Source: Acidobacteriota bacterium (lineage in GTDB: Bacteria > Acidobacteriota > Terriglobia > Versatilivoradales > Versatilivoraceae). Taken from it: a stretch of DNA of 64,000 nt. A program made the position numbers and the translations under genes. The first letter of the stretch is position 1. Each line of letters opens with the position of its first letter. This document shows, in pieces, positions 1-64,000 of the stretch. Location of the stretch: the NCBI GenBank assembly GCA_022826755.1, contig JAJDUG010000072.1, positions 62,001-126,000 on the forward strand. The letters run 5' to 3'. The notes beneath the pieces are model-generated. The model was given only the letters and a program-made list of their open reading frames with translations, searched no databases and was not told the DNA's origin.

Positions 1-250
1 GCTCCTGCCCTCCACCGGGCAACTCTACCCATGTTCATAATACGCCGCGGCCGATGCCGCAAACGACTTCAGTGACAGACCGGTAGAACCGCTTCCACAA
101 TCGGAATCGGAAAGGATCGACAGTACGACCCGAGTCCCCGATGGCGGGACAAAACGACCAGACCTCTGGCGGTTCAGGCTCCTGGGTCCGGTGTTCACTG
201 ACAGGTCGGGCGGAATGGAGGGGCGGGTATTGCCCTCAGCGGCGGCAGAT
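1..250. other. Left-edge stretch without a recognisable gene
   Basis: I see no reading frame with family resemblance, no tRNA and no clear terminator before the stop codon of the NHL-propeller gene at 251. It may hold the 3' flank of a gene outside the window. Confidence 0.4.
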
Positions 251-1216
251 CTACTGTCTCACGTACTTGCGCAGCACCTTGGAGCCGGGCGGGGCCTGGC
301 GCTTGGTGTAGGAGAAGGTGACCTGGCCGACATAGATGTCTCCGTGGGAGTCCACCGCCACCGAATGGGGAGAGAAAAAGCGTCCGGTGCCGTAGGGGTC
401 CTCCTCGCACCACTCGGCCAGGATGCTGCCGTCGGCGGCCCTGACGGTCATGCGGGCGGCGGGCTTGTCCAGGCGGGCCTCGCGGCCATACATGAAGATG
501 CCGCCGATCTCGGCCACGCAAAAGTTCTGCTGGCGATCCTGGCACAGGTCGTTGGGCCACCACACTTCGGTCCACTGGTCCAGGAATTCTCCGTCTGGCG
601 AGAAGATCTGGATGCGTGAGTTCTGGCGGTCGGCCACGTAGACCTTCCCCTCCGGATCCACGTAGACGCCATGAGGCTGATTGAACTGAGAAGGTCCGTC
701 CCCGGGGTCGCCCCAGGACAGCAGCAGTTGGCCGTCGGGGCTGAACTTGTGCACCCGGGCATTGCCGTATCCGTCGGAGACGAACAGGTTCCCGTCGGGA
801 GCCAGGGCCACGTCGGTGGGGGTGTTGAAAGGGGGTCCCGAACGCAGGATGGAGGTGTGGTCGGTGCCGTTGTAGCCGGTATCGGCCACGCCGTCGCTGG
901 GCGCCAGGGTCAGCAGCAGCTCTCCTTCCGTGGTGAACTTGTGCACCCGGTGCCCGTTGTCGTCCACGCAGTATACGGAGTCATCGGGGCCGATGAAGAT
1001 CATGTGCGGCCTCACGAAGAGCCCCTTCCCCCAGGAGTCCAGGTAGCTGCCGTCCCGGTCAAAGATGACCACCGGATTCTCGGCGCGGCAGAAAGCGTAG
1101 ACCCGGTCCCTTGAGTCCACCGCGATCCCGGGGACCTCTCCCAGATCCCACCCTTCGGGAAGCCTGGCCCAACCTTCCGCCTCTTCAAACGTCAACTGAC
1201 CGGATCCAAGTTTCAC
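251..1216 (-). CDS. NHL-repeat beta-propeller protein (peptidylglycine-lyase-like)
   Basis: The 321-residue product is built of repeated blades containing motifs of the kind VDSRDRVYAF, GPDDSVYCVDDNGHRVHKF, APDGNLFVSDGYGNARVHKF and DPEGKVYVADRQNSRIQIF, the typical NHL pattern of a six-bladed propeller. Such proteins are often annotated as peptidyl-alpha-hydroxyglycine alpha-amidating lyase-like. No signal peptide is visible, so it is probably cytoplasmic or a scaffold. The start is GTG at 1214-1216, supported by a strong GGAGGAG box just upstream on the minus strand. It is transcribed divergently from the alcohol dehydrogenase. An enzymatic role is unproven; propellers of this type also act as binding platforms. 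Confidence 0.85.
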   Translation of the reverse strand: MKLGSGQLTFEEAEGWARLPEGWDLGEVPGIAVDSRDRVYAFCRAENPVVIFDRDGSYLDSWGKGLFVRPHMIFIGPDDSVYCVDDNGHRVHKFTTEGELLLTLAPSDGVADTGYNGTDHTSILRSGPPFNTPTDVALAPDGNLFVSDGYGNARVHKFSPDGQLLLSWGDPGDGPSQFNQPHGVYVDPEGKVYVADRQNSRIQIFSPDGEFLDQWTEVWWPNDLCQDRQQNFCVAEIGGIFMYGREARLDKPAARMTVRAADGSILAEWCEEDPYGTGRFFSPHSVAVDSHGDIYVGQVTFSYTKRQAPPGSKVLRKYVRQ

Positions 1217-1549
1217 TGGTGTCGCTCCTCCTTGTTGGAATTAGCCCGTGCGTTAACCTTTGCTTGCGGCATTCACCGCTCAGCCATGAGTGCCGGAAAG
1301 GCCAATACTAGGTGGTTGCCCCAGGAGTGTCAACGATGGAGGGGCTATCCATTGGCTTGCACCGGCGGGGATGTGCAGACCCCTCCTTGGCGCCCGACCG
1401 GAACCAGTCCCGGTTTGACAGCCGGCGACGCCATCTCCTAAACTCGCCCGCAGCCAGCCCACACTGCATTCGAGGCGCCATTCCGAGGTCCGTCGAAGCC
1501 TTCGACGGGTGGGAGGGCCTCCCTGGCAGGCCCATCAAGGAGGAACGCG
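1217..1549. other. Divergent intergenic region
   Basis: These 333 bases separate the GTG of the NHL protein (minus) from the ATG of the alcohol dehydrogenase (plus), so they must carry promoters for both. I see ribosome-binding sites at both ends (GGAGGAG on minus near 1223-1231; AAGGAGG on plus near 1538-1545) but no convincing sigma-70 hexamers or operator. Confidence 0.4.
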
Positions 1550-2617
1550 ATGATTGCCGCGGTTCTCAAACAATTGGGCAAACCTCTGGAGATCGAGGAG
1601 AGGCCCCGGCCCGCTTTCGGGGACGAGGAAGCCCTGATCCAGGTGATGGCCTGCGGCACCGACGGCACCGACCTGAAGATTGTGGACGGATTCGGCTACA
1701 GCCCCGAACTTCCCGCCATCCTGGGCCACGAGGTGGCCGGCGTGGTCTCAGAGGTGGGAGATCTGGTCACCCGGGTGAATCCGGGCGACCGGGTGGTGGT
1801 CTACAACTTCTCCACCTGCGGCCGCTGCCGCCTGTGCCGGACCCACCGGGAACAACTCTGTCCCCACATGACGGGCGTCCTGGGGGCCAAGGACCGGGGC
1901 GGCCACGCCGAATACCTGGCTATTCCGGCCCGACAACTGGTCCCGCTGCCCGACAACATCCCCTGGGCGGAAGCAGCCGTGCTGGCCGATGCCCGCATCA
2001 CCGCCCTGCACGCCGTGGACCGGGCCGGAGTGGGGCTGAACGACCGCATCGTCGTTTTCGGCGCCGGGGGCGTGGGCCTCTCGGCCATTCAAATCTCCAA
2101 ACTGGCCGGCGCCAGCGTCCTGGCCGTGGACCGGGTTGCGGAAAAGATCGATTTCGCCCTCCGGATGGGAGCCGACTTCGCCATCGACTCCACCCGCGGG
2201 GACGTCCAGGAGGCCGTCCGCGAATTTACCCGGGGCGAGGGGGCCGACGGCGTGATCGACTGCGTCGGGGTGGAGCGGACACTGGCAGCCGGGGTGGACG
2301 TCCTTCGCCCCGCGGGACGCCTCACCGTGGTCGGCTACACGCCCGAGACCTACGGGCTGAACGGAAAACGGCTGGCGCAGAACGAGCTGGAGATCGTCGG
2401 CACCCGTTGCGGCCGCCTGCAGGACCTGGTAAGCGCAGTCCGACTGATGGCGGAGAACAAGTTGAAGCCCCTGGTCACCCACCCCTACCCGCTGGAGGAG
2501 ATCAACCGGGCCATGGCGGATCTCCGGTGCGGCAATGTGCTGGGCCGGGCCGTTCTCTTGACGCCGGCCGGACGGAAGGCCGCGGGACACCTGGCAACCT
2601 CGTCCGGGGATTCCTGA
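1550..2617 (+). CDS. Zinc-dependent alcohol dehydrogenase (MDR family)
   Basis: The 355-residue product is a medium-chain dehydrogenase. It shows the GHEVAGVV catalytic-zinc region near residue 62, the structural-zinc cysteine cluster CGRCRLCRTHREQLC at about 88-102 and the Rossmann motif GAGGVGLSA near 170, followed by an acidic residue (VLAVDR) that favours NAD over NADP. The first zinc ligand is in ACGTDGTDLK, where the Cys is followed by G-T as in threonine- and sorbitol-type dehydrogenases. The start ATG has AAGGAGG 6 nt upstream. The substrate cannot be read from sequence; a sugar alcohol or short-chain alcohol is likely. It converges with the Nramp gene. Confidence 0.9.
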   Translation: MIAAVLKQLGKPLEIEERPRPAFGDEEALIQVMACGTDGTDLKIVDGFGYSPELPAILGHEVAGVVSEVGDLVTRVNPGDRVVVYNFSTCGRCRLCRTHREQLCPHMTGVLGAKDRGGHAEYLAIPARQLVPLPDNIPWAEAAVLADARITALHAVDRAGVGLNDRIVVFGAGGVGLSAIQISKLAGASVLAVDRVAEKIDFALRMGADFAIDSTRGDVQEAVREFTRGEGADGVIDCVGVERTLAAGVDVLRPAGRLTVVGYTPETYGLNGKRLAQNELEIVGTRCGRLQDLVSAVRLMAENKLKPLVTHPYPLEEINRAMADLRCGNVLGRAVLLTPAGRKAAGHLATSSGDS

Positions 2618-2650
2618 GCGCCGGCCGAGTCACTGCCCTCCGTCCCCCGC

Positions 2651-4018
2651 TTACCCAACCAGGCGCCCCACCAGGGTGTAGGCGGCCACGCAGAGCGTGA
2701 GTCCCCCGGACAGCCACAGCAGCCCGTCTACCCAGGGTGAGGGACCGATCCCGCGATCCAGCCGCCGGTAACGCAGGTAGAGGATGGAGCAGGCAATGAC
2801 GGGCAACATGCCGGTCTGCACCACTCCTCCCAAAACGATGAGCTGTACCGGCTGTTCCGGAAAGGCCAGGAAGATGGTGGCATAGACCACCGCCCAGAAG
2901 ACCTGCATGCCCCTTCGCCAGCGGCTCCGCTGCAACGGGCGGTCTCCCGAGACGACGCCGAAGACGGCAAGGCAGTCCAGCCCCATGATGGCGTTGGCCG
3001 CTACCGAGGCGAAGAGGGTGGAGTAGAGGGTGACCAGGGCCCCGGAGAGAAAAACGAAGTAACCCCAGGGGCCGAAGATTCCGGTGAAGGTCTCGGAAAG
3101 GGTATCGATCATCTGGCCGCCCTCCGGCACCAGCCCCTGGCGGTGAAGGACGGCGGCGCCCAGGAAGTAGAAGGCAACCGTGATGACGGTGTAGACGCTC
3201 ATGGCCATCAAGGCATCCAGTTGCATCACCCGGATCCAGCCCCTGGCCCGCGCGTACCAGTCCGGCTGGCTGCCGCGGGGTCCGATATGGCGGGCGTATC
3301 CCTTCTCCAGGCACCAGTTGGGGTAGGCAAAGAGATCGGACGTCCCCACCCCGGTCAAGCCGAACAGGGCAAAGGCCAGGGCCAAGCCCCCCTGAGCGGG
3401 TAGTTGAAACGTCAGCCCCTCCCAGACATTTTCCGGAGACACGGCGTGGCCCGACCATTGCAGGGCCCCTGCCGCCACCACGGTGGTCAGGCTGAAAGCC
3501 AACACCATCAGCATGGAACCGCGCTCCACCACGCTGTAGCCGCCGCTGAGCAGGATTCCCAAGGTCACCAGGCAGGCAATGCCTCCCCAGGCGGTGACAC
3601 TCACCTGCGGAAGCAGCAGATGGAGGCACTGAGCTACCCCGGCCACGATTCCCCCCACCAGGCTGGAGGAGATCAAGGTGCTGCAGAGCCAGCCCCAGAC
3701 CACCCAGGAGGCTCGCCAGCGGGGACCCGGAATCCGGTCCACCGACCTGAGCGACGAGTCCCCGGAGGAGATGGCGTAGCGTCCGATCTCCACCTGCAGA
3801 ACCACCTTGGAGACGCAGCTCAAGAGGATCAGCCACAGCGCCACAAAACCGAGCCTGGCTCCCAGCGTGGTGGTGACGATCAGCTCGCCCGAGCCCACGA
3901 TTCCGGCGGTCAGGATGAGAGAAGGTCCGACCTGGCGAAGGCGACCCGGGAAGTCCTTGGGAGGGGGAAGGATCTTGGCGGGCCCGTTTTCGGTAGATGG
4001 GCGCGTATGCGTCATCAT
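2651..4018 (-). CDS. Nramp-family metal ion transporter
   Basis: A multi-spanning membrane protein of about 455 residues of the Nramp/MntH superfamily. After a short cytoplasmic N-terminus it has the helix-1 region GPSLILTAGIVGSGELIVTT. In canonical MntH this helix carries a D-P-G-N metal-binding motif; here the position reads G-I-V-G-S-G-E, as in divergent Nramp-related transporters, so the substrate may not be Mn2+. About eleven hydrophobic segments follow. I chose the Met codon at 4016-4018 (an adjacent Met lies at 4013-4015). The upstream in-frame extension to 4228 would overlap the start of msrP and has no membrane or signal character. It is divergent from msrP, with a 202-bp shared upstream region. 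Confidence 0.82.
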   Translation of the reverse strand: MMTHTRPSTENGPAKILPPPKDFPGRLRQVGPSLILTAGIVGSGELIVTTTLGARLGFVALWLILLSCVSKVVLQVEIGRYAISSGDSSLRSVDRIPGPRWRASWVVWGWLCSTLISSSLVGGIVAGVAQCLHLLLPQVSVTAWGGIACLVTLGILLSGGYSVVERGSMLMVLAFSLTTVVAAGALQWSGHAVSPENVWEGLTFQLPAQGGLALAFALFGLTGVGTSDLFAYPNWCLEKGYARHIGPRGSQPDWYARARGWIRVMQLDALMAMSVYTVITVAFYFLGAAVLHRQGLVPEGGQMIDTLSETFTGIFGPWGYFVFLSGALVTLYSTLFASVAANAIMGLDCLAVFGVVSGDRPLQRSRWRRGMQVFWAVVYATIFLAFPEQPVQLIVLGGVVQTGMLPVIACSILYLRYRRLDRGIGPSPWVDGLLWLSGGLTLCVAAYTLVGRLVG

Positions 4019-4220
4019 CCGTATCCATTCGTGGTTCTGTTCCCTGTCGATGCTGTCAGCCTCCCGGCCAACCGCAATTGCTCCGCCCGCATCCATCTCC
4101 CGTGCTAAGATTCGATCGGGGAGGCGGCTTCCTCCTGATTCCTTCCGGGCCGAAGGGACGGTCATAGCCGCCAGTCGGACGCCACCGGCCCCCCGACCGG
4201 GAACCAGTGGAGGTAACACG

Positions 4221-5252
4221 GTGAGCAAAGCCCTTCAGCTTCCGCGTTTGGAGCCTACAGAGGAAACGGTGTTCCTGAACCGCCGCAGGTTCGTACAGAC
4301 GGCCCTGCAGGCAGGCGCCGGCACCTGCCTGCTTCCCTCCCTCGGCTGCGCCCAGCCGCCACCGCCTCCCGAAGGCGGCCCCCTGACCCTTCCCTTCGAG
4401 CGACCGGAGGTGTTCCCGGCCAAGCGCAACGCCGGTTTCGATCCCCCTAACCTGGAACTGACCGACCGCCTGGTGGCGGCGACCCATAACAATTTCTACG
4501 AGTTTCTCCCCAATCGCGGGGGTCCGGTCTGGAAATATACCGGCAGGTTTGAAGTGGAGCCCTGGAAGGTGGAGGTGAGCGGCGAATGTCACAAGCCCCG
4601 AACCTTCGATCTCGACGACCTGTTCGGGTTCGAGCAGGAAGAGCGGGTCTACCGCTTCCGGTGCGTGGAGACCTGGGCCATGAACATTCCCTGGACGGGA
4701 TTCCCCCTGAGCAAACTGCTCAAGGCGGTTCAGCCCACCGGCAAGGCCCGACACATCCGGTTCATTACCGCCCACCGGCCCGGCCAGATGCCGGGCCTCA
4801 GCGAAAGGCACTATCCCTGGCCCTATTACGAAGCCCTGCGGCTGGACGAGGCCATGAACGACCTGACCCTGGCGGTGACCGGAGTCTACGGCAAGCCGCT
4901 GCTCAAACAGCACGGGTCGCCCGTGCGCATCATCGTGCCCTGGAAATACGGCTACAAGTCCCCCAAGTCCATCGTCAAGATCGAGCTGGTCGCCAAAAAG
5001 CCCGGAACCTTCTGGTCAGCCAAGCCTTACCAGCACGAATACGGCTACCTCAGCAACGTGAACCCCAACGTTCCCCATCCCCGATGGTCCCAGGAATGGG
5101 ACTACATGCTGGTCGCCAACGCGTCGCCGCGCCGGGGACCTCGACGCCCCACCCTCATGTTCAACGGCTACGCCGACCAGGTAGGCCACCTCTACCCGGA
5201 CGAGCCCACCAAACCCCAGCGCCCCCTGAGTCGCGGCCAGACCGCCCGTTGA
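4221..5252 (+). CDS. msrP: Tat-exported molybdopterin oxidoreductase, MsrP/YedY type
   Basis: The 343-residue product matches the catalytic subunit of the periplasmic methionine-sulfoxide reductase MsrP (YedY). The N-terminus has a twin-arginine signal (NRRRFVQTALQAGAG) ending near a Cys. The molybdenum-ligand Cys lies in YRFRCVETWAMNIPWTGFPL, and the family stretches RHYPWPYYEALRLDEAMND and GSPVRIIVPWKYGYKS are present. The start is GTG at 4221, with GGAGG 7 nt upstream; longer in-frame starts lie inside the divergent transporter. The usual haem partner MsrQ/YedZ is not adjacent, so electrons may come from another membrane quinol donor or a distant msrQ. By family, it repairs oxidised methionines of periplasmic proteins. 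Confidence 0.92.
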   Translation: MSKALQLPRLEPTEETVFLNRRRFVQTALQAGAGTCLLPSLGCAQPPPPPEGGPLTLPFERPEVFPAKRNAGFDPPNLELTDRLVAATHNNFYEFLPNRGGPVWKYTGRFEVEPWKVEVSGECHKPRTFDLDDLFGFEQEERVYRFRCVETWAMNIPWTGFPLSKLLKAVQPTGKARHIRFITAHRPGQMPGLSERHYPWPYYEALRLDEAMNDLTLAVTGVYGKPLLKQHGSPVRIIVPWKYGYKSPKSIVKIELVAKKPGTFWSAKPYQHEYGYLSNVNPNVPHPRWSQEWDYMLVANASPRRGPRRPTLMFNGYADQVGHLYPDEPTKPQRPLSRGQTAR

Positions 5253-5265
5253 GCAGTATAAAAGG

Positions 5266-7491
5266 TTACCTTGAGGTCGCGGCCGGACCGGATTCTCCGT
5301 CCGCCGAGCCGGTCTCAACCCCCATCTCGCTCAGGAGGCGGTGGGCTCCGTCCAGGTGCTCCATGATCCAGAGGGCGTAGCGGATGTCCACGTGGATGGA
5401 ACGGGTGATGGCCGGAATGAAATCCCAGTCGGCAACGATGCTCTCCCAGTTGCCGTCAAACAGCAATCCCACCAGCTCCCCGCGTCCATTCAAGGTGGGG
5501 GAGCCCGAGTTGCCTCCGGTCCCGTCCAGCGTGCTCAGAAAATTCACCGGCACCGAATCCAGCGCTTTCACGTAGTAGCTGCCGAATTCCCGGCCGCGGA
5601 TCAGCTTGAGCTGACCGAGAGGGGCATGGAAGGGTTCTTGTCCCGTGTCCTTCTCCAGGATGCCGCGCAGGGTGGTGAAGGGAAGGTAGCGGATTCCATC
5701 CTTGGCCGAGTATCCCTTGACCGTGCCGTAGGTGACCCTGAGGGTCGAGTTGGCGTCGGGATAGACGGACTTGCCCCGGCTTTGGTTATAGGCGATCAGA
5801 GCCTCCATGAACCGCGGTCGCGCCTGCTCGAATCGCCCCTGAAGCTCCTTGTCGCGCTCCTCCCGTTCCATGTCGCTGTCGTAGAGGCTGACCGCCATCC
5901 GAATGAAGGGATCCCGGCTGGCCTCGAAGTCTCGGGGGGCCGCCTTCATCCAGGAATTCCGGGTTTCAGGATCTCCCAGCCGGGTCTGCCCGTACATCTC
6001 GTCCAGGCGCCGGTCCAGCTCGGCTTGCTGCAACCCGGTCGGTCGGATCCCGAACCAGTCGTCGAAGGCCTGGACGCGCTGCTCCGCCGGGAGCTGGGCG
6101 TAGTTCAGGACAAACTGGCGCCAGCAGGCGCGGTCCACCTCCGGGTCGAAGGTCCGATCGATGCGCTTCAACCTTTCTCCGATGCGGGCCAGGTCGCGTT
6201 CCTGGTAGCCGGGCTCCCGCTGCCCGTCGGGTTTCTGACGCTCCCGGCTGAGCCGGTAAAGCCTGCGGGCGGCTCTCAGCAGCGCCGACCGGCCTCCGAG
6301 AAAATCGTAGTAGAGGGCCGTCTCCCGGCCGGCCTGCGACTCGGCCACCAGTTTCCCCAAGTCGGCGGCGGCGGTATTCAGCCTGGACCGCGAGGCCGGA
6401 CCGGCTTCGATCCAAGCCTGCAGATCCTGCTCCAATGCCCTCTTTCGCTCCAGGATGTCGCTCTTGGCGAAGCCCTCCAGCATTCCCCGGTAGTTCTTGA
6501 TGACGTTGTTCAGGCTGGCCTGCAGCGACGCATACTTGAGGGCCCTTTCTTTCCGTCCGGCCACCGCCCGGTCGATGATGTCGTGCCACTGCCGGAAGGC
6601 CTCGATGCGGCGGGGGTAGTCCCACCGGATGACCCCCTCGACCTCGCTGGCCAGGCGGTAACGGTCGGTGCTCCCCGGATAGCCGGCCACCAGCACCAGG
6701 TCTCCGGTGTCGATTCCCCGGGTGGAGACATCAAGGTGATGGCGGGGCCGATAGGGAACATTCCGCTCCGCATAGTCCGCCGGCTTTCCGTCCGGGCCCA
6801 CGTAGGCGCGATAGAAGGCGTAGTCTCCGGTGTGGCGGGGCCACATCCAGTTGTCGATATCGCCCCCGTACTTGCCGATGGAAAGGGCCGGGGCATGGAC
6901 CAGCCGAACGTCCCGGATTTCCATCTGCTTGATCAACTCATACTCCAGCCCGCCGGAGTAGGCGGCCACCCGGCATCGATGCCCCGGGTCCCGCTCGCAC
7001 TCGGCCACCAGGGCCTTCTGGCGGTCTTCGATGGCCTGATACCGTTCCCGGGGGCCGGCTCCATCGGAAACCGCCGCCAACACCGACCGGGTGACGTCCT
7101 CCACCGCCACCGTGACCAGGACGCGGCTGCCCGGAGCCGCCGGAAGCTCGTCGGCCCGGCCGGCAGCCAGAAAGCCGTTCTCCAGCAGGTTGTTTTCTTC
7201 AGTGGAGTTGTGCTGAATGGAGCCGTAAGCACAGTGGTGGTTGGTGATCACCAGGCCCCGGGTAGAAACGAAAGAGGCGGTGCAGCCGCCCAGCCAGATC
7301 ACGGCGTTCATGGGGTGTCCGGTCAGGTCCGAAAGCGCCGCGGCGTCCACCTCCGGATTCAAGGCTTTCAGCTTGTCTGCCAGAGAGGGGAGTTGGCCGG
7401 GCCTCCACATCCCTTCCTCTGCCAGGACGATGGCGGGAAGGAAAACAAGAGATGTCAAAAGAACCAGGCAAGAGGCAGCAATTTGCTTCAT
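5266..7491 (-). CDS. S46-family dipeptidyl-peptidase (DPP7-like)
   Basis: The 741-residue product has a cleavable signal peptide ending near VLAEE. It carries the S46 triad: His in VITNHHCAYG (about residue 86), the GGDIDNWMWPRHTGDYAF segment with the catalytic Asp, and Ser662 in TGGNSGSPT. Length matches the family (about 700-720 aa mature). The S1 determinant position in LLFDGNWES is Gly680. In Porphyromonas gingivalis, DPP7 has Gly here and DPP11 has Arg, which selects Asp/Glu. This enzyme is therefore predicted to remove dipeptides with hydrophobic or mixed P1 residues. It probably acts in the periplasm on imported oligopeptides. It converges on msrP with 13 bp between stop codons. Confidence 0.92.
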   Translation of the reverse strand: MKQIAASCLVLLTSLVFLPAIVLAEEGMWRPGQLPSLADKLKALNPEVDAAALSDLTGHPMNAVIWLGGCTASFVSTRGLVITNHHCAYGSIQHNSTEENNLLENGFLAAGRADELPAAPGSRVLVTVAVEDVTRSVLAAVSDGAGPRERYQAIEDRQKALVAECERDPGHRCRVAAYSGGLEYELIKQMEIRDVRLVHAPALSIGKYGGDIDNWMWPRHTGDYAFYRAYVGPDGKPADYAERNVPYRPRHHLDVSTRGIDTGDLVLVAGYPGSTDRYRLASEVEGVIRWDYPRRIEAFRQWHDIIDRAVAGRKERALKYASLQASLNNVIKNYRGMLEGFAKSDILERKRALEQDLQAWIEAGPASRSRLNTAAADLGKLVAESQAGRETALYYDFLGGRSALLRAARRLYRLSRERQKPDGQREPGYQERDLARIGERLKRIDRTFDPEVDRACWRQFVLNYAQLPAEQRVQAFDDWFGIRPTGLQQAELDRRLDEMYGQTRLGDPETRNSWMKAAPRDFEASRDPFIRMAVSLYDSDMEREERDKELQGRFEQARPRFMEALIAYNQSRGKSVYPDANSTLRVTYGTVKGYSAKDGIRYLPFTTLRGILEKDTGQEPFHAPLGQLKLIRGREFGSYYVKALDSVPVNFLSTLDGTGGNSGSPTLNGRGELVGLLFDGNWESIVADWDFIPAITRSIHVDIRYALWIMEHLDGAHRLLSEMGVETGSADGESGPAATSR

Positions 7492-7768
7492 GGAAGGGAC
7501 CTCTCCAACTTCGTCATGAGGAGGATTTCGTATGATTCAGCGTCCTGTCGGGAAATTCGCTGATCGTTGAGCGGAATCATGGCATGGCGCTACAGCGTCG
7601 GCAACAAAATCTCCAATACGCACCTCACCGCAAAGTGTCCGTTCGTCCCTGGAATCCTACTTTACGTATTGCGGCCGAGAGTCCAAAAGACCCCAAAAGA
7701 GGTTGCACGTCCATCAATTCTAAAGTAGGGTTTCAAGCAGATACCCGCCGGCAGCGTGCTGTCGGCTC
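7492..7768. other. Intergenic region upstream of the S46 peptidase
   Basis: No gene is supported here. The left part must hold the S46 peptidase promoter (minus). The right part has an imperfect hairpin (GCCGGCA...TGTCGGC, 7749-7766) immediately before the terminator-like hairpin at 7769-7800. The two stacked hairpins could be the 3' end of an unrecognised transcript. Confidence 0.35.
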
Positions 7769-7800
7769 AAGGGCCGCTTTTCGGAGCGGCCCTTGCTTTT
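7769..7800 (+). terminator. Rho-independent terminator-like hairpin
   Basis: A perfect 10-bp stem (AAGGGCCGCT / AGCGGCCCTT, 7769-7778 with 7785-7794), a 6-nt loop and then GCTTTTTCT. It would end a plus-strand transcript reaching it from the left, yet no intact plus-strand gene precedes it. It may be left over from a deleted gene or serve a small RNA. Confidence 0.65.
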
Positions 7801-7814
7801 TCTGGTGAGAAACT

Positions 7815-7967
7815 TTGAGAGTCAGAGTTTATGTTGACGGCTTCAACCTGTATTACGGAGCCTTAAAGGGAACGCCATTCAAGTGGCTCAATCGAGCAAT
7901 GTTGAAGGCCGCGCAGTTTCCGGAACGGATCCCGGGAACAACGATCTCGAAACCGGAAGACTGGTGA
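7815..7967 (+). pseudogene. N-terminal fragment of an NYN/PIN-like domain protein
   Basis: A 50-codon frame starting at TTG encodes RVRVYVDGFNLYYGALKGTP, the hallmark beginning of NYN-domain (PIN-like) ribonuclease proteins, where the Asp of VDGFN is the first catalytic acid. Full-length members run to roughly 200 residues or more. Here the frame stops at 7965-7967, and the convergent dioxygenase gene ends 29 bp further on, so the rest of the domain is missing. It is read as a truncated remnant of a putative toxin- or defence-type nuclease. The cut-off point lies somewhere after FKWLNRAML, where family likeness fades. Confidence 0.7.
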
Positions 7968-7995
7968 GTGCCGACGTTTCCGAGAAGGCGGCCCG

Positions 7996-9015
7996 TCACG
8001 CCACTCTGTCCACCATATGCCGCGCCTGGGTGGGGAGGTCCATCTCCGGACTGGGCCCGTGGCGGCGCATCAGTTCCCAGGCCCGGTCGGCCACGCCCTG
8101 CTCGATGTCCATCCCCTCCAGGCAGGCGCGAGCTTCATCCAGGAATTTATGGCATTCGAAGAGGCGATGGCCGGATTGCCAGACGGTGGGATCGCCCCGG
8201 CGCTGGTAGCGAAAGTCGGCCGAGACCCGCAGTTGAGGCGACCGGTTGGGAAGTCCGCAGTGGATCATGTGGGGGTGGAAGATCAGCACGTCGCCGGCCC
8301 GGTAGTCGGACCGCAGCCAGGTCTTGGGCGAGTCGTCGGGAACCGCCTCGCCGGCCACCGGGACGGCTCCCATGCGAGCCATCTCCCGGGCCTGGTCGGG
8401 GTTCTGCGGGATCCCCAGGTAATGGGCGCCCCGGTACCAGTGCTGATGGACGCCCTTTCGATGGGACCCCTTGCAGAGGGCCAGTCCGCCGGTGGCCCGG
8501 TCGATGTCCATCAAGGCCACCCAGCAGGTCACGAAGGACACGCGAAAATGGTAGCCGTCCTGGTGGGCCGGAGTGACGTAGTCGAAGTGCTGCCCTCGGG
8601 TCTTGGCGGGCGTAAGATCCTGGAAGATGATTCGCACGCGGTCGGCGTTCTCCACCCAACTGAAAACCTCGCCGTCAAACAGGGCCCCCAGGAACCTGAA
8701 GAGCTCCCGGTCATGGATCACCTCTGCCAGCGAAGGCAGGTCGCCGATCATGCGGCCGATGGGGCCGCTGGGTGTCAGCTCAGTGGATTCCGGCATCCTG
8801 CCCGACCACTTCAATTCCTGTTCCGGACTGTCGACCACGAAGCCGTGCCGGATGAGCAGTTGCCCGATATCCGATCGCGCCCGTCCAACGTTTTCCGGGT
8901 CGATCAGACCCCTGGCGAACAGGTAGCCATCCTGCTGCAGACGTTGGGACAGGACGGCGTGGTCTCTCGTCGAGGCTTCAACCGCTTGGAGAGGAGCTAA
9001 GGAGAGATCGGCCAT
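7996..9015 (-). CDS. Phytanoyl-CoA dioxygenase (PhyH) family protein
   Basis: The 339-residue product belongs to the Fe(II)/2-oxoglutarate PhyH superfamily. The metal-binding HxD is seen in TPAHQDGYHFRVSFVTCWVAL, the distal His in DVLIFHPHMIHCGLPN, and a 2-oxoglutarate-binding Arg probably in SPQLRVSADFRY. The central block ATGGLALCKGSHRKG is the usual PhyH core strand. There is no signal peptide, so it is cytoplasmic. The ATG has GGGAG upstream. Substrates range from lipids to antibiotics and halogenated compounds, and the neighbourhood does not single one out. Confidence 0.88.
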   Translation of the reverse strand: MADLSLAPLQAVEASTRDHAVLSQRLQQDGYLFARGLIDPENVGRARSDIGQLLIRHGFVVDSPEQELKWSGRMPESTELTPSGPIGRMIGDLPSLAEVIHDRELFRFLGALFDGEVFSWVENADRVRIIFQDLTPAKTRGQHFDYVTPAHQDGYHFRVSFVTCWVALMDIDRATGGLALCKGSHRKGVHQHWYRGAHYLGIPQNPDQAREMARMGAVPVAGEAVPDDSPKTWLRSDYRAGDVLIFHPHMIHCGLPNRSPQLRVSADFRYQRRGDPTVWQSGHRLFECHKFLDEARACLEGMDIEQGVADRAWELMRRHGPSPEMDLPTQARHMVDRVA

Positions 9016-9070
9016 TGGGCTCCCTGTCCCGGGGCTATCCGGCGGCCGGCGGCCTGGATTCCGCCCCCTG

Positions 9071-9133
9071 CCGCATCAGCCATCTGCGGACGGCTCGACT
9101 TCTGCGACTCTTCCTCGAGGGGAGAGTGATGGG
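9071..9133. repeat. Dispersed intergenic repeat, copy 1
   Basis: About 60 bases here align with 46101-46163 (shared blocks include CGGCTCG.CTTCTGC.ACTC, then CCTC.AGG and GAGTGAT). The element contains a small C-run/G-run hairpin. Both copies lie between genes and are not coding. This is a short dispersed repeat of unknown type. Confidence 0.55.
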
Positions 9134-9186
9134 GCCGTCTGCCGGCTGTCGGATGCTTGAAGTTCGGCGCCGCTCACCGATTCAAA

Positions 9187-9263
<77 letters not shown>

Positions 9264-9271
9264 TCATTGAA

Positions 9272-10036
9272 TCAGCGGCAAGCCGCGGGTGAAAGGAATT
9301 CCGCCCAGGACTTCAACTCGGAACTCAGCTCCCGGGCGGTCTGGTCGAGCTTGAGCGGTGTGATGGAAACGCAGCCGGAGCGGACGGCCACGTAGTCGGA
9401 GTCCCCGTCAGCCGGCAGGTCGCGCGGCTCCAGCTCCTGGTCCAGCCAGAAGTACTTTCTGCCCCGAGGGTCCCGGTTCTCCACGATCAGGTTGGCGATG
9501 GGGCAGGTATCCTGGCGAGTCACCCGCACGCCCTGCCATCCTCCAGCGGGAACATTGACGTTCAGGATGAAGCCCGGAGGAAGCGGCTTGTTCAGCAGTT
9601 GGCCGGCCAAATGGGCCGTGAACTGGGCTGCCTCTTCAAAGTCGAATTCCGCCCGCGTCGCCAGTGAGACGGCTGCCGCCTGGATCCCGTGCCTGGCGGC
9701 TTCCATAGCCCCCGCCACCGTACCCGAATAGGCGATGTCATGGCCCAAGTTGGAGCCCCGGTTGATTCCGGAAATCACCAGATCCGGCCTGTTGGGGAGG
9801 ATGTGGTTCAGGGCCATGATCACGCAGTCCGCCGGTGTTCCCTCCACCGAGTAGCAATCCACTCCGGTCTGGTGGTAACGGATGGGTCCCCACAACGTCA
9901 GGGCCTGACTGGAGGCACTCCTCTCCCGGTCGGGCGCCACGGTAATGACCTGTCCCAGGTGGGCGAGAGAGCGAGCCAGTGAGGTGATTCCTGCGGAGTG
10001 GATCCCGTCGTCGTTGGTCAGTAAGATTGCAGCCAA
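9272..10036 (-). CDS. surE: 5'/3'-nucleotidase SurE
   Basis: The product (about 254 aa) begins [16 protein letters not shown]. The NDDG metal site is the SurE signature; [36 protein letters not shown] and NVNVPA are the other conserved family blocks. By family it is a divalent-metal nucleoside 5'/3'-monophosphatase with stress functions. The in-frame extension upstream of 10036 reads through the flanking tRNA-Pro gene and is not credible. The best start is TTG at 10034-10036, although I see no strong ribosome-binding site. The gene lies between two tRNA-Pro genes on the same strand, suggesting one transcript that is processed. Confidence 0.92.
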
Positions 10037-10056
10037 TGATGGACTCTGAAGAAAAA

Positions 10057-10133
10057 TGGTCGGGACGAGAGGATTTGAACCTCCGACCCCACGCACCCCA
10101 AGCGTGTGCGCTACCTGGCTGCGCTACGTCCCG
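10057..10133 (-). tRNA. tRNA-Pro (anticodon GGG)
   Basis: The reverse strand gives acceptor CGGGACG / CGTCCCG, D-arm GCGCAGCCAGGTAGCGC, anticodon stem CACGC/GCGTG with loop TTGGGGT (anticodon GGG), T-arm with GGTTCAAATCC, and an encoded CCA. It differs from the tRNA-Pro at 9187-9263 mainly in the acceptor and anticodon arms. Confidence 0.95.
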
Positions 10134-10148
10134 AAACCGACTCGGAAT

Positions 10149-10613
10149 CTAACACCTTCGATTCAGGATTGTCAAGATGGCCCGGAGCTCCGACTTGAGT
10201 GTGCGGACCCTCTCCGCGACGCCCGCGGATGCGGCCGAAGGCGCCTCCGAAGGCGGTCTTCCCGACTCCTGGGGAGATTCCCGATCGCCCTGGCGCGGAC
10301 CGCCGGAGGCCGCTCCGGCGGAGAGCGCTTTCCGTGCCCCCGCGATGGTGAACCCCTGGTCGTAGAGGAGGTTCTTGATGGTCAGAACCGTCTCGATATC
10401 CCGCTTGCGGTACATGCGGCGGCCGTTGGGCCCTTTGCCGGGTTTGAGGCGTGGAAACTCCGATTCCCAGAAGCGCAGGACATAGGGCTCCACCTTCACC
10501 AGCTTGCACACTTCGCCGATGCTGAAAAACAACTTGTCGGGAATTTCGGCCGGAGCCTCCGAATTGGCGCTTCCCCGCTGGCGATTCACGAGCTTCAGAG
10601 ATCGTTCTGGCAT
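10149..10613 (-). CDS. MerR-family transcriptional regulator
   Basis: The 154-residue product has a MerR winged-helix domain at about 28-95: [20 protein letters not shown] followed by [31 protein letters not shown]. The C-terminal half is a low-complexity Ser/Pro/Ala/Gly linker ending in a short predicted helix ([15 protein letters not shown]), the usual dimerisation position. There is no metal-binding Cys pattern typical of MerR/CueR. Proteins of this layout are common in many phyla near tRNA or translation genes. The gene is 15 bp upstream of tRNA-Pro(GGG) on the same strand. The target is unknown. Confidence 0.88.
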
Positions 10614-10786
10614 GATCGGGCCAACAGTCCTTTCGGTCCTACACCCTACTGCAACGTTACCCTATCGAAGGCAAAACCGGAATGGGGGCACTGTCCATGG
10701 GGGTCGAAGTCCCGACCCAATGCGGACATCCTGGAATCAGAAAGCGATGCAATTTGCGGCCGCGACCAGCGACGGGCGGTTGTACG

Positions 10787-12109
10787 CTACCCCGCCTTCC
10801 TCTCCACCTTGTGTTTCAACACCACCGGAGTGCCCACAAACCCGAAGCGCTCTCTGATCCGGTTGACCAGGTATCGTTGGATGGAGGGGTGAAGCGGCGA
10901 CTTTCGAGCCGTGAAGAGGACAAAAGTCGGCGGAGAATCGTGCACCTGGGTCATGTATTGCACCTTGACCTGGCGGCTGAAGGGCACGGCCGTGTCTCGA
11001 AGAGCCTCGCGTTGCAGGAACGCATTCAACTCCCCGGTTCCGATCCTGGTGCGCCGCGCCTTGAAGACCTGATCGACCAGCGAGATCAGCTTGGGTACGC
11101 GCTGGCCGGTGGCGGCCGAAATGAATACCATGGGAGCGTAGGCCAAGAACCGCACTTTGGAGCGCACCCGTTTCTCGAAGGCCACCATGGTACCACTGTC
11201 CTTCCGCATCAGATCCCATTTGTTGACGACCAGAATGGCTGAGGCTCCAACCTCCTGCACGTATCCCGCGATGGCGGAATCCAGCGATGAGGGCGCCTCG
11301 GTGGCATCCATCATGACCAGTGCCACGTCGGCCCGCTGCACGCTCTTGCGTGCCATCATGACGCTGAGCTTTTCCGCCTGAAGAAAAGTCTGACGTTTCC
11401 TGCGGATGCCGGCCGTATCCATGAACCGAAAGACCTTGCCGTTGCGGGTGGCTCGGGAATCGATGGCATCGCGGGTAGTTCCCGGAATCGGGGACACGAT
11501 GGTGCGCTCTTCTCCCAGGATGCGGTTCAGCAGCGTCGATTTGCCCACGTTGGGTTTGCCCACGATGGCGACGCGAATCTCGCCGGGCGGCAAGCGCTTG
11601 GAGCGGCTTCCCCTGGGGAGGTGCTTGACCACTTCGTCCAGCAGGTCGCCCACGTTCAAGCCGTGAGCCGCGGACAGGGGTATGACCTCACCCAGACCCA
11701 GCTCGGAGAATTCCGGGGCATGGATCCATTGGCCGGCGCTGTCGCACTTGTTGACGGCCACCACCACCGGCTTGGAGCATTCGATCAGCAGCTTTCCCAG
11801 GGAACGGTCAAGGGGAGTGAGCCCGGCCCGGCCGTCCACCACCAGCACCAGGACCTGGGCCTTGCGGATGGCGGTCTCGGCTTGCTCGAAAATGAATCCC
11901 GGCATCGGATCCCGATCCCCGGGGATCATGCCTCCGGTGTCGATAATCTCGAACTGCCGTCCGCCCCACTCGGCCCGGGCAATCACCCGGTCTCGAGTCA
12001 TTCCGGGCTCATTGCCCACCAGGGCGCGCCTCTGCCTGCAGATTCTGTTGAACAGGGTGGACTTGCCGACGTTGGGGCGTCCGATAATGGCAACGGTGGG
12101 CTGGCTCAC
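10787..12109 (-). CDS. der: Ribosome-assembly GTPase Der (EngA)
   Basis: The 440-residue product has the diagnostic tandem G domains of Der. The first has P-loop GRPNVGKSTLFN and G2/G3 region GMTRDR...DTGGM. The second has GKPNVGKSTLLN, PGTTRDAID and DTAGIRRK, with both NKCD- and NKWD-type G4 motifs (VAVNKCDSAG, VVNKWDLM). A C-terminal KH-like domain follows. By family it acts in late 50S ribosome assembly and is essential. The start is GTG at 12107-12109. A -10-like TATACT lies about 60 bp upstream on the minus strand without a clear -35. Confidence 0.97.
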   Translation of the reverse strand: MSQPTVAIIGRPNVGKSTLFNRICRQRRALVGNEPGMTRDRVIARAEWGGRQFEIIDTGGMIPGDRDPMPGFIFEQAETAIRKAQVLVLVVDGRAGLTPLDRSLGKLLIECSKPVVVAVNKCDSAGQWIHAPEFSELGLGEVIPLSAAHGLNVGDLLDEVVKHLPRGSRSKRLPPGEIRVAIVGKPNVGKSTLLNRILGEERTIVSPIPGTTRDAIDSRATRNGKVFRFMDTAGIRRKRQTFLQAEKLSVMMARKSVQRADVALVMMDATEAPSSLDSAIAGYVQEVGASAILVVNKWDLMRKDSGTMVAFEKRVRSKVRFLAYAPMVFISAATGQRVPKLISLVDQVFKARRTRIGTGELNAFLQREALRDTAVPFSRQVKVQYMTQVHDSPPTFVLFTARKSPLHPSIQRYLVNRIRERFGFVGTPVVLKHKVERKAG

Positions 12110-12258
12110 GGGAATCGCCTGCGGAAGATCTCCAGATTAGCCTCAGTATACCGCATTAATAGGGATGCGACCCCTCTCGGACTTCGACTACAATTCCGCT
12201 GATGGGAGCGGGGCGGAATTCCCTGGCCCGCGGGTGAAATGCCTGAAGGATACCGGTT

Positions 12259-12807
12259 TTGAGCCGAAAGAGCCTCGACATCGGTTGCGGCCGCTTCAAG
12301 CTTCCCGGGAGCATCGGCCTGGACGTGGTGCCCCTGGAGGGGGTGGACGTGGTCCACGATCTGGACCGCTTTCCCTATCCCTTTCCCTCGGACTCCTTCG
12401 ATCGCGTTCGGATGTCTCACGTGGTGGAACACATCCAGTCCATCGTTCGCACCATGGAGGAAGTCCATCGCATTGCCCGCCCCGGAGCCCTGGTGGAAGT
12501 GGTGACGCCCCACTACACCGACACCTCGTCCTGGCAGGACCCCTCCCACCGCTGGCACCTCAACAGCCGCTCCTTCGAGCACTTCGAAGAGGCATCCCCG
12601 ACCAACTACTATTCGAAGGCCCGCTTTGCGGTGGAATACTCCGAGGTCAGGCTGCTCAAGCTCTACCGCTACCTGGGCTTCGAGTTCCTGATCAACCTGC
12701 AGAACCGCAGTCCGCGCTTCCGCTTCCTGAGAAAGTTCTGGGAGCAGTACCTCTGCACCCTGATCCGCGGAAAAGTCATGTCCTTCCGGCTGCGCGTGCT
12801 GAAGTAG
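12259..12807 (+). CDS. Class I SAM-dependent methyltransferase
   Basis: The 182-residue product opens directly with the SAM-binding glycine loop (LDIGCGRFKLPGSIGLDV) and has the acidic strand-2 end (GLDVVPLEGVDVVHDL) and the later SHVVEHIQSI motif, as in small Methyltransf_11 proteins. The segment HYTDTSSWQDPSHRWHLNSRSF recurs in methyltransferases near sugar or surface-polysaccharide genes, but no such genes are adjacent. The start is TTG at 12259, with AAGGA about 10 nt upstream. It is 16 bp upstream of queC and probably co-transcribed with it. The substrate is unknown. Confidence 0.8.
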   Translation: MSRKSLDIGCGRFKLPGSIGLDVVPLEGVDVVHDLDRFPYPFPSDSFDRVRMSHVVEHIQSIVRTMEEVHRIARPGALVEVVTPHYTDTSSWQDPSHRWHLNSRSFEHFEEASPTNYYSKARFAVEYSEVRLLKLYRYLGFEFLINLQNRSPRFRFLRKFWEQYLCTLIRGKVMSFRLRVLK

Positions 12808-12823
12808 CCGGTCCGAGTGCCCA

Positions 12824-13519
12824 ATGGACCGAACCGTGAAGAAAGAACTGGCAGTGGTACTGGTGAGCGGGGGCATGGACAGCTGCGTCTGCGCGGCCAT
12901 GGCGTTGCAGCAGCACGACGCGGCCTTCCTCCACGTCTCCTACGGACAGCGTACCGCCCGGCGGGAATTGCGGGCCTTTCATCGAATCGCCGAGTTTTAC
13001 GGGATCGACAGAACGCTGGTGTGCGAGCTTCCCCACTTGGGGCGGATCGGAGGATCCAGCCTGACCGATGCCGCCATGGCGGTTGAAGAGGCCGACCTGG
13101 AGCGCGCGGGGATTCCCAGCAGCTACGTGCCTTTCCGGAACGCCCACTTTCTCTCGATTGCAACCTCCTGGGGCGAGGTGCTGGGCGCCCGCTCGATCTT
13201 CATCGGGGCCGTCTTCGAGGACAGCTCGGGGTACCCGGACTGCCGCCCCGAGTACTACCGGGCCTTCAACCGCCTGATTGAAACCGGAACCCGCCCCGAG
13301 ACCCGCCTGGAGATCCTGACGCCGGTCATCCGGATGAACAAGAGCGAAATCGTTGCGGCCGGACTCCGGCTGGGCGCTCCCCTCCACCTGACCTGGTCCT
13401 GTTATCGGGACGGGGACGTCGCCTGCGGGCGCTGCGACAGTTGCGCCCTGCGGAGGAGAGGATTTCGGGAAGCCGGCCTGGAGGATCCGACCCCCTATCT
13501 TCACTCCGAGAAAATCTAG
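12824..13519 (+). CDS. queC: 7-cyano-7-deazaguanine synthase QueC
   Basis: The 231-residue product has the PP-loop ATPase motif VLVSGGMDSCVCAA, the family stretch VSYGQRTARRELRAF, the central PFRNAHFLSIATSWGE with GAVFEDSSGYPDCRPEYYRAF, and the C-terminal zinc site CYRDGDVACGRCDSCALRRRGF. QueC converts 7-carboxy-7-deazaguanine plus ammonia and ATP to preQ0, a precursor of queuosine and of DNA 7-deazaguanine modifications. No queD, queE or queF lies in the window, nor any dpd DNA-modification gene, so a tRNA role is the simple reading. Confidence 0.95.
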   Translation: MDRTVKKELAVVLVSGGMDSCVCAAMALQQHDAAFLHVSYGQRTARRELRAFHRIAEFYGIDRTLVCELPHLGRIGGSSLTDAAMAVEEADLERAGIPSSYVPFRNAHFLSIATSWGEVLGARSIFIGAVFEDSSGYPDCRPEYYRAFNRLIETGTRPETRLEILTPVIRMNKSEIVAAGLRLGAPLHLTWSCYRDGDVACGRCDSCALRRRGFREAGLEDPTPYLHSEKI

Positions 13520-13625
13520 CCCCGGACGGCATTATTGCGGTAGAGTTCATCCAAAAGGGAAAGCTTGGCGAGCCCCCTGCTGAGACATGCGGGCGAGCCG
13601 CCAGAATCCGTCGCTGGAGGTTTCC

Positions 13626-14693
13626 ATGAACACAACGATACGCGCCCTACCGACCTTGGCCATGCTGGCCGTCGCAACCCTGTTGTTGCCGGCTGCCCTG
13701 CCGGCCCAGAGCCTCCTCACCGGAGAGGTCATCGGCGAGGATGGACAGCCCCTGGAAGGAGCCGTGATCAGCCTGGACCGACTCAAGGTCGAAAAAAACT
13801 ACCAGGTCAAGACCGACAAGAAGGGACACTACTCGATCGGGGGGCTCAGACCGGCCTTCTACAAGGTGGTCCTGGCCATCGACGGCCAGCCGGTGGCCCA
13901 TTACAAGGAGTTCCAGATCAAGCTGGGAAACGAGAACACGCTGGACTTCGACCTGGCCGAAATCCGAAAGCAGGCCCTGGCCCAGTTGAGCGACGAGGAA
14001 CGAGAGGCCATGGAGCAGGAGCGCAAGCGCCGGGAAGCCGCCGAGAAGAAGTTCACCAGCATGAAGTCGGCTTTCGACGAGGGGCGAAAGCTCTTCATGG
14101 ACAAGAAATACGCGGCCGCCGCCGCCGCTTTCGGCAGGGCCGCGGAAATCGATCCCAGCCAGCACGTGGCTCACGGCAATCTGGCTATCTCCTTCCAGAG
14201 GCTGAGGATGCACGATCGGGCGGTCGAGGCCTACAAGAGCGCCATTGCCGCTCTGGCCGACCGACCCGATCCCCTGGCGGAGGGGGAGTACTATTTCAAC
14301 ATCGGAATCGTCTATGGCAACCAGGGTAAGCCGGACCTTGCGGTGCAAGCCATGGAAAAGGCGGCCGAACTCGATCCCGGCAGGGCCGGACAGGCCTTCT
14401 ACAACCTGGGCGTGGTGCTGAGCAACAGCGGCAAGAACGCAGAGGCCCTGGAGGCCTTCAAGAAGGCCGTGGAAGCCGATCCGAAACACGCCAACGCCCA
14501 CTACCAGATCGGAATGGGCCTGGTAGCCACGGCCACGTTCACTCCCGACGGCAAGACGATTCCCGCGCCGGGCACCGTTGAGGCCTTCGAGAATTACCTG
14601 CTGTATGAGCCCGAGGGAAGGTTTGCCGCACAGGCCAAGGCCATGATCCAAACCCTCTCGGCCAGCGTGCAAACGGAATTCAGCGAGGAATAA
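13626..14693 (+). CDS. Secreted carboxypeptidase-regulatory-like / TPR protein
   Basis: The 355-residue protein has a signal peptide (hydrophobic core MLAVATLLLPAALPAQS). A CarboxypepD_reg-like beta-sandwich follows at about 30-105 (LTGEVIGEDGQPLEGAVISL, GHYSIGGLRP), then a basic/acidic helical linker and TPR repeats at about 150-330 (AAAAFGRAAEIDPSQHVAHG, YYFNIGIVYGNQGKPDLAV, FYNLGVVLSNSGKNAEALE). It is probably periplasmic. I chose ATG at 13626 because GGAGG lies 5 nt upstream and it gives a clean signal peptide; an earlier in-frame Met at 13587 would not. This architecture is frequent in Acidobacteriota-like genomes, and the function is unknown. Confidence 0.82.
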   Translation: MNTTIRALPTLAMLAVATLLLPAALPAQSLLTGEVIGEDGQPLEGAVISLDRLKVEKNYQVKTDKKGHYSIGGLRPAFYKVVLAIDGQPVAHYKEFQIKLGNENTLDFDLAEIRKQALAQLSDEEREAMEQERKRREAAEKKFTSMKSAFDEGRKLFMDKKYAAAAAAFGRAAEIDPSQHVAHGNLAISFQRLRMHDRAVEAYKSAIAALADRPDPLAEGEYYFNIGIVYGNQGKPDLAVQAMEKAAELDPGRAGQAFYNLGVVLSNSGKNAEALEAFKKAVEADPKHANAHYQIGMGLVATATFTPDGKTIPAPGTVEAFENYLLYEPEGRFAAQAKAMIQTLSASVQTEFSEE

Positions 14694-14723
14694 CGAACAG
14701 GCAGGCGAGGGTGACGGCGAGGC

Positions 14724-15656
14724 TCAGCTTTCCTTGAACTCCACGTCGTCCACCACCCAGTCCAGGCTGCCTCTGTGCAGGATCAACGAGGCGTCCAACC
14801 TTTCGAACCCGGTCTCGCCGCTGGCCGCCAGGTAGATGGTGGTCCCCATCCTCATGCGATCGGGTTCCGTCTGAACCAGCGAGGTGACCTCAAAGGCGAC
14901 GTAGGCCGGGTCTTCCGAGCCCAGCAGGAATTCGCTCATCACCCCCTGATTCTCGAAACGGCTCTGAAAGCGCTGGGTCAGCAACTGGCTGGCCGCTTCC
15001 ACGTTGCGGTCGATCAGGTGCCTCATGAATCGCTTGGCCACCATCATGGCGAACTTGGCCCGCTTTTCGCTGGCCACGTTGAAGGGCATGATGGGCCGGC
15101 GGGGATCGGACCTCAGGAACTTGATTTCTTCGGCCAGCCAGGCTCCCCGGATCTTGACGAACCGGATCTGCTCGTTGACCCGGCTGCTCACCTGATTGTT
15201 GAGGTCGACCCAGGTGCTTTCCACCGAGACCTGGAACTTGTCCTTGCCCAGAGGGAATATGGCGGCAGGACTGAAGTTGAAGGCGGCGATACGCCCGCTG
15301 CGCACTCGAATGGAGAGGCGCTTGCCGCGAAGATAGCGCTTCTCCAATCCGGCCGTCATGAGTTTGCGGGCCTCGACGTTGTGCCGCAGCGTTCTGGCGG
15401 CCATGAATGCCTTCACCACGTCCACCTTGTCGAGATTCAAATCCGCGCTCACGTTCTTGAACCTCAAATTCAAGCTTACCCTCTCGAGGTTCAAATCCAA
15501 CATCGAGTTCGGGTTGTAGGGAGCGGTCCCTCCAGGGCCCACTCCATCCTTCGCGTAGATGCGCGAACCTCGCGGCAGCGCCGGGTCAGCGGGAATACAG
15601 GCCAGGGCGACCCCCAGACCAAGCAGGCTGTGGAAACCACGGATTCTCGTCTTCAC
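14724..15656 (-). CDS. Exported protein of unknown function
   Basis: The 310-residue product starts at GTG 15654-15656 behind a strong GGGAGGAGGA box and has a signal-like N-terminus (LLGLGVALACIPADPALP). I recognise no family. Visible features are an unusual LNLERVSLNLRFKNVSADLN run rich in alternating Asn/Leu near residue 50, and a C-terminal alpha+beta half (FAMMVAKRFMRHLIDRNVEA ... SLDWVVDDVEF) resembling an NTF2/SnoaL-like cone fold that measures accumulated load. The longer frame to 15818 has no start signal. It is divergent from cysE. Confidence 0.7.
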   Translation of the reverse strand: MKTRIRGFHSLLGLGVALACIPADPALPRGSRIYAKDGVGPGGTAPYNPNSMLDLNLERVSLNLRFKNVSADLNLDKVDVVKAFMAARTLRHNVEARKLMTAGLEKRYLRGKRLSIRVRSGRIAAFNFSPAAIFPLGKDKFQVSVESTWVDLNNQVSSRVNEQIRFVKIRGAWLAEEIKFLRSDPRRPIMPFNVASEKRAKFAMMVAKRFMRHLIDRNVEAASQLLTQRFQSRFENQGVMSEFLLGSEDPAYVAFEVTSLVQTEPDRMRMGTTIYLAASGETGFERLDASLILHRGSLDWVVDDVEFKES

Positions 15657-15808
15657 CGCATCCTCCTCCCGAACTGACGGGATTCCGATCCTTCCCGCCG
15701 AATTAGTGTACCCCGAATAGCGGCTGGATTCATCTCCCCCTGGTTCTTTTCGGATAACGAGACGGCAGCATGGGGGTTTTCGGCACAAGCCGTCACCGGC
15801 CGTCCCAA

Positions 15809-15837
15809 TTGACTTCAATCGGCTTTTCCGCTTAAAT
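15809..15837 (+). promoter_or_regulatory. Candidate sigma-70 promoter for cysE
   Basis: TTGACT at 15809-15814 and TTAAAT at 15832-15837 with a 17-bp spacer, about 100 bp before the cysE ATG. The -35 matches 5/6 and the -10 matches 4/6 of the consensus. No operator was identified. Confidence 0.45.
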
Positions 15838-15937
15838 TGCGGGGTTAAGAGGCTCTTGGTCAGGGAATTATCGGGAACCCTTTCCGGCCGGGCGCGGCGC
15901 GGTCGGCGGCCGAGTGGGCCTGCATCCGGAACCGAAC

Positions 15938-16759
15938 ATGAAACTGCTCAAAAAGGAAGCTGTCGGGAGCGACACGGTCTGGCGGGATATCCGTGGAGAC
16001 GTCTCGCTCGAGGCTGCCAGGGAACCCATCCTGGCCAGCTTTCTGCACTCCACAGTGCTCAACCACCAGAGCCTGGAGGACACGCTCAGCTTTCATCTTG
16101 CCGCCAAGCTGACCAGTCCCAGCCTGTCTCCCATGCTGATTCGGGATGTCATCGACGAGGCGCTGGCCGACAGCGCTTCCGTTCGAGCCGCGGTCCGGGA
16201 GGATCTGACGGCCTTCCGCGACAGAGACCCCGCCTGCAACAGCTACGCCGAGCCTCTGCTCTACTACAAGGGGTTCCATGCGCTCCAGTCCTACCGCGTG
16301 GCCCACTGGTTGTGGACGCAAGAGCGCCATCAACTGGCGCTGCTGCTCCAGAACCGGATTTCGGAAGTCTTCGGGGTCGACATTCATCCGGCCGCCCGCA
16401 TCGGCAAAGGGGTTTTCATCGATCATGGCACGGGCGTGGTCATCGGCGAGACGGCCGTGGTCGACGACATGGTCTCCATGCTGCACGCGGTAACGCTGGG
16501 CGGAACGGGCAAGGAGAGTGGAGACCGCCACCCCAAGGTCCATCGCGGAGTGTTGATCGGGGCGGGCGCCAAGATCCTGGGGAACGTGCACGTGGGTGAG
16601 GGCGCCAAGGTCGGAGCGGGCAGCGTGGTCCTGGCCGATGTTCCGCCCCACTGCACCGTCACCGGGGTTCCGGCCAAGGTGGTGGGATGCCCCGACGTGG
16701 ATGAGCCGGCGGTCGAGATGGACCACCAGATTCCCGCGGGACCCGACCTCCAGCCCTGA
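15938..16759 (+). CDS. cysE: Serine O-acetyltransferase
   Basis: The 273-residue product aligns along its full length with E. coli CysE (also 273 aa). The N-terminal helical domain has LASFLHSTVLNHQSLEDTLSF and DPACNSYAEPLLYYKGFHAL, and the left-handed beta-helix has FGVDIHPAARIGKG, DHGTGVVIGETAV, VTLGGTGKESGDRHPK and GAGAKILGNVHVGEGAKVGAGS. By family it transfers acetyl from acetyl-CoA to L-serine, the committed step of cysteine synthesis, and is feedback-inhibited by cysteine through the active-site helix. ATG 15938 fits that length; an in-frame GTG at 15914 would add eight residues. No cysK is adjacent. Confidence 0.96.
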   Translation: MKLLKKEAVGSDTVWRDIRGDVSLEAAREPILASFLHSTVLNHQSLEDTLSFHLAAKLTSPSLSPMLIRDVIDEALADSASVRAAVREDLTAFRDRDPACNSYAEPLLYYKGFHALQSYRVAHWLWTQERHQLALLLQNRISEVFGVDIHPAARIGKGVFIDHGTGVVIGETAVVDDMVSMLHAVTLGGTGKESGDRHPKVHRGVLIGAGAKILGNVHVGEGAKVGAGSVVLADVPPHCTVTGVPAKVVGCPDVDEPAVEMDHQIPAGPDLQP

Positions 16760-16801
16760 AAAACCCTTCGAAGCCGGCACCGCGACAACCCCCGAGACAC
16801 T

Positions 16802-17464
16802 ATGAAACACCGGGTCCTCGCCCTTCTGATGCTCGCCTGGCTGGCCTGCGGTCGTTCCTCGGCTCCGGAACCCGGCTTCGTGCCGCTGTTTGACGGCAAG
16901 TCCCTTCAGGGTTGGCAGCCGGTGGGGATGGTGGGTGAGGGCTACCTGGTGGAGGACGGGGTGTTGATCTGCCCCGCAGAGGGTGGGGGCAACCTTTTCA
17001 CCGAGCGGGAGTACGCGGACTTTGTCCTGCGCTTCGAGTTTCGCCTGCAGGAAGGCTCCAACAACGGCGTCGGCATCCGCTCTCCATTGGTCGGAGATGC
17101 CGCCTACCAGGGATTGGAAATCCAGGTCCTCGACAACCACTCACCCCGCTACAAGGACAAGCTCCGCCCGCCCCAGTACCACGGATCGGTCTATGACCTG
17201 GCTCCGGCCAGGCGGGGGTTCCTGAAACCGACGGGAGAGTGGAACCGGGAGGAGATCCGCGCTTGGGGCCGCCAGATCACGGTCACCCTGAACGGAACCG
17301 TCATCGTCGACTTCGACCTGGATTCGGTGACCGACCCCGCAGTCCTGGAGAAACACCCCGGCCTGGCCCGGAGCAGCGGCCACATCGGCTTCCTGGGGCA
17401 CGGGACCAAAGTCGAGTTCCGCAACATCCGAATCAAGGAACTTGGCCAGGAGTCGGGGCTGTAG
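16802..17464 (+). CDS. DUF1080 lipoprotein (3-keto-disaccharide hydrolase family)
   Basis: The 220-residue product has a lipoprotein signal ([10 protein letters not shown]) and then a concanavalin-like DUF1080 domain: [18 protein letters not shown] at the start, [55 protein letters not shown] and [22 protein letters not shown]. Some members cleave 3-keto-disaccharides; many are uncharacterised. It is expected at the outer face of a membrane. It follows cysE by 42 bp but is probably unrelated in function. Confidence 0.88.
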
Positions 17465-17483
17465 TTGATGGAAGTCCATCTGC

Positions 17484-17523
17484 ATTCGTGTCTATTCGTG
17501 TTCATTCGTGTTCATTCGTGGTT
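17484..17523. repeat. Tandem decamer (ATTCGTGtnn) x4
   Basis: Four head-to-tail 10-bp units, ATTCGTGTCT, ATTCGTGTTC, ATTCGTGTTC and ATTCGTGGTT, in the gap between the DUF1080 gene and a methyltransferase gene. A single related unit (ATTCGTGGTT) is at about 4027-4036, and reverse-orientation relatives (CCACGAAG, CACGAAGGA) occur at about 59688-59730. Confidence 0.7.
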
Positions 17524-17555
17524 CGTCTTTATTCAGCGATCGGCCGTTTTTCCTC

Positions 17556-18350
17556 ATGGGTCCCCCATTGCCTCCCCCCTTCAAGGCTCCGGAACGCTTT
17601 CTGGGGCGGGTTGACTACTATCGAAAGTATCGCCCCGGCTATCCTGAGGGTCTGGTCGAATGGCTGAGGGCGCTGTCGGCCCTGAAGCCTTCCCACCGCG
17701 TCGCCGACATCGGTTCCGGAACCGGGCTGCTGGCCGAGCTCTTCCTGCGGCACGGCTACCCCGTGGTGGGTGTCGAGCCCAATCCCGAGATGCGGCGAAC
17801 GGCTGAAGCCCACCTGAAGGGCTACCCCCGCTTCCGGAGCATCGATGGGCGCGCCGAAGCCACCACCCTTGGCGGCCGGTCGGTGGATCTCATCGTCGCC
17901 GGCCAGTCCTTTCACTGGTTCCGGATCGACCGGGCCCGAGAGGAGTTCCATCGCATCTCCAAGCCTCCGGCCTTTGCGGTCCTGGTATGGAACCAGCGCA
18001 AGACCGAGAGCACGGGATTCCTGAGAGCCTACGAGGAGTTGCTGCTACGGCACGGCACAGACTACGCCCGGGTTCGCCACCAGAACATCGGCCAGGCCGA
18101 GCTGCAGTCTTTCTTCGGTCCGCAAGCGTTTCACAAGAAGCTTCTGGCCAACTCTCAGATTTTCGACCGGGAGGGTCTCATCGGCCGCACCCTTTCCTGC
18201 TCCTTCGTACCGCTGCCCGGACAACCCGGCCACCTGCCCCTGTTGCGGGCGCTGGACCGGATTTTTAAGGAGTGGCAGGTCGAAGGAAGGGTCACCTTCG
18301 AATACGAGACGCTGGTCTATGCCGGCAGGCTGCACCCGCCCCGGCCGTGA
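17556..18350 (+). CDS. Class I SAM-dependent methyltransferase
   Basis: The 264-residue product has FLGRVDYYRKYRPGYP at its start and the SAM motif VADIGSGTGLLAELFLRHG with acidic strand-2 end VVGVEPNPEMR, then VDLIVAGQSFHWF, the pattern of small-molecule Methyltransf_11/25 proteins. The Met at 17556 starts just before the conserved region; an earlier in-frame Met at 17508 would translate part of the tandem-repeat tract and is less likely. It sits 157 bp upstream of bioA. BioC also methylates upstream of BioA in biotin synthesis, but I see nothing specific to BioC, so the substrate stays open. Confidence 0.8.
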   Translation: MGPPLPPPFKAPERFLGRVDYYRKYRPGYPEGLVEWLRALSALKPSHRVADIGSGTGLLAELFLRHGYPVVGVEPNPEMRRTAEAHLKGYPRFRSIDGRAEATTLGGRSVDLIVAGQSFHWFRIDRAREEFHRISKPPAFAVLVWNQRKTESTGFLRAYEELLLRHGTDYARVRHQNIGQAELQSFFGPQAFHKKLLANSQIFDREGLIGRTLSCSFVPLPGQPGHLPLLRALDRIFKEWQVEGRVTFEYETLVYAGRLHPPRP

Positions 18351-18506
18351 CCCGGGCATCCCGGGAGGATGCGCCGCGGGTATGGAATACTTTGGGGGAC
18401 AGCGCCCGGCGCCCCCCGAAATCACCCGGCAGCGCCCGATGCCGGCTCGATCCGGCAGGCCCGGGAAGCCCTCGCCATCCCCCGGGCGCCCCGGAACCTT
18501 CATCTC

Positions 18507-19889
18507 ATGACCCATTCGTCGCCCATGGATCGGACGGAAACGGATCTCGAACGGCTGGACAAGCAGACCCTTTGGCACCCGTTCACTCAAATGAAGGAGT
18601 GGATGGAATCCCCTCAACTGGTGATCGAGCGGGGCCGGGGAGTCTACCTGTACGACACCGAGGGGCGGAAGTATCTGGATGGGGTCTCTTCGCTTTGGGC
18701 CAACATCCACGGCCACTCCCACCCCCACATCGTGCGGGCCATCCGCCGCCAACTGGATCGCCTCGACCACAGCACCCTGCTTGGACTGACCAACGTCCCC
18801 GCGGTGCAACTGGCCGGCAAGCTGGTCGAGCTCACGCCCCCGAACCTGACCCGGGTCTTCTTTTCCGACGACGGGGCCACGGCCGTGGAGATCGCCCTCA
18901 AGATGTCTTTCCAGTACTGGAGAAACCGGGGCCGGCGATGGGACACCAAGAAAAAGTTCGTGGCCTTCTCAAACGCCTATCACGGGGACACCCTGGGGTC
19001 GGTGAGCGTGGGCGGCGTCCGGCTCTTCCACGAGATCTTTCGTCCCCTTCTGTTTCCCACCATCAAGGTGGCTTACCCCCATGGCGACCGATGCCCCCCG
19101 GGAAAACAGCCGCCGCACCCTGATATCGATCACCTCAGCGAGGTCGAGCAGGTGCTGCGGACGCGCCATCGCGAGATCTGCGGCCTGGTGGTGGAACCCA
19201 TGATCCAGGGAGCGGGGGGAATGGTGCCCATGCCGAAAGGCTGCATGGGGGGGCTGGCCGAGTTGACCCGGCGCTTCGGGGTTCACCTGATCCTGGATGA
19301 AGTGGCCACCGGGTTCGGCAGAACCGGCAGATTCCTGGCCCTGGAACACGAGGGCATCCGGCCGGATTTTGTGGCCCTGGCCAAGGGAATCACCGGAGGC
19401 ACGCTTCCACTGGCGGCCACCCTGACCAGCCAGGAGATCTTCGAATCCTTTCTGGGCGAGTACGAGGAATTCAAGTCCTTTTTTCACGGGCATACCTACA
19501 CGGGAAATCCGCTGGCCTGCGCGGCGGCCCTGGCCAACCTGGAGGTCTTCAGCAAGGAGAAGACCCTGGAGAAGTTGCAGGGAAAGATCGGCACCCTGGC
19601 CAGGGCGCTGCGGCGCATGTGGGAGCTGCCCTGCGTCGGGGACGTCCGGCAGTTGGGGTTCATGGTCGGGATCGAGCTGGTCCGGGATCGCGACAGCAGG
19701 CAGCCCTTTCCGGTGGGACGCCGCATGGGTCATCGGGTGGTCTTGCAAGCCCGGCGGCGAGGCGTCCTCCTGAGGCCCCTCGGCGACACCGTCGTGCTGA
19801 TGCCCCCGCTTTCGATCACCCGGCCCCAATTGAAAACGCTGGTGGAGGTTGCCTACAATAGCATCCAGGCCGCGTGGGAAGAGGAGTGA
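18507..19889 (+). CDS. bioA: Adenosylmethionine-8-amino-7-oxononanoate aminotransferase
   Basis: The 460-residue class-III aminotransferase carries the BioA N-terminal signature DKQTLWHPFTQMKEW and the PLP features SLWANIHGHSHP, FFSDDGATAVEIALKMS, AYHGDTLGSVSVGG, LILDEVATGFGRTG and the Schiff-base Lys in DFVALAKGITGG. BioA makes 7,8-diaminopelargonate with S-adenosylmethionine as amino donor. The start ATG at 18507 precedes conserved sequence; the in-frame extension to 18369 looks non-coding. No bioB, bioD or bioF is in the window, so biotin genes are scattered or on the other side of the genome. Confidence 0.93.
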   Translation: MTHSSPMDRTETDLERLDKQTLWHPFTQMKEWMESPQLVIERGRGVYLYDTEGRKYLDGVSSLWANIHGHSHPHIVRAIRRQLDRLDHSTLLGLTNVPAVQLAGKLVELTPPNLTRVFFSDDGATAVEIALKMSFQYWRNRGRRWDTKKKFVAFSNAYHGDTLGSVSVGGVRLFHEIFRPLLFPTIKVAYPHGDRCPPGKQPPHPDIDHLSEVEQVLRTRHREICGLVVEPMIQGAGGMVPMPKGCMGGLAELTRRFGVHLILDEVATGFGRTGRFLALEHEGIRPDFVALAKGITGGTLPLAATLTSQEIFESFLGEYEEFKSFFHGHTYTGNPLACAAALANLEVFSKEKTLEKLQGKIGTLARALRRMWELPCVGDVRQLGFMVGIELVRDRDSRQPFPVGRRMGHRVVLQARRRGVLLRPLGDTVVLMPPLSITRPQLKTLVEVAYNSIQAAWEEE

Positions 19890-19922
19890 CCCCGGTCGGC
19901 CGAGGCAACAGGATGAGGCGAC

Positions 19923-20975
19923 ATGAAATTCCCCTGGGCTGCACCGATGGCGCTTGCGTGTTTGCTGCTGGCCTTGGCCGCCTGCCAGGCGCAGGATGAA
20001 CCCGCAACCGCGGACGCAACCGCCGAACGACGCCTGAGTAACCTGCGTCAACTGACCTTTGGCGGCGAGAATGCCGAAGCCTACTTTTCCTTCGACGGCC
20101 AACGCCTGATCTTTCAAGCCACCCGCGACGGCGGCCAGTGCGACCAGATCTTCGTGATGGGCACCGACGGCAGCGGCATCACCCGGGTCAGCAGCGGCAA
20201 GGGCCGCACCACCTGCGCCTATTTCCTCAAGGACGGCCAGCATTTCGTGTACGGATCCACCCATCTGGGCAGCGACAGTTGTCCGCCCAGACCCGATTTT
20301 TCCCAGGGGTACGTGTGGGCCATCTACCCCGACTACGACATATTTCTCTCCGATTTCAACCAGGGCCTCACCCGACTGACCGACACTCCGGGCTACGACG
20401 CCGAAGCCACCCTGTCTCCCGACGGGGAAAGGATCGTGTTCACCTCCATGAGGGACGGCGACCTGGAGCTTTACTCCATGAACACCGATGGGTCGGAGGT
20501 TCAACGGCTTACCCACACCCTCGGTTACGACGGAGGCGCCTTCTACTCCCCCGACGGCCGGAAGATCGTCTACCGGGCCTCCCACCCCACCGATGAGGCT
20601 GCCAAAGCCAAGTACACGGACCTGCTGAGCCGGAACCTGATCCAGCCGAACCAGCTCGACATCTTCGTCATGAATGCCGACGGGACCGGCCGGGTTCAGG
20701 TGACCCGCAACGGCGCCGCCAACTTCTGTCCCTTCTTCCATCCGGACGGCCGCCGGATCATCTTCGCCTCCAACCTGGGCGACCCCAGGGGCCGCAACTT
20801 CGACCTCTACCTGATCGACATCGACGGAACCAACCTGGAACAGGTCACCTTCGAGGAGACTTTTGACGGGTTCCCGATGTTCTCCCCGGATGGAAAGCAA
20901 CTGGTCTTCGCCTCCAACCGCCACGGAAAAGTTCGCGGCGAGACCAACATCTTCATCGCCGACTGGGTGGAGTAG
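19923..20975 (+). CDS. TolB-like WD40/PD40 beta-propeller lipoprotein
   Basis: The 350-residue product has a lipoprotein signal (LACLLLALAAC, Cys at about 21) and PD40-type blades: AEAYFSFDGQRLIFQATRDG, AEATLSPDGERIVFTSMRDG, GGAFYSPDGRKIVYRASHP, CPFFHPDGRRIIFASN and FPMFSPDGKQLVFASNRHG. These SPDG repeats are those of the TolB propeller, but there is no TolB N-terminal domain. It probably sits in the periplasm as a lipid-anchored binding or scaffold protein. It starts 33 bp after bioA and leads a plus-strand run with the DNA glycosylase. Confidence 0.85.
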   Translation: MKFPWAAPMALACLLLALAACQAQDEPATADATAERRLSNLRQLTFGGENAEAYFSFDGQRLIFQATRDGGQCDQIFVMGTDGSGITRVSSGKGRTTCAYFLKDGQHFVYGSTHLGSDSCPPRPDFSQGYVWAIYPDYDIFLSDFNQGLTRLTDTPGYDAEATLSPDGERIVFTSMRDGDLELYSMNTDGSEVQRLTHTLGYDGGAFYSPDGRKIVYRASHPTDEAAKAKYTDLLSRNLIQPNQLDIFVMNADGTGRVQVTRNGAANFCPFFHPDGRRIIFASNLGDPRGRNFDLYLIDIDGTNLEQVTFEETFDGFPMFSPDGKQLVFASNRHGKVRGETNIFIADWVE

Positions 20976-20995
20976 GCCCGACCGGGAAACGACCC

Positions 20996-21619
20996 TTGCC
21001 TCCTCTGCCTCCTCCTCCCCGCCAACACGATTTCCTGCCACGATCCTTTTTCCACCGTCCCACCCAAACGGTTGCCCGTGAGCTGCTGGGTTGCCGCCTC
21101 ATCCGAAGACTGGGCGGGACCCTGCTGGCAGGGGCCATCGTCGAAACCGAAGCCTACATCGGCGAGAGGGACCTGGCCTGCCACGCCAGAGCGGGCCGAA
21201 CCCCGCGAACCGAGATCATGTACGGTCCCCCGGGATTCGCCTACGTCTACTTCACCTACGGCATGCACTGGATGCTGAACCTGGTGACCGAGGCGGAGGG
21301 ATTCCCGGCGGCGGTGCTCATTCGGGCCATTGAGCCTCTGGAGGGAATTGCCCGCATGCAGGACCGCCGGGGCGGCAAGGCGCTGTCCCAACTGGCCAAC
21401 GGCCCGGCCAAGCTGACCCGGGCCCTGGGGATTGCCCGGGAAGAAAACGGACTGGACTGCTGCAGGCCCGCCTCACCGCTCAGGCTGGCCAGGGGGGCGG
21501 TGGTGGCGCCATCCTCCGTGGCGGCCACGCCGCGCATCGGACTGGGGCAGACGCCCCAGCCCTGGCTGTCCAAGCCGTGGCGCTTTGCGATCCGGGGGAA
21601 CGGGTTTGTTTCGAGGTGA
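20996..21619 (+). CDS. DNA-3-methyladenine glycosylase (AAG/MPG family)
   Basis: The 207-residue product matches the AAG family over its whole length: LPRSFFHRPTQTVARELLGC, AIVETEAYIGERDLACHARAG with the catalytic Glu, the intercalating-tyrosine region MYGPPGFAYVYFTYGMHWMLN, VLIRAIEPLEG and ANGPAKLTRALGI. By family it excises 3-methyladenine, hypoxanthine and ethenoadenine from DNA. The start is TTG at 20996, 18 bp after the propeller stop, implying co-transcription. I see no strong ribosome-binding site. Confidence 0.93.
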   Translation: MPPLPPPPRQHDFLPRSFFHRPTQTVARELLGCRLIRRLGGTLLAGAIVETEAYIGERDLACHARAGRTPRTEIMYGPPGFAYVYFTYGMHWMLNLVTEAEGFPAAVLIRAIEPLEGIARMQDRRGGKALSQLANGPAKLTRALGIAREENGLDCCRPASPLRLARGAVVAPSSVAATPRIGLGQTPQPWLSKPWRFAIRGNGFVSR

Positions 21620-21756
21620 GACGAACCGCGGGCCTGTGGACCCCGCGCTGGCATAGCCGTGCAGACGGAGATCAGGTTACAATAGGGGCGCCCAACAGCC
21701 GCGACCGCGGTTCGAGTCCTTTTGCCCACCCTGGCCGACACCCTGCGAGGAGTCCC

Positions 21757-22695
21757 ATGCGTATTGGCATCGTGCTGACCCCCATTTCCGACCACCACCT
21801 CCGACTGGCGAGCCAGGTGGGGGTTTCCGACGTGGTCATCCGGTTTCCGGGACTGGAATACTCGGACCTGGCCGATCAGAAGGCCAGGATCGAGTCCTTC
21901 GGATTGCGGGTCCCGGTGATCGAGGGCTACCTGCCCATCGAGGACATCAAGGTTGGCGGCCCCCGGCGTGATGCCGAGATCGAGCAGATGAAGACCCTGA
22001 TCGGCAACATGGGGCGGGCCGGGATCGGCCTGCTCTGCTACAACTTCATTGCCGGCGGCGACTGGGCCCGGACCTCGGTCGATGAACCGGGCCGCGGAGG
22101 CGCCCTGGTCACCGGCTTCGACCTGAGCAACCTGCCGCAGCCCTCTTTCACCCAGGCGGACCGGCCCTCGGTCGACCGCCTCTGGGAGAACCTGGACACC
22201 TTCCTGGAGAGAATCCTGCCCGTGGCCGAGGAATGCGGGGTCACCCTGGCCATGCATCCGGACGATCCTCCCATTTCCAACTTCCAGGGCTATCCCCGCA
22301 TCATGAACAGCGTCGAAAGTTTCGAACGCCTCATCGGCCTGAGTTCAAGTCCTGCCAACGGCATCTGCTTCTGCCAGGGGACCTTCGCCGAGATGGGAGC
22401 CGATATCCCCTCCACCATCCGGCGGCTGGGGCCTCACATCAATTACGTCCATTTCAGGGACATCCGAGGGACAAGCAGCCGGTTCGTGGAGACCTTTCAC
22501 GACGAGGGGCAGACCGACATGGTGGAAGCCATGCGAGCCTACCGCGACATCGGTTTCGACGGCCCCATGCGGCCCGACCACGTTCCTCAACTGGCGGGCG
22601 AAGAAGAAGGCGAGGCCGGCTACACCATGCTGGGCCGCCTGTTTGCCGTCGGTTACATGCGAGGGTTGATGCAGGCCGTCGGTGACGCCGGATGA
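21757..22695 (+). CDS. Mannonate dehydratase-like TIM-barrel enzyme
   Basis: The 312-residue product is a xylose-isomerase-like TIM barrel with UxuA marks: NGICFCQGTFAEMGADIPST, INYVHFRDIRG, a metal-ligand His in FHDEGQTDMVEAMRAYRDIG and MRPDHVPQLAG. It is shorter than E. coli UxuA (394 aa). Mannonate dehydratase turns D-mannonate into 2-keto-3-deoxygluconate in glucuronate catabolism; no uxuB or kdgK is nearby, so a related sugar acid is possible. ATG at 21757 has GCGAGGAG upstream. Confidence 0.82.
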   Translation: MRIGIVLTPISDHHLRLASQVGVSDVVIRFPGLEYSDLADQKARIESFGLRVPVIEGYLPIEDIKVGGPRRDAEIEQMKTLIGNMGRAGIGLLCYNFIAGGDWARTSVDEPGRGGALVTGFDLSNLPQPSFTQADRPSVDRLWENLDTFLERILPVAEECGVTLAMHPDDPPISNFQGYPRIMNSVESFERLIGLSSSPANGICFCQGTFAEMGADIPSTIRRLGPHINYVHFRDIRGTSSRFVETFHDEGQTDMVEAMRAYRDIGFDGPMRPDHVPQLAGEEEGEAGYTMLGRLFAVGYMRGLMQAVGDAG

Positions 22696-22728
22696 CCCAC
22701 CAGACAATGTTTCAATTTCATCCCCGCC

Positions 22729-23337
22729 ATGATTAAAGTGATCTGCCTGGATATGGGCAAAGTCATCATCGACTATGACCCAGCCATTCCGCTGGCCTCG
22801 CTCGGAACACGCTCCGCACTGTCGATGCCTGAAATCAAGCAAGTCCTGACCGACAGGGAACCCCTGTTGCTTTTCGACCGCGGCCACTATTCTCGTTTGG
22901 ACTTCTACCGGACCATGAGCGCCCGCCTGCGGCTGGACGTCTCAATCGAGGAGTTCGAACAGCTCTGGACTTCGCTGTTCCTGCCCGATCCGCTGCTGCC
23001 GGAGTCCTTTCTGCTCAGCCTGAAGCGCCGCTACCGGCTCCTGATGCTCTCCAACGTCAATGAAGTCCACTTCGAGTACATTTGGAAAAACTATCCCCTG
23101 GTCCGCCAGTTTGAGGAGCGTCTCCTCTCCTATGAGCTGGGCTGCCTGAAACCGGAACCCTCCATCTATCGGATCGCCATCGATCGGGCGGGAGTTCTCC
23201 CCCAAGAGATCTTCTTTGCCGACGACCGGCCCGAAAACGTCGAAGCCGCCCGGCAGGCCGGAATTGTAGCCACCTGCTTCCACTCCGAGCAGCAACTCAG
23301 GCTCGCCCTGAGCCGGGCCGGGGTGGTCGTCGAGTGA
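22729..23337 (+). CDS. HAD-superfamily hydrolase, YihX-like
   Basis: The 202-residue product is a HAD-IA phosphatase: motif I ICLDMGKVIIDYD, motif II LLMLSNVNEVHF, Lys in ELGCLKPEPSIY (motif III) and FFADDRPENVEAARQAG (motif IV). In motif I the second Asp of DxD is replaced by Gly, as in YihX-type sugar-phosphate phosphatases (DLGNV), so this need not mean loss of activity. It follows the mannonate-dehydratase-like gene by 33 bp and may act on a sugar phosphate from the same pathway. Confidence 0.85.
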   Translation: MIKVICLDMGKVIIDYDPAIPLASLGTRSALSMPEIKQVLTDREPLLLFDRGHYSRLDFYRTMSARLRLDVSIEEFEQLWTSLFLPDPLLPESFLLSLKRRYRLLMLSNVNEVHFEYIWKNYPLVRQFEERLLSYELGCLKPEPSIYRIAIDRAGVLPQEIFFADDRPENVEAARQAGIVATCFHSEQQLRLALSRAGVVVE

Positions 23338-23349
23338 TGATGTCGGAGG

Positions 23350-23439
23350 GTGGAGTACCCGGTCGAGCACACCCAGCAAAAGATGAGAGAGGTCGGTCTG
23401 CCGCCCTACCTGGCCGACCGCTTGAGCCAGGGCTGGTAG
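23350..23439 (+). pseudogene. Possible C-terminal coding remnant (29 codons)
   Basis: A GTG-initiated frame encodes EHTQQKMREVGLPPYLADRL, ending GW-stop. The composition (KMREVGLP, YLADRL) looks like a real protein C-terminus rather than chance, but I cannot name the family. It could equally be a chance frame in the 135-bp gap. It has no domain and no partner. Confidence 0.25.
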
Positions 23440-23471
23440 CCCGCCGGCCGGCGGCGGTTTGTTCCAATGTC

Positions 23472-23909
23472 CTACTGGAGGCCGATCCCGCTGACCTGCA
23501 CCTCCGGAACCACGTAGTTCCAGTCCCGGGGAAGGTTTTCAAAGGCCACCTGAAACTCGGCGGCCTGTTGCGGAGCGATCCCGCGCTTTCCCCGATACTC
23601 CAGGGCCGTGCGCGCTTCCTTCAGGACCACCTGGTCGAGGGAGTCCTTGAAACGGAAGGTCAACTCCACCTTCCGAATGGTGCTCTCCCCATCGTTGGTC
23701 AGAGTCCCTTCCACGTAGAAGATTTCGTCCCCCAGGAAGTTTTCCCCCTTGGCCAGTCCCAGGCTGGAGAGGGTCACCTGTTCCCGGTAGGCCTCCTCCC
23801 GGGCCGCCATTTCCGGGTCGGCGGCGGGGCGGCTGGAATTCCCGCAACTCACCGCGGCCCATGACAACAGCAGGGCTGAAATCACCAGGAATTGACGGTT
23901 GGCAAGCAT
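23472..23909 (-). CDS. Small lipoprotein with FxLYD-like domain
   Basis: The 145-residue product has a lipoprotein signal (LVISALLLSWAAVSCGN, Cys near 22). A single beta-sandwich-like domain follows: EIFYVEGTLTNDGESTIRKV and ELTFRFKDSLDQVVLKEART, then FQVAFENLPRDWNY, similar in layout to FxLYD/DUF3426-type domains that handle extracellular contacts. The start chosen is Met at 23907-23909; the longer frame to 23996 adds a non-signal extension. It is divergent from the outer-membrane barrel gene. Confidence 0.75.
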   Translation of the reverse strand: MLANRQFLVISALLLSWAAVSCGNSSRPAADPEMAAREEAYREQVTLSSLGLAKGENFLGDEIFYVEGTLTNDGESTIRKVELTFRFKDSLDQVVLKEARTALEYRGKRGIAPQQAAEFQVAFENLPRDWNYVVPEVQVSGIGLQ

Positions 23910-24077
23910 GGCCGGAAAGTAGCACAGCGGTTGGGGGGTGTCAAACCTCGCCCCGGGCGACTCGGTAACATGTGAAGTGTCCGGTGTGAGTAGCACGTGA
24001 AGAGTCCGCTTTGGGAGAAGTTGGGCCTCCTATTTCACGCTCATCCAGGGATATCTGATAGAGTCGGGAAGAAGCCC

Positions 24078-24794
24078 ATGAAAACTCCAGCGCGAATCGT
24101 GGCTGCAAAGCGACTGCCTGGGTGGCCGGCCATCCTTGCACCGATAGCCTTGCTGCTGCTCAGTGGGGGATCGCTTCGTTCACAACAGCGCGGCCCCGCC
24201 TTGGAGGTCTACGGACTGACCGGCGCCTACCACTTTGGAAACCGGTCGAACCTCTTGAAGGGGGGCGAATGGAACCCGCAGGCCGGCGCGGGGGTCCTGC
24301 TTCCCCTGGGGTCCCGCTGGGCCGTGTTGACGGATGTCGTCACCAGCCGCCTGGAGGTCAATGAAGGGCTCCATGGCCCCTATTCCGACCACCCCTACTC
24401 AAATTTCTACAGAGCGAACCCTCAGGTTCGCAATGAAGATCTCACGACCCAACGACTGATCGCCGTTCTGCCTTCGATCGTCCGGCTGTGGAGACGGGAC
24501 CGATTCTCCTTCTACCTGGGCGGCGGTCTTGGCTGGGAGCATCAGCGTCAATGGATCCGGTATCGGCCCGTTGATGAACGTGGGCAGCCCGATGGAAGCA
24601 GCCTGTTGGTTCGTGCCGAAGAATTCGTGGACCGCAGGGATTCGGTATCCGCAACCCCCATGCTTGTTCGGGCGGGTCTGCTGGTGAGCCTGACTCCCCA
24701 GCTTGTCTTGCGAGGCGGGTACTCGCACATTGTCGGTTACCTGGATACGCCCGCCTCCCGCTCTTTCGAAATGGGAATCGGATACCGTTTCTAG
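24078..24794 (+). CDS. Putative outer-membrane beta-barrel protein
   Basis: The 238-residue product has a signal peptide (ILAPIALLLLSGGSLRSQ). Alternating hydrophobic strands follow, with aromatic girdles and a terminal aromatic residue (MGIGYRF), the usual C-terminal signature of outer-membrane barrels. Inner strands include FSFYLGGGLGWEHQ and LRGGYSHIVGYLD. About eight strands fit the OmpA/OmpW-size barrel class. Its function is unknown. The start at 24078 gives the signal peptide; an upstream in-frame GTG at 23997 does not. Confidence 0.7.
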   Translation: MKTPARIVAAKRLPGWPAILAPIALLLLSGGSLRSQQRGPALEVYGLTGAYHFGNRSNLLKGGEWNPQAGAGVLLPLGSRWAVLTDVVTSRLEVNEGLHGPYSDHPYSNFYRANPQVRNEDLTTQRLIAVLPSIVRLWRRDRFSFYLGGGLGWEHQRQWIRYRPVDERGQPDGSSLLVRAEEFVDRRDSVSATPMLVRAGLLVSLTPQLVLRGGYSHIVGYLDTPASRSFEMGIGYRF

Positions 24795-24807
24795 CCTGAA
24801 GGGGAAG

Positions 24808-25587
24808 ATGACGGCGACACTTACCGGATTGCGCGGCTTGATGCTCGACCTGGACGGCACCGTCTATGAGGACAACCGCCTTATTCCCGGAGCCGCCGAG
24901 ACCATCGCCGCCCTCAGGGAGCGCGGGTTTCGGCTTCGCTTTGTGACCAACACCACCAACAAGCGGCGGGAAACCATCCGGGACAAGCTCGGCGACCTGG
25001 GCATCGAGTCCGATGCCTCTGAGATATTCACGGCTCCGGTGGCAGCCAGCCTCATGCTGCGGCGTCATCCCGAGGCCCGCTGCTGGGTGGTCACCCGGGG
25101 CGACTCCATCCAGGAGTTCCAGGGCCTGAAACTGGACGAGGACCAGCCGGATTTCGTGGTCCTGGGCGACCTGATGGAAGGGTTCACCTTCGACCTGCTC
25201 AACCGCGTCTTCCGCAAGCTGATGGACGGCGCGGAGCTGATCGCCCTGCAGAAGAACCGCTACTGGCTGACCCGAGGCAAACTCACGCTGGACATGGGAC
25301 CCTTCGTAGCCGCCCTGGAGTTCGCCACCGGACGCAGCGCCCAGGTGGTGGGCAAACCCTCGCAGGAGTTCTTCTGCCTGGCGCTCTCCCACCTGGGACT
25401 GCCCCCTCATCATGCGGCCATGGTGGGAGACGACTGGGAATCCGACATTGGCGGCGCCCAGGGAGTGGGCCTGCGAACAATCCTGGTCCAAACAGGCAAG
25501 TATCAGCCCGAAGACGAGAAGAATCTCGACCCTCAAGCGGACGGCGTCATTGAAAGCCTCGGCCAACTGCCGGAGATCCTGGTGTGA
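24808..25587 (+). CDS. HAD-IIA phosphatase (LHPP/NagD-like)
   Basis: The 259-residue product shows HAD type-IIA architecture: motif I LMLDLDGTVYEDNRLIPGA, motif II FVTNTTNKRRETI, a C2 cap in the middle, the Lys of VVGKPSQEFFCLAL and motif IV AAMVGDDWESDIGGAQGVG. It resembles the LHPP/HDHD2 subgroup, which hydrolyses phospholysine, phosphohistidine or pyrophosphate, and NagD nucleotidases. The ATG has AAGGGGAAG upstream and follows the barrel gene by 13 bp. It is the last GC-rich gene before the defence island. Confidence 0.88.
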   Translation: MTATLTGLRGLMLDLDGTVYEDNRLIPGAAETIAALRERGFRLRFVTNTTNKRRETIRDKLGDLGIESDASEIFTAPVAASLMLRRHPEARCWVVTRGDSIQEFQGLKLDEDQPDFVVLGDLMEGFTFDLLNRVFRKLMDGAELIALQKNRYWLTRGKLTLDMGPFVAALEFATGRSAQVVGKPSQEFFCLALSHLGLPPHHAAMVGDDWESDIGGAQGVGLRTILVQTGKYQPEDEKNLDPQADGVIESLGQLPEILV

Positions 25588-25788
25588 GGAAGGCGGCTTT
25601 ACGGAAGTCACTGACGGCTGCCCAAAACATGCCGACACGCCCAATGTGATGCACAAAGGGTAAACATCTGGGCCCGACTTGGGGTTTTGAGTGGAGAGGG
25701 CACAACCCAGCCAAATTCTACCAGTACCACACAAATCCATTGTTTACGCCTTGGATGGACGAGGGCGCAGGCGGCCTGGATATTCGCG
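25588..25788. other. Left boundary of the defence island
   Basis: Base composition falls here from GC-rich to more AT-rich. I see no integrase, no tRNA and no direct repeat matching the right boundary near 38.73 kb, so the mode of insertion is unclear. Confidence 0.35.
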
Positions 25789-27075
25789 ATGAAACGTTTA
25801 TCGAGCACGGAAAACACTCTTATCGGAACTCTAGCTCTCTTGTTGGTGCTATTCCTGGCCGTCATGTTCTGGGACAACCCCACATGGGCTTTCAGACGAT
25901 TCGGAACATGCGACAAATTCGAGATTCTGAAATTCCTGGGGATCAGCATGGGTGGTGTCCTGTTCGTCCTGCAAGTCGTAGCGTCTCACAGACGGGCCAA
26001 GGCGATGGAGAAATCCGCAACCGCACAAGCTAAAGCCACGGAACAACACGCAAGAGCCAACCAGAACACCGAGCAGGGACAGCGACAGGAACGCCTTAAG
26101 AACGCCATCGAGCACCTGGGTCATACCTCTGCTTCCGTGCGCCTGGGTGGGGCTTACGAACTCTTCCATCTTGCAGAAGACACTCGCGAGTTACGCCAGA
26201 GTGTGTTCGACATTCTCTGCGCCCATATCCGGCGGACAACTAGCGAAGATAAGTATCGGAAGAAGCACAAGGGCAACCCCTCGGAGGAAGTCCAGAGCCT
26301 GCTGACTTTGCTTTTTGTGCAGGACCATACGGTCTTCAAGGGTCTCCACATAGACCTGCATGGAAGTTGGCTGAACGGGGCCAATCTTCCGGGGGCGCGT
26401 TTGGAAAAGGTCGAACTGACCCGGGCCCATTTAAGAAGAGCTATTCTTCGAAAGGCGCGGCTGCACGGCGCGATCCTTGATAAGGCCCAGCTACATGGGG
26501 CAGACCTTATCGAGGCATACTTGCAAGAGACCAGTCTACGCAGTGCCCAACTACAAATGGTCATGCTTGATGGCGCACAACTGCAGGCCGCAAACCTCGC
26601 GGGAGCCCGACTACGAGGAGCTGATCTTTCTTGGGCATACATGCACAGGGCAATCTTTTTCGACATGGAAGCGGGGAACGCCGAATTGCAAGGTGGGATT
26701 CTCCGGAACACGGAGTTGCACGAGGCTGACCTTCGCCAGGCACGACTGCAGGGAGTTGGATACAAACTACTCCCCGACGAAACTTTTGCACAACGCATTA
26801 GACGGTCAATTGGCCGGGAAAACGACCTGTCTCTTGCGATTTTCGGGGGCGGACTGCACTCAGACCAAGACATGGACTCTCGCGTAAGAGGCTTGTCTGA
26901 TGAGACAGCGAATACGTTGCGAGAGGAGCTGCAACAGCACATCGGCAAGCCCCGAAGTCATCAACTACCGGAAGACGCGTACGCCATTACCGGCTCCTAC
27001 ACCAAAGAAGAAGCCGAACAATGGATCGCCGAATACGAAGAAGCCATGTCAGAAGTCCCGGAGGAAGATAGCTGA
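25789..27075 (+). CDS. Membrane-anchored pentapeptide-repeat protein
   Basis: The 428-residue product has two membrane helices (about 10-27 and 44-64) and a helical stretch rich in Gln/Ala/Glu (65-105). Next comes the motif RLKNAIEHLGHTSASVRLGG AYELFHLA, found in a large family of membrane pentapeptide proteins. A pentapeptide-repeat solenoid follows at about 186-322 (LNGANLPGARL, LHGADLIEAYL, LRGADLSWAYM), and the tail is acidic. The family is common beside defence and signalling genes, but its molecular role is not established. The ATG was picked just before the first helix. It is 211 bp upstream of the ATPase gene. Confidence 0.82.
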   Translation: MKRLSSTENTLIGTLALLLVLFLAVMFWDNPTWAFRRFGTCDKFEILKFLGISMGGVLFVLQVVASHRRAKAMEKSATAQAKATEQHARANQNTEQGQRQERLKNAIEHLGHTSASVRLGGAYELFHLAEDTRELRQSVFDILCAHIRRTTSEDKYRKKHKGNPSEEVQSLLTLLFVQDHTVFKGLHIDLHGSWLNGANLPGARLEKVELTRAHLRRAILRKARLHGAILDKAQLHGADLIEAYLQETSLRSAQLQMVMLDGAQLQAANLAGARLRGADLSWAYMHRAIFFDMEAGNAELQGGILRNTELHEADLRQARLQGVGYKLLPDETFAQRIRRSIGRENDLSLAIFGGGLHSDQDMDSRVRGLSDETANTLREELQQHIGKPRSHQLPEDAYAITGSYTKEEAEQWIAEYEEAMSEVPEEDS

Positions 27076-27286
27076 TGCGCACCCTTAACCGACTAAAGCG
27101 ATACTCCGACAGCCCGCTACCTCCAGTACACTCCATCGGCTGTTGGAGGGACAATGCGCCCCAGCCGGTTCCCTTTCCCGTCGGTTCAGCTCCCGAAGGC
27201 GGCTTCGTCCGGTTATGCTATCCTTTCCACTAAAAAATCCTGCCTTATGAACTGGTGGCTTTAGTTCAAGTGAAGGACTGTGTCAG

Positions 27287-28468
27287 ATGAATCCTGAAAC
27301 GAGTCCGTTCCGACCCGGACAACCCGTGCCGATTGAGTTTTTTATCGGGCGCATCCGTGAGGTCGAACGCCTGCGCGGCATGGTGAAAGCCAGCTCTGAA
27401 GGAAAATTCCGAATCGGCTTTGTGAGTGGCGCACGAGGTATTGGCAAGAGTTCCCTGGCTTCATTCGTGCGCCACCTTTCCGAGCACGAGAGCCAAGTCG
27501 CAGGATGCCATGTCATTCTCGGCGGTGTTGAGGATTTGAACGAGATGCTTCGAAGGACCTTCGACCGCCTCCTGAAGGAAAGCATGGACAAACCCTGGCA
27601 TGAGCAAATCAGGAACTTTTTTGGAAACCACGTCCGAAGGGTCGGCCTGTTCGGTGTCACGCTGGAACTGAGTCTCAAGGATAGTGACTTGTCGACACTC
27701 GCCCATGACTTTGTGCCGACGGTCACCCGTCTTCTGGACAGTCTCAAGGGCCACAAGAGCACTCTCTTTCTCATTCTCGACGATATCAACGGTCTCGCGG
27801 GATCCGAATTCTTCGCCAACTGGCTTAAAGGCACCGTGGACGAGATCTCCACATCCCGACGGAAAATGCCTCTCTGCATTCTGGTGGTTGGACTGGAGGA
27901 GAGACGCCAGGAACTGGTATCGAAGCAACCCTCCCTTGCCCGCGTTTTCGAGTTGATCGACATCGCCCCCTGGTCAGACGATGAAGCCATGGACTTCTAC
28001 CGGAAGTCGTTCCATTCCGTGAACGCAAGGGTCGCTACCACCGATATGCGCGAACTCGTCCGGTGCACCGGCGGGCTTCCGGTTTTGGCACACGAGATCG
28101 GTGACGCCGTCTGGCACACGGCACGGAGTCTGGAAATCGATTCATGTGAAGTCATGGAAGGCATCTTGACCGCTGCCGAAGTGACCGGCCGCAAGCTGCT
28201 GGAACCCCAGGTGTTCAGCGCCATCCGCAGTGAGCGTTATCGATCCATACTCCGAAAAATGTCTGACGAGCCTCGGACGCGCTTTCGAAGATCGGAACTC
28301 TTGGATCGCCTGACAGGCGAGGAGGGAAACGTGATGGACAACTTTCTTCGACGCATGAAACGGCTCGGCATCCTGGAAACCGATCCCGAGGTCAAAGGCG
28401 GATACCGCTTCCCCAATCTTCTTCACGCCCAATATTTCTGGATGGAATCGCGGCGAACAAAGGCTTGA
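27287..28468 (+). CDS. P-loop AAA/STAND-like ATPase
   Basis: The 393-residue product starts with an ORC/STAND-like entry (EFFIGRIREVERLRGMV), Walker A GARGIGKSS at 48-56, Walker B LFLILDD at 160-166, a sensor-like VVGLEERR and a GLP-type helix (RCTGGLPVLAHEIGDAVW). Its C-terminal winged-helix region (RFRRSELLDRL...FLRRMKRLGIL) would bind nucleic acid or partners. No effector domain is fused. It lies between the pentapeptide protein and the restriction genes, and its family (AAA_16-like) often provides the switch in defence systems. It is about 315 bp from the next gene, so it may be a separate unit. Confidence 0.8.
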   Translation: MNPETSPFRPGQPVPIEFFIGRIREVERLRGMVKASSEGKFRIGFVSGARGIGKSSLASFVRHLSEHESQVAGCHVILGGVEDLNEMLRRTFDRLLKESMDKPWHEQIRNFFGNHVRRVGLFGVTLELSLKDSDLSTLAHDFVPTVTRLLDSLKGHKSTLFLILDDINGLAGSEFFANWLKGTVDEISTSRRKMPLCILVVGLEERRQELVSKQPSLARVFELIDIAPWSDDEAMDFYRKSFHSVNARVATTDMRELVRCTGGLPVLAHEIGDAVWHTARSLEIDSCEVMEGILTAAEVTGRKLLEPQVFSAIRSERYRSILRKMSDEPRTRFRRSELLDRLTGEEGNVMDNFLRRMKRLGILETDPEVKGGYRFPNLLHAQYFWMESRRTKA

Positions 28469-28782
28469 AGCAGAGAACGACGAAACTCGCATCTATGGTG
28501 GTCATTCCCCGGCAATCTTTGGACAGGTTCCATTCTGATACGACTCAAGACGCTACCTCTACGTTCGGCAGCCGATTACCTACCTTGCCAGCCTCCCGAT
28601 AGATTTGTCCTTTGCACCGAATACGAATCTGCACCTTCAGTATTTGTTTTCAATACGTGTTATTTCAGAACTCTATTAGTCGATTAATGACATAATGAGT
28701 GTGATTATGCAAACTACTGCCAGATTGTCTGTCGCAGTTCCTAGGCAGACGCAGGACATGTCCAACAACTCGGAGGTGGAAG
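28469..28782. promoter_or_regulatory. Putative control region of the restriction cluster
   Basis: This 314-bp AT-rich gap precedes the XRE-ImmA gene. It holds an inverted repeat GTATT-N7-AATAC (28640-28656) and a second weak dyad around ATTAGTCGATTAAT near 28675-28688, either of which could be the XRE operator. A GGAGG box precedes the GTG start. No confident sigma-70 hexamer pair was found. Confidence 0.4.
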
Positions 28783-30006
28783 GTGGTCATTACTCCCGAA
28801 GCGATCGGGAAACGACTGCGACTGGCACGCGAAAGCCGGCAGATCATCCAGGAGACGGCCGGTGCAGCGCTCGGCCTACAGCGGTCTGCAATCAGCCTCA
28901 TGGAGTCCGGCCAGCGGCAGATCTCCACGCTTGAGTTGACCCGTCTTGCGGACTTGTACGGACGGTCGCTCGAATGGTTCGTCAACCCGAACATCCCGTT
29001 TGAAGAGGAAGACCCGGTCGTCACGCTCTTTCGCGCCGATCCAGGCCTGCAAAGCGAGGTCGTGCAGAAGCAAGCGTCGCGTTGCCTGCGTTTGTTGAGA
29101 GAAGGAGCTTCGCTTCGAAAACTGATTGGCCTCAGGTCTGCCGACTCCCTGCCACGTTACGAGTTGCCGGCTCCGCGGTCAGTGGGACGGGCCATTGCCC
29201 AGGGACAGCTTGTGGCGGAGCAGGAAAGGCGGCGGCTCGACTTGGGTAACGCGCCCGTTAAAGTACCCGAGACCCTGGCCTACCAGCGTATTTGGACGGC
29301 CGCACTGCAGTTTCCGATTGAAATCTCCGGCCTGTTTCTGAGCAGTCCCGAGTTCGGCGTGGCTATTTTGGCCAACCTCGGCCAATCGCCGGTACGGCGG
29401 CGGTTTTCTTACGCACACGAATATGGTCATGCGCTGATGGACCGCGACGACCCCGCTACCGTTACCAGTGTTCAGAACGCCAAGACGAGGGCCGAACAGC
29501 GGGCCAACGCCTTTGCAGCAGCCTTCCTGATGCCTGAAGAGGGTGTACGAGGTTTCCTGCACAACCTGGGCAAAGGAAGAGGGGCCCGCCACGAGGAAGC
29601 TGCGCTGGATGCCGTCACCCAGGAGGGTATCCGCGGCGCATTGCGAATTCCGGCGCGCTCACAGCATGTCACCTACGCAGATGCTGTGCTGTTAGCCCGG
29701 CATTTTGGCGCGAGCTATCCAGCGGGAGTATGGCGGCTACGCGGCTTGAACCTCGTGAGCGCCGAACAAACTCAAACCCTTCTCGACCACACCGCAGACG
29801 CCCACCGCTATTTGCGAGCTGTAAGAGATCTTTCCGACGTTGATGAATCTGAAGCCGAGGTGCGGGGGGACCATGCGTTGAATCAGCAGATTCTTTCGTT
29901 GGCTCTGGAAGCCTGGTGGCGCGGAGAGATTTCTCAGGGCCGGCTGCTTGAAGTGGGCCGCTTGTTGGATATCGAGGAGGAGATGATCCTGGGCCTGGTT
30001 AATTGA
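28783..30006 (+). CDS. XRE-type HTH / ImmA-IrrE metallopeptidase regulator
   Basis: The 407-residue product has an N-terminal XRE helix-turn-helix (AIGKRLRLARESRQIIQETA ... SAISLMESGQRQISTLELTRLA) and, after a linker, a COG2856 ImmA/IrrE domain with HExxH (HEYGHAL, His212-Glu213-His216) and the downstream FAAAFLMPEEGVR. In phage and ICE systems the ImmA peptidase cleaves a repressor. Here HTH and peptidase are fused, suggesting self-regulation on a stress signal. The start is GTG at 28783 with GGAGG upstream. It is 22 bp upstream of the GHKL ATPase and heads the restriction operon, where a control (C) protein is often found. Confidence 0.9.
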   Translation: MVITPEAIGKRLRLARESRQIIQETAGAALGLQRSAISLMESGQRQISTLELTRLADLYGRSLEWFVNPNIPFEEEDPVVTLFRADPGLQSEVVQKQASRCLRLLREGASLRKLIGLRSADSLPRYELPAPRSVGRAIAQGQLVAEQERRRLDLGNAPVKVPETLAYQRIWTAALQFPIEISGLFLSSPEFGVAILANLGQSPVRRRFSYAHEYGHALMDRDDPATVTSVQNAKTRAEQRANAFAAAFLMPEEGVRGFLHNLGKGRGARHEEAALDAVTQEGIRGALRIPARSQHVTYADAVLLARHFGASYPAGVWRLRGLNLVSAEQTQTLLDHTADAHRYLRAVRDLSDVDESEAEVRGDHALNQQILSLALEAWWRGEISQGRLLEVGRLLDIEEEMILGLVN

Positions 30007-30028
30007 GGCCCTCGAATGGAGGCGGACA

Positions 30029-32137
30029 ATGAGTAACGAATACGTCATGAGGATATCTCGACTCACGGTCGACAAGCTCGGCGTGAAACTCTACGACAAA
30101 GTGTCCGCGGTCATCGCCGAGCTTATTGCAAATTCCTACGATGCCGATGCAAACGAGGTCACCATAAGCGCCCCCATGGGACAGTATCTTGCCTCAAAGG
30201 CAGGTGGTTCGTTCTCCGACAAAGGACTCACGATTGAAGTCGTGGACGACGGTACCGGTATGACGCCGGACCAGATGCAAGAGTTTTTTCTGGTCGTTGG
30301 TGCCGAGCGTCGAGCCGACCCACGTCGCGGCTCAACTTCTCGGCACTTTGGGCGGAAAGTTATGGGAAGAAAAGGTGTTGGCAAGCTGGCGCCCTTCGGA
30401 ATCTGCAAGATCATCGAAGTAGTCAGCGCAGGCGGTGAAAAGGTCAAGCAGACCAACGGAGGGGAACATCGCGGATATTTAACGTCTCACATCGTCCTGA
30501 ACTATGACGACATCGTTGCAGAGAATGACGAACCAGGCGAACCGTACAAGCCAACGGTCGGCGAACGTGACGATACGCTTAGCGATCAACCTGGAACGAC
30601 AATAATACTGAGGCAGTTCAATTATCGAATGGTTCCGGGCATTGACGTTCTCTCACGCCAAATTGCTCAGCGATTTGGCATTCAAACTGAGAACTGGAAA
30701 ATAGTTCTTGAGGACAACACCCAGACTTCCTCCGAAACCAGTAGGCGAGCAGTTGGCGCGTTTGACGTTGAGACGATGCCGAATACGCGCATCACGTTTC
30801 AGAAGTATGAGCCAAACTCTACGCAAGTCATTGGTCCAGAAGGCGATCCGATTGCCGATCTTCAAGCAGGCTTTGATCATGACGGAATCTTCTATCCCAT
30901 AACGGGATGGATAGCTTATTCCAAAGAGCCATACAAAGACGATTTGATGGCGGGAGTAAGAATTTATTGCCGTGGGAAAATTGCCGCTCAAACGTCGGTA
31001 TTCAATAGACGTGCCGGCTTTACTGGAGAGCACAGCATCCGTTCTTATCTGGTTGGTGAGCTGTATGCAGATTGGCTTGATGAAGACGATGATTTGATTC
31101 AGACGGACCGTCGGGACATTCTTTGGTCTGATGAACTCGGGCAGGCGTTTCAAACATGGGGCCAGCGTATAGTTTCGCGAATTGGCACTCTGTCACGGGA
31201 CCCGATGAGAAGAACCGCATTGGATTTGTTCTTTGAAACTGGACGTGTCGAAGAGCGTGTCCAGGATAGTTACCCATCTGAAAGCCAAAAAGACATTAGA
31301 GAGCAGGCAATCAAGGTGGCCAAAACGCTCGGTCGCAGCATCAGCTTGGCCGAAGCAAGAGACGACGAAGTGGCAGGTAATCTGGTCGATCTGAGCATAA
31401 CCCTAGCCCCACACGTTACTCTCGACGAAATGATGAAAGATGCCGCGGAACAAACTGAAACTCCTCTTGCGGCGCTTAGCTCTCTCCTACGAACTGCACG
31501 CATCGCGGAGCTTTCCTCGTTCGGCCGGATTGCCGAAGATCGCCTGAAGGTGATCAAGCGTTTGGAGACACTGAAAGACGAAGAGAGCACCCAAGAAGAC
31601 AGCCTTCAACACCTCATCGAGGATGCACCTTGGCTTATCAATCCCGAATGGGCACCGGTAATCGCAAACCAGTCGCTCAGTAGACTGAGGCAGGAGTTCG
31701 AGAAGTATTACGAAAAGGAAACAGGGCGAGTAATTTCGCTGTCTGACTTTCAGAATCCGAGAAAGAAACCAGATTTTGTATTGTCAAGTCAGGAGGGAAT
31801 AGCTCAGATTGTTGAGATAAAGAGACCCGGACACGCCTTGAAGAACGATGAGATGGACAGAATCGTCACGTACCACGATTGCATGCAGTCATTCCTGGAA
31901 GATGAAAAGAACTCTGACTTTCAGAAATTTTTCCATGACTTCCACGTTACGCTTGTGTGCGAAGATCTGTCCCTAACGGGAGCTCAGCAGGCAGCGTACG
32001 ATGGCTATCTAGCAAGGGGAAAACTGACGCACATTAATTGGAGAGATTTTTTGCTGCGAACTGAGACCGTGCACCAGGACTTCTTGGCAGAGGCCAGGAG
32101 ACAACGCACTCTAATTTCGGGTGGGGACAGTCGTTAG
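30029..32137 (+). CDS. GHKL ATPase fused to a PD-(D/E)xK-like nuclease (MORC/MutL-like restriction subunit)
   Basis: The 702-residue product has a GHKL ATPase head: N-box ELIANSYDADA (31-41), G1 VVDDGTGM (71-78) and G2 GRKGVGKL (113-120), followed by an S5-type transducer region. A C-terminal domain has PDF at 581-583 and VEIK at 595-598, the D-(x)n-ExK layout of PD-(D/E)xK nucleases and close to DUF4263/Shedu-type domains. Known work predicts MutL/MORC-like GHKL ATPases in restriction-modification operons. The next gene is a cytosine methyltransferase, 1 bp away, then Vsr. This supports a role as the ATP-dependent restriction component. The nuclease identity is inference. Confidence 0.82.
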   Translation: MSNEYVMRISRLTVDKLGVKLYDKVSAVIAELIANSYDADANEVTISAPMGQYLASKAGGSFSDKGLTIEVVDDGTGMTPDQMQEFFLVVGAERRADPRRGSTSRHFGRKVMGRKGVGKLAPFGICKIIEVVSAGGEKVKQTNGGEHRGYLTSHIVLNYDDIVAENDEPGEPYKPTVGERDDTLSDQPGTTIILRQFNYRMVPGIDVLSRQIAQRFGIQTENWKIVLEDNTQTSSETSRRAVGAFDVETMPNTRITFQKYEPNSTQVIGPEGDPIADLQAGFDHDGIFYPITGWIAYSKEPYKDDLMAGVRIYCRGKIAAQTSVFNRRAGFTGEHSIRSYLVGELYADWLDEDDDLIQTDRRDILWSDELGQAFQTWGQRIVSRIGTLSRDPMRRTALDLFFETGRVEERVQDSYPSESQKDIREQAIKVAKTLGRSISLAEARDDEVAGNLVDLSITLAPHVTLDEMMKDAAEQTETPLAALSSLLRTARIAELSSFGRIAEDRLKVIKRLETLKDEESTQEDSLQHLIEDAPWLINPEWAPVIANQSLSRLRQEFEKYYEKETGRVISLSDFQNPRKKPDFVLSSQEGIAQIVEIKRPGHALKNDEMDRIVTYHDCMQSFLEDEKNSDFQKFFHDFHVTLVCEDLSLTGAQQAAYDGYLARGKLTHINWRDFLLRTETVHQDFLAEARRQRTLISGGDSR

Positions 32138-32138
32138 C

Positions 32139-33218
32139 ATGTCGCTAAAAGCAATCGACGTTTATGCGGGGGGGGGTGGCTTGACCGTCGGGCTGAAGCG
32201 AGCCGGCTTTGACGTGGTGGCGGCAATTGAAATCGAAGAAAATGCCTACGCGACCTATAGGGCGAACCACCCAGAAGTTCACGCTTTGAAACAGGACGTA
32301 ACCACCGTATCGGGAAATGACCTGCTGAAGCTGACTGGGCAGAAGAGTATTGACTTGTTGGCAGGTTGTCCACCTTGTCAAGGCTTCACCAGCTTGACCA
32401 CCAAGTACCGGAGAGATGACCATCGGAACTCGTTGATTTTTGAAATGTCTCGTTTGGCCCTAGAGATACAGCCAAGGGCAATAATGATGGAAAACGTTCC
32501 TGGATTAGCCAAGAAGGGAAACGTGCTGTATAGGGAACTAAAACGTCAACTTCGGAATCTCGGTTATCGTCTGACGGAGGACGTTTTGGAAGTTGCCGAC
32601 TATGGGGTTCCGCAGTTTCGCCGGCGCTTGGTGTTGTTCGGCGGGCTTGGTTTCGAAATTGGGCTACCCAAGCCAACGCATTCCAGGGGTGGTAAAAATG
32701 CACTGCCTCACTGGAGGACCGTGAAAGATGCAATCGGCCACATGGTTGAACCAATTACCCTGCAAGACGCTAGGAAGCGTGGCCAAGTCCAGCGGTCGGA
32801 TTGGCATGTCGTGCGAACGCTGTCGCCGGAGAACGTGATGCGTATGAAGCTCGCGAAAGCAGGAAAGGCTTGGACGAGTATTCCGGAGACATTAAGACCG
32901 AATTGCCATCAAGGCGGTTACACAGGCTTCACCAACGTTTACGGCCGCATGGAATGGAATCAGCCATCGCCTACGATCACCGGTGGATGTACGACATTCA
33001 GTAAAGGCCGATTTGGACATCCAGTGCAGGATAGAACAATCTCGGTTCGTGAAGCTGCTTTACTTCAATCCTTTCCAGAGAGTTATCGGTTTGATACGCC
33101 GTATATGGAACACGTCTGCAACGTAATTGGAAACGCGCTGCCATGCGACTTCGCTGAAGTAGTATCGCGTCAATGCCAAATGGAGTTGCTCGCCTTTTTG
33201 CAAGCGAAAGACCAATGA
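32139..33218 (+). CDS. DNA cytosine-5 methyltransferase
   Basis: The 359-residue product has the ordered C5-MTase motifs: I with FxGxGG-like VYAGGGGLTVGLKRAGF, IV GCPPCQG (catalytic Cys80), VI MMENVPG, VIII YGVPQFRRRLVLFG, IX, and X NVIGNALP. The target-recognition segment lies between VIII and IX (about 190-285), and its specificity cannot be read here. The first G of motif I is preceded by Tyr-Ala instead of the usual Phe. ATG is 1 bp after the ATPase stop, and the stop overlaps the vsr ATG by 4 nt (ATGA), so the three are translationally coupled. Confidence 0.95.
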   Translation: MSLKAIDVYAGGGGLTVGLKRAGFDVVAAIEIEENAYATYRANHPEVHALKQDVTTVSGNDLLKLTGQKSIDLLAGCPPCQGFTSLTTKYRRDDHRNSLIFEMSRLALEIQPRAIMMENVPGLAKKGNVLYRELKRQLRNLGYRLTEDVLEVADYGVPQFRRRLVLFGGLGFEIGLPKPTHSRGGKNALPHWRTVKDAIGHMVEPITLQDARKRGQVQRSDWHVVRTLSPENVMRMKLAKAGKAWTSIPETLRPNCHQGGYTGFTNVYGRMEWNQPSPTITGGCTTFSKGRFGHPVQDRTISVREAALLQSFPESYRFDTPYMEHVCNVIGNALPCDFAEVVSRQCQMELLAFLQAKDQ

Positions 33219-33631
33219 GAGACGGGGAGACTTGTGACGTTGACGAGAGCGTGTCGTTTCGCATGAAACATGTGAAACAGCGAGGCACAGCTCCTGAGTT
33301 GGTCGTCAGAAAACTCCTTTTTGCAAAAGGCTACAGATACAGAATTCACCGTGGCGACCTTCCCGGCTCTCCAGATGTCGTGTTTCCGAGTAGACGAAAG
33401 GTAATCTTCGTGCATGGTTGTTATTGGCATGGGCACGAAAACTGTGTGCGGGCATCTTTGCCGAAAACGCGAACCAAGTACTGGAAAGACAGGATTTCCA
33501 AAAATCGAGCGCGCGACGAGCGTTCAATCTCTGCCCTCGAGCAGTTGGGGTGGTCGGTTTACGTCGTATGGGAGTGTGAAACCAAAAACGTGAATTCCTT
33601 GGAACAACGACTCTTACACTTCTTGCAATAA
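33215..33631 (+). CDS. vsr: Very short patch repair (Vsr) endonuclease
   Basis: The 138-residue product has the Vsr core: APELVVRKLLFAKGYRYRIHR, GSPDVVFPSRRKVIFVHGCY with Asp54 and the following WHGHENC zinc/active-site region. Length equals known Vsr enzymes (about 135-156 aa). Vsr nicks 5' of T in T:G mismatches made by deamination of the partner's 5-methylcytosine, so its site should match that of the methyltransferase just upstream. The start Met at 33215 overlaps the methyltransferase stop by 4 nt; a longer frame from 33173 is less likely. Confidence 0.92.
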   Translation: MRDGETCDVDESVSFRMKHVKQRGTAPELVVRKLLFAKGYRYRIHRGDLPGSPDVVFPSRRKVIFVHGCYWHGHENCVRASLPKTRTKYWKDRISKNRARDERSISALEQLGWSVYVVWECETKNVNSLEQRLLHFLQ

Positions 33632-33663
33632 CGTGACGTACGATGTGTAACAGATAGTCACCC

Positions 33664-35232
33664 ATGCCCACTCTGCACTGGCTGACAAGAGAGGAGGACC
33701 TTCGCGCGGCGTCGCGTGTGCCCTTTCGGTTGTTGGAGGAGGCACGCGACTTGTCCGCGGGAGAGCCGGATTCCGAGAACATCCTGATTCAGGGCGATAA
33801 TCTGGAAGCGTTGAAGGCACTACTGCCATTTTACGCCGGCCAAGTGAAGTGTATCTACATCGACCCGCCCTACAATACCCGGTCGGCTTTCGAGCACTAC
33901 GATGACAATCTCGAACACAGCAAGTGGCTGGCGATGATGTGGCCACGCCTTGAGTTGTTGCGCGAACTGCTGGCGGAGGATGGCTCAATTTGGGTTTCGA
34001 TTGACGACAACGAAGTACACTATCTCAAGGTTCTTATGGATGAGGTGTTTGGAAGGTCAAACTTCCTTACCTCATTCATTTGGAAAAAGAGCTACGGTGG
34101 CGGTGCCAAGGCAAAGTGGTTTGTGGGTCTTCACGAAGAAGTCCTTTGTTTCACGAAGGACATGAGCAAGTTCCCTGAGATGTTCTTGCCTCCTGATCCC
34201 GGTATCGTGAGGAAGTATTACAAGTTTAGGGACGAAAAATTTGCGGATAGGGGACCCTATCGGTTGCAACCATTGGCAACAACGAGTATGGATGACCGTC
34301 CTAACCTCAGATACCCAATCGTCTTGAGAAATGGCGAAGAGATCTGGCCGGAAAAGCAGTGGCAATGGTCAAGAGAACGTTCCCACAGAGCGCTTACAGA
34401 TGGGGACTTAGTGATTTCTAGTAGAAAAGGGAAAAAAGTCGTTTCGTACAAGCAATACCTTAGAGATGAGAGAGGAGAAGAAAGACAACGCAAACCGCAA
34501 ACCATAATCGAAGGTCATTACACCCAGCACGGCACATACGAGAGCATGCGCTTGTTTGGACTTCAAAATAAGTTCTCTTTCCCAAAACCAGAAGGATTAG
34601 TCAGCTACATACTTGAAGCCACCACCAAGCTCGGCGACCTCGTTCTCGACTCCTTCCTCGGGTCCGGCACCACTGCGGCCGTCGCGCACAAGATGGGACG
34701 GCGCTGGATCGGCGTGGAGATGGGTGAGCACGCCGTTACCCACTGCGTCCCACGCTTGAACAAGGTCATCGAAGGGGAGCCAGGAGGTATCTCCAAGAGC
34801 GTCGGTTGGCAGGGTGGGGGTGGGTTCCGCTTCTACCGCCTCGGGCCGCCCGTGTTCGACGCGGAGGGCCGCATCCAGCGGGACATCCGCTTTCCCGTGC
34901 TGGCTGCCCACCTATGGTTCAGCGAGACGGACCGGGCCTGGAACGGTGCCGACGGATCGCCCTTCCTGGGACTGCATGACGGCCGGGCTTATGGTTTGCT
35001 CTACAACGGCATCCTCGGGGACAAAAGGCCGGGGAGTGGCAACGTGCTGACCCGCGCAACGCTTGGCGCCATCCGAGAGAAAGTCGCCCAGGCACATCCC
35101 GGCTTCGTTAGGGACAATCCCGACTACCTGCTGACAATCTACGCTGAGCAATCGCGCCTGACACCTTCCACGCTCGAGCAGGCAGGCATCACCTTCAAGC
35201 AGACGCCCTACGACGTAAAGGTGCGGATGTAG
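33664..35232 (+). CDS. mod: Type III restriction-modification methyltransferase (Mod)
   Basis: The 522-residue product is a beta-class N6-adenine/N4-cytosine methyltransferase: catalytic DPPYN at 67-71 (VKCIYIDPPYNTRSAFEHYD) precedes the SAM-binding DSFLGSGTT at 329-337. The central region, about residues 120-320 (34020-34620), is the variable target-recognition domain, and it is clearly AT-richer than both flanks. By family, Mod gives site specificity to the complex with Res. Its stop is about 850 bp from Res, with the HD remnant and Panacea gene between. It starts 32 bp after vsr. Confidence 0.92.
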   Translation: MPTLHWLTREEDLRAASRVPFRLLEEARDLSAGEPDSENILIQGDNLEALKALLPFYAGQVKCIYIDPPYNTRSAFEHYDDNLEHSKWLAMMWPRLELLRELLAEDGSIWVSIDDNEVHYLKVLMDEVFGRSNFLTSFIWKKSYGGGAKAKWFVGLHEEVLCFTKDMSKFPEMFLPPDPGIVRKYYKFRDEKFADRGPYRLQPLATTSMDDRPNLRYPIVLRNGEEIWPEKQWQWSRERSHRALTDGDLVISSRKGKKVVSYKQYLRDERGEERQRKPQTIIEGHYTQHGTYESMRLFGLQNKFSFPKPEGLVSYILEATTKLGDLVLDSFLGSGTTAAVAHKMGRRWIGVEMGEHAVTHCVPRLNKVIEGEPGGISKSVGWQGGGGFRFYRLGPPVFDAEGRIQRDIRFPVLAAHLWFSETDRAWNGADGSPFLGLHDGRAYGLLYNGILGDKRPGSGNVLTRATLGAIREKVAQAHPGFVRDNPDYLLTIYAEQSRLTPSTLEQAGITFKQTPYDVKVRM

Positions 35233-35345
35233 GTCATTGGGAATCGCCGATTATGGACTGGAAACCGGTGCAAGCTGCAATCCAAGGCCAGACGCTATCC
35301 GCTTCATCAATCTGAAGCATTGCCGGACAGCTACTCAGAGTCCGC

Positions 35346-35471
35346 ATGAGCGACAAAGAAACCCAGCGCATCCGCGACCCAGTCCATGGGCTTGTCGTTT
35401 TCGGTGGCGGGTACGACGCACATCAAAACGAGACGGACCGAATCGCATGGCGTTTGCTCTTCGTAGGTTAA
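35346..35471 (+). pseudogene. Truncated HD-domain (dNTPase/YwfO-like) N-terminus
   Basis: A 41-codon frame encodes the sequence RIRDPVHGLVVF and RIAWRLLFVG-stop. IRDPVHG followed by a WRLL helix is the conserved opening of HD-domain proteins of the YwfO/dGTPase-like family, whose next segment (EFQRLRR...HSRFEHS) carries the first HD metal ligands. Here the frame ends before any HD ligand, so it is non-catalytic. The break is sharp: the next gene's ribosome-binding site follows at once. In Bacillus subtilis the HD protein YwfO and the Panacea-like YwgA are neighbours, and this pair sits side by side here. It is either a remnant or a deliberately short protein. Confidence 0.7.
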
Positions 35472-35490
35472 TGCGGGAGGAGATCCAACA

Positions 35491-36003
35491 ATGAATGCCG
35501 AAGAAATTGCAGTCAATCTGATCAAGCTTAGTCGTGGGAAATCGGTCGACCGGACCCGGCTGCAGAAGGAGGCCTACCTTCTGGACCAATGCGGGGCAGA
35601 ATTTGGGCTGCCGTTTACCTATCACTATTACGGCCCTTACTCCTTCGAGCTCGCCTATGGGTGGGAGGATGCATTGGCCGAAGGTCGGATTGAAATCGAG
35701 GAGAAGCTTGGCGGGTATGGTGTCCCATATTCGATCTTCAAGCTGAAAGAGCCTTGTAGCGATCCGGACAACCTGGGTAATTTGCCGGCTGCCGATGCTC
35801 GTGCACGGCTGGAAAAGATGGAGGGGGTTTCCGAAATAGTCTTGGAGCTTGCCGCCACCATCATTTATCTGAAGGAAGAAGGTTACGGCGAGCCACCCAT
35901 CAAGGAGCTAAAAACTCGCAAGCCTCTCAAAGCGACTGACAAGCTGATCAAGAAAGCCACCGATCTGCTGAGCGACCTCCAATTATCGGTAGCTAGCGAC
36001 TGA
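35491..36003 (+). CDS. Panacea/YwgA-like small protein
   Basis: The 170-residue product has the YwgA/Panacea-type N-terminus (RTRLQKEAYLLDQCGAEFGL) and the characteristic YHYYGPYSFELAYGWEDALAEG. It then has a Pro-poor helical tail (LELAATIIYLKEEGY ... KLIKKATDLLSDL). Panacea-domain proteins are common antitoxin and defence accessory proteins. It sits directly after the HD remnant and before Res inside the type III operon. The GGGAGGAG box precedes the ATG. Its original partner appears to be the truncated HD protein, so it may be an orphan, or act with Res or Mod. Confidence 0.72.
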   Translation: MNAEEIAVNLIKLSRGKSVDRTRLQKEAYLLDQCGAEFGLPFTYHYYGPYSFELAYGWEDALAEGRIEIEEKLGGYGVPYSIFKLKEPCSDPDNLGNLPAADARARLEKMEGVSEIVLELAATIIYLKEEGYGEPPIKELKTRKPLKATDKLIKKATDLLSDLQLSVASD

Positions 36004-36084
36004 CGCGGTTAGCTGGACCTTCCGGCCGTAGCTCCCCCATCAACTGTGCGGGCCGGAAGCCAGCAAGCCCAGGCAACCTGCTTC

Positions 36085-38724
36085 ATGAAGCTGAAGCAGT
36101 ATCAGACCGACACCCTCTCCCTCCTTTGTCGCTTCTTCGAAGAGGCGCGCATCGCTGGGCCGAAGAACGCCTACGAGGCGATCACGAAAGAGCCCGAACA
36201 AGCCGGACGGCTGGGGCGCTACGCCGGAGCCTACAGACCGCTGGAAGGTCTGCCGAACGTGCCCTACGTCTGCCTGCGTCTGCCCACTGGCGGTGGCAAG
36301 ACCATCCTGGGCGCTTACGTCATTTGCACAGCCCGCGACGCCTGGATCGAAAAGGACTATCCCCTGGTCCTTTGGCTGGTGCCGACGAACACCATCCGAC
36401 GGCAGACGGCAGAGGCGTTGAAGAATAGCCGCCACGCTTATCGAAAGGCGTTGGACGAAGCGTTTGACGGTCGGGTGCGGGTGTTCGACATCGCCGACTT
36501 TACCCATATCCGACCGCACGACCTCCGCGACCGTTGCTGCGTCGTGGTCGGTACGATTCAAACCCTAAGGGTAAAAAGCACCGAGGGCCGCAAGGTCTAC
36601 GCCCACCACGAGGAGATGGAGCCGCACTTTTCCACTCTGCCCACCACCGCTCCAGACCTGGAGAAGCTGGAAGATGGCGCGGTCAAATTCTCGTTCGCCA
36701 ACCTGCTCCACGTCCACCGCCCGCTCATGATCGTGGACGAGGCCCACAACGCCGTCACCGGACTGACGCGGGAGATGCAGGCGCGAGTGAATCCGTGCGC
36801 CATCGTCGAGTTCACGGCGACCCCGCGCTTCAGGTCGAACATTCTGTACAGCGTCACAGCCCATGAGTTGAAAGCCGAAGAGATGATCAAGCTGCCGATC
36901 ATGCTCTCGGAGCACGACACCTGGGAAAACGCGGTCAACGGCGCCATTGCCGCGCGCGCGGCGCTGGAGGAAACGGCCAAGAAGGACGCCGACTACATCC
37001 GGCCCATCGTTCTCTTCCAGGCCCAGCCGAGAAACCAGGACGTGACGGTCGCAGCTCTCAAAAAACATCTGATGGAGGTCGAGCAGATCTCGGGAAGCAG
37101 GATCGCCGTTGCCACCGGCGACCAGAGGCAACTGGACGGCATCGACTTGTTCGACCCAGTCTGTCCCGTGGAATACGTCATCACGGTCGAGGCATTGAAG
37201 GAAGGATGGGACTGTTCCTTCGCCTACGTTTTCTGTTCCGTCTCCCGCATCCGTAGCTCGGTGGACGTGGAGCAGCTTCTGGGACGGGTGCTGCGGATGC
37301 CCTACGCCAGGCGGCGCCTAGCGGACGATCTCAACAAGGCCCATGCCTTTGTGTGTGAGCCGTCCTTCGGAGAGGCGGCGAGGGCGCTGGCCGACAAGCT
37401 GGTCGCCATGGGCTTCGAGGAGAACGAGGCGCTCGAAAATATCGAGCAAGCGCAACGAGAGATGTACGAGCAAGGAGGCTTGCTCGGGCCACCCCAGCCA
37501 CCCAAGCCGACATTGACGTTTACGCTTACGGTCTTGCCCGAAGGGCTTTCGACATTGAAAAAAGCGAAGCACGAACGCATGACCGTGCGCGAGACCGCTG
37601 ACGGACAGGTAGAAGTCACTGTCATCGGCCATATGGACCGTCCTCTGGAGTTGGCACTCTTTAAGGCGACCCCCACGGAACAACATCGGACCATCGTAGA
37701 CGCGGTCACGACTTATCGGACCCAGTTCGAGGATCGGTTTTCGCCCGCCGAACGAGGCGAGAAGTTGACTGTCCCGCGCCTTATGGCCGAAATTCAGGGC
37801 ACGCTCGAATTTGCCGACACCGACACGTTCATGGAGTTCCATGACTGGTCGCTGCTCGACTACTCCCCGAGGATGGAAGCGGACGAGTTCGCAATCCGGG
37901 AGACGGCCCGCAGCTTTGAGATAGACGTGGACGGCAACCGAGTCACCTACCAGTTCGCCAATGAGCGGGAGCAACTGCCGCTGAACGTAGAGGTCGAGGG
38001 CTGGACGCCGGAAGCACTGGTTCTGTGGCTGGACCGGCAGGTACGCCAGATAGATATTCACCCGAGCATATTGCTCAAGTGGCTGCGGGATCTGGTTGAC
38101 TACCTGATCAAAGTGCGTCGCATAAGCATCTCTGCCCTGATGCGCTGCAAGTTCATCCTGGCGCGAAAGATACAAGACAAGATCGACGGCATTCGCCGGA
38201 AGGAACGCCACAGCATCTATCAGCGCTATCTCTTCGAGCCAGGGGCCAAGGCGGCGGTTTCATTCGACAACGCCTTCTCCTTCAGGGAAGGCATGTATGG
38301 GAATCAACGACGCTACCGCGGACGCTGGAAGCCTGGGAAGCACTTCCTGGGACCCGACCACGTTCCCGCCTTTGACGGCGCTGCTGAAGGGGAAGAATTT
38401 CAGTGCGCCCAAGCCCTGGACTTCCTCCCGGAACTCAGATATTGGGTCCGTAACGTGGCGCGCCATCCGGACTCGTTTTGGCTGCCGACCGCGACTGACA
38501 AATTCTATCCGGATTTTGTGGCGTTGCTGGAGGACGGGCGTCTGCTCGTTGTCGAATACAAGGGCGCGTACATTGCCGACAGTTCGGATACTGCCGAGAA
38601 GCGGACCGTTGGCGAGCTCTGGGAGCAGGAAAGCGACGGTAAGGGCCTTTTTCTCGTCGCAGAGAAATCGGTTGACGGAAGGGATGTGCACCGGCAACTT
38701 ATCGATAAGGTCAATCTCACCTGA
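36085..38724 (+). CDS. res: Type III restriction enzyme, Res subunit (helicase-nuclease)
   Basis: The 879-residue product is a DEAD/DEAH superfamily-2 translocase: Walker A LPTGGGKT (67-73), DEAH at 218-221 and motif III TATP at 244-247, with later helicase motifs around ALKEGWDCSFAYVFCSV and QLLGRVLRMPYARR. A C-terminal PD-(D/E)xK nuclease site follows (YPDFVAL, Asp810, and VVEYKG, Glu824/Lys826). It is the expected Res partner of Mod. The start Met at 36085 begins conserved sequence; an in-frame Met at 36046 would add 13 residues. It is intact, unlike the HsdR-type remnant near 54 kb. It ends 55 bp before the chromosome-like flank resumes. Confidence 0.94.
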   Translation: MKLKQYQTDTLSLLCRFFEEARIAGPKNAYEAITKEPEQAGRLGRYAGAYRPLEGLPNVPYVCLRLPTGGGKTILGAYVICTARDAWIEKDYPLVLWLVPTNTIRRQTAEALKNSRHAYRKALDEAFDGRVRVFDIADFTHIRPHDLRDRCCVVVGTIQTLRVKSTEGRKVYAHHEEMEPHFSTLPTTAPDLEKLEDGAVKFSFANLLHVHRPLMIVDEAHNAVTGLTREMQARVNPCAIVEFTATPRFRSNILYSVTAHELKAEEMIKLPIMLSEHDTWENAVNGAIAARAALEETAKKDADYIRPIVLFQAQPRNQDVTVAALKKHLMEVEQISGSRIAVATGDQRQLDGIDLFDPVCPVEYVITVEALKEGWDCSFAYVFCSVSRIRSSVDVEQLLGRVLRMPYARRRLADDLNKAHAFVCEPSFGEAARALADKLVAMGFEENEALENIEQAQREMYEQGGLLGPPQPPKPTLTFTLTVLPEGLSTLKKAKHERMTVRETADGQVEVTVIGHMDRPLELALFKATPTEQHRTIVDAVTTYRTQFEDRFSPAERGEKLTVPRLMAEIQGTLEFADTDTFMEFHDWSLLDYSPRMEADEFAIRETARSFEIDVDGNRVTYQFANEREQLPLNVEVEGWTPEALVLWLDRQVRQIDIHPSILLKWLRDLVDYLIKVRRISISALMRCKFILARKIQDKIDGIRRKERHSIYQRYLFEPGAKAAVSFDNAFSFREGMYGNQRRYRGRWKPGKHFLGPDHVPAFDGAAEGEEFQCAQALDFLPELRYWVRNVARHPDSFWLPTATDKFYPDFVALLEDGRLLVVEYKGAYIADSSDTAEKRTVGELWEQESDGKGLFLVAEKSVDGRDVHRQLIDKVNLT

Positions 38725-38779
38725 ACCCCCCAGACCCTCTTCCCCTCCTGGCGCTGCATGTTGGACGCCCTGAGTTTTC

Positions 38780-41476
38780 ATGCGTGAAACCCTGTTGAGC
38801 TACCTGCCCGAGTTATTGGAGCGCGGCGAGGACACGGCGCTGATGGGCCGGTCCGGGCTGCGGACCGACTACTGGTCCTATCGCAGGCTGGCCGAGACTG
38901 CCTTCCGGGTGGCCCGGGAGCTGGGGGCCAGGGGCCTTGTCAAGGGGGACCGGCTGGTGTTGTGGGAAGACAACTCCCCCCAATGGGTGGCCGCCTTCCT
39001 GGGGTGCCTGATGCGGGGGGTGGTGGTGGTCCCCCTGGATGTTCAGAGCTCCCCCGAGTTCGTTGCCGGCATCGAGCGCCAGACCCGGCCCAAGCTGGTT
39101 CTGGCAGGAAGCCCCGGCGCCGTGCTCGAGGAACTGCAGTCGCCGGTGGATTCCGTCGCGGGGTTCTGCCATAGCGCCGCCACCCAGCCCTCGACCCCGG
39201 ACTGGAGCACCGCCGGCAAGGTCACTGCCGACCACCTGGCCGAGATCGTGTTTACCTCGGGGACCACGGCGGCGCCCAAGGGGATTCGGCTCACCCACCG
39301 AAACCTGCTGGCCAACCTGACTCCCCTCGAAACCGAGATCCGGAAATATGTCAAGTGGGCGGCCCCGGTCCATCCCATCGGCTTCCTGAGCCTGCTGCCC
39401 CTCAGCCACGTCTTCGGCCAGATGATGGGCATCTTCGTGCCGCCCCTGCTCGGCGGGCAGGCCCTGTTTCTCAATACCCTCAATCCCTCGGAGATCATCT
39501 CGGCCATTCGCCGGGATCGGATCTCGGTGCTGGCCACCGTTCCCCGCATCCTGGATCTGCTGCGCGACAAGATCGAGCGGGACGAGGCCGCCCAAAATCT
39601 CCGGCCCCCGCTGCCCGAGTTGTTCGATCGCAGTGCCGGCCGGCACTGGCTGCGTCGCTGGTGGATGTTTCGCCACGTCCGGCGACGATTCGGCTGGAAG
39701 TTCTGGGCCCTCCTTTCGGGAGGGGCGACGCTCGATTCCAGTACCGAGGAGTTCTGGAAGAAATTGGGTTATGTCGTCATGCAGGGCTACGGAATGACCG
39801 AAGCGGCGGCCATCATCAGCCTTGCCCACCCCTTTCGACCCGGCCGGGGGTCGATCGGAAAGCCCATGCCCGGCCAGGAGATCAAGCTGGACGAAGGCGG
39901 CGAGATCCTGGTGCGGGGCCGCAATATCTCATCCGGCTACTGGGGAACGGAGGAGTCCACCCTGACCGACGGCGAGGGTTGGCTGCGGACCGGGGACCTG
40001 GGGCAGCGGGATGACAGGGGAAACCTCTATTTCCGCGGCAGGCGCAAGGAAGTCATCGTCACCTCGGCGGGCCTGAACGTCTACCCCGCCGATATCGAAT
40101 CGGCCCTCAATCGGCAGCCCGAGATCGGCGACAGCGCCGTGGTTGGCGTGGAGAGCGCGCAGGGTCCCGAACCGGTGGCCGTGCTGATCCTGAGAAGCCC
40201 GGAGGCGGATCCTTCCAAGGCGGTCCAACGGGCCAACCAAAGCCTCAGCCCCTACCAGCAGATCCGGCACTGGGTGGTCTGGCCCGAGCGGGATTTTCCG
40301 CGGACGGCCACTCAGAAAGTGCGCAAGCGCGACCTGGTCCGGTTCGCGAGCCGGCAGGGAAGGGAACCGGCCGGCCAGGCTGGAGGCGACCAGGACAGCC
40401 TGCTGGGCGAAATCCTGACGCTGGTTGAGGGCATCACCGGGGCCTCGCCCCAGCGGCGCGACAGAGAGGCCAATCTGACCGTCGATCTCAAGCTGGATTC
40501 CCTGGCCAGGGTGGCTCTGATCACCCAATTGGAAGATCGCTTTCGCATGGACCTGGACGAATCCAAAGTCACCGAGGCTCTCACCCTGGGCGACCTGGAA
40601 GAGTTGCTCAGCCACCCGGAGGGTCTACCCGAGGCCGATCGGCCTGAGCCGGTTCCTCCACGTCCCGAAGCGGGAGGCGACCCGGGGGTTCCCTCGGACC
40701 CGCTCCCGCGCCCGGGCTCCTCCCGGGCGGCCCCGGAAACTTCCGGCAGATCCTGGCGCCCGTATCCCTATCCCTATTGGTCCTTGAGGCGGCCCGCCAC
40801 CTGGATGCGCTTCCTGTTCCAGCACTGTCTCATCCGGCCGCTCACCCACCTGCTCTGCTGGACCCGGGTGAGTGGAGGAAGACACTGGCGCGGACTTCGG
40901 GAGCCCGTGCTGGTGATCGCCAACCACGTGACCTTTTTCGATCCGGCGCTCGTCCTGGCTCGAATGCCCTGGCGCTACCGAAACCGCCTGGCCGTCGCCA
41001 TGATCGGCGAAAGGCTGCGGGACTTCAGATACCCGCCGCCGGGGCGGGGTCTGGCCCGCTTTACCGACTACCTGGCCTACGGGGCCACAGCCGGTGGGTT
41101 CAACGCCTTTTCGCTTCCCAGGCAAACCGGTTTCCGCCGCAGCTTCGACTACGCCGGGGAGGCCATGGATCGCGGCTACAGCGTATTGGTGTTTCCGGAG
41201 GGAGCCCGCACCGAGGATGGCGAAATAGCGCCCTTCCAGGCCGGAATAGGACTGCTGGCGGCCGGACTTGGAGCTCCGGTCATGCCGGCCAGGATCGAAG
41301 GATTGTATGAGCTGAAGCAGAGGAGATTCGCAGGGATCCGCTGGCCCTTCACCAAGCCGGGACAGGTGTCCGTGACCTTCGGTCCTCCACTGCGGCCCTC
41401 GCCTTCGGATTCCCCCCAGGATCTGACCCGGGAGTTGGAGAAACGCCTCAGAGGTCTGAGTCAGCGCAAGGCCTGA
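38780..41476 (+). CDS. Acyl-ligase / acyl-carrier / PlsC acyltransferase fusion
   Basis: The 898-residue product joins three domains. Residues about 1-505 form an AMP-dependent ligase (P-loop EIVFTSGTTAAPKGIRLTHR, A5-type MQGYGMTEAAAII, A8 LRTGDLGQRDDRG). About 540-615 is an acyl-carrier-like domain with the phosphopantetheine-Ser motif LKLDSLARVALITQL. About 675-895 is a PlsC acyltransferase (NHVTFFDPALVLARM with HX4D, FPEGARTEDGE). It resembles Aas-type acyl-ACP synthetase/acyltransferases, but with an internal carrier domain and no membrane transporter part. It could activate fatty acids and load them on its own carrier before transfer to a lysolipid. A linker rich in Pro/Ser lies at about 617-660. 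Confidence 0.85.
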   Translation: MRETLLSYLPELLERGEDTALMGRSGLRTDYWSYRRLAETAFRVARELGARGLVKGDRLVLWEDNSPQWVAAFLGCLMRGVVVVPLDVQSSPEFVAGIERQTRPKLVLAGSPGAVLEELQSPVDSVAGFCHSAATQPSTPDWSTAGKVTADHLAEIVFTSGTTAAPKGIRLTHRNLLANLTPLETEIRKYVKWAAPVHPIGFLSLLPLSHVFGQMMGIFVPPLLGGQALFLNTLNPSEIISAIRRDRISVLATVPRILDLLRDKIERDEAAQNLRPPLPELFDRSAGRHWLRRWWMFRHVRRRFGWKFWALLSGGATLDSSTEEFWKKLGYVVMQGYGMTEAAAIISLAHPFRPGRGSIGKPMPGQEIKLDEGGEILVRGRNISSGYWGTEESTLTDGEGWLRTGDLGQRDDRGNLYFRGRRKEVIVTSAGLNVYPADIESALNRQPEIGDSAVVGVESAQGPEPVAVLILRSPEADPSKAVQRANQSLSPYQQIRHWVVWPERDFPRTATQKVRKRDLVRFASRQGREPAGQAGGDQDSLLGEILTLVEGITGASPQRRDREANLTVDLKLDSLARVALITQLEDRFRMDLDESKVTEALTLGDLEELLSHPEGLPEADRPEPVPPRPEAGGDPGVPSDPLPRPGSSRAAPETSGRSWRPYPYPYWSLRRPATWMRFLFQHCLIRPLTHLLCWTRVSGGRHWRGLREPVLVIANHVTFFDPALVLARMPWRYRNRLAVAMIGERLRDFRYPPPGRGLARFTDYLAYGATAGGFNAFSLPRQTGFRRSFDYAGEAMDRGYSVLVFPEGARTEDGEIAPFQAGIGLLAAGLGAPVMPARIEGLYELKQRRFAGIRWPFTKPGQVSVTFGPPLRPSPSDSPQDLTRELEKRLRGLSQRKA

Positions 41477-41489
41477 CCTGAAACCCAGG

Positions 41490-42608
41490 CTACAACTTGC
41501 CGGCGACGGCCTCGGCCATCTGCAGGGTGGTGCCGGCGCCTCCCATGTCGTAGGTCCGAACCCGGCCTTCCCGGATCACCTCTCCCACGGCCTCCTCCAG
41601 GCGTTGGCTCTTGCGGTCCTCCGACAGGTAGTCCAGCATCATTTTGGCGGCCAGGATGGTGGCGATGGGATTGACCTTGGACTGTCCCACGTACTTGGGA
41701 GCCGAGCCGTGGGTCGGCTCGAAGACGGCCAGCCGGTCGCCGATGTTGCCGGAGCAGGCAAACCCCAAGCCGCCCACCATCTGGGCGCACAGGTCGGAGA
41801 CGATATCCCCGAACAGGTTGGGAGCAACCAGGACGTCGTAGTCGAGGGGGTTCTTGAGCAGCCACATGGCCATGGCGTCCACGTTGGCGTGGTCCCAGGG
41901 GATGTCCGGGTAGTCCGCCGCGATGCTCCGGGCAGCTTCCAGGAAGAGCCCGTCGGTAGCCCGCACCACGTTGGCCTTGTGCACCACCGTCACCCGCTTG
42001 CGACGGTGGTCTCTGGCAAACTGGAAGGCCGCACGGATGATGCGCTCCGAGCCCTTGCGGGAGTTGATCTTGCAGGAGATGGCCCACTGGTCGGGAGCCA
42101 GACCCTTGAAGGGAGCAAAGGAGGGCGAGATCTCCTCCAGCAGGCGGGACATTCTCTCCGGCACCGGGTGAAATTCCACCCCGGAATAAAGATCTTCCGT
42201 GTTCTCGCGGAAGATGACCAGATCGATCCCCTCTCGAATGTTGAGGGGATTGCCGCCAAAAGCCCGGCAGGGACGCAGGCAGACATAGAGATCGAAGAGT
42301 TGGCGCAAGCGCACGATGGGGGAGCGATAGACCAATCCCTGGTCGCGGAGCCGTGGCGCCAGCTCCTGCCCGGCTTCTCGGGCCGGCTTGGAGGTGATGG
42401 CGCCGAACAGGGCCGCATCCACCTGTTCCAATAGTGCTATGGTGCGGCCGGGAAGAGGGTCTCCTTCCCGGCGCCAGAACTCCCAGCCGATGTCGCCTGG
42501 GAGATACTCCGCGTCCAACCCCAGACGATCCAGCACGATCCGGGCGGCCTCCAGGACCTCCCCACCCACACCGTCGCCGGGAAGCCAGGCAATCTTGTAT
42601 TTGGCCAT
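41490..42608 (-). CDS. Isocitrate/isopropylmalate-type dehydrogenase
   Basis: The 372-residue product belongs to the beta-decarboxylating dehydrogenase family: WLPGDGVGGEV, the substrate arm SPIVRLRQLFDLYVCLRP, FRENTEDLYSGVEF, VVHKANVVRATDGLF, HANVDAMAMWLLKNP, DVLVAPNLFGDIVSDL and FEPTHGSAPKYVGQSKVNPI. RENTEDLY and YSGVE favour an NAD-isocitrate or related dehydrogenase over isopropylmalate dehydrogenase (which has VRELTGGIYFG). It is preceded by three palindromes (see separate entries), suggesting dedicated regulation. It converges with the ligase fusion. Confidence 0.87.
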   Translation of the reverse strand: MAKYKIAWLPGDGVGGEVLEAARIVLDRLGLDAEYLPGDIGWEFWRREGDPLPGRTIALLEQVDAALFGAITSKPAREAGQELAPRLRDQGLVYRSPIVRLRQLFDLYVCLRPCRAFGGNPLNIREGIDLVIFRENTEDLYSGVEFHPVPERMSRLLEEISPSFAPFKGLAPDQWAISCKINSRKGSERIIRAAFQFARDHRRKRVTVVHKANVVRATDGLFLEAARSIAADYPDIPWDHANVDAMAMWLLKNPLDYDVLVAPNLFGDIVSDLCAQMVGGLGFACSGNIGDRLAVFEPTHGSAPKYVGQSKVNPIATILAAKMMLDYLSEDRKSQRLEEAVGEVIREGRVRTYDMGGAGTTLQMAEAVAGKL

Positions 42609-42621
42609 TCAGGCTCCTAAT

Positions 42622-42637
42622 TACTATTATTATAGTA
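42622..42637. promoter_or_regulatory. Palindrome O1, TACTAT-N4-ATAGTA
   Basis: A perfect 6+6 bp dyad with a TATT spacer, 14 bp upstream of the dehydrogenase start codon on the minus strand. It overlaps where the ribosome or RNA polymerase would bind, so it is a candidate repressor operator. It is one of three similar sites. Confidence 0.6.
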
Positions 42638-42707
42638 TGTTATTCACTCCCGGACGGCGTCCAGTCCTTGGGAGACACGGCGGCAAAATCGATCGTCGGC
42701 AGAAACT

Positions 42708-42721
42708 ACTATGAAAATAGT
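42708..42721. promoter_or_regulatory. Palindrome O2, ACTAT-N4-ATAGT
   Basis: A perfect 5+5 bp dyad with a GAAA spacer, same half-sites and spacing as O1. Its centre is 85 bp from O1. Confidence 0.55.
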
Positions 42722-42772
42722 TTATATGCTCGGAGAGGCCCCGTCTGCAGCACATGTTGGCGAGCTTGGATT

Positions 42773-42787
42773 ACTACTATAATAGTA
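42773..42787. promoter_or_regulatory. Palindrome O3, ACTAC-N4-ATAGT / TACTAT-A-ATAGTA
   Basis: With a 4-bp spacer the left half-site is ACTAC, one mismatch from the other sites; read with a 1-bp spacer it is a perfect 6+6 dyad. Its centre is about 65 bp from O2. The site is 86 bp from the stop codon of the oxidoreductase gene. Confidence 0.5.
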
Positions 42788-42873
42788 TTATCCTTGACCG
42801 CCCCCGCCGGCGAGATGGGAAAGCGCTTGCCATCCCAAACGGCGCTCCGGCCATCGCCCGCGGCTTTTCGCCT

Positions 42874-43992
42874 TCAGCCCAGAAACCGTTCAATGCCCAC
42901 CTTGTCCAGGGGAATGCGGGGTTCTCGGCCCAGGACCAGGTCCACCAGCACTTTCGCCGTGGCCGGCGCCTGCATGATGCCGGAACTGGAATGGCCGGCG
43001 GCCCACAGGAAGCCGCCCGAGGCTCGCGGGTCCGGACCGATAATGGGCAAGGTGTCGGGACTGGCCGGACGCAGCCCGGTCCAGATGTCCAGCATGGCCT
43101 GCTCCATGATCCCCGGAAGGACCGCGCCCACCACCCCGGCCAGATACTTCAGGCCCCCCGGCGTGATTCTTCTGCGGAACCCGATCTCCTCATGCGTGGC
43201 TCCCACCACCACCCGGCCGTCCGGCCTGGGGGTGATGTAGCCGTAGCGGCTCCAGCGGTGGAGCGTGTGGCGCAGGCCGGACGCGGGCCCCTCCAGCGAC
43301 ATGATCTGTCCATGATCGGGAGTGATGGGAGCCGCCAGGCTGGAATCCAGCATGCCGGCCCAGGCGCCGGCCGCGTTGATCACCCAGCCGGCCCCCAGCC
43401 GTTCCTGGCCGGACCGCACTCCCGTCACCCTGCCGCCCTCCCGGGTCAGGGCCGTCACCGGCCAGCCCGGGCGCATCTTCACACCCTTGAGCCGGGCTGC
43501 CCTGGCGACGGTGGCCGTGTAGTTGCGGGCATCCAGGAACCGGCCCTCCGGGTGCAGGATCACCGCCTCCAGGCTCTCCGGGAGCGCCGGCTCCCGCCGG
43601 CGCGCCTCCGACCCGGTCAGGACCTCCAGGGAGACACCGGCCGCGGCTTCCCGCTCGGCGTCGGCTGTGGCCTCGGCGGCTTCCCCGGGACTCATGGCCA
43701 AGGTCATGCTCCCCCGGCCGCCGTAGCCCATCCGGCGCCCGGTTTCCTCGAACAGCGCCCCGTTGAGCTCGTCGAAGAGCTGCCTGGAGAGCAGGGTGGC
43801 CTGCCGGAACCAGGGATCCCCCCGGGGATGAGTGGAGGGGCCGATGATGCCGGCCGAGGCCCAGGAAGCTTCCCGCCCCACCGGCCCCTTGTCCAGCAGG
43901 GCCACCTGGAGCCCTTCCGACCTCAAATAGTAGGCGGCGCTGCAGCCGATAGCGCCCCCGCCGATGATCACCACGTCCGGCTGCCTGGCCAT
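42874..43992 (-). CDS. FAD-dependent oxidoreductase (glycine oxidase/DadA-like)
   Basis: The 372-residue product begins with the dinucleotide-binding motif DVVIIGGGAIGCSAAYYL and the DAO-fold marks EASWASAGII, VINAAGAWAGML, YGYITPRPDGRVVVGATHEE and GLRPASPDTLPIIGP. This is the ThiO/DadA/sarcosine-oxidase family of flavin amine oxidases. The neighbouring dehydrogenase does not define the substrate. Thiamine-type ThiO would usually sit beside thiS/thiG, which are absent here. It begins 325 bp from the TIM-barrel gene on the opposite strand. Confidence 0.87.
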   Translation of the reverse strand: MARQPDVVIIGGGAIGCSAAYYLRSEGLQVALLDKGPVGREASWASAGIIGPSTHPRGDPWFRQATLLSRQLFDELNGALFEETGRRMGYGGRGSMTLAMSPGEAAEATADAEREAAAGVSLEVLTGSEARRREPALPESLEAVILHPEGRFLDARNYTATVARAARLKGVKMRPGWPVTALTREGGRVTGVRSGQERLGAGWVINAAGAWAGMLDSSLAAPITPDHGQIMSLEGPASGLRHTLHRWSRYGYITPRPDGRVVVGATHEEIGFRRRITPGGLKYLAGVVGAVLPGIMEQAMLDIWTGLRPASPDTLPIIGPDPRASGGFLWAAGHSSSGIMQAPATAKVLVDLVLGREPRIPLDKVGIERFLG

Positions 43993-44317
43993 GGGTCCGG
44001 GCCCTTTCCCGGTCGGGGTCCAGCCGGTATAAACCGGCTTCTTCCCCGGCGGTTCTCTGTTAGAATGGCTGTCCTTTGCGGTCCAGACAGACCTTCAAGG
44101 TTGCCGGCATCCCGACGGGAGTGGGTTGCAGGCCACCAAACCGTTGCGGGCGACAGGGTGGCGTTCCCGAGGGCGCCGACCACGCCGGCTTGACCGTGTC
44201 CGGTCAGCCGCTCGGAGGCTGATTCGCTGGCGGCCGCTCCGGCAAACAGAGTGAGTCAAGCACGAAAGCCAAGTCCAATGCAAGCCGGCCCACCCATTAA
44301 TTCAACCAGGAGGATGC
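43993..44317. other. Divergent intergenic region with a dyad
   Basis: Between the FAD oxidoreductase (minus) and the Tat TIM-barrel gene (plus) lies a perfect 7-bp dyad AGCCGGT-ATAA-ACCGGCT at 44022-44039, close to the oxidoreductase start, which could be an operator or leader hairpin. Otherwise I see only a ribosome-binding site (AGGAGG, 44309-44314) for the plus gene. Confidence 0.4.
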
Positions 44318-46072
44318 ATGCCTGACAGGAAAGATTCCCTTCCCAACGTTTCGCGCCGCCGGTTCATGCGAACCACCGTCCTGGCAGGAACGGCCCTGGG
44401 CCTTCACCCCGCGGCGCCCGGGTCCGCAGCGGCATCCGCGGCCGCCACGCCCCTGAAGAAGACCAGGAGGCCCGGAAAGTCCTTCACGGGAAAGCGGCCC
44501 GAAGACTATCGGGTCGTGCTGCAGGACATCGGCGACCCGCTGCTGCGCATGCCCTGGCCGCCCAGTCCGGAAGGCCTGGTGGAAGGCTCCATCGGACCGC
44601 TGAAAGACTCGGCCGTCAGCATGTACGCCTTCGGCATCAACCACGCCGGCGGCACCACCCACTGCTCCAAGCTCTACCCCGTCATCGGCGAAGAGCAGCC
44701 CCTGCTGAAGAGCGGCAATACCCTGAGGATGATGGAAGCCGTCCAGCGCTTGTGCGACGCCGGCCACGATCCCCTGACGCTCATGTGCGACGGCGGGCAC
44801 CAGGCCGGCCTGGACGTGTTCCTGCGCCTTCGCATGAACGATCACCACGACCGCTGGGGCGACCGAATCGGCCTGGACAAGCCCTCCCGCCTTCCCAAGG
44901 ACCACCCGGCCGAGCCCTATTTCTACACGCCCAAGTGGAAGAAGGAGCACCCCGAGTGGCTGATCGGCGATCGCCATGCCCCCTATCCCGACACCAGCTT
45001 CGAGTACATGCAGGCCAGCGCCGGCAACTACGCCATCGGCCCCTACCGGGACCTCATCTTCAACCTGGCCGCCGAGACTCTCACCCAGTACGATCTGGAC
45101 GGTTTCGAGCTGGACTACTTCCGGTCCCCCTTTCTCTTTCCCAGCTATGAAGCCTACGTGCAGCGCCACGTGATGACCGAGCTGGTCCGCCGGATTCGCC
45201 GGGTCGCCGACGAGCAGGCAGCCAAGCGAGGCCGGCCCATCTTCCTTTCCGCCCGCGTCCCCGCCACCGTCGACCTGTGCCTGCGCATCGGGATCGATCT
45301 GCCCGTCTGGTTCGAAGAGGGTCTGCTGGACATGGTGGTGGTCAGCAACGGGCTCTCCCCCTTCAGCACCCCGTGGAAGGAGTTGGCCGACCTGGGAGCC
45401 AAGCACGGCATTCCCGCCCTGGCCTGCTTCACCCACGCCCGGCCCACCCGGGAAGGAAGGGAATCGCTGCGGGCCTGCACCCACCGCGCCTTTTCCTCCG
45501 GGATCAGCGGCATCCAGTTCTGGAACTATTTCTACCGCATGCCTCACTACCACCGGCCCGGCGAAAATCCCCTGGACCTGAGCTTCACCCACGACCTGGT
45601 CGATCCCGACCTGGTCAGAAACGGTCCCAAGAAGTACCTGTTGGACGGCACCCCTCACACCGGTGTACTGAACGCAACGTTCGGCCACGCCGAGTGGCCC
45701 GGTCAAACCCCCATGATGATCGGGTTTTCCAGCGACGGCATCGGCCACAAGGTCGCCTTCGACATCGCCGACGACCTCAGCCGGTCCCGGCCCCAGGGAT
45801 CACCGCGGGTCTGGGTCCGAATCGTGGACCTGGCCCCTGAAGATCGATTGGAATTCGCCTGGAACGGCAAGCCGATTCAACCCGATCCCAAGGCCTTTGC
45901 CGGGATCATCCTGAAGGACAGCCACGAATTCGAGTTCGAGCTGGACCCTGCCGAGCTCCGCCCCGGCGAGAACCACCTGGAGATCAAGCTGCTGGAGCGG
46001 CATGCCCGGCTCGACCCCTACGTCACCCTGGTGGACGGGCGTTTGAGCATCCCGGAGTTGAACGGGTCCTGA
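44318..46072 (+). CDS. Tat-exported TIM-barrel glycoside-hydrolase-like protein
   Basis: The 584-residue product has a twin-arginine signal (VSRRRFMRTTVLAGTALG). A TIM-barrel-like region follows, with FLRLRMNDHHDRWG (residue about 170-183) and YDLDGFELDYFRSPFLFP (about 257-274). The latter resembles the catalytic D-G-x-x-L-D of GH10-like (GHL10) families, and GISGIQFWNYFYRMP is the next conserved piece. A C-terminal beta domain (about 475-580) ends it. I do not recognise a named enzyme family with certainty. It is paralogous to the gene at 51003-52652. AGGAGG lies 4 nt before ATG. Confidence 0.75.
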   Translation: MPDRKDSLPNVSRRRFMRTTVLAGTALGLHPAAPGSAAASAAATPLKKTRRPGKSFTGKRPEDYRVVLQDIGDPLLRMPWPPSPEGLVEGSIGPLKDSAVSMYAFGINHAGGTTHCSKLYPVIGEEQPLLKSGNTLRMMEAVQRLCDAGHDPLTLMCDGGHQAGLDVFLRLRMNDHHDRWGDRIGLDKPSRLPKDHPAEPYFYTPKWKKEHPEWLIGDRHAPYPDTSFEYMQASAGNYAIGPYRDLIFNLAAETLTQYDLDGFELDYFRSPFLFPSYEAYVQRHVMTELVRRIRRVADEQAAKRGRPIFLSARVPATVDLCLRIGIDLPVWFEEGLLDMVVVSNGLSPFSTPWKELADLGAKHGIPALACFTHARPTREGRESLRACTHRAFSSGISGIQFWNYFYRMPHYHRPGENPLDLSFTHDLVDPDLVRNGPKKYLLDGTPHTGVLNATFGHAEWPGQTPMMIGFSSDGIGHKVAFDIADDLSRSRPQGSPRVWVRIVDLAPEDRLEFAWNGKPIQPDPKAFAGIILKDSHEFEFELDPAELRPGENHLEIKLLERHARLDPYVTLVDGRLSIPELNGS

Positions 46073-46100
46073 CGGCCGGGGACACCCCGTTGGCCCCCCT

Positions 46101-46163
46101 CCGCAGAAGCCATCGTCATTCGGCTCGGCTTCTGCAACTCCCCCTCAAGGGGGGGAGTGATAC
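46101..46163. repeat. Dispersed intergenic repeat, copy 2
   Basis: Aligns with 9071-9133 over about 60 bases, with a C-rich/G-rich hairpin (CCCCCTCAAGGGGGGG region) as its core. It lies just after the TIM-barrel gene and could also act as a terminator-like structure. Confidence 0.55.
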
Positions 46164-46244
46164 TTGAGCGCTGAAACAGGCGCCTTGCGCGAATCCTGGG
46201 CATGATGTAAACGATGTTCCTGGTTTGTGGCGTGGAGGATGCCC

Positions 46245-46459
46245 CCCGGGAGCGCGGGCGTCCCGCCCGCACAATGTCCGGCACAGCCTTGGCCCTCTCC
46301 GCCGCTCGGATCGACCCGGTACTGCGCCGTGGGTCTGCTTCGGTTCGACCGTTGAGGTTGCCGCCGACAGGCTGGCTACCTTCAGCACCGGACGAAAGCT
46401 CAGCGCCAGCCAAAGGCGCAAGGCAGTAAGGATGCGGGCGGGACGCCCGCGCTCCCGGG
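46245..46459. mobile_element. MITE-like element, copy A (27-bp perfect terminal inverted repeats)
   Basis: A 215-bp element with 27-bp perfect terminal inverted repeats, CCCGGGAGCGCGGG... at 46245-46271 and its reverse complement at 46433-46459. The interior shares blocks such as GGCACAGCC and GTTGCCGCC with copy B (53179-53384) when B is reversed. It encodes no transposase, so it would need a helper. It lies 57 bp before the CehA start. Confidence 0.75.
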
Positions 46460-46515
46460 TGGGCGCCCTTTGGACCGCCCGCGCAGATCCGAATATTGCA
46501 AAAGGTCCACCGTCG

Positions 46516-48723
46516 ATGTGGTTTCGACTCGAGAGCACTAGTCACCGACGCCTCCTGCTGGCCTTGCTGCTGCTGAGCCTGGCAGCCTTCTGCCATCGCC
46601 AGGAAGCGCCGCCGGAGGCCAATCCGGCCGGCGCCCCCGCCGCCCTGCAGGACCTCTACGCCATCTTCAGCGATGAGATCAGACGCGAAGCGGTCGGCAA
46701 CGTCTACCAAGGCGTGGGTAATCGCTTCCAACTGGAGGGAAATCTCTACGTGGCGGTCCTGAAGGCCCTCAACGCCTACGACATCCTCCAGGAGACCACC
46801 CGCCTGCCCGAGGCCGACCGGGAACGGCTGCTGCCCAGGAGCCACCGGGAAGCCACCGAGACCTTTGCCGTTCTGGAAGAATCCCTGGACTGGCCCCGTA
46901 TTCGGGTCGAGGTGGGTGCGCAGGACTTCGAGTTCGACGGCCCTCCCCAACTCGTCCTCTACCGGAATATCCCTCAGCCGCTTCTGCTCACGCTTCACAA
47001 CTCCACCTCCAAGACCACAACGCTTTCTCTCCGGAGTTCCGGTCTGAAGCTGGAGGTGGACACCCTGGAGGTCGCTCCCTCGGCCACCCGCCATCTGCTG
47101 GCCCAAATCGATTCCCCGGAAACCGGGGAGCGGGCGGCCTGCCTTTCTGTGGGGTCCGACGGAATAAGCGTGGCTTGGCGCCTTCCATACCGGGTCGCAG
47201 AAACCGGCCTGTTGGAGGGGCGGCTGGTGGAGGCGGAGAGTGGCGCCCCGACCATCGGCCGAATTCGAGCCATCGACGCCGCGGGGCGTTACCGACCACC
47301 GCTGGAGGCCGGCTACGGTCTGATCCTGCGTCCGCGCAGGGACCCCGCCCGCTGGAGCTACGCCTCCGGAACCTTCCGCCTGCGAGCCCCGGCCGGCAGG
47401 GTCCGGATTTCCATCCGGCGAGGCATGGAATACTTGCCCATCGACGAGGAGCTCGAGCTGGAGGCCGGTCAGACCCTGCGGCGCACCTTTGCGCTCAAGC
47501 GCTGGGCAAACATGGAGCGGGAAGGATGGCATTCCGGAGACACCCACATCCACATGCTGGACCCACCCAGCGCGCTGTTCGAGATGCAGGCGGAGAACCT
47601 GCGGGTCGGCCATGTTCTCGTGCTGGAGCATATGGGGAAGATCTACTCCAAGGAGCACTTCCGCGGCGAACTGGACCCGATATCCGATGCCCGGCACCTG
47701 GTCTACTTCAACCAGGAGTACCGCAACCAGACCCTGGGCCACGTCAGCCTGCTCAGCCTCAAGACGCTGGTGGAGCCGATCTCCACCGGCGGACTGGCCG
47801 TTCCCGAGACCACCGTCTATCGCTATTCCTACCTGAGACCCTCCCGCAAGGGGTTCCCCCGCCACGGCCGGGACGGCTGGCCCGACGTTCTGGTGCTGGA
47901 CGCCATGCGGGAAACCCACCGGCAGGGAGGGTTGGTCAACTGGGCCCACCTGCGTCCCGCTCAACTCGAGTTCCCCATCGACATGGTGTTCGGCGAGATC
48001 GACACCGCCGACATCCTGACCCACACCCGGCTCCCGCAGACCCTGAAGCTCTGGTACAGCCTGTTGAACTGCGGCTTCCGCCTGCCCGCCACCGCGGGAA
48101 CCGACCGCATCGGGCCCGAGGAGCCGGTGGGGCACCAGAGGGTCTACGTCAAGCTGGACGGCCCCCTCACCTACCCCGCATGGATGGAAGGACTGCGCCT
48201 GGGCCGCTCCTTCGTGACCAACGGACCCATGGTCAGCCTCTCGGTCGACGGCCGGGGACCCGGGGACACATTGACGCTCGGCAAACGCAAGGTCCTTGCC
48301 ATCGAAGCCCGGGCGCGCTCCCTGAGGCCCTTCGAGCGGCTGGAGATCGTGGTCAACGGGAAGGTGGCGGCCAGCGTCCCGGCGCAAGACCAGGGACGCC
48401 GCGCGGAGCTCAGTCTCGATTACCCGGCCGACCAGAGCCTGTGGATCGCGGCTCGCTGCATGGGGGGATCCCCCGAAGAAACCTCCATCTGGACCCATCC
48501 CCTGTTTGCCCACGCCAACCCGGTCCATGTCGATTACACGGGACGGGAGCTGGCCGATCCCGAGAGCGCATGCTATCTGCTCGACTTCCTGAAGCCGCTG
48601 GAGAAGTGGGCCCGGGAGGAAGCCTGGTTCGAGAATCGGGACCGGAAGGACCAGGCTCTGGCCACCATTCGCCAGGGCATGGATTTCTACCGCCGCCTGT
48701 GCAAGGGGGAAGGCAAGAATTGA
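46516..48723 (+). CDS. CehA/McbA-family metallohydrolase (PHP-like)
   Basis: The 735-residue product begins with a signal (LLLALLLLSLAAF) and contains, near residue 330, the CehA/PHP metal-binding start EGWHSGDTHIHMLDPP, followed by GHVLVLEHMGK, a long helical and strand section and a late HRQGGLVNWAHLRPAQLEFP with further His ligands. By family it is a phosphoesterase/hydrolase on a cell-surface or extracellular substrate. The conserved N-terminal region (about 30-330) is a beta-rich domain. I chose the Met at 46516 after the repeat element; an earlier in-frame Met would run through the element. Its partner downstream is the sialidase-like lipoprotein. Confidence 0.82.
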   Translation: MWFRLESTSHRRLLLALLLLSLAAFCHRQEAPPEANPAGAPAALQDLYAIFSDEIRREAVGNVYQGVGNRFQLEGNLYVAVLKALNAYDILQETTRLPEADRERLLPRSHREATETFAVLEESLDWPRIRVEVGAQDFEFDGPPQLVLYRNIPQPLLLTLHNSTSKTTTLSLRSSGLKLEVDTLEVAPSATRHLLAQIDSPETGERAACLSVGSDGISVAWRLPYRVAETGLLEGRLVEAESGAPTIGRIRAIDAAGRYRPPLEAGYGLILRPRRDPARWSYASGTFRLRAPAGRVRISIRRGMEYLPIDEELELEAGQTLRRTFALKRWANMEREGWHSGDTHIHMLDPPSALFEMQAENLRVGHVLVLEHMGKIYSKEHFRGELDPISDARHLVYFNQEYRNQTLGHVSLLSLKTLVEPISTGGLAVPETTVYRYSYLRPSRKGFPRHGRDGWPDVLVLDAMRETHRQGGLVNWAHLRPAQLEFPIDMVFGEIDTADILTHTRLPQTLKLWYSLLNCGFRLPATAGTDRIGPEEPVGHQRVYVKLDGPLTYPAWMEGLRLGRSFVTNGPMVSLSVDGRGPGDTLTLGKRKVLAIEARARSLRPFERLEIVVNGKVAASVPAQDQGRRAELSLDYPADQSLWIAARCMGGSPEETSIWTHPLFAHANPVHVDYTGRELADPESACYLLDFLKPLEKWAREEAWFENRDRKDQALATIRQGMDFYRRLCKGEGKN

Positions 48724-48779
48724 CCGGACGGACAACGTCGAGCCTTGTGCTCCGCTGCCTCAACTATTCGAGGAACCCC

Positions 48780-50966
48780 ATGACTCCCCTAGCCAAATCA
48801 AGCCTGGCCCTGCTGCTCTGCCTGACCCTTGCCGCCTGCACGCGGCCCTCGGAAGACCGGACTGCGGCAGACAGCAAGAGGGCGGGGAACTGGAAGCGGG
48901 ACCAGCGCAGCTTCGTCTACCTGTCCGAGAGGCGCGCCCGCCATGCCGGGATCACCCGCAGCGCCGAGGGCCGCCTGCTGATCCTGTATACCCACCAGAC
49001 GGCCCAACAGGAACGGGACGGTTCGGGAGATCTCCACCTGGTCCGCCGGACCCGGGACGGGGACTGGTGGTTTTATCCGGAGACGGTCTTCGAAGGCCGT
49101 CAGGGGGAACCCCGTGCCATGGGAACCCTGACCACCCTGGAATCCGGCCGCATCATCGCCCCCTTCGCCGAGCTGGACGACGGCGCCGCCGGCAGCCGGC
49201 TGCGGCTGCTCTCCTCCGGGGACCACGGCGAAACCTGGACTGCCACTGCGCCCCTGGAGACCCACCCCCTGATCTGGGCCGCGCCCTACGGAAGGCCCTT
49301 CGAGGCGGGCGACCGGGTGCTGATGCCGGTCCAAGGGGCGGTCAGCCGGGACGACCTGGCGGCCACCCGACTGCAGTCGGGACTGCTGCAGTCCACCGAT
49401 GGCGGCGAGACTTGGGGGGATTGGATCCCGATCGCCGTTCCCGCCCCGGAGGCGGGCCTCAGCTACGAGTTTCCGGCGGTGCTTCCGCTGAAGGACGGGA
49501 CTTGGCTGGCGGTCCTCACCCAGAGGCGATTGAAGAAGCGTCCCGGGATTCCCCTGGATATTCCGCAGACGCTGGTGCGGTCCTACAGCACCGACCAGGG
49601 CCAGAGCTGGACCCGACCGGAGCCTCTGTGCGTCGGCTCCTGGGCCAGCCTGACCCCCATGGGCGACGGCACGGTGGCCTGCTCCTTCGCTCTCTGGTCG
49701 GCCTGGGGCAGCATGGAAGTCATGTTCAGCGACGACGGCTTCCGAACCATCCGCCACCGGATCCCCTTCGTGGAGCACAACTGGCTGCCCGGCTACGGAC
49801 CCAGCGGGTGGGGCAAGGGCTGGGCGCGCGATCCCATTCCCCTGCCCCCGGTAGTGCCCAACCTGGAAGGGGACTGGAAGGCCGGCCACTACGGTTTTTC
49901 TTCCGGCCTGGCCCTGGACGAGGACCGCTTGATGCTGGTGCTGGGACAGCGGCAAAAGGGCAGCGGCTACACCGAACCGCCCCACCAAGTGGACCTTCCC
50001 ATCGAGAAGGAGCGGATCGAAACCATTGTCATGAAGCGGGTGCGGGAGCCCTCGGCCCCGGACGCCGAACCTCCGCGGGCCCATGGACAGCCGGACGGAC
50101 AGTGGACCCTGGCCGAGAGATGGCCCGAGGAGGAGTGGCGCCGGAAGGTCGGGCAGCCGCCCAACGACGTGACCCTGGTGCTCGAGTCGGGGCGCTGGAT
50201 ACGCCTCACCGCCAAATACACCGTTCCCCACCAGCACGGACCCGGCAGAATCCTGGGACGGGAGCGGGGTTACTGGGTCTGGAAGTCGATCGACGGACTC
50301 CACTACCGGACGCGCCTGCAGGGGTCCTTTTCCGATGATCAGGGAAAGACCTGGACGCAGGCCAAGGTGGAGGACCCGGTTCCGCTGGCTGCCGCCGTGC
50401 ACCTGGGGGGCGTGGCCTTTGAAGAGCCGGACGGAACCCTGGTGGCTCCCGTCTACGGCTACCTGAACCAGGACGACATGTCGGTCTCCCTCTACGTCTC
50501 CGCCCTGGTGAGGTCCCACGACGGAGGCGCCTCCTGGGGCGACTGGAGCACCATCGCCTACGATGGGAAGAACCGCTACACCGCCTACAGCGAGACCCAG
50601 GTCATGGCCCTTTCCGACGACACCTGGGTGGCTTTTCTCCGCAGCGAAAACCGGAGCTACGTCCCGGTGATGCGGGCCTTCATCTCCCGGACCCTCAGCA
50701 CCGATCGGGGAAAGACCTGGAGCCCGCCCCAACCCACGGCCGCGGCCGGGGTGACGGCCGGACTGCGGCTGCCCGACGGAGGGATTGCCCTGTCGGCTCA
50801 GAACACCTGCGGCTGGGGACTGGCGGTCACCTACAACTACGGCCACAGCTGGAACTACGTGCTGCCGGCCACCTACTTCTCGGCCCGGGCCGGCGTGATC
50901 GACGACAAGTCCTTCTGGCTCCACGACGCCCACGGGGGGATCGTGTCCATCTACCGCCGGCCCTGA
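48780..50966 (+). CDS. Sialidase/BNR-repeat lipoprotein
   Basis: The 728-residue product has a lipoprotein signal (LLLCLTLAAC, Cys near 20). It has at least six Asp-box motifs (S-x-D-x-G-x-T-W type: SGDHGETW, STDGGETWGDW, STDQGQSWT, SDDQGKTWT, SHDGGASWGDW, STDRGKTWS), the mark of BNR/sialidase propellers; their spacing suggests two tandem six-blade propellers. Catalytic residues of true sialidases (Arg triad, Glu/Tyr pair) cannot be verified by eye, so it may be a binding or trehalase-like relative. ATG at 48780 has AGGAA upstream. It follows the CehA gene by 56 bp and is likely co-transcribed. Confidence 0.82.
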   Translation: MTPLAKSSLALLLCLTLAACTRPSEDRTAADSKRAGNWKRDQRSFVYLSERRARHAGITRSAEGRLLILYTHQTAQQERDGSGDLHLVRRTRDGDWWFYPETVFEGRQGEPRAMGTLTTLESGRIIAPFAELDDGAAGSRLRLLSSGDHGETWTATAPLETHPLIWAAPYGRPFEAGDRVLMPVQGAVSRDDLAATRLQSGLLQSTDGGETWGDWIPIAVPAPEAGLSYEFPAVLPLKDGTWLAVLTQRRLKKRPGIPLDIPQTLVRSYSTDQGQSWTRPEPLCVGSWASLTPMGDGTVACSFALWSAWGSMEVMFSDDGFRTIRHRIPFVEHNWLPGYGPSGWGKGWARDPIPLPPVVPNLEGDWKAGHYGFSSGLALDEDRLMLVLGQRQKGSGYTEPPHQVDLPIEKERIETIVMKRVREPSAPDAEPPRAHGQPDGQWTLAERWPEEEWRRKVGQPPNDVTLVLESGRWIRLTAKYTVPHQHGPGRILGRERGYWVWKSIDGLHYRTRLQGSFSDDQGKTWTQAKVEDPVPLAAAVHLGGVAFEEPDGTLVAPVYGYLNQDDMSVSLYVSALVRSHDGGASWGDWSTIAYDGKNRYTAYSETQVMALSDDTWVAFLRSENRSYVPVMRAFISRTLSTDRGKTWSPPQPTAAAGVTAGLRLPDGGIALSAQNTCGWGLAVTYNYGHSWNYVLPATYFSARAGVIDDKSFWLHDAHGGIVSIYRRP

Positions 50967-51002
50967 GCATGCCTGCCTCAGCCGCCGGGGTTGCGCTCCC
51001 GG

Positions 51003-52652
51003 TCAGGCGGCCGGCGAGTACCTGACCGTGAGCCAGGCTCCGCGCAGCCTCAGCCCGTCCCCGCCCCTTCCGCCCTTTTGCACCCGGACTTCCAGCCGAT
51101 TCATCCCCTGGCGCACCATCGCCGCTTGAACCGGGCAGCCAAGGCGCTTCAGGTCCTCCGGAGCATCCGCCCCGGCGGGCTCGACCGCTTCCAAGGCCAA
51201 CTCCCCTCCATTGAGCCGAGCGGCGATGCGTTCGCCCCGGTTCAGGCCTTCCACGTCCAGAGCCAGGCGGACCGCGCCCGGGCGGTCCACGCCCCCGGCG
51301 GCCTCCAGGTCGTCGCCCACCGGCAGCTCAACGACAGCGGCCGGACCCGGATTGCCCCGGCTCAACTCCAGGGGAAGCTGCCCCGGGTGGCTGGCGATGG
51401 CGTAGGGTCCGATGTCCTGGATGTAGTCCACCCCGAAGCGCTTGTCCCGGAACTTCAGGCTCGAGGCCGACTGAATGTCCTCGAGCAGCCCGTAGGCGTC
51501 GGGAACCGGCCGGCCGTAGGCCAGCATGGGCACCTGGCGGTAATGGTAGTTCCAGAGGTAGATCCCGTCGGCGCCGGCCGAGAAGATGTTGGCTGCCGCG
51601 CCCCGCATGGTCTCATCCGAACCGAACACCTTCAGGCCGCAGTTGATGCAGGGATAGACGGGGACATCATGGCGGTGTCCCAGATTCACCAGCTCCCGGG
51701 CCGGGTTGGTGAAGACCGTGTATCCCCCGCCGATCAGCATCCGGTCCACCCAACCCTGCTTGAGCCAGGTCTCCACGTCCAGGCCGATGCGATTGCAGGC
51801 CTGCAAGGTCCCCGGCACCCTGACGCCCAGAAGCAGGGGCCTTTGACGGGATTCCGAAACCTTCCTCACAACCCGGTGAGCCCCCTGGACCAGGTCGTTC
51901 ATGAGAGGCGCTCCCGCTTCCTCCTCCCCGGGCTTGAAGTACCAGGGCATGCGAAAGAAGTTCAGGTCGATCCCGTCCAGGTCGTAATTCTCGGCGCTGT
52001 GGCGGACCCACCAGAGCCGGTCCTCCCGTACTTCCGGCAGGGCGAAGTTCAGGCCGGACCACATCGCCGCCTCCAGGGTGGTGAAGGGGCTCCCTTTCTG
52101 GCTTTGCTCTCCCAGCAGCCACTCCGGATGGTCGACCTTCGGGGGATAGACCAGCTTCCCCTCGGGCATCCCGAAGGCATCGTGGGTGTCGTTCATTCGG
52201 ATCGACCCGAAGACCTCCAGGCCGCGCCGGTGGATGCCCTCGACCATGACGGGCGTCGGATCGTGGATGGCCTCATTGAGCGGCCGGTTCTGCTGCTGGG
52301 TCTGCCAGTAGCGGGTCTGCCCCGGACCCTGGGCGATCCCCCACATGATGCACCAGGCAATGCTGTCCACCGGCGTCCCCAGGATGGGCCGCAGGCGCAG
52401 CCCCAGAAAGGCCTCGGCCCCCCTGGCCGCCTCGGGGTCGTAGACCAGGTCCCCGTCGTCGTCCAGGATCAGCCGGCGCCTTCGTTCCACCGCCCTGCGC
52501 CGCGCCTGCTCGAGCCCCTCCCTGCTCCCCGAGCAGCCCGGCAATCCGGCCAGCCAGGAGCCTCCCACCAGGGCCCCGGCCGACCCCAGGAAACGCCGCC
52601 GATTCAAAGCCGCCGGCTTCGGCCCTCTCACGACTCCGTCATCGATCTCCAT
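51003..52652 (-). CDS. Exported TIM-barrel glycoside-hydrolase-like protein (paralog)
   Basis: The 549-residue product has a Tat-like signal (LNRRRFLGSAGALVGGSWLAG) that ends at a lipoprotein-like GCSGS Cys. The core motifs match the 44318 protein: SIRMNDTHDAFG (RMND.HD), YDLDGIDLNFFRMPWYF, GADGIYLWNYHYRQVP, and a C-terminal beta domain. The two flank the CehA and sialidase genes. The start Met at 52652 has GGAGG upstream. The function is unknown; a role on the same carbohydrate as its neighbours is inference. Confidence 0.75.
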   Translation of the reverse strand: MEIDDGVVRGPKPAALNRRRFLGSAGALVGGSWLAGLPGCSGSREGLEQARRRAVERRRRLILDDDGDLVYDPEAARGAEAFLGLRLRPILGTPVDSIAWCIMWGIAQGPGQTRYWQTQQQNRPLNEAIHDPTPVMVEGIHRRGLEVFGSIRMNDTHDAFGMPEGKLVYPPKVDHPEWLLGEQSQKGSPFTTLEAAMWSGLNFALPEVREDRLWWVRHSAENYDLDGIDLNFFRMPWYFKPGEEEAGAPLMNDLVQGAHRVVRKVSESRQRPLLLGVRVPGTLQACNRIGLDVETWLKQGWVDRMLIGGGYTVFTNPARELVNLGHRHDVPVYPCINCGLKVFGSDETMRGAAANIFSAGADGIYLWNYHYRQVPMLAYGRPVPDAYGLLEDIQSASSLKFRDKRFGVDYIQDIGPYAIASHPGQLPLELSRGNPGPAAVVELPVGDDLEAAGGVDRPGAVRLALDVEGLNRGERIAARLNGGELALEAVEPAGADAPEDLKRLGCPVQAAMVRQGMNRLEVRVQKGGRGGDGLRLRGAWLTVRYSPAA

Positions 52653-52681
52653 GTATCCTCCGGTATCCAGCATGTTTCGCA

Positions 52682-52915
52682 TCAAAACGCGACTCGGCCG
52701 CTATCCGTCAACTCGGGACGGTCGGCCATAAAGTCCTCCCCCACGGGAGGCGCTTCGTCGGCATAGGACTTCCACGTCTTGCGAACGGGCGCAATGACCA
52801 ATGCATCCCCTTCCTTGCGGATGATCACCTCATCAACACCCTCGAATCGATAGGCTTTCGGTATCCGAACGGCCTGGCTGCGACCGTTGAAAAACAGCTT
52901 GGCGGTAGCTTGCAT
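52682..52915 (-). CDS. Orphan VapB-like (AbrB/MazE-type) antitoxin
   Basis: The 77-residue product (AKLFFNGRSQAVRIPKAYRF...) has the VapB N-terminal swapped-hairpin barrel and a PIN-binding tail (AWKSYADEAPPVGEDFMADR-like). VapB normally precedes VapC by a few bases. Here the next gene downstream on the minus strand is the exported TIM-barrel gene, whose start is 30 bp away, so no VapC is present and the antitoxin is unpaired. It may be a relic or may regulate in trans. Confidence 0.8.
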   Translation of the reverse strand: MQATAKLFFNGRSQAVRIPKAYRFEGVDEVIIRKEGDALVIAPVRKTWKSYADEAPPVGEDFMADRPELTDSGRVAF

Positions 52916-53178
52916 GACAACTCCTCGACTCGGACTGACACCGGACCTGTATCTCAGCGTATATTACAAGAATTTGCCAAAGAGCAAAAAGACGCAAGAA
53001 ACCGCTCTGAGAAGGGGGATTGAGACGGGCGGCAAGACTTCTTTGCTTCTTCATACCCACCAAATGCCTGGAGACAGTATGGCGATCAGCGTGACGGAGC
53101 TGCCATATCGGCACTGGCTGCGGCTCGGCAAGTCGGCGCGTGCCCCCTTGAGGAGCAAGAGCGATGGGAGGAGGCCCA

Positions 53179-53384
53179 CCCGGGAGCGCGGGCGTCCCGC
53201 CCGCATGCCATCCCGTTGCGTGCCGCTCAGTTTCCCTGCGATGCGGCACCCAGCCACCTTGCCGGCGGGAACTCCATGGGCTCGGGCGACGCAGCGTCCT
53301 GGCCCCGGCGCCGGTTGACCCAGGTCGAGGAAATGGCCGAGGCTGTGCCAAGACTTGTGCGGGCAGGACGCCCGCGCTCCCGGG
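53179..53384. mobile_element. MITE-like element, copy B (inverted relative to copy A)
   Basis: A 206-bp element with 27-bp terminal inverted repeats at 53179-53205 and 53358-53384 (one mismatch, GGGCGGG versus GGGCAGG), matching copy A in TIRs and, when reversed, in several interior blocks (GGCACAGCC, GTTCCCGCCGGCA). It lies between the VapB gene and the HsdR remnant. No target-site duplication is evident. Confidence 0.72.
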
Positions 53385-53455
53385 TGGACTTCATTCCATA
53401 ACGTGGTCGCAGCAAAGCAGCTTCATCGGTCTTTTTATGTATCTGTGCCTCGTCT

Positions 53456-54613
53456 TCAAGAACGACCTGCCGTTTCTTCCTTGAAGGGTCCACCCGCCAC
53501 CGCCCATCCCTTCGACAGGACCTCGGCCTGCTCCAGGACGGTACGGGTCGCCTTCTCCTGCTTGTCGGGCGGGTAGCCGTGCTTGCGCAGGATGCGCTTG
53601 ACCAGCCGGCGCAGGTTGGCCCGGACGTTCTCCCGCAGCGTCCAGTCGATGGTGACATTGCCCCGCACCGTGTCGACCAGCTCGCGGGCGATGTCGCGCA
53701 GGGTCTCGTCGCCGAGGACCGGGACGGCGCTGTCGTTGGTCTCGAGGGCGTCGTAGAAGGCCAGTTCCTCTTCCGACAGACCCAGTTCAACCCCCCGGGC
53801 GCCGGCTTCCCGCATCTCTCGGGCAAGCCGGATCAGCTCCTCGATCACCTGGGCGACCTCGATAGCGCGGTTCTGGTAGCGGCGAAGGGTCTGCTCCAGC
53901 ATCTCCGCGAACGAGCGCGCCTGGACCACATTCTTGCGACGCCGGGCGGCGAGTTCGCCCTTCAGCAGCTTCTGCAACAGCTCGACGGCCATGTTGCGGC
54001 GCGGCATCCCCCGCACCTCGGCCAGAAACTCATCGGAGAGGATGGAGATGTCGGGCTTCTTCAGCCCGGCGGCGGCGAAGATATCGATGAAGTCGTACTG
54101 GCTGCGGTGGGCCTCGTCGGCAATGACCACGACGTTGCGGCGTTCGGAAAGCGCCGGGTAGGTATCGCCCTTCTCCTCGGGCAGGAACTTCTGGATGGTG
54201 GTGAACACCACCCCTCCGGCTTCCACCGAGAGCCTGCCGCGCAGATCGGCCGCCCGCAGAGTCTCGTCCACTGCTACCTGGACCGCATGGAACTGATGGT
54301 AGCCGGCCATCTTCTTGACCAGTTCCCCGCCGCCATCGTCCTCGAACACGATAAAGTCGCGGACCAGCGGAAGAAACCGCTTATGTACGGGCAACCCTTG
54401 TGGTTGCCCCGTCTTTTCCCCATGCCCCGGTAATGCCCGGCTTGGGCGGTTGTTTCCGCCCCCCCTCGTCTGGTGGTTCCCAAATCGGGAGTCCATAAGG
54501 GACACTCCTGCTGATTGGGCAACCACAAGGGTTGCCCCTACAGGTTCGTGCAGGACGATGATCCCGTGAACACGGCCTACATCAATTGGACTCCCGGAAA
54601 AATGCCACAGCAT
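53456..54613 (-). pseudogene. hsdR: Internally deleted type I restriction subunit HsdR
   Basis: The frame encodes HsdR pieces in order but not the whole protein. [20 protein letters not shown] and [18 protein letters not shown] are present, after which the usual Walker A segment (HTQGSGKS) is missing. Then [20 protein letters not shown] and the Walker B region [15 protein letters not shown] are followed directly by [20 protein letters not shown], skipping the rest of the motor. The C-terminal helical region ([14 protein letters not shown] ... [15 protein letters not shown]) is intact. Without Walker A and later helicase motifs it cannot translocate. The deletions preserve frame. A 157-bp inverted-repeat element also lies in the N-terminal part in frame. 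Confidence 0.85.
54385..54541. mobile_element. Short inverted-repeat element inside the hsdR remnant
   Basis: A 157-bp segment bounded by 25-bp terminal inverted repeats (54385-54409 and 54517-54541, reading GTA.GGGCAACCCTTG... and its complement, one mismatch). It is too short to encode a transposase. It interrupts the HsdR reading frame without shifting it, adding roughly 52 codons. Sequences of this type are dispersed in many bacterial genomes. Confidence 0.75.
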
Positions 54614-54827
54614 CCACGATTTCGTGGTCAGCAGCCATTTCTTCAGTCTGCGTTGCCCATTCCAGGTGCCGCCCCTGCCACTCTTTCACACCGCGATTCA
54701 ACTTCACCTTGACCACAGCGATCCGTTCGGGCGACAGGTCGTCGAAGCCCTCTTCGTAGCCGTTCACGACGACGCGCATGTCCGCCGGATAGGTCCTTAG
54801 GATATGGATCAGGTCCTGTACCGTCAT
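54582..54827 (-). CDS. Small conserved hypothetical protein
   Basis: The 81-residue product ([30 protein letters not shown]...) is a short acidic alpha/beta protein; similar small proteins beginning T-V-x-D-L-I-x-x-L are familiar companions of restriction and phage genes, but I cannot assign a function. Its ATG overlaps the hsdM stop by 4 nt (ATGA), behind the GGAGGTGACA box at the hsdM end, so it was once translationally coupled to hsdM. Its own end overlaps the beginning of the hsdR remnant. Confidence 0.7.
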
Positions 54828-56040
54828 TTGTCACCTCCGAACCCAAGCCTCGTTAGGTTTTCCTCAATCGCCGCATCCAGCCTGGCGGCCTTGACCTGCT
54901 GCTTTCGCCACTGGGCGGCCAGGCGCTTCATCTTGTCCTCGAACGGCTCGCGGTCCTCTTCCTGCGCTTCCGCCCCCACGTAGCGGCCGGGGGTGAGGAC
55001 ATGGCCGTGCTTGCGGACCTCATCCAGTGTGGCGCTCTTGCAGAATCCGGGAACGTCGGCGTAGGGCTCAGCCGCCTCGTCTTGGCCCTCTGTCTCTGAG
55101 GAAGAGGGGGCCCGGCCGCGCCAGGCGTCGTAGGTGCCGGCGATGCGGGCAATGTCCTCGGCGGTCAGCTCCCGGTGGGTGCGGTCCACCATTCGGCCGA
55201 GCTTCCTGGCGTCGATGAAGAGGACCTCACCTCTCCGCTTGCGCCGGCGCGCCAAAAACCAGAGGCAGGCAGGGATCTGGGTGGAGTAGAAGAGCTGGCC
55301 CGGCAGGGCCACCATGCAGTCCACCAGGTCCGCCTCGACCAGCGACCGGCGGATCTTTCCCTCTCCCGACTGGCCCGACGACATGGAGCCGTTGGCCAGC
55401 ACGAAGCCGGCCGCGCCGGCAGGCGACAGGTGGTGGACCATGTGCTGCACCCAGGCGAAGTTGGCGTTGCCCTTGGGCGGGACGCCGTATTGCCAGCGCT
55501 GGTCCTGGGTAAGCCGCTCGCCGCCCCAGTCGGAGACGTTGAAGGGTGGATTGGCCAGGATGTAGTCGGCCTTGAGGTCGGGATGGCGGTCGTTGTGGAA
55601 GCTGTCGCCGTGGGCGATCTAACCCTCGATGCCTCGGATGGCCAGGTTCATCTTGGCCAGACGCCAGGTGGTGTAGTTGGATTCCTGGCCGTAAATGGAG
55701 ATGTCGGCCCTGGCCTGTCCGCAGTTGCCGTTTCCACTGGCGTGGGCCCGGATGAATTCCACCGACTGCACGAACATGCCGGAGGAGCCGCAACAGGGGT
55801 CGTAGACCCTCCCCCGATAGGGCTCCAGCATCTCCACCAGCAGCTTGACCACGCAACGGGGGGTGTAGAACTCGCCACCCTTCTTGCCCTCGGCGCTGGC
55901 GAACTGTGAGAGGGAGTATTCGTAGACGCGGCCCAGCACGTCCTTGGAGCGGGCTTCCTCATCGCCCACCTGGATGTTGCTGATGAGGTCGATGAGCTGG
56001 CCCAGCCGCTGCTTGTCGAGCGAGGGGCGGGCGCGGTATC
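54824..56040 (-). pseudogene. hsdM: Type I methyltransferase HsdM with amber codon, lacking N-terminus
   Basis: The frame reads [51 protein letters not shown], motif [18 protein letters not shown], then GIEG-stop at 55619-55621. It resumes in the same frame with [13 protein letters not shown], catalytic [14 protein letters not shown] and [20 protein letters not shown], and ends GFGGDK. The TAG stands where family members have Gln or Asn, so a single CAG to TAG change would explain it. The N-terminal third is missing and replaced by a HigA antitoxin fragment. Downstream part 54824-55450 could be re-initiated. HsdS is absent. Confidence 0.87.
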
Positions 56041-56187
56041 GCCGGTTACGGAACGCTTGCCGGCGATGATTTGACTCACCCGGTTGGGCGGCACATCTAT
56101 CTGACGGGCGAATGCCGTAGGGCTCACGCCAAACTCGGCCAGCTCGTCTCTCAGAATCTCGCCAAGGTGAACGACGCGCTTCAACAT
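56038..56187 (-). pseudogene. HigA-type antitoxin N-terminus fused to hsdM
   Basis: [16 protein letters not shown] and [30 protein letters not shown] match the HigA/VapI XRE antitoxin opening (HPGEILREE...ISQILNGKRAITADTAL). After TGDTA the homology stops and hsdM coding sequence (another frame) begins at about 56040. The deletion removed the C-terminal half of the antitoxin and the N-terminus of hsdM. The HTH (about residues 20-45) is nearly whole, so DNA binding might persist. No HigB toxin is beside it. Confidence 0.8.
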
Positions 56188-56209
56188 GCCAACGTCCCTC
56201 CTCATCCCG

Positions 56210-56431
56210 TCATCCGGCGACAGCCGCCGCCTCGACTACTGTTGCGGTGCACTGCGGTTCCGGCACCGGCTCACCGTGTTCGCGCAAGCTCTCGATGTGA
56301 AACTCGATCGCTTGGCGCATCTCCCTGACCGCTTCTTCCCTGGTAGCTCCGGTTGCGACGCAACCGGGCAGGTCGGGTACGTAGGCTGCGTAGTTGCTTG
56401 GCGCCTTTTCGATAACGATCGTGTATTGCAT
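56210..56431 (-). CDS. Orphan HicB-like antitoxin
   Basis: The 73-residue product (YTIVIEKAPSNYAAYVPDLP GCVATGATREEAVREM...) has the HicB degenerate RNase-H-like fold with its YVPDLPGC motif and MRQAIEFHIESL helix. HicB antitoxins usually have HicA toxin within a few bp; the genes around it are an AbrB-like protein (stop 2 nt upstream) and the HigA fragment, with no HicA, so it is unpaired. Confidence 0.85.
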   Translation of the reverse strand: MQYTIVIEKAPSNYAAYVPDLPGCVATGATREEAVREMRQAIEFHIESLREHGEPVPEPQCTATVVEAAAVAG

Positions 56432-56433
56432 CC

Positions 56434-56691
56434 CTATCTATCCAGGCCGTCGGCAACCGCCACGTCCAGATCGCTCCAGTCTTCTCGTTCAGCAGCCATG
56501 GCGCGACAGGTTTCTTTCCAGGAGAGCCTGGTCTTTTCCTTGCTGTACAAAAAGACCCCGTCCGTCCTCTCTTCCAGGACAAGCCAACCGCTCCATCCAT
56601 GCTTCTGCAGAAGAACCTTGGGGATTTGGATTCCTTCGGAGTTGCCGATGGCAATCAGCTTGACGTATCTGGTAGTTGGTGTATTGCCCAT
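56434..56691 (-). CDS. AbrB/SpoVT-like antitoxin-type protein
   Basis: The product (about 85 aa) has the SpoVT-AbrB swapped-hairpin signature RYVKLIAIGNSEGIQIPKVL LQKHGW and an acidic C-terminal tail (KETCRAMAAEREDWSDLDVA) that looks like a toxin-binding extension of MazE/PemI antitoxins. No toxin follows: HicB starts 2 nt downstream. I placed the start at Met 56691, but no convincing ribosome-binding site supports it; an in-frame alternative is at 56793. Confidence 0.72.
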   Translation of the reverse strand: MGNTPTTRYVKLIAIGNSEGIQIPKVLLQKHGWSGWLVLEERTDGVFLYSKEKTRLSWKETCRAMAAEREDWSDLDVAVADGLDR

Positions 56692-56845
56692 TGTCAGGAG
56701 GCCATTGAGCACATCAACGTAATTGCGGTACTTACCATCTCGGCCGCCGCTTGGCTTGATTGACGTGCCTGAGGGAGGTGAAAATCGTACCATAATGGAT
56801 GCTTGTCTGGTCGGCCGGAACCAGGTGCCCGATCGGGGGTAGGCC

Positions 56846-58855
56846 TTGGCGAAGAAATCAGGAAGATCGAAACGGAAATCCCGCGCACGGATTTCGTCCC
56901 CTGGATCCCGATTCTCCCTTGGTGACCGGCGCCTGTGGGTTCCGCTGCTGCTGTTTGTAGCGGTCGTCGGAGTCTACCTGCCCTCGGTGGACCACGGGTT
57001 TCTCTATGACGACTACGAGGTGATTCTGTCCAACGCTCCTTTGCGTTCGGTTCAGGACCTTGGGCGCATTCTGACGGAGAGGCACTTCCTGACGCTCCCC
57101 TACTACCGGCCGGTGGTGCGCTCCTCTCTGCTGCTGCAACGATCCCTCCACGGAGACGAGCCGGGGCCCTTTCATTTGTTCAATGCCTGCGTGGCCGGGT
57201 TGATCGCCCTCATCGCCTACGCCCTGCTGAGGCTGCCGGTCTTCGGTCTGCGGCCCCGCTGGGCCTTGCTGGCCGCCGCCGCTTTCGCCCTGCATCCGGT
57301 GGCTTCCTCCTGCGTCTACCCCATCGCCTCGGGACGCGAGACCCTGCTGCCGGCCCTGTTCGTCCTGCTGGCCCTCTACTGCTTCCTGAGGTCGGGAACC
57401 TGGTGGCGGGTGGGTGCAGCCGTCGCCTTCGCTTTGGCTCTGTTCGGCAAGGAGCAGGCGGTGGTCACCCTGGCGATCTTCGTGCTGGCAGACGCTCTGG
57501 GACTGACCTCGGGCGCGCCCGGCCGCAGCCTCCGCCGCTGGGTGGTCCGCTACTGGCCCGAGGCCGCCGTCGGCGCCCTCTACTTCTCCATTCGACACTT
57601 CCTGTTTGCAGGCGGGGAGTATCGCCTGGGAGACCTGGGGCAGTTCGCTCTTTCCTACCTCTACGCGCTGCAGGTGGTGGCCGTCCCTTTCTGGGAGATG
57701 GTTTACGAGCCCACCGCCCGGGTCTGGTTCAGCCCCTGGCGGCTGGCCATCGCTTTGGCTATTGCCGGCTGGGCGGTGTGGTGGATCCGGCGATCCTGGC
57801 CCGCTGTTCGGGCCGTGACCTGGTTCTGGCTGGGCTGGTTCGTTCTGACCCTGCTGCCCACCGCCAATCTGCTGGACCAGGAGGCCCCTTTTGCCGAGCG
57901 CTACGTGTTTCTGGCCGCGCTGGGTCCGCTCTTTCTGCTGGCCCGGGTTCTCTCCGACCGCGAGAAGGACGGAAGGCCGAAGCTCCGGACGGGCCTGGCC
58001 GTGGCGCTGCTGCTGCTGCTGGCCGCCCAGACCGTCGCCCGGGGCGCCTATTATCGAGACTACGAGGCCTTTTGCCGGCAGTGGGTGAAGACCGATCCCC
58101 GGTCGCTCAACGCCCACAACAGCCTGGCGGTGGTTCTGACCATGGACGGCCGCCTGGAAGAAGCCGGGGGCCACTATGAAGAGGCTCTAAAGATTGCGCC
58201 GCACAGCCCTCAGGCTCGCAGCAACCTGGCCAACCTGCGCCTGCAGCAGGGGAGACTTCAGGAAGCCCATGACCTCCTGCAGGAAGCGTTGCGCCTGGAC
58301 CCCGACTCCTACGCCACCCACAACGCCCTGGGCGCCATGCTGCTGGGCCAGGGCAGAATCGAGCAGGCCATTCCCCACTTCGCCCGGGCCATCAGCCTGA
58401 ACTCGGAAAACCAGCAGGGGCACGCCAACCTGGCCAACGCGCTGGCGCACCAGGGCGACACCCGGCAAGCCGTCCACCACTACCGCGAGGCACTGCGCAT
58501 CCATCCGGGCCTGGTTCACGTGGCCAACCGCCTGGCCTGGGTCCTGGCCACCGATCCCGACCCGGAGCTGCGATCCGGCACTGAGGCGGTTGATCTGGCC
58601 GAGCGCTTCTGCCGGCCGCCCAACGACGCCAACCCGATGTTCCTGGACACCCTGGCGGCGGCTTACGCCGAGACGGGACGGTTTCCTCAGGCGCTGGGAA
58701 CGGCCACCCGGGCCGCATCCCTGGCTTCGTCCATGGGCCGGCTCGAGCTGGCGGACCAGATCCGGCAGAGACTGGAGGCTTACCGGGAGCGCCGCCCGGT
58801 TCGCTACTCCGAGATTCAGTGGAGAACCTCCGGCACTTCCTTGAGGCACGATTGA
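56846..58855 (+). CDS. TMTC-like membrane protein with TPR repeats
   Basis: The 669-residue product has about ten membrane segments in its first 400 residues, starting with WVPLLLFVAVVGVYLP, a luminal loop FLYDDYEVILSNAPL and YYRPVVRSSL, then a C-terminal TPR solenoid (about 430-600: SLNAHNSLAVVLTMDGRLEE, AHDLLQEALRLDPDSYATHN, QQGHANLANALAHQGDTRQA). This layout and the FLYDDYxxxxxN motif match TMTC-type O-mannosyltransferase-like GT-C proteins and their bacterial relatives. The Asp-Asp pair in FLYDDY is the probable catalytic/metal site. The start is TTG at 56846. Confidence 0.8.
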   Translation: MAKKSGRSKRKSRARISSPGSRFSLGDRRLWVPLLLFVAVVGVYLPSVDHGFLYDDYEVILSNAPLRSVQDLGRILTERHFLTLPYYRPVVRSSLLLQRSLHGDEPGPFHLFNACVAGLIALIAYALLRLPVFGLRPRWALLAAAAFALHPVASSCVYPIASGRETLLPALFVLLALYCFLRSGTWWRVGAAVAFALALFGKEQAVVTLAIFVLADALGLTSGAPGRSLRRWVVRYWPEAAVGALYFSIRHFLFAGGEYRLGDLGQFALSYLYALQVVAVPFWEMVYEPTARVWFSPWRLAIALAIAGWAVWWIRRSWPAVRAVTWFWLGWFVLTLLPTANLLDQEAPFAERYVFLAALGPLFLLARVLSDREKDGRPKLRTGLAVALLLLLAAQTVARGAYYRDYEAFCRQWVKTDPRSLNAHNSLAVVLTMDGRLEEAGGHYEEALKIAPHSPQARSNLANLRLQQGRLQEAHDLLQEALRLDPDSYATHNALGAMLLGQGRIEQAIPHFARAISLNSENQQGHANLANALAHQGDTRQAVHHYREALRIHPGLVHVANRLAWVLATDPDPELRSGTEAVDLAERFCRPPNDANPMFLDTLAAAYAETGRFPQALGTATRAASLASSMGRLELADQIRQRLEAYRERRPVRYSEIQWRTSGTSLRHD

Positions 58856-58949
58856 CCTTCATGTCCCGCCGCCCTCTTTCCGATTCGTGGTACCCTTAGC
58901 CGCCCTGCCGGGCTTGGGGATTCACGACCAGGGAGGCGCCCATACCGCC

Positions 58950-59630
58950 ATGAAACATTCCGTTGCGTTCCTTCTCGATGCCGACAACACCTTGCTGAAC
59001 AACGACCGCATCCTGGCGGACTTCATGAGCCACATCGAGCGGACGGTGGGCCACCAGGGGAAGCAGCGCTATTGGGCCGTCTTCGAGGAGTTGCGGGACG
59101 AGCTGGGATACCACGACTACCTGGGAGCCCTGCAGGGCTATCGCAATCGACACCCGCACGATCCGCGCCTGATGTCGCTTGCCTCCTTCATGCTCAACTA
59201 TCCCTTCGCCGATCGTCTCTACTCCCGGTCGCTGGAGGTGGTGCGCCACCTCCAGCAATGGGGCGTGGTGGCCATCCTCACCGACGGCGACATGGTGTTC
59301 CAGCCTCGAAAGATGGAGCAGTCCGGATTGGCGGAGGCCGCCGGCGGCAACGTGCTGATCTACGTGCACAAGGAGGAGGAGCTGGAGGACGTGGAAAGGC
59401 GCTATCCCGCGGACCACTACGTGTTGGTGGACGACAAGCTGCGGATCCTGACGGCCGCCAAGAAAGTGTGGGGAAGCCGGGTCACCACCGTCTTCCCCCG
59501 GCAAGGGCACTACGCCCTGGACCCCGAAATCCTGGCTCAATACCCCCCGGCCGACCTCAGCCTGGAGGGAGTCGGCGACCTGCTCACCTGCGAGTTACCG
59601 GCCCTGATCCAGGCCGGACAGTCCTCATAG
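58950..59630 (+). CDS. HAD-superfamily hydrolase
   Basis: The 226-residue product has HAD motif I FLLDADNTLLNNDR (DxD with the Asp nucleophile), motif II VVAILTDGDMV, a helical cap and motif IV YVLVDDKLRIL. Its Lys motif is not obvious near PRKMEQSG, which fits a small-molecule HAD variant. I used ATG 58950; an in-frame extension upstream has no start signal. It follows the TMTC-like gene by 94 bp. The substrate is unknown. Confidence 0.83.
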   Translation: MKHSVAFLLDADNTLLNNDRILADFMSHIERTVGHQGKQRYWAVFEELRDELGYHDYLGALQGYRNRHPHDPRLMSLASFMLNYPFADRLYSRSLEVVRHLQQWGVVAILTDGDMVFQPRKMEQSGLAEAAGGNVLIYVHKEEELEDVERRYPADHYVLVDDKLRILTAAKKVWGSRVTTVFPRQGHYALDPEILAQYPPADLSLEGVGDLLTCELPALIQAGQSS

Positions 59631-59687
59631 CCACGGAACGCCTCAAGATCTCCAGGCCTGTCTGAAACAACGGGAAAAAAGAGTTAT

Positions 59688-59857
59688 CCACGAAGACACA
59701 CGAAGGACGACGAAGGGCCACTAAGAAAGATCATGTTCTTGACCCACTCAAAGGGAACGCCCCTTGGGTTCGGGTGAGGGAAAACGTAGCCAGTCAGCTC
59801 CCCGTGCACCAGCCTCTCGTCCTGTTAACCCTGTGCATCCTGTGTATCCATGTTCAA
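59688..59857. repeat. Low-complexity repeat tracts in the HAD-P450 gap
   Basis: Two repeat-like tracts lie here: one of CACGAAGG-type units (59688-59730), the complement of the ATTCGTG decamers at 17484, and one of CCTGTG/ATCC units (about 59822-59857). Neither is coding. The remainder of the gap up to the P450 start shows no gene. Confidence 0.5.
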
Positions 59858-59920
59858 TAGGTAGATAACCGGATCAACGGCACCGGGTCCCTGTTGTCGA
59901 TAGGCCACGAAAGAGCGATC

Positions 59921-61189
59921 ATGCTGGACGAGCTGAGATGGACCCTGCGGTCGCTGGTCATCGACGCCCTGCTGATGCCGGAGTACTGGCGAAGCGGCGT
60001 AGCCTTCAACCCGGTGTCGGCCAGGGCAATCCGGAATCCCTATCCCGCCTATGCGAGGCTGCGCGCCCGATCGCCGGTGCACCGCAGCCGGGTGCTCGAC
60101 GGCTGGGTGTTCAGCCGCTACGCCGACGTCGAGGCCATCTTTCGAGACTACCGCCGATTCTCAAACATGCCGAGCAATCGAAGGGTGTCGAGGCAGGATG
60201 TCTACTTCATTCCGCCCCGGGCCGACTGGTCCCTGTTGTTCCTGGACCCGCCCGAGCATACGCGCCTGCGGGGACTGGTCAATCAGGCCTTTACCCCGCG
60301 GGCCGTCAACGCCCTCGAGCCCCATATACGGAGGGTCATGGTCGAACTGCTGGACGCGATTGCCGACCCCTCCGGCTTCGACCTGATGGCGGCGGTGGCC
60401 GGTCCGTTGCCGGTGATCGTGATCGCCGAGATGCTCGGGCTGCCGCCACAAGACCGCCTCCAATTCAAGCACTGGTCGAACCAGCGCGCGCGCATGTTGG
60501 AACCGCTCATCAGCCCGGATGAGCGAAAAAGGGCCGCTGCCGCCGGCGAGGCGTTCGACGCCTACTTCATGCCCATTATCAGAGCCCGGCGACTCCAACC
60601 GAAAGACGACATCATCAGCGCCCTGGCAAAAGCGGAAGAGGACGAGGACACCCTTACCGAGCGAGAAATGCTGATCATGCTGCGCCTGCTGCTGGTCGCC
60701 GGCAACGAGACGACCACCAACCTGATCGGGAACGGTATGCTGGCGCTGCTGCAGCATCCGGAGCAGTTGAAGCTCCTGCGGGAAGACGCCCGTCGGATGC
60801 CGGGGGCGGTGGAAGAGCTGTTGCGCTACGACACGCCGGTCCAGCTCGACATCCGGGCCGTGGTCGACGATTGCGAGTTTCAGGGCTTTCGGTTGCAGCG
60901 CGGCGATCCCGCCATCCTGGCCATCGGCGCGGCTAACCGCGACCCGGCGGTGTTCGAAGACCCGGAGCGGCTGAACATCGAGCGTGCCAAGGGCAGCAAC
61001 CTCTCCTTCGGCCGGGGCGTCCACCACTGCCTCGGTGCACCCCTGGCGCGGTTGGAAGCGCGGGTCGCGCTGGAAGTGCTGCTGGAGCGCTTCAGCTCCA
61101 TGCGTTTGCTTGCGGACCGTCCCGCCTTTCGCCGGGCCATCGTCCTGCGCGGTCTCGAGTCGCTCCCGGTCTCGGCCGTCCCCGCGTAG
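59921..61189 (+). CDS. Cytochrome P450
   Basis: The 422-residue product is a class-I bacterial P450: I-helix AGNETTTN (about 260), K-helix ExxR in EELLRYDTPVQLDIR, and haem loop FGRGVHHCLGAPLAR with the thiolate Cys370. The N-terminus (NPYPAYARLRARSPVHRSR) is typical of CYP107/125-like soluble enzymes. No ferredoxin, reductase or biosynthetic gene is adjacent, so redox partners lie elsewhere and the substrate is unknown. Start Met at 59921 (an in-frame TTG lies at 59894). Confidence 0.93.
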   Translation: MLDELRWTLRSLVIDALLMPEYWRSGVAFNPVSARAIRNPYPAYARLRARSPVHRSRVLDGWVFSRYADVEAIFRDYRRFSNMPSNRRVSRQDVYFIPPRADWSLLFLDPPEHTRLRGLVNQAFTPRAVNALEPHIRRVMVELLDAIADPSGFDLMAAVAGPLPVIVIAEMLGLPPQDRLQFKHWSNQRARMLEPLISPDERKRAAAAGEAFDAYFMPIIRARRLQPKDDIISALAKAEEDEDTLTEREMLIMLRLLLVAGNETTTNLIGNGMLALLQHPEQLKLLREDARRMPGAVEELLRYDTPVQLDIRAVVDDCEFQGFRLQRGDPAILAIGAANRDPAVFEDPERLNIERAKGSNLSFGRGVHHCLGAPLARLEARVALEVLLERFSSMRLLADRPAFRRAIVLRGLESLPVSAVPA

Positions 61190-61306
61190 TCCATCCCTCA
61201 CAATTCGCGCATCCCGACAGGACGCGGATGCTGTCCTCGGTACTCCCCGTCCCACGCCCCGGACCGAACAGGTCGTCTGTGCCGAGCGGCATCCACGATC
61301 ATGGTC

Positions 61307-61550
61307 TCAGGTGTTTTTCTGTGTGCCTACTTTCGAGTCATTGGGCAGGCGGCTGTCGAAGCGCACCAGTTCCCTGACTTGTCGCTTCAGGATGGGGAAA
61401 TCTCCGTTTGGCTCCAAACCGGGTGCTGCCCACCGTCATTTCACCCTGCTCGAAACCGTCGACACGCTGAAGACTGACATTCAGGATAGAGAAAGGGGTG
61501 TTTGCAGCCCAGATGGTGGAGGTCCGCTTGTCACCTCCTGAATGGACTTC
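61307..61550 (-). pseudogene. Possible frameshifted coding remnant
   Basis: On the minus strand two frames overlap to give a protein-like stretch. STIWAANTPFSILNVSLQRV DGFEQG...VGSTRFGA is in one frame; about 61405-61420 it shifts to NGDFPILKRQVRELVRFDSR LPNDSKVGTQKNT-stop in the next. The composition and conservation of style suggest the C-terminus of a real protein, with a frameshift, but I cannot name a family. It may be chance. Confidence 0.3.
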
Positions 61551-61815
61551 TCAATCAACGCTGCCGCACCCCAGCGACGCCGGACGCATTCCAGAAGTTG
61601 AGTTCATTCCTCCCCCACAGCCGAGGCACGGCAGTCCTGGTCAGGAGGTTTCAATTGGTTGTTTTCACTTGAAGCGAAGGCGAGTCCCTGGAGGACAGGT
61701 CTTTTTTCTAGTGCACAACGTTTTTGGCACCGGCTGAAGGGAAACTCTGATTTATTCTTTCCTTTCATGAGATCATAAAACGGTCCGTGACCCAGTCAAC
61801 AGGAGGTGAGGATCG

Positions 61816-61863
61816 ATGCGTCAGAGCAGCTTTGCGGAGGGACCATCGTGGATGCGACCCTGA
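61816..61863 (+). other. Possible short leader peptide (15 codons)
   Basis: AGGAGGTGAG sits 5 nt before an ATG encoding MRQSSFAEGPSWMRP-stop. Its stop overlaps the GTG start region of the TonB receptor. The ribosome-binding site is stronger than that of the receptor gene itself. It could couple or attenuate translation, or mark an older start. Confidence 0.35.
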
Positions 61864-64000
61864 TCAACGCGCCCAGTTCGACCAGGAACCGGGAAAAGAA
61901 GCGCGACCCTGAGATGCGTCAAATGATGACGCAAGCCACCCGTCTCGGCTGTCTGGCAGGCCTGATGGCACTGCTAGGTTCGACCGTGCCACTGTCGGCA
62001 TGGGCTCAGCAAACCGCGCCTCAGGACGAAGAATGCCTTGAGGTTCGCGTTCTAGACCCCTCGGCGGCATCGATACCAGGAGCCACGGTCACCATTGGGA
62101 ATCGGGAGCAGATGACCGACAGCTCGGGTGTGGCCACCTTTTGCGGTCTTGGCCCCGACCCCCACCGGGTTGTGGTATCGGCAGAGGATTTTGAGGTTCA
62201 TGAAGGTTCGGCGGAGTCATCCCGGGGCAGCATCACCATCATCCTTCAGTTGCTGCTCGAGACCGAACTGGTGGTCGTTGGGAGCCGTGCCCAACCCCGA
62301 TCGGTAACCGAATCCCCGGTACCCATAGACGCCATCCCGCTGCAGGACGTGGTGAGCCAGGGGTCCACCACCCTTGACTACCAGCTAAGGACGCTGGTCC
62401 CGTCCTTCAACGTGGCCACCCATCCCATCAGCGACGCGGCCACCCTGGTGCGACCGGCCAGCCTGCGCAACCTGGCCCACGATCACACGCTGGTGCTGGT
62501 GAACGGAAAGCGCCGCCACCGCTCCTCGGTCATCGCCTGGTTCGCCGGGGTGACGGACGGCGCGCAGGGTCCCGACATCGCGCCCATTCCCGCCATCGCG
62601 CTGCGCCAGGTGGAGGTGCTGCGGGACGGGGCTTCCGCCCAATACGGCTCGGACGCCATCGCCGGCGTATTGAACTTCCAGCTCAAGGATGCCCGGCAGG
62701 GAGGCAGCGTGGAGTTCAATACCGGCACCTACCGCGCCGGGGACGGGGATTCCTACACCATTGCCGCAAACATGGGGCTGCCCCTCGGCAAGAGCGGGTT
62801 CGCCAACCTCAGCCTGGAATACGGCAACTCCGACCCCACCAACCGCAGCGTGCAACGCGCCGACGCTGCGGCCCTGATCGCGGCCGGCAACACGGCCGTG
62901 GCCAATCCGGCACAGATCTGGGGCAACCCCACCATCGACAACGACGTGAAGTTCTTCGGCAACTTCGGCCACCTGTTCTCCAACTCGGTGCAACTCTACG
63001 GTCACACCAACTACGCCGAGAAGAAGGTGACGGAAGGCTTCTACTTCCGGAATCCCAACAATCGGGCCAACATCTACAGCCTTGACGAAGGCGAGACTCT
63101 CATGATCGCCGATGTGCTGGACGCACGCGACGGCGTGGTCGACGGGTCGGCGAACTGCCCCGTCGTGCGGATCACCGACAATGTACCCGACCCCGAAGCC
63201 CTGGCGAGAGTGTTTGAGGACCCGAACTGTTTCTCTTTCAGGGAAATCGCTCCTGGAGGATTCACACCCCGTTTCGGCGGCGTGGTCACCGACATGTCGG
63301 TCGTGGGCGGCGTGCGCGGCATTCTGGGCAACGGTATGACCTGGGACGCCAGCGCCAGTTTCGGCGCCCATGAGTCCGACTTCTTCTTCCAGAATACGGT
63401 CAACGCCTCACTCGGGCCCGACACACCGCGGGAGTTCGACCCGGGGCTCTACCGCCAGGAGGAAACAAACCTCAATTTCGACGTCTCCTATGCCGCCACC
63501 GACATGGTCAACATCGCGGCCGGCACCGAGTGGCGCAGGGAGCGATTCGAGATTGGCGCCGGCGGAAGACCCTCCTGGGAGGTAGGGCCCTACGCTGCCC
63601 AGGGCTTCGTCTCCGGCTCCAACGGCTTCCCCGGATTTCCCGACTATACGGCTGGTGCCTGGAACCGCAGCAACGTGGCGCTCTACGGCGATCTGGAGTT
63701 GCGGGATCCGGATGACCGCTGGACGGTGGGCGGCGCCCTCCGATTTGAGCACTTTGACCTCTTCGGCGCCACCACCAACGGAAAGCTGTCGGCCCGCCTG
63801 GGGCTGAACAAGGCGGTTTCCCTGCGCGGCGGCATCAGCACCGGGTTCCGCGCTCCCACGCCCGGTCAGCAGAACACGCTCAACGTGCAGACCACCATCG
63901 ACCCGAAAACACTGCAGTTGGTCGATAGCGCCAACGTGCCCTCCACCTTCCTGGCGGCGGAACTGAAGGGCGGCAAGCCGCTCGAGCCCGAGACCTCGGT
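61848..64000 (+). CDS. TonB-dependent receptor, 5' part (cut by window edge)
   Basis: The reading frame runs to the window end (over 700 residues). After a signal peptide (LAGLMALLGSTVPLSAWAQQ) it has a CarboxypepD_reg-like domain (VRVLDPSAASIPGATVTIG ... DSSGVATFCGLG). A TonB-plug follows, with DYQLRTLVPSFN, LVLVNGKRRHRSS, VEVLRDGASAQYGSDAIAGV and the start of the beta-barrel. By family it takes up siderophores, vitamins or carbohydrate breakdown products. GTG 61848 has GGAGG 7 nt upstream; ATG 61914 gives a cleaner signal peptide. The substrate cannot be read without the neighbours to the right. Confidence 0.9.
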   Translation, partial: MDATLINAPSSTRNREKKRDPEMRQMMTQATRLGCLAGLMALLGSTVPLSAWAQQTAPQDEECLEVRVLDPSAASIPGATVTIGNREQMTDSSGVATFCGLGPDPHRVVVSAEDFEVHEGSAESSRGSITIILQLLLETELVVVGSRAQPRSVTESPVPIDAIPLQDVVSQGSTTLDYQLRTLVPSFNVATHPISDAATLVRPASLRNLAHDHTLVLVNGKRRHRSSVIAWFAGVTDGAQGPDIAPIPAIALRQVEVLRDGASAQYGSDAIAGVLNFQLKDARQGGSVEFNTGTYRAGDGDSYTIAANMGLPLGKSGFANLSLEYGNSDPTNRSVQRADAAALIAAGNTAVANPAQIWGNPTIDNDVKFFGNFGHLFSNSVQLYGHTNYAEKKVTEGFYFRNPNNRANIYSLDEGETLMIADVLDARDGVVDGSANCPVVRITDNVPDPEALARVFEDPNCFSFREIAPGGFTPRFGGVVTDMSVVGGVRGILGNGMTWDASASFGAHESDFFFQNTVNASLGPDTPREFDPGLYRQEETNLNFDVSYAATDMVNIAAGTEWRRERFEIGAGGRPSWEVGPYAAQGFVSGSNGFPGFPDYTAGAWNRSNVALYGDLELRDPDDRWTVGGALRFEHFDLFGATTNGKLSARLGLNKAVSLRGGISTGFRAPTPGQQNTLNVQTTIDPKTLQLVDSANVPSTFLAAELKGGKPLEPETS

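Follow-up and report, generated by a model that had tools for sequence, protein, structure and literature searches.

GHKL ATPases of the MutL/MORC type have been proposed to take part in restriction (Iyer, Abhiman and Aravind 2008), as a first-pass annotation of the DNA studied here had pointed out, and the class concerned in that paper is paraMORC3, in which a GHKL and an S5 domain are followed by a C-terminal RE-fold domain with the residues E-D-ExK (PMC2292703). In that paper the paraMORC genes lie in restriction-modification (R-M) neighbourhoods, near genes for DNA methylases, for Vsr endonucleases and for helicases (PMC2292703). A second described system is VcSduA, a GHKL-nuclease of Vibrio cholerae classed as Shedu type I-D, which restricts phage as a single gene; its E27A (ATPase) and K557A (nuclease) variants lose phage protection, its growth curves are consistent with direct phage restriction, and a clamp-like dimer has been modelled (PMC12137116). 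The third is the BbrUII/HgiDII family of restriction enzymes. M.HgiDII has been characterised by experiment as an m5C methyltransferase with the target GTCGAC (PMC5867850); on an ATP requirement of BbrUII or HgiDII we found no biochemical report in the literature searched. The architecture described below is already known, as it is that of paraMORC3 in Iyer et al. (2008), and NCBI and PADLOC name such proteins restriction enzymes.

We analysed a 64,000-nucleotide stretch of an Acidobacteriota contig (the window), and we consider it highly probable that three of its genes belong together as a type II-like restriction-modification operon, R-M-V, encoding a GHKL restriction endonuclease (R), an m5C methyltransferase (M) and Vsr (V). 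The 702-aa reading frame of R, 30029-32137 (+), lies exactly where it had been annotated before. The features of the operon are as follows.

30029..32137, + strand: GHKL-type ATPase and PD-(D/E)xK nuclease fusion, predicted restriction endonuclease (R), 702 aa
30119..30385, + strand: ATPase motifs region, invariant in 48/48 homologues
30119-30133, + strand: N-box, E31..N35
30245-30259, + strand: G1, D73-x-G75-x-G77
30365-30385, + strand: G2, G113-R-K115-G116-x-G118-K119
31571..32098, + strand: predicted PD-(D/E)xK nuclease domain, about residues 515-690; site invariant in 48/48, with fold matches
31595-31597, + strand: E523, nuclease site
31772-31774, + strand: D582, nuclease site
31814-31816, + strand: E596, nuclease site
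31820-31822, + strand: K598, nuclease site
32139..33218, + strand: Dcm-type m5C DNA methyltransferase (M); PF00145 188 bits, TIGR00675 over cut-off
33215..33631, + strand: Vsr T:G mismatch endonuclease (V); PF03852 96 bits, TIGR00632 139 bits, over cut-off

Conservation was judged from an alignment of 48 sequences, namely the window protein and 47 homologues of bacterial or archaeal origin, which are 37-68% identical. The ATPase residues E31, N35, D73, G75, G77, G113, K115, G116, G118 and K119 are identical in all 48, and HATPase_c_3 (Pfam) matches residues 26-163 with 60.5 bits against a cut-off of 25, bearing out the earlier observation that the N-box, G1 and G2 motifs are intact. An AlphaFold2 model of R built from this alignment had a mean pLDDT of 82 and a pTM of 0.52, and its N-terminal part matched TRAP1/Hsp90, MLH1, GyrB43, MORC2 and SMCHD1. 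As modelled, the N-terminus of R is a GHKL plus S5-type transducer module, an assignment also obtained by profile search, and a long helical stretch (~residues 362-517) joins the ATPase and nuclease modules.

The first-pass annotation had also read a restriction-type nuclease with a PDF...VEIK site into the C-terminus, and had named structure prediction showing no PD-(D/E)xK fold there as grounds for giving the claim up. The prediction was run and the claim survived it, with corrections in detail. The putative active site E523-D582-E596-x-K598 is identical in all 48 homologues, which are 26-68% identical over the nuclease domain, and such invariance is far more than a chance PD...ExK match would give. 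The site is thus real, but its catalytic Asp is D582 and not D581 (the residue at 581 is the preceding Pro), D582 and E596 are 14 residues apart rather than 12, and the domain starts near residue 515 rather than at 560. Modelled alone by AlphaFold, residues 500-702 reached a pLDDT of 81 and a pTM of 0.74, and their best Foldseek match was the Bacillus cereus Shedu structure 8ti9_C (E 1.8e-3, probability 1.00, TM 0.46-0.50). VIA-align gave Z scores of 9.9 for BspD6I, 8.4 for EndoMS, 8.3 for Shedu and 7.8 for FokI; a Z near 8 is modest when taken singly, but the top of the list consists of several independent PD-(D/E)xK nucleases. According to DSSP, the model has helices at 523-532 and 606-624 and strands at 584-588 and 591-597, and, as is usual in the PD-(D/E)xK superfamily, a conserved Glu in a helix is followed in R by two neighbouring strands that bear the Asp and the (D/E)xK. 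By prediction and conservation together, then, R has a nuclease fold with an intact site. A search of PDB sequences with the nuclease profile returned chance-level matches alone, and it was the fold comparison that worked. The proposed closeness to DUF4263/Shedu holds for the fold, with 8ti9_C as best match, but not for the sequence profile, since SduA_C (PF14082) matches residues 521-605 only weakly, at 16.2 bits, below its Pfam gathering cut-off of 27; 24 of the 48 homologues match SduA_C at E <= 0.01.

Over its whole length, R matches NF050001, the NCBIfam profile for BbrUII/HgiDII restriction enzymes, with 244.5 bits (E 2.4e-72; residues 5-691 on profile positions 1-647 of 659), and does not reach the equivalog cut-off of 550 bits. 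All 48 homologues match this profile, with full-length homology over GHKL and C-terminal nuclease, and PADLOC assigns all 48 to REase_II (PDLC03419); phrog_6203, a family with no assigned function, also matches R end to end. In a maximum-likelihood tree, R falls into a clade of 23 sequences from about ten phyla (support 100/100), far from those members of the host's class that score above the NF050001 cut-off. Judged by profile score and tree position, R is a homologue of BbrUII/HgiDII and not an equivalog within the family, and because of both the score (244 vs 550 bits) and this distance an HgiDII-like specificity is not to be assumed. What R does, namely the cutting within an R-M pair, is largely answered by its full-length homology to BbrUII/HgiDII (NF050001). 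The same homology qualifies the earlier wording "restriction subunit": a role in restriction stands, but R is probably the whole restriction enzyme. No close relatives of R were found in viral contigs (single-sequence search) or phage records.

The arrangement of the three genes suggests translational coupling, as the stop codon of R (TAG) ends at 32137 and the ATG of M follows at 32139, leaving a 1-nt gap, while the TGA of M (33216-33218) overlaps the ATG of Vsr at 33215 as ATGA. This ATG is the likely start of Vsr, although the longest ORF begins at 33173. All three frames are open. The C5-methyltransferase domain spans nearly the full length of M, in which the motifs PPC, ENV and QxRxR are readable, and Dcm and Vsr, previously reported directly beside the ATPase gene, are both present there, apparently intact and with profile matches over the cut-off. 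The operon looks horizontally acquired, because G+C is 0.50-0.55 at 30-36 kb against mostly 0.60-0.67 around it, and because no R homologue was found in any of the six genus relatives searched.

R-M-V is part of a defence island of low G+C, next to a type III R-M operon with Mod at 33664-35232 and Res at 36046-38724. Between Mod and Res, a 170-aa product (35491-36003) resembles the C-terminal part of the DarG antitoxin, without the macrodomain (PADLOC 27.7 bits, NCBIfam 22 bits). Further possible defence-island genes lie upstream of R, at 25687-27075, 27287-28468 and 28783-30006; their products are, in this order, a pentapeptide-repeat protein, a STAND/AAA_16 ATPase and an XRE-IrrE (RmrA-like) protein, and the last gene ends 22 bp upstream of the GHKL gene. 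We considered the type III Mod/Res pair as part of the system and rejected it, since Mod-like matches occur beside 2 related loci only. The XRE-IrrE gene was likewise rejected as a control protein and is regarded as a separate neighbour, as the related loci yielded no homologue of it beside them.

Of 26 close loci, 21 had at least 1.5 kb of downstream flank and were used for the linkage count. An orthologous dcm lies less than 100 bp downstream, on the same strand, in 20 of these 21, in hosts from about ten phyla, and Vsr is found within 3 kb in 8/21. The lone locus without Dcm (L025) holds a second GHKL-Dcm-Vsr set. Distances between GHKL proteins and between their Dcm partners are correlated (r 0.78 over 53 co-located pairs, 0/5000 permutations as high), also inside the close clade (r 0.44, 0/5000 permutations); shared host descent could add to this correlation, but sequences from different phyla intermingle in the tree. 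The adjacent, co-inherited methyltransferase of a type II R-M system is therefore seen here. Dcm is also the neighbour of R in all 8 plasmid homologues inspected, and of all 4 full-length R homologues in the host's own class. Within 380 kb of the own genome, the single Dcm is that of this operon, and the whole genome has two. The only other Dcm gene adjoins a second GHKL ORF with a weak NF050001 match (G000:C52:38676-40456, -), and the two may make up a further GHKL-linked R-M locus.

In L050, L052, L056, L057, L060 and L025, the GHKL-Dcm(-Vsr) set has a second, divergent GHKL gene beside it, encoded on the other strand; in L060 and L025 this gene also shows weak NucS_C or SduA_C nuclease matches. 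Within fetched flanks of up to 6 kb, no Dcm was found in a Nocardia branch nested among Dcm-linked members (L065, L070, L072, L074, L075, L077, L079, L080, L082, L085, L087-L090, L093, L094, L097 and L098) or in two Cenarchaeum loci (L063, L073). The nuclease site is intact in the aligned sequences of these loci, and eight Nocardia genomes hold unlinked, more distant Dcm-like genes. These loci may be split R-M systems, or they may have shifted to a defence that needs no methylase.

Palindrome avoidance in the own genome was assessed in a 380-kb sample (stretches L118-L137). GTCGAC, the target of M.HgiDII, is not depleted, at ~389 per Mb in the window genome vs 357-393 in genus members without the system; these counts come from the control column of the pattern count, as CAGCTG read backwards is GTCGAC. 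Such lack of avoidance would fit recent acquisition or another target, and neither supports nor excludes cutting at GTCGAC. CAGCTG (the PvuII site) had an observed/expected ratio of 0.07 in the 380-kb sample, and the 4.6-Mb genome holds 140 CAGCTG vs 1798 GTCGAC. We rejected CAGCTG as the target of R-M-V, as it is also avoided by genus members without the system (119-556 in all six genus relatives), which points to a restriction pressure that has lasted long across the genus and has nothing to do with the operon.

Taken as an R-M-V operon, the genes would work as follows. Dcm, going by its family, would methylate cytosine-5 at a specific site in host DNA, and R would be the cognate restriction enzyme, which recognises that site in its unmethylated state and uses its C-terminal PD-(D/E)xK domain to cut; that R cuts we infer from its BbrUII/HgiDII homology and its pairing with M. 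The GHKL-S5 module most likely dimerises upon ATP binding, as in MutL/MORC and the modelled VcSduA, and the ATP-closed dimer may be a clamp that licenses or positions two nuclease domains. Vsr, by analogy with its family, would repair the T:G mismatches that arise from deamination of methylated cytosines.

The Nocardia branch is a point against the R-M reading, as its intact nuclease site without an adjacent Dcm means that a linked methylase is not a requirement for the nuclease to exist. It would fit a stand-alone defence nuclease like that of Shedu type I-D, with the GHKL module as the sensor of a phage cue or DNA structure, the nuclease as the part that degrades the DNA of the phage, and Dcm-Vsr as a separate modification and repair pair. 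R shares the two-domain architecture of VcSduA, whose E27A and K557A variants lose protection (PMC12137116), Foldseek ranks Shedu first for the nuclease domain, and half of the homologues (24/48) reach SduA_C at E <= 0.01. We nevertheless consider this unlikely, since Dcm is adjacent in 20/21 loci of the window clade and co-varies with the GHKL gene, the family matched over the full length is one of restriction enzymes, and R itself stays under the Pfam SduA_C cut-off (16.2 vs 27).

The absence of GTCGAC depletion relative to genus members, and of any avoided own-genome palindrome attributable to the system, would also be seen if the operon were a decayed or silent R-M remnant kept for Dcm/Vsr function alone, but we regard this as very improbable: the three ORFs are open, the catalytic residues of R are intact, no avoidance is expected after recent acquisition, and none of the six genus relatives searched has the gene. 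A modification-dependent (type IV-like) nuclease directed at foreign methylated DNA, with Dcm serving regulation and not protection, is suggested by a weak resemblance in fold between the nuclease domain and two modification-dependent enzymes, MspJI and AspBHI. An m5C methylase in the same operon would, however, mark the host's own DNA for such an enzyme, no methyl-binding domain was recognised (Pfam), and the closest named family comprises type II restriction enzymes, so we give this explanation hardly any credence. The R-M-V operon remains the reading that we favour.

The operon links three literatures, on BbrUII/HgiDII restriction enzymes, paraMORC3 ATPases and type I-D Shedu, and offers a compact, apparently intact example on which to test the reason for a GHKL ATPase in a restriction enzyme. 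Tentatively, and as a possibility rather than an expectation, we propose that the family of R is a widespread sub-branch distinct from BbrUII/HgiDII proper, ATP-gated and translocase-free, in which a MutL/MORC-like GHKL clamp would need to bind ATP, or hydrolyse it, for a Shedu-like nuclease to cut at an unmethylated site, bridging type II R-M and Shedu immunity. With BbrUII/HgiDII, R shares end-to-end homology, the GHKL N-terminus, the C-terminal nuclease and the adjacent m5C methyltransferase, but its identity to those members from the host's class that pass the cut-off is ~24-25%, and it belongs to a separate, well-supported clade; the gene order is R then M in the window clade, and M then R in most other family members inspected. 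Like paraMORC3, R has intact GHKL motifs, an S5-type domain and an RE-fold with E-D-ExK, whereas the three-gene unit in the window contains no SF2 helicase, the adjacent type III helicase coming from the separate Mod-Res operon, which is not conserved along with the unit. Finally, R resembles the Shedu type I-D protein VcSduA in having a GHKL ATPase followed by a PD-(D/E)xK nuclease of DUF4263/Shedu-like fold, and differs from it in being coupled to Dcm and Vsr and in scoring below the SduA_C cut-off.
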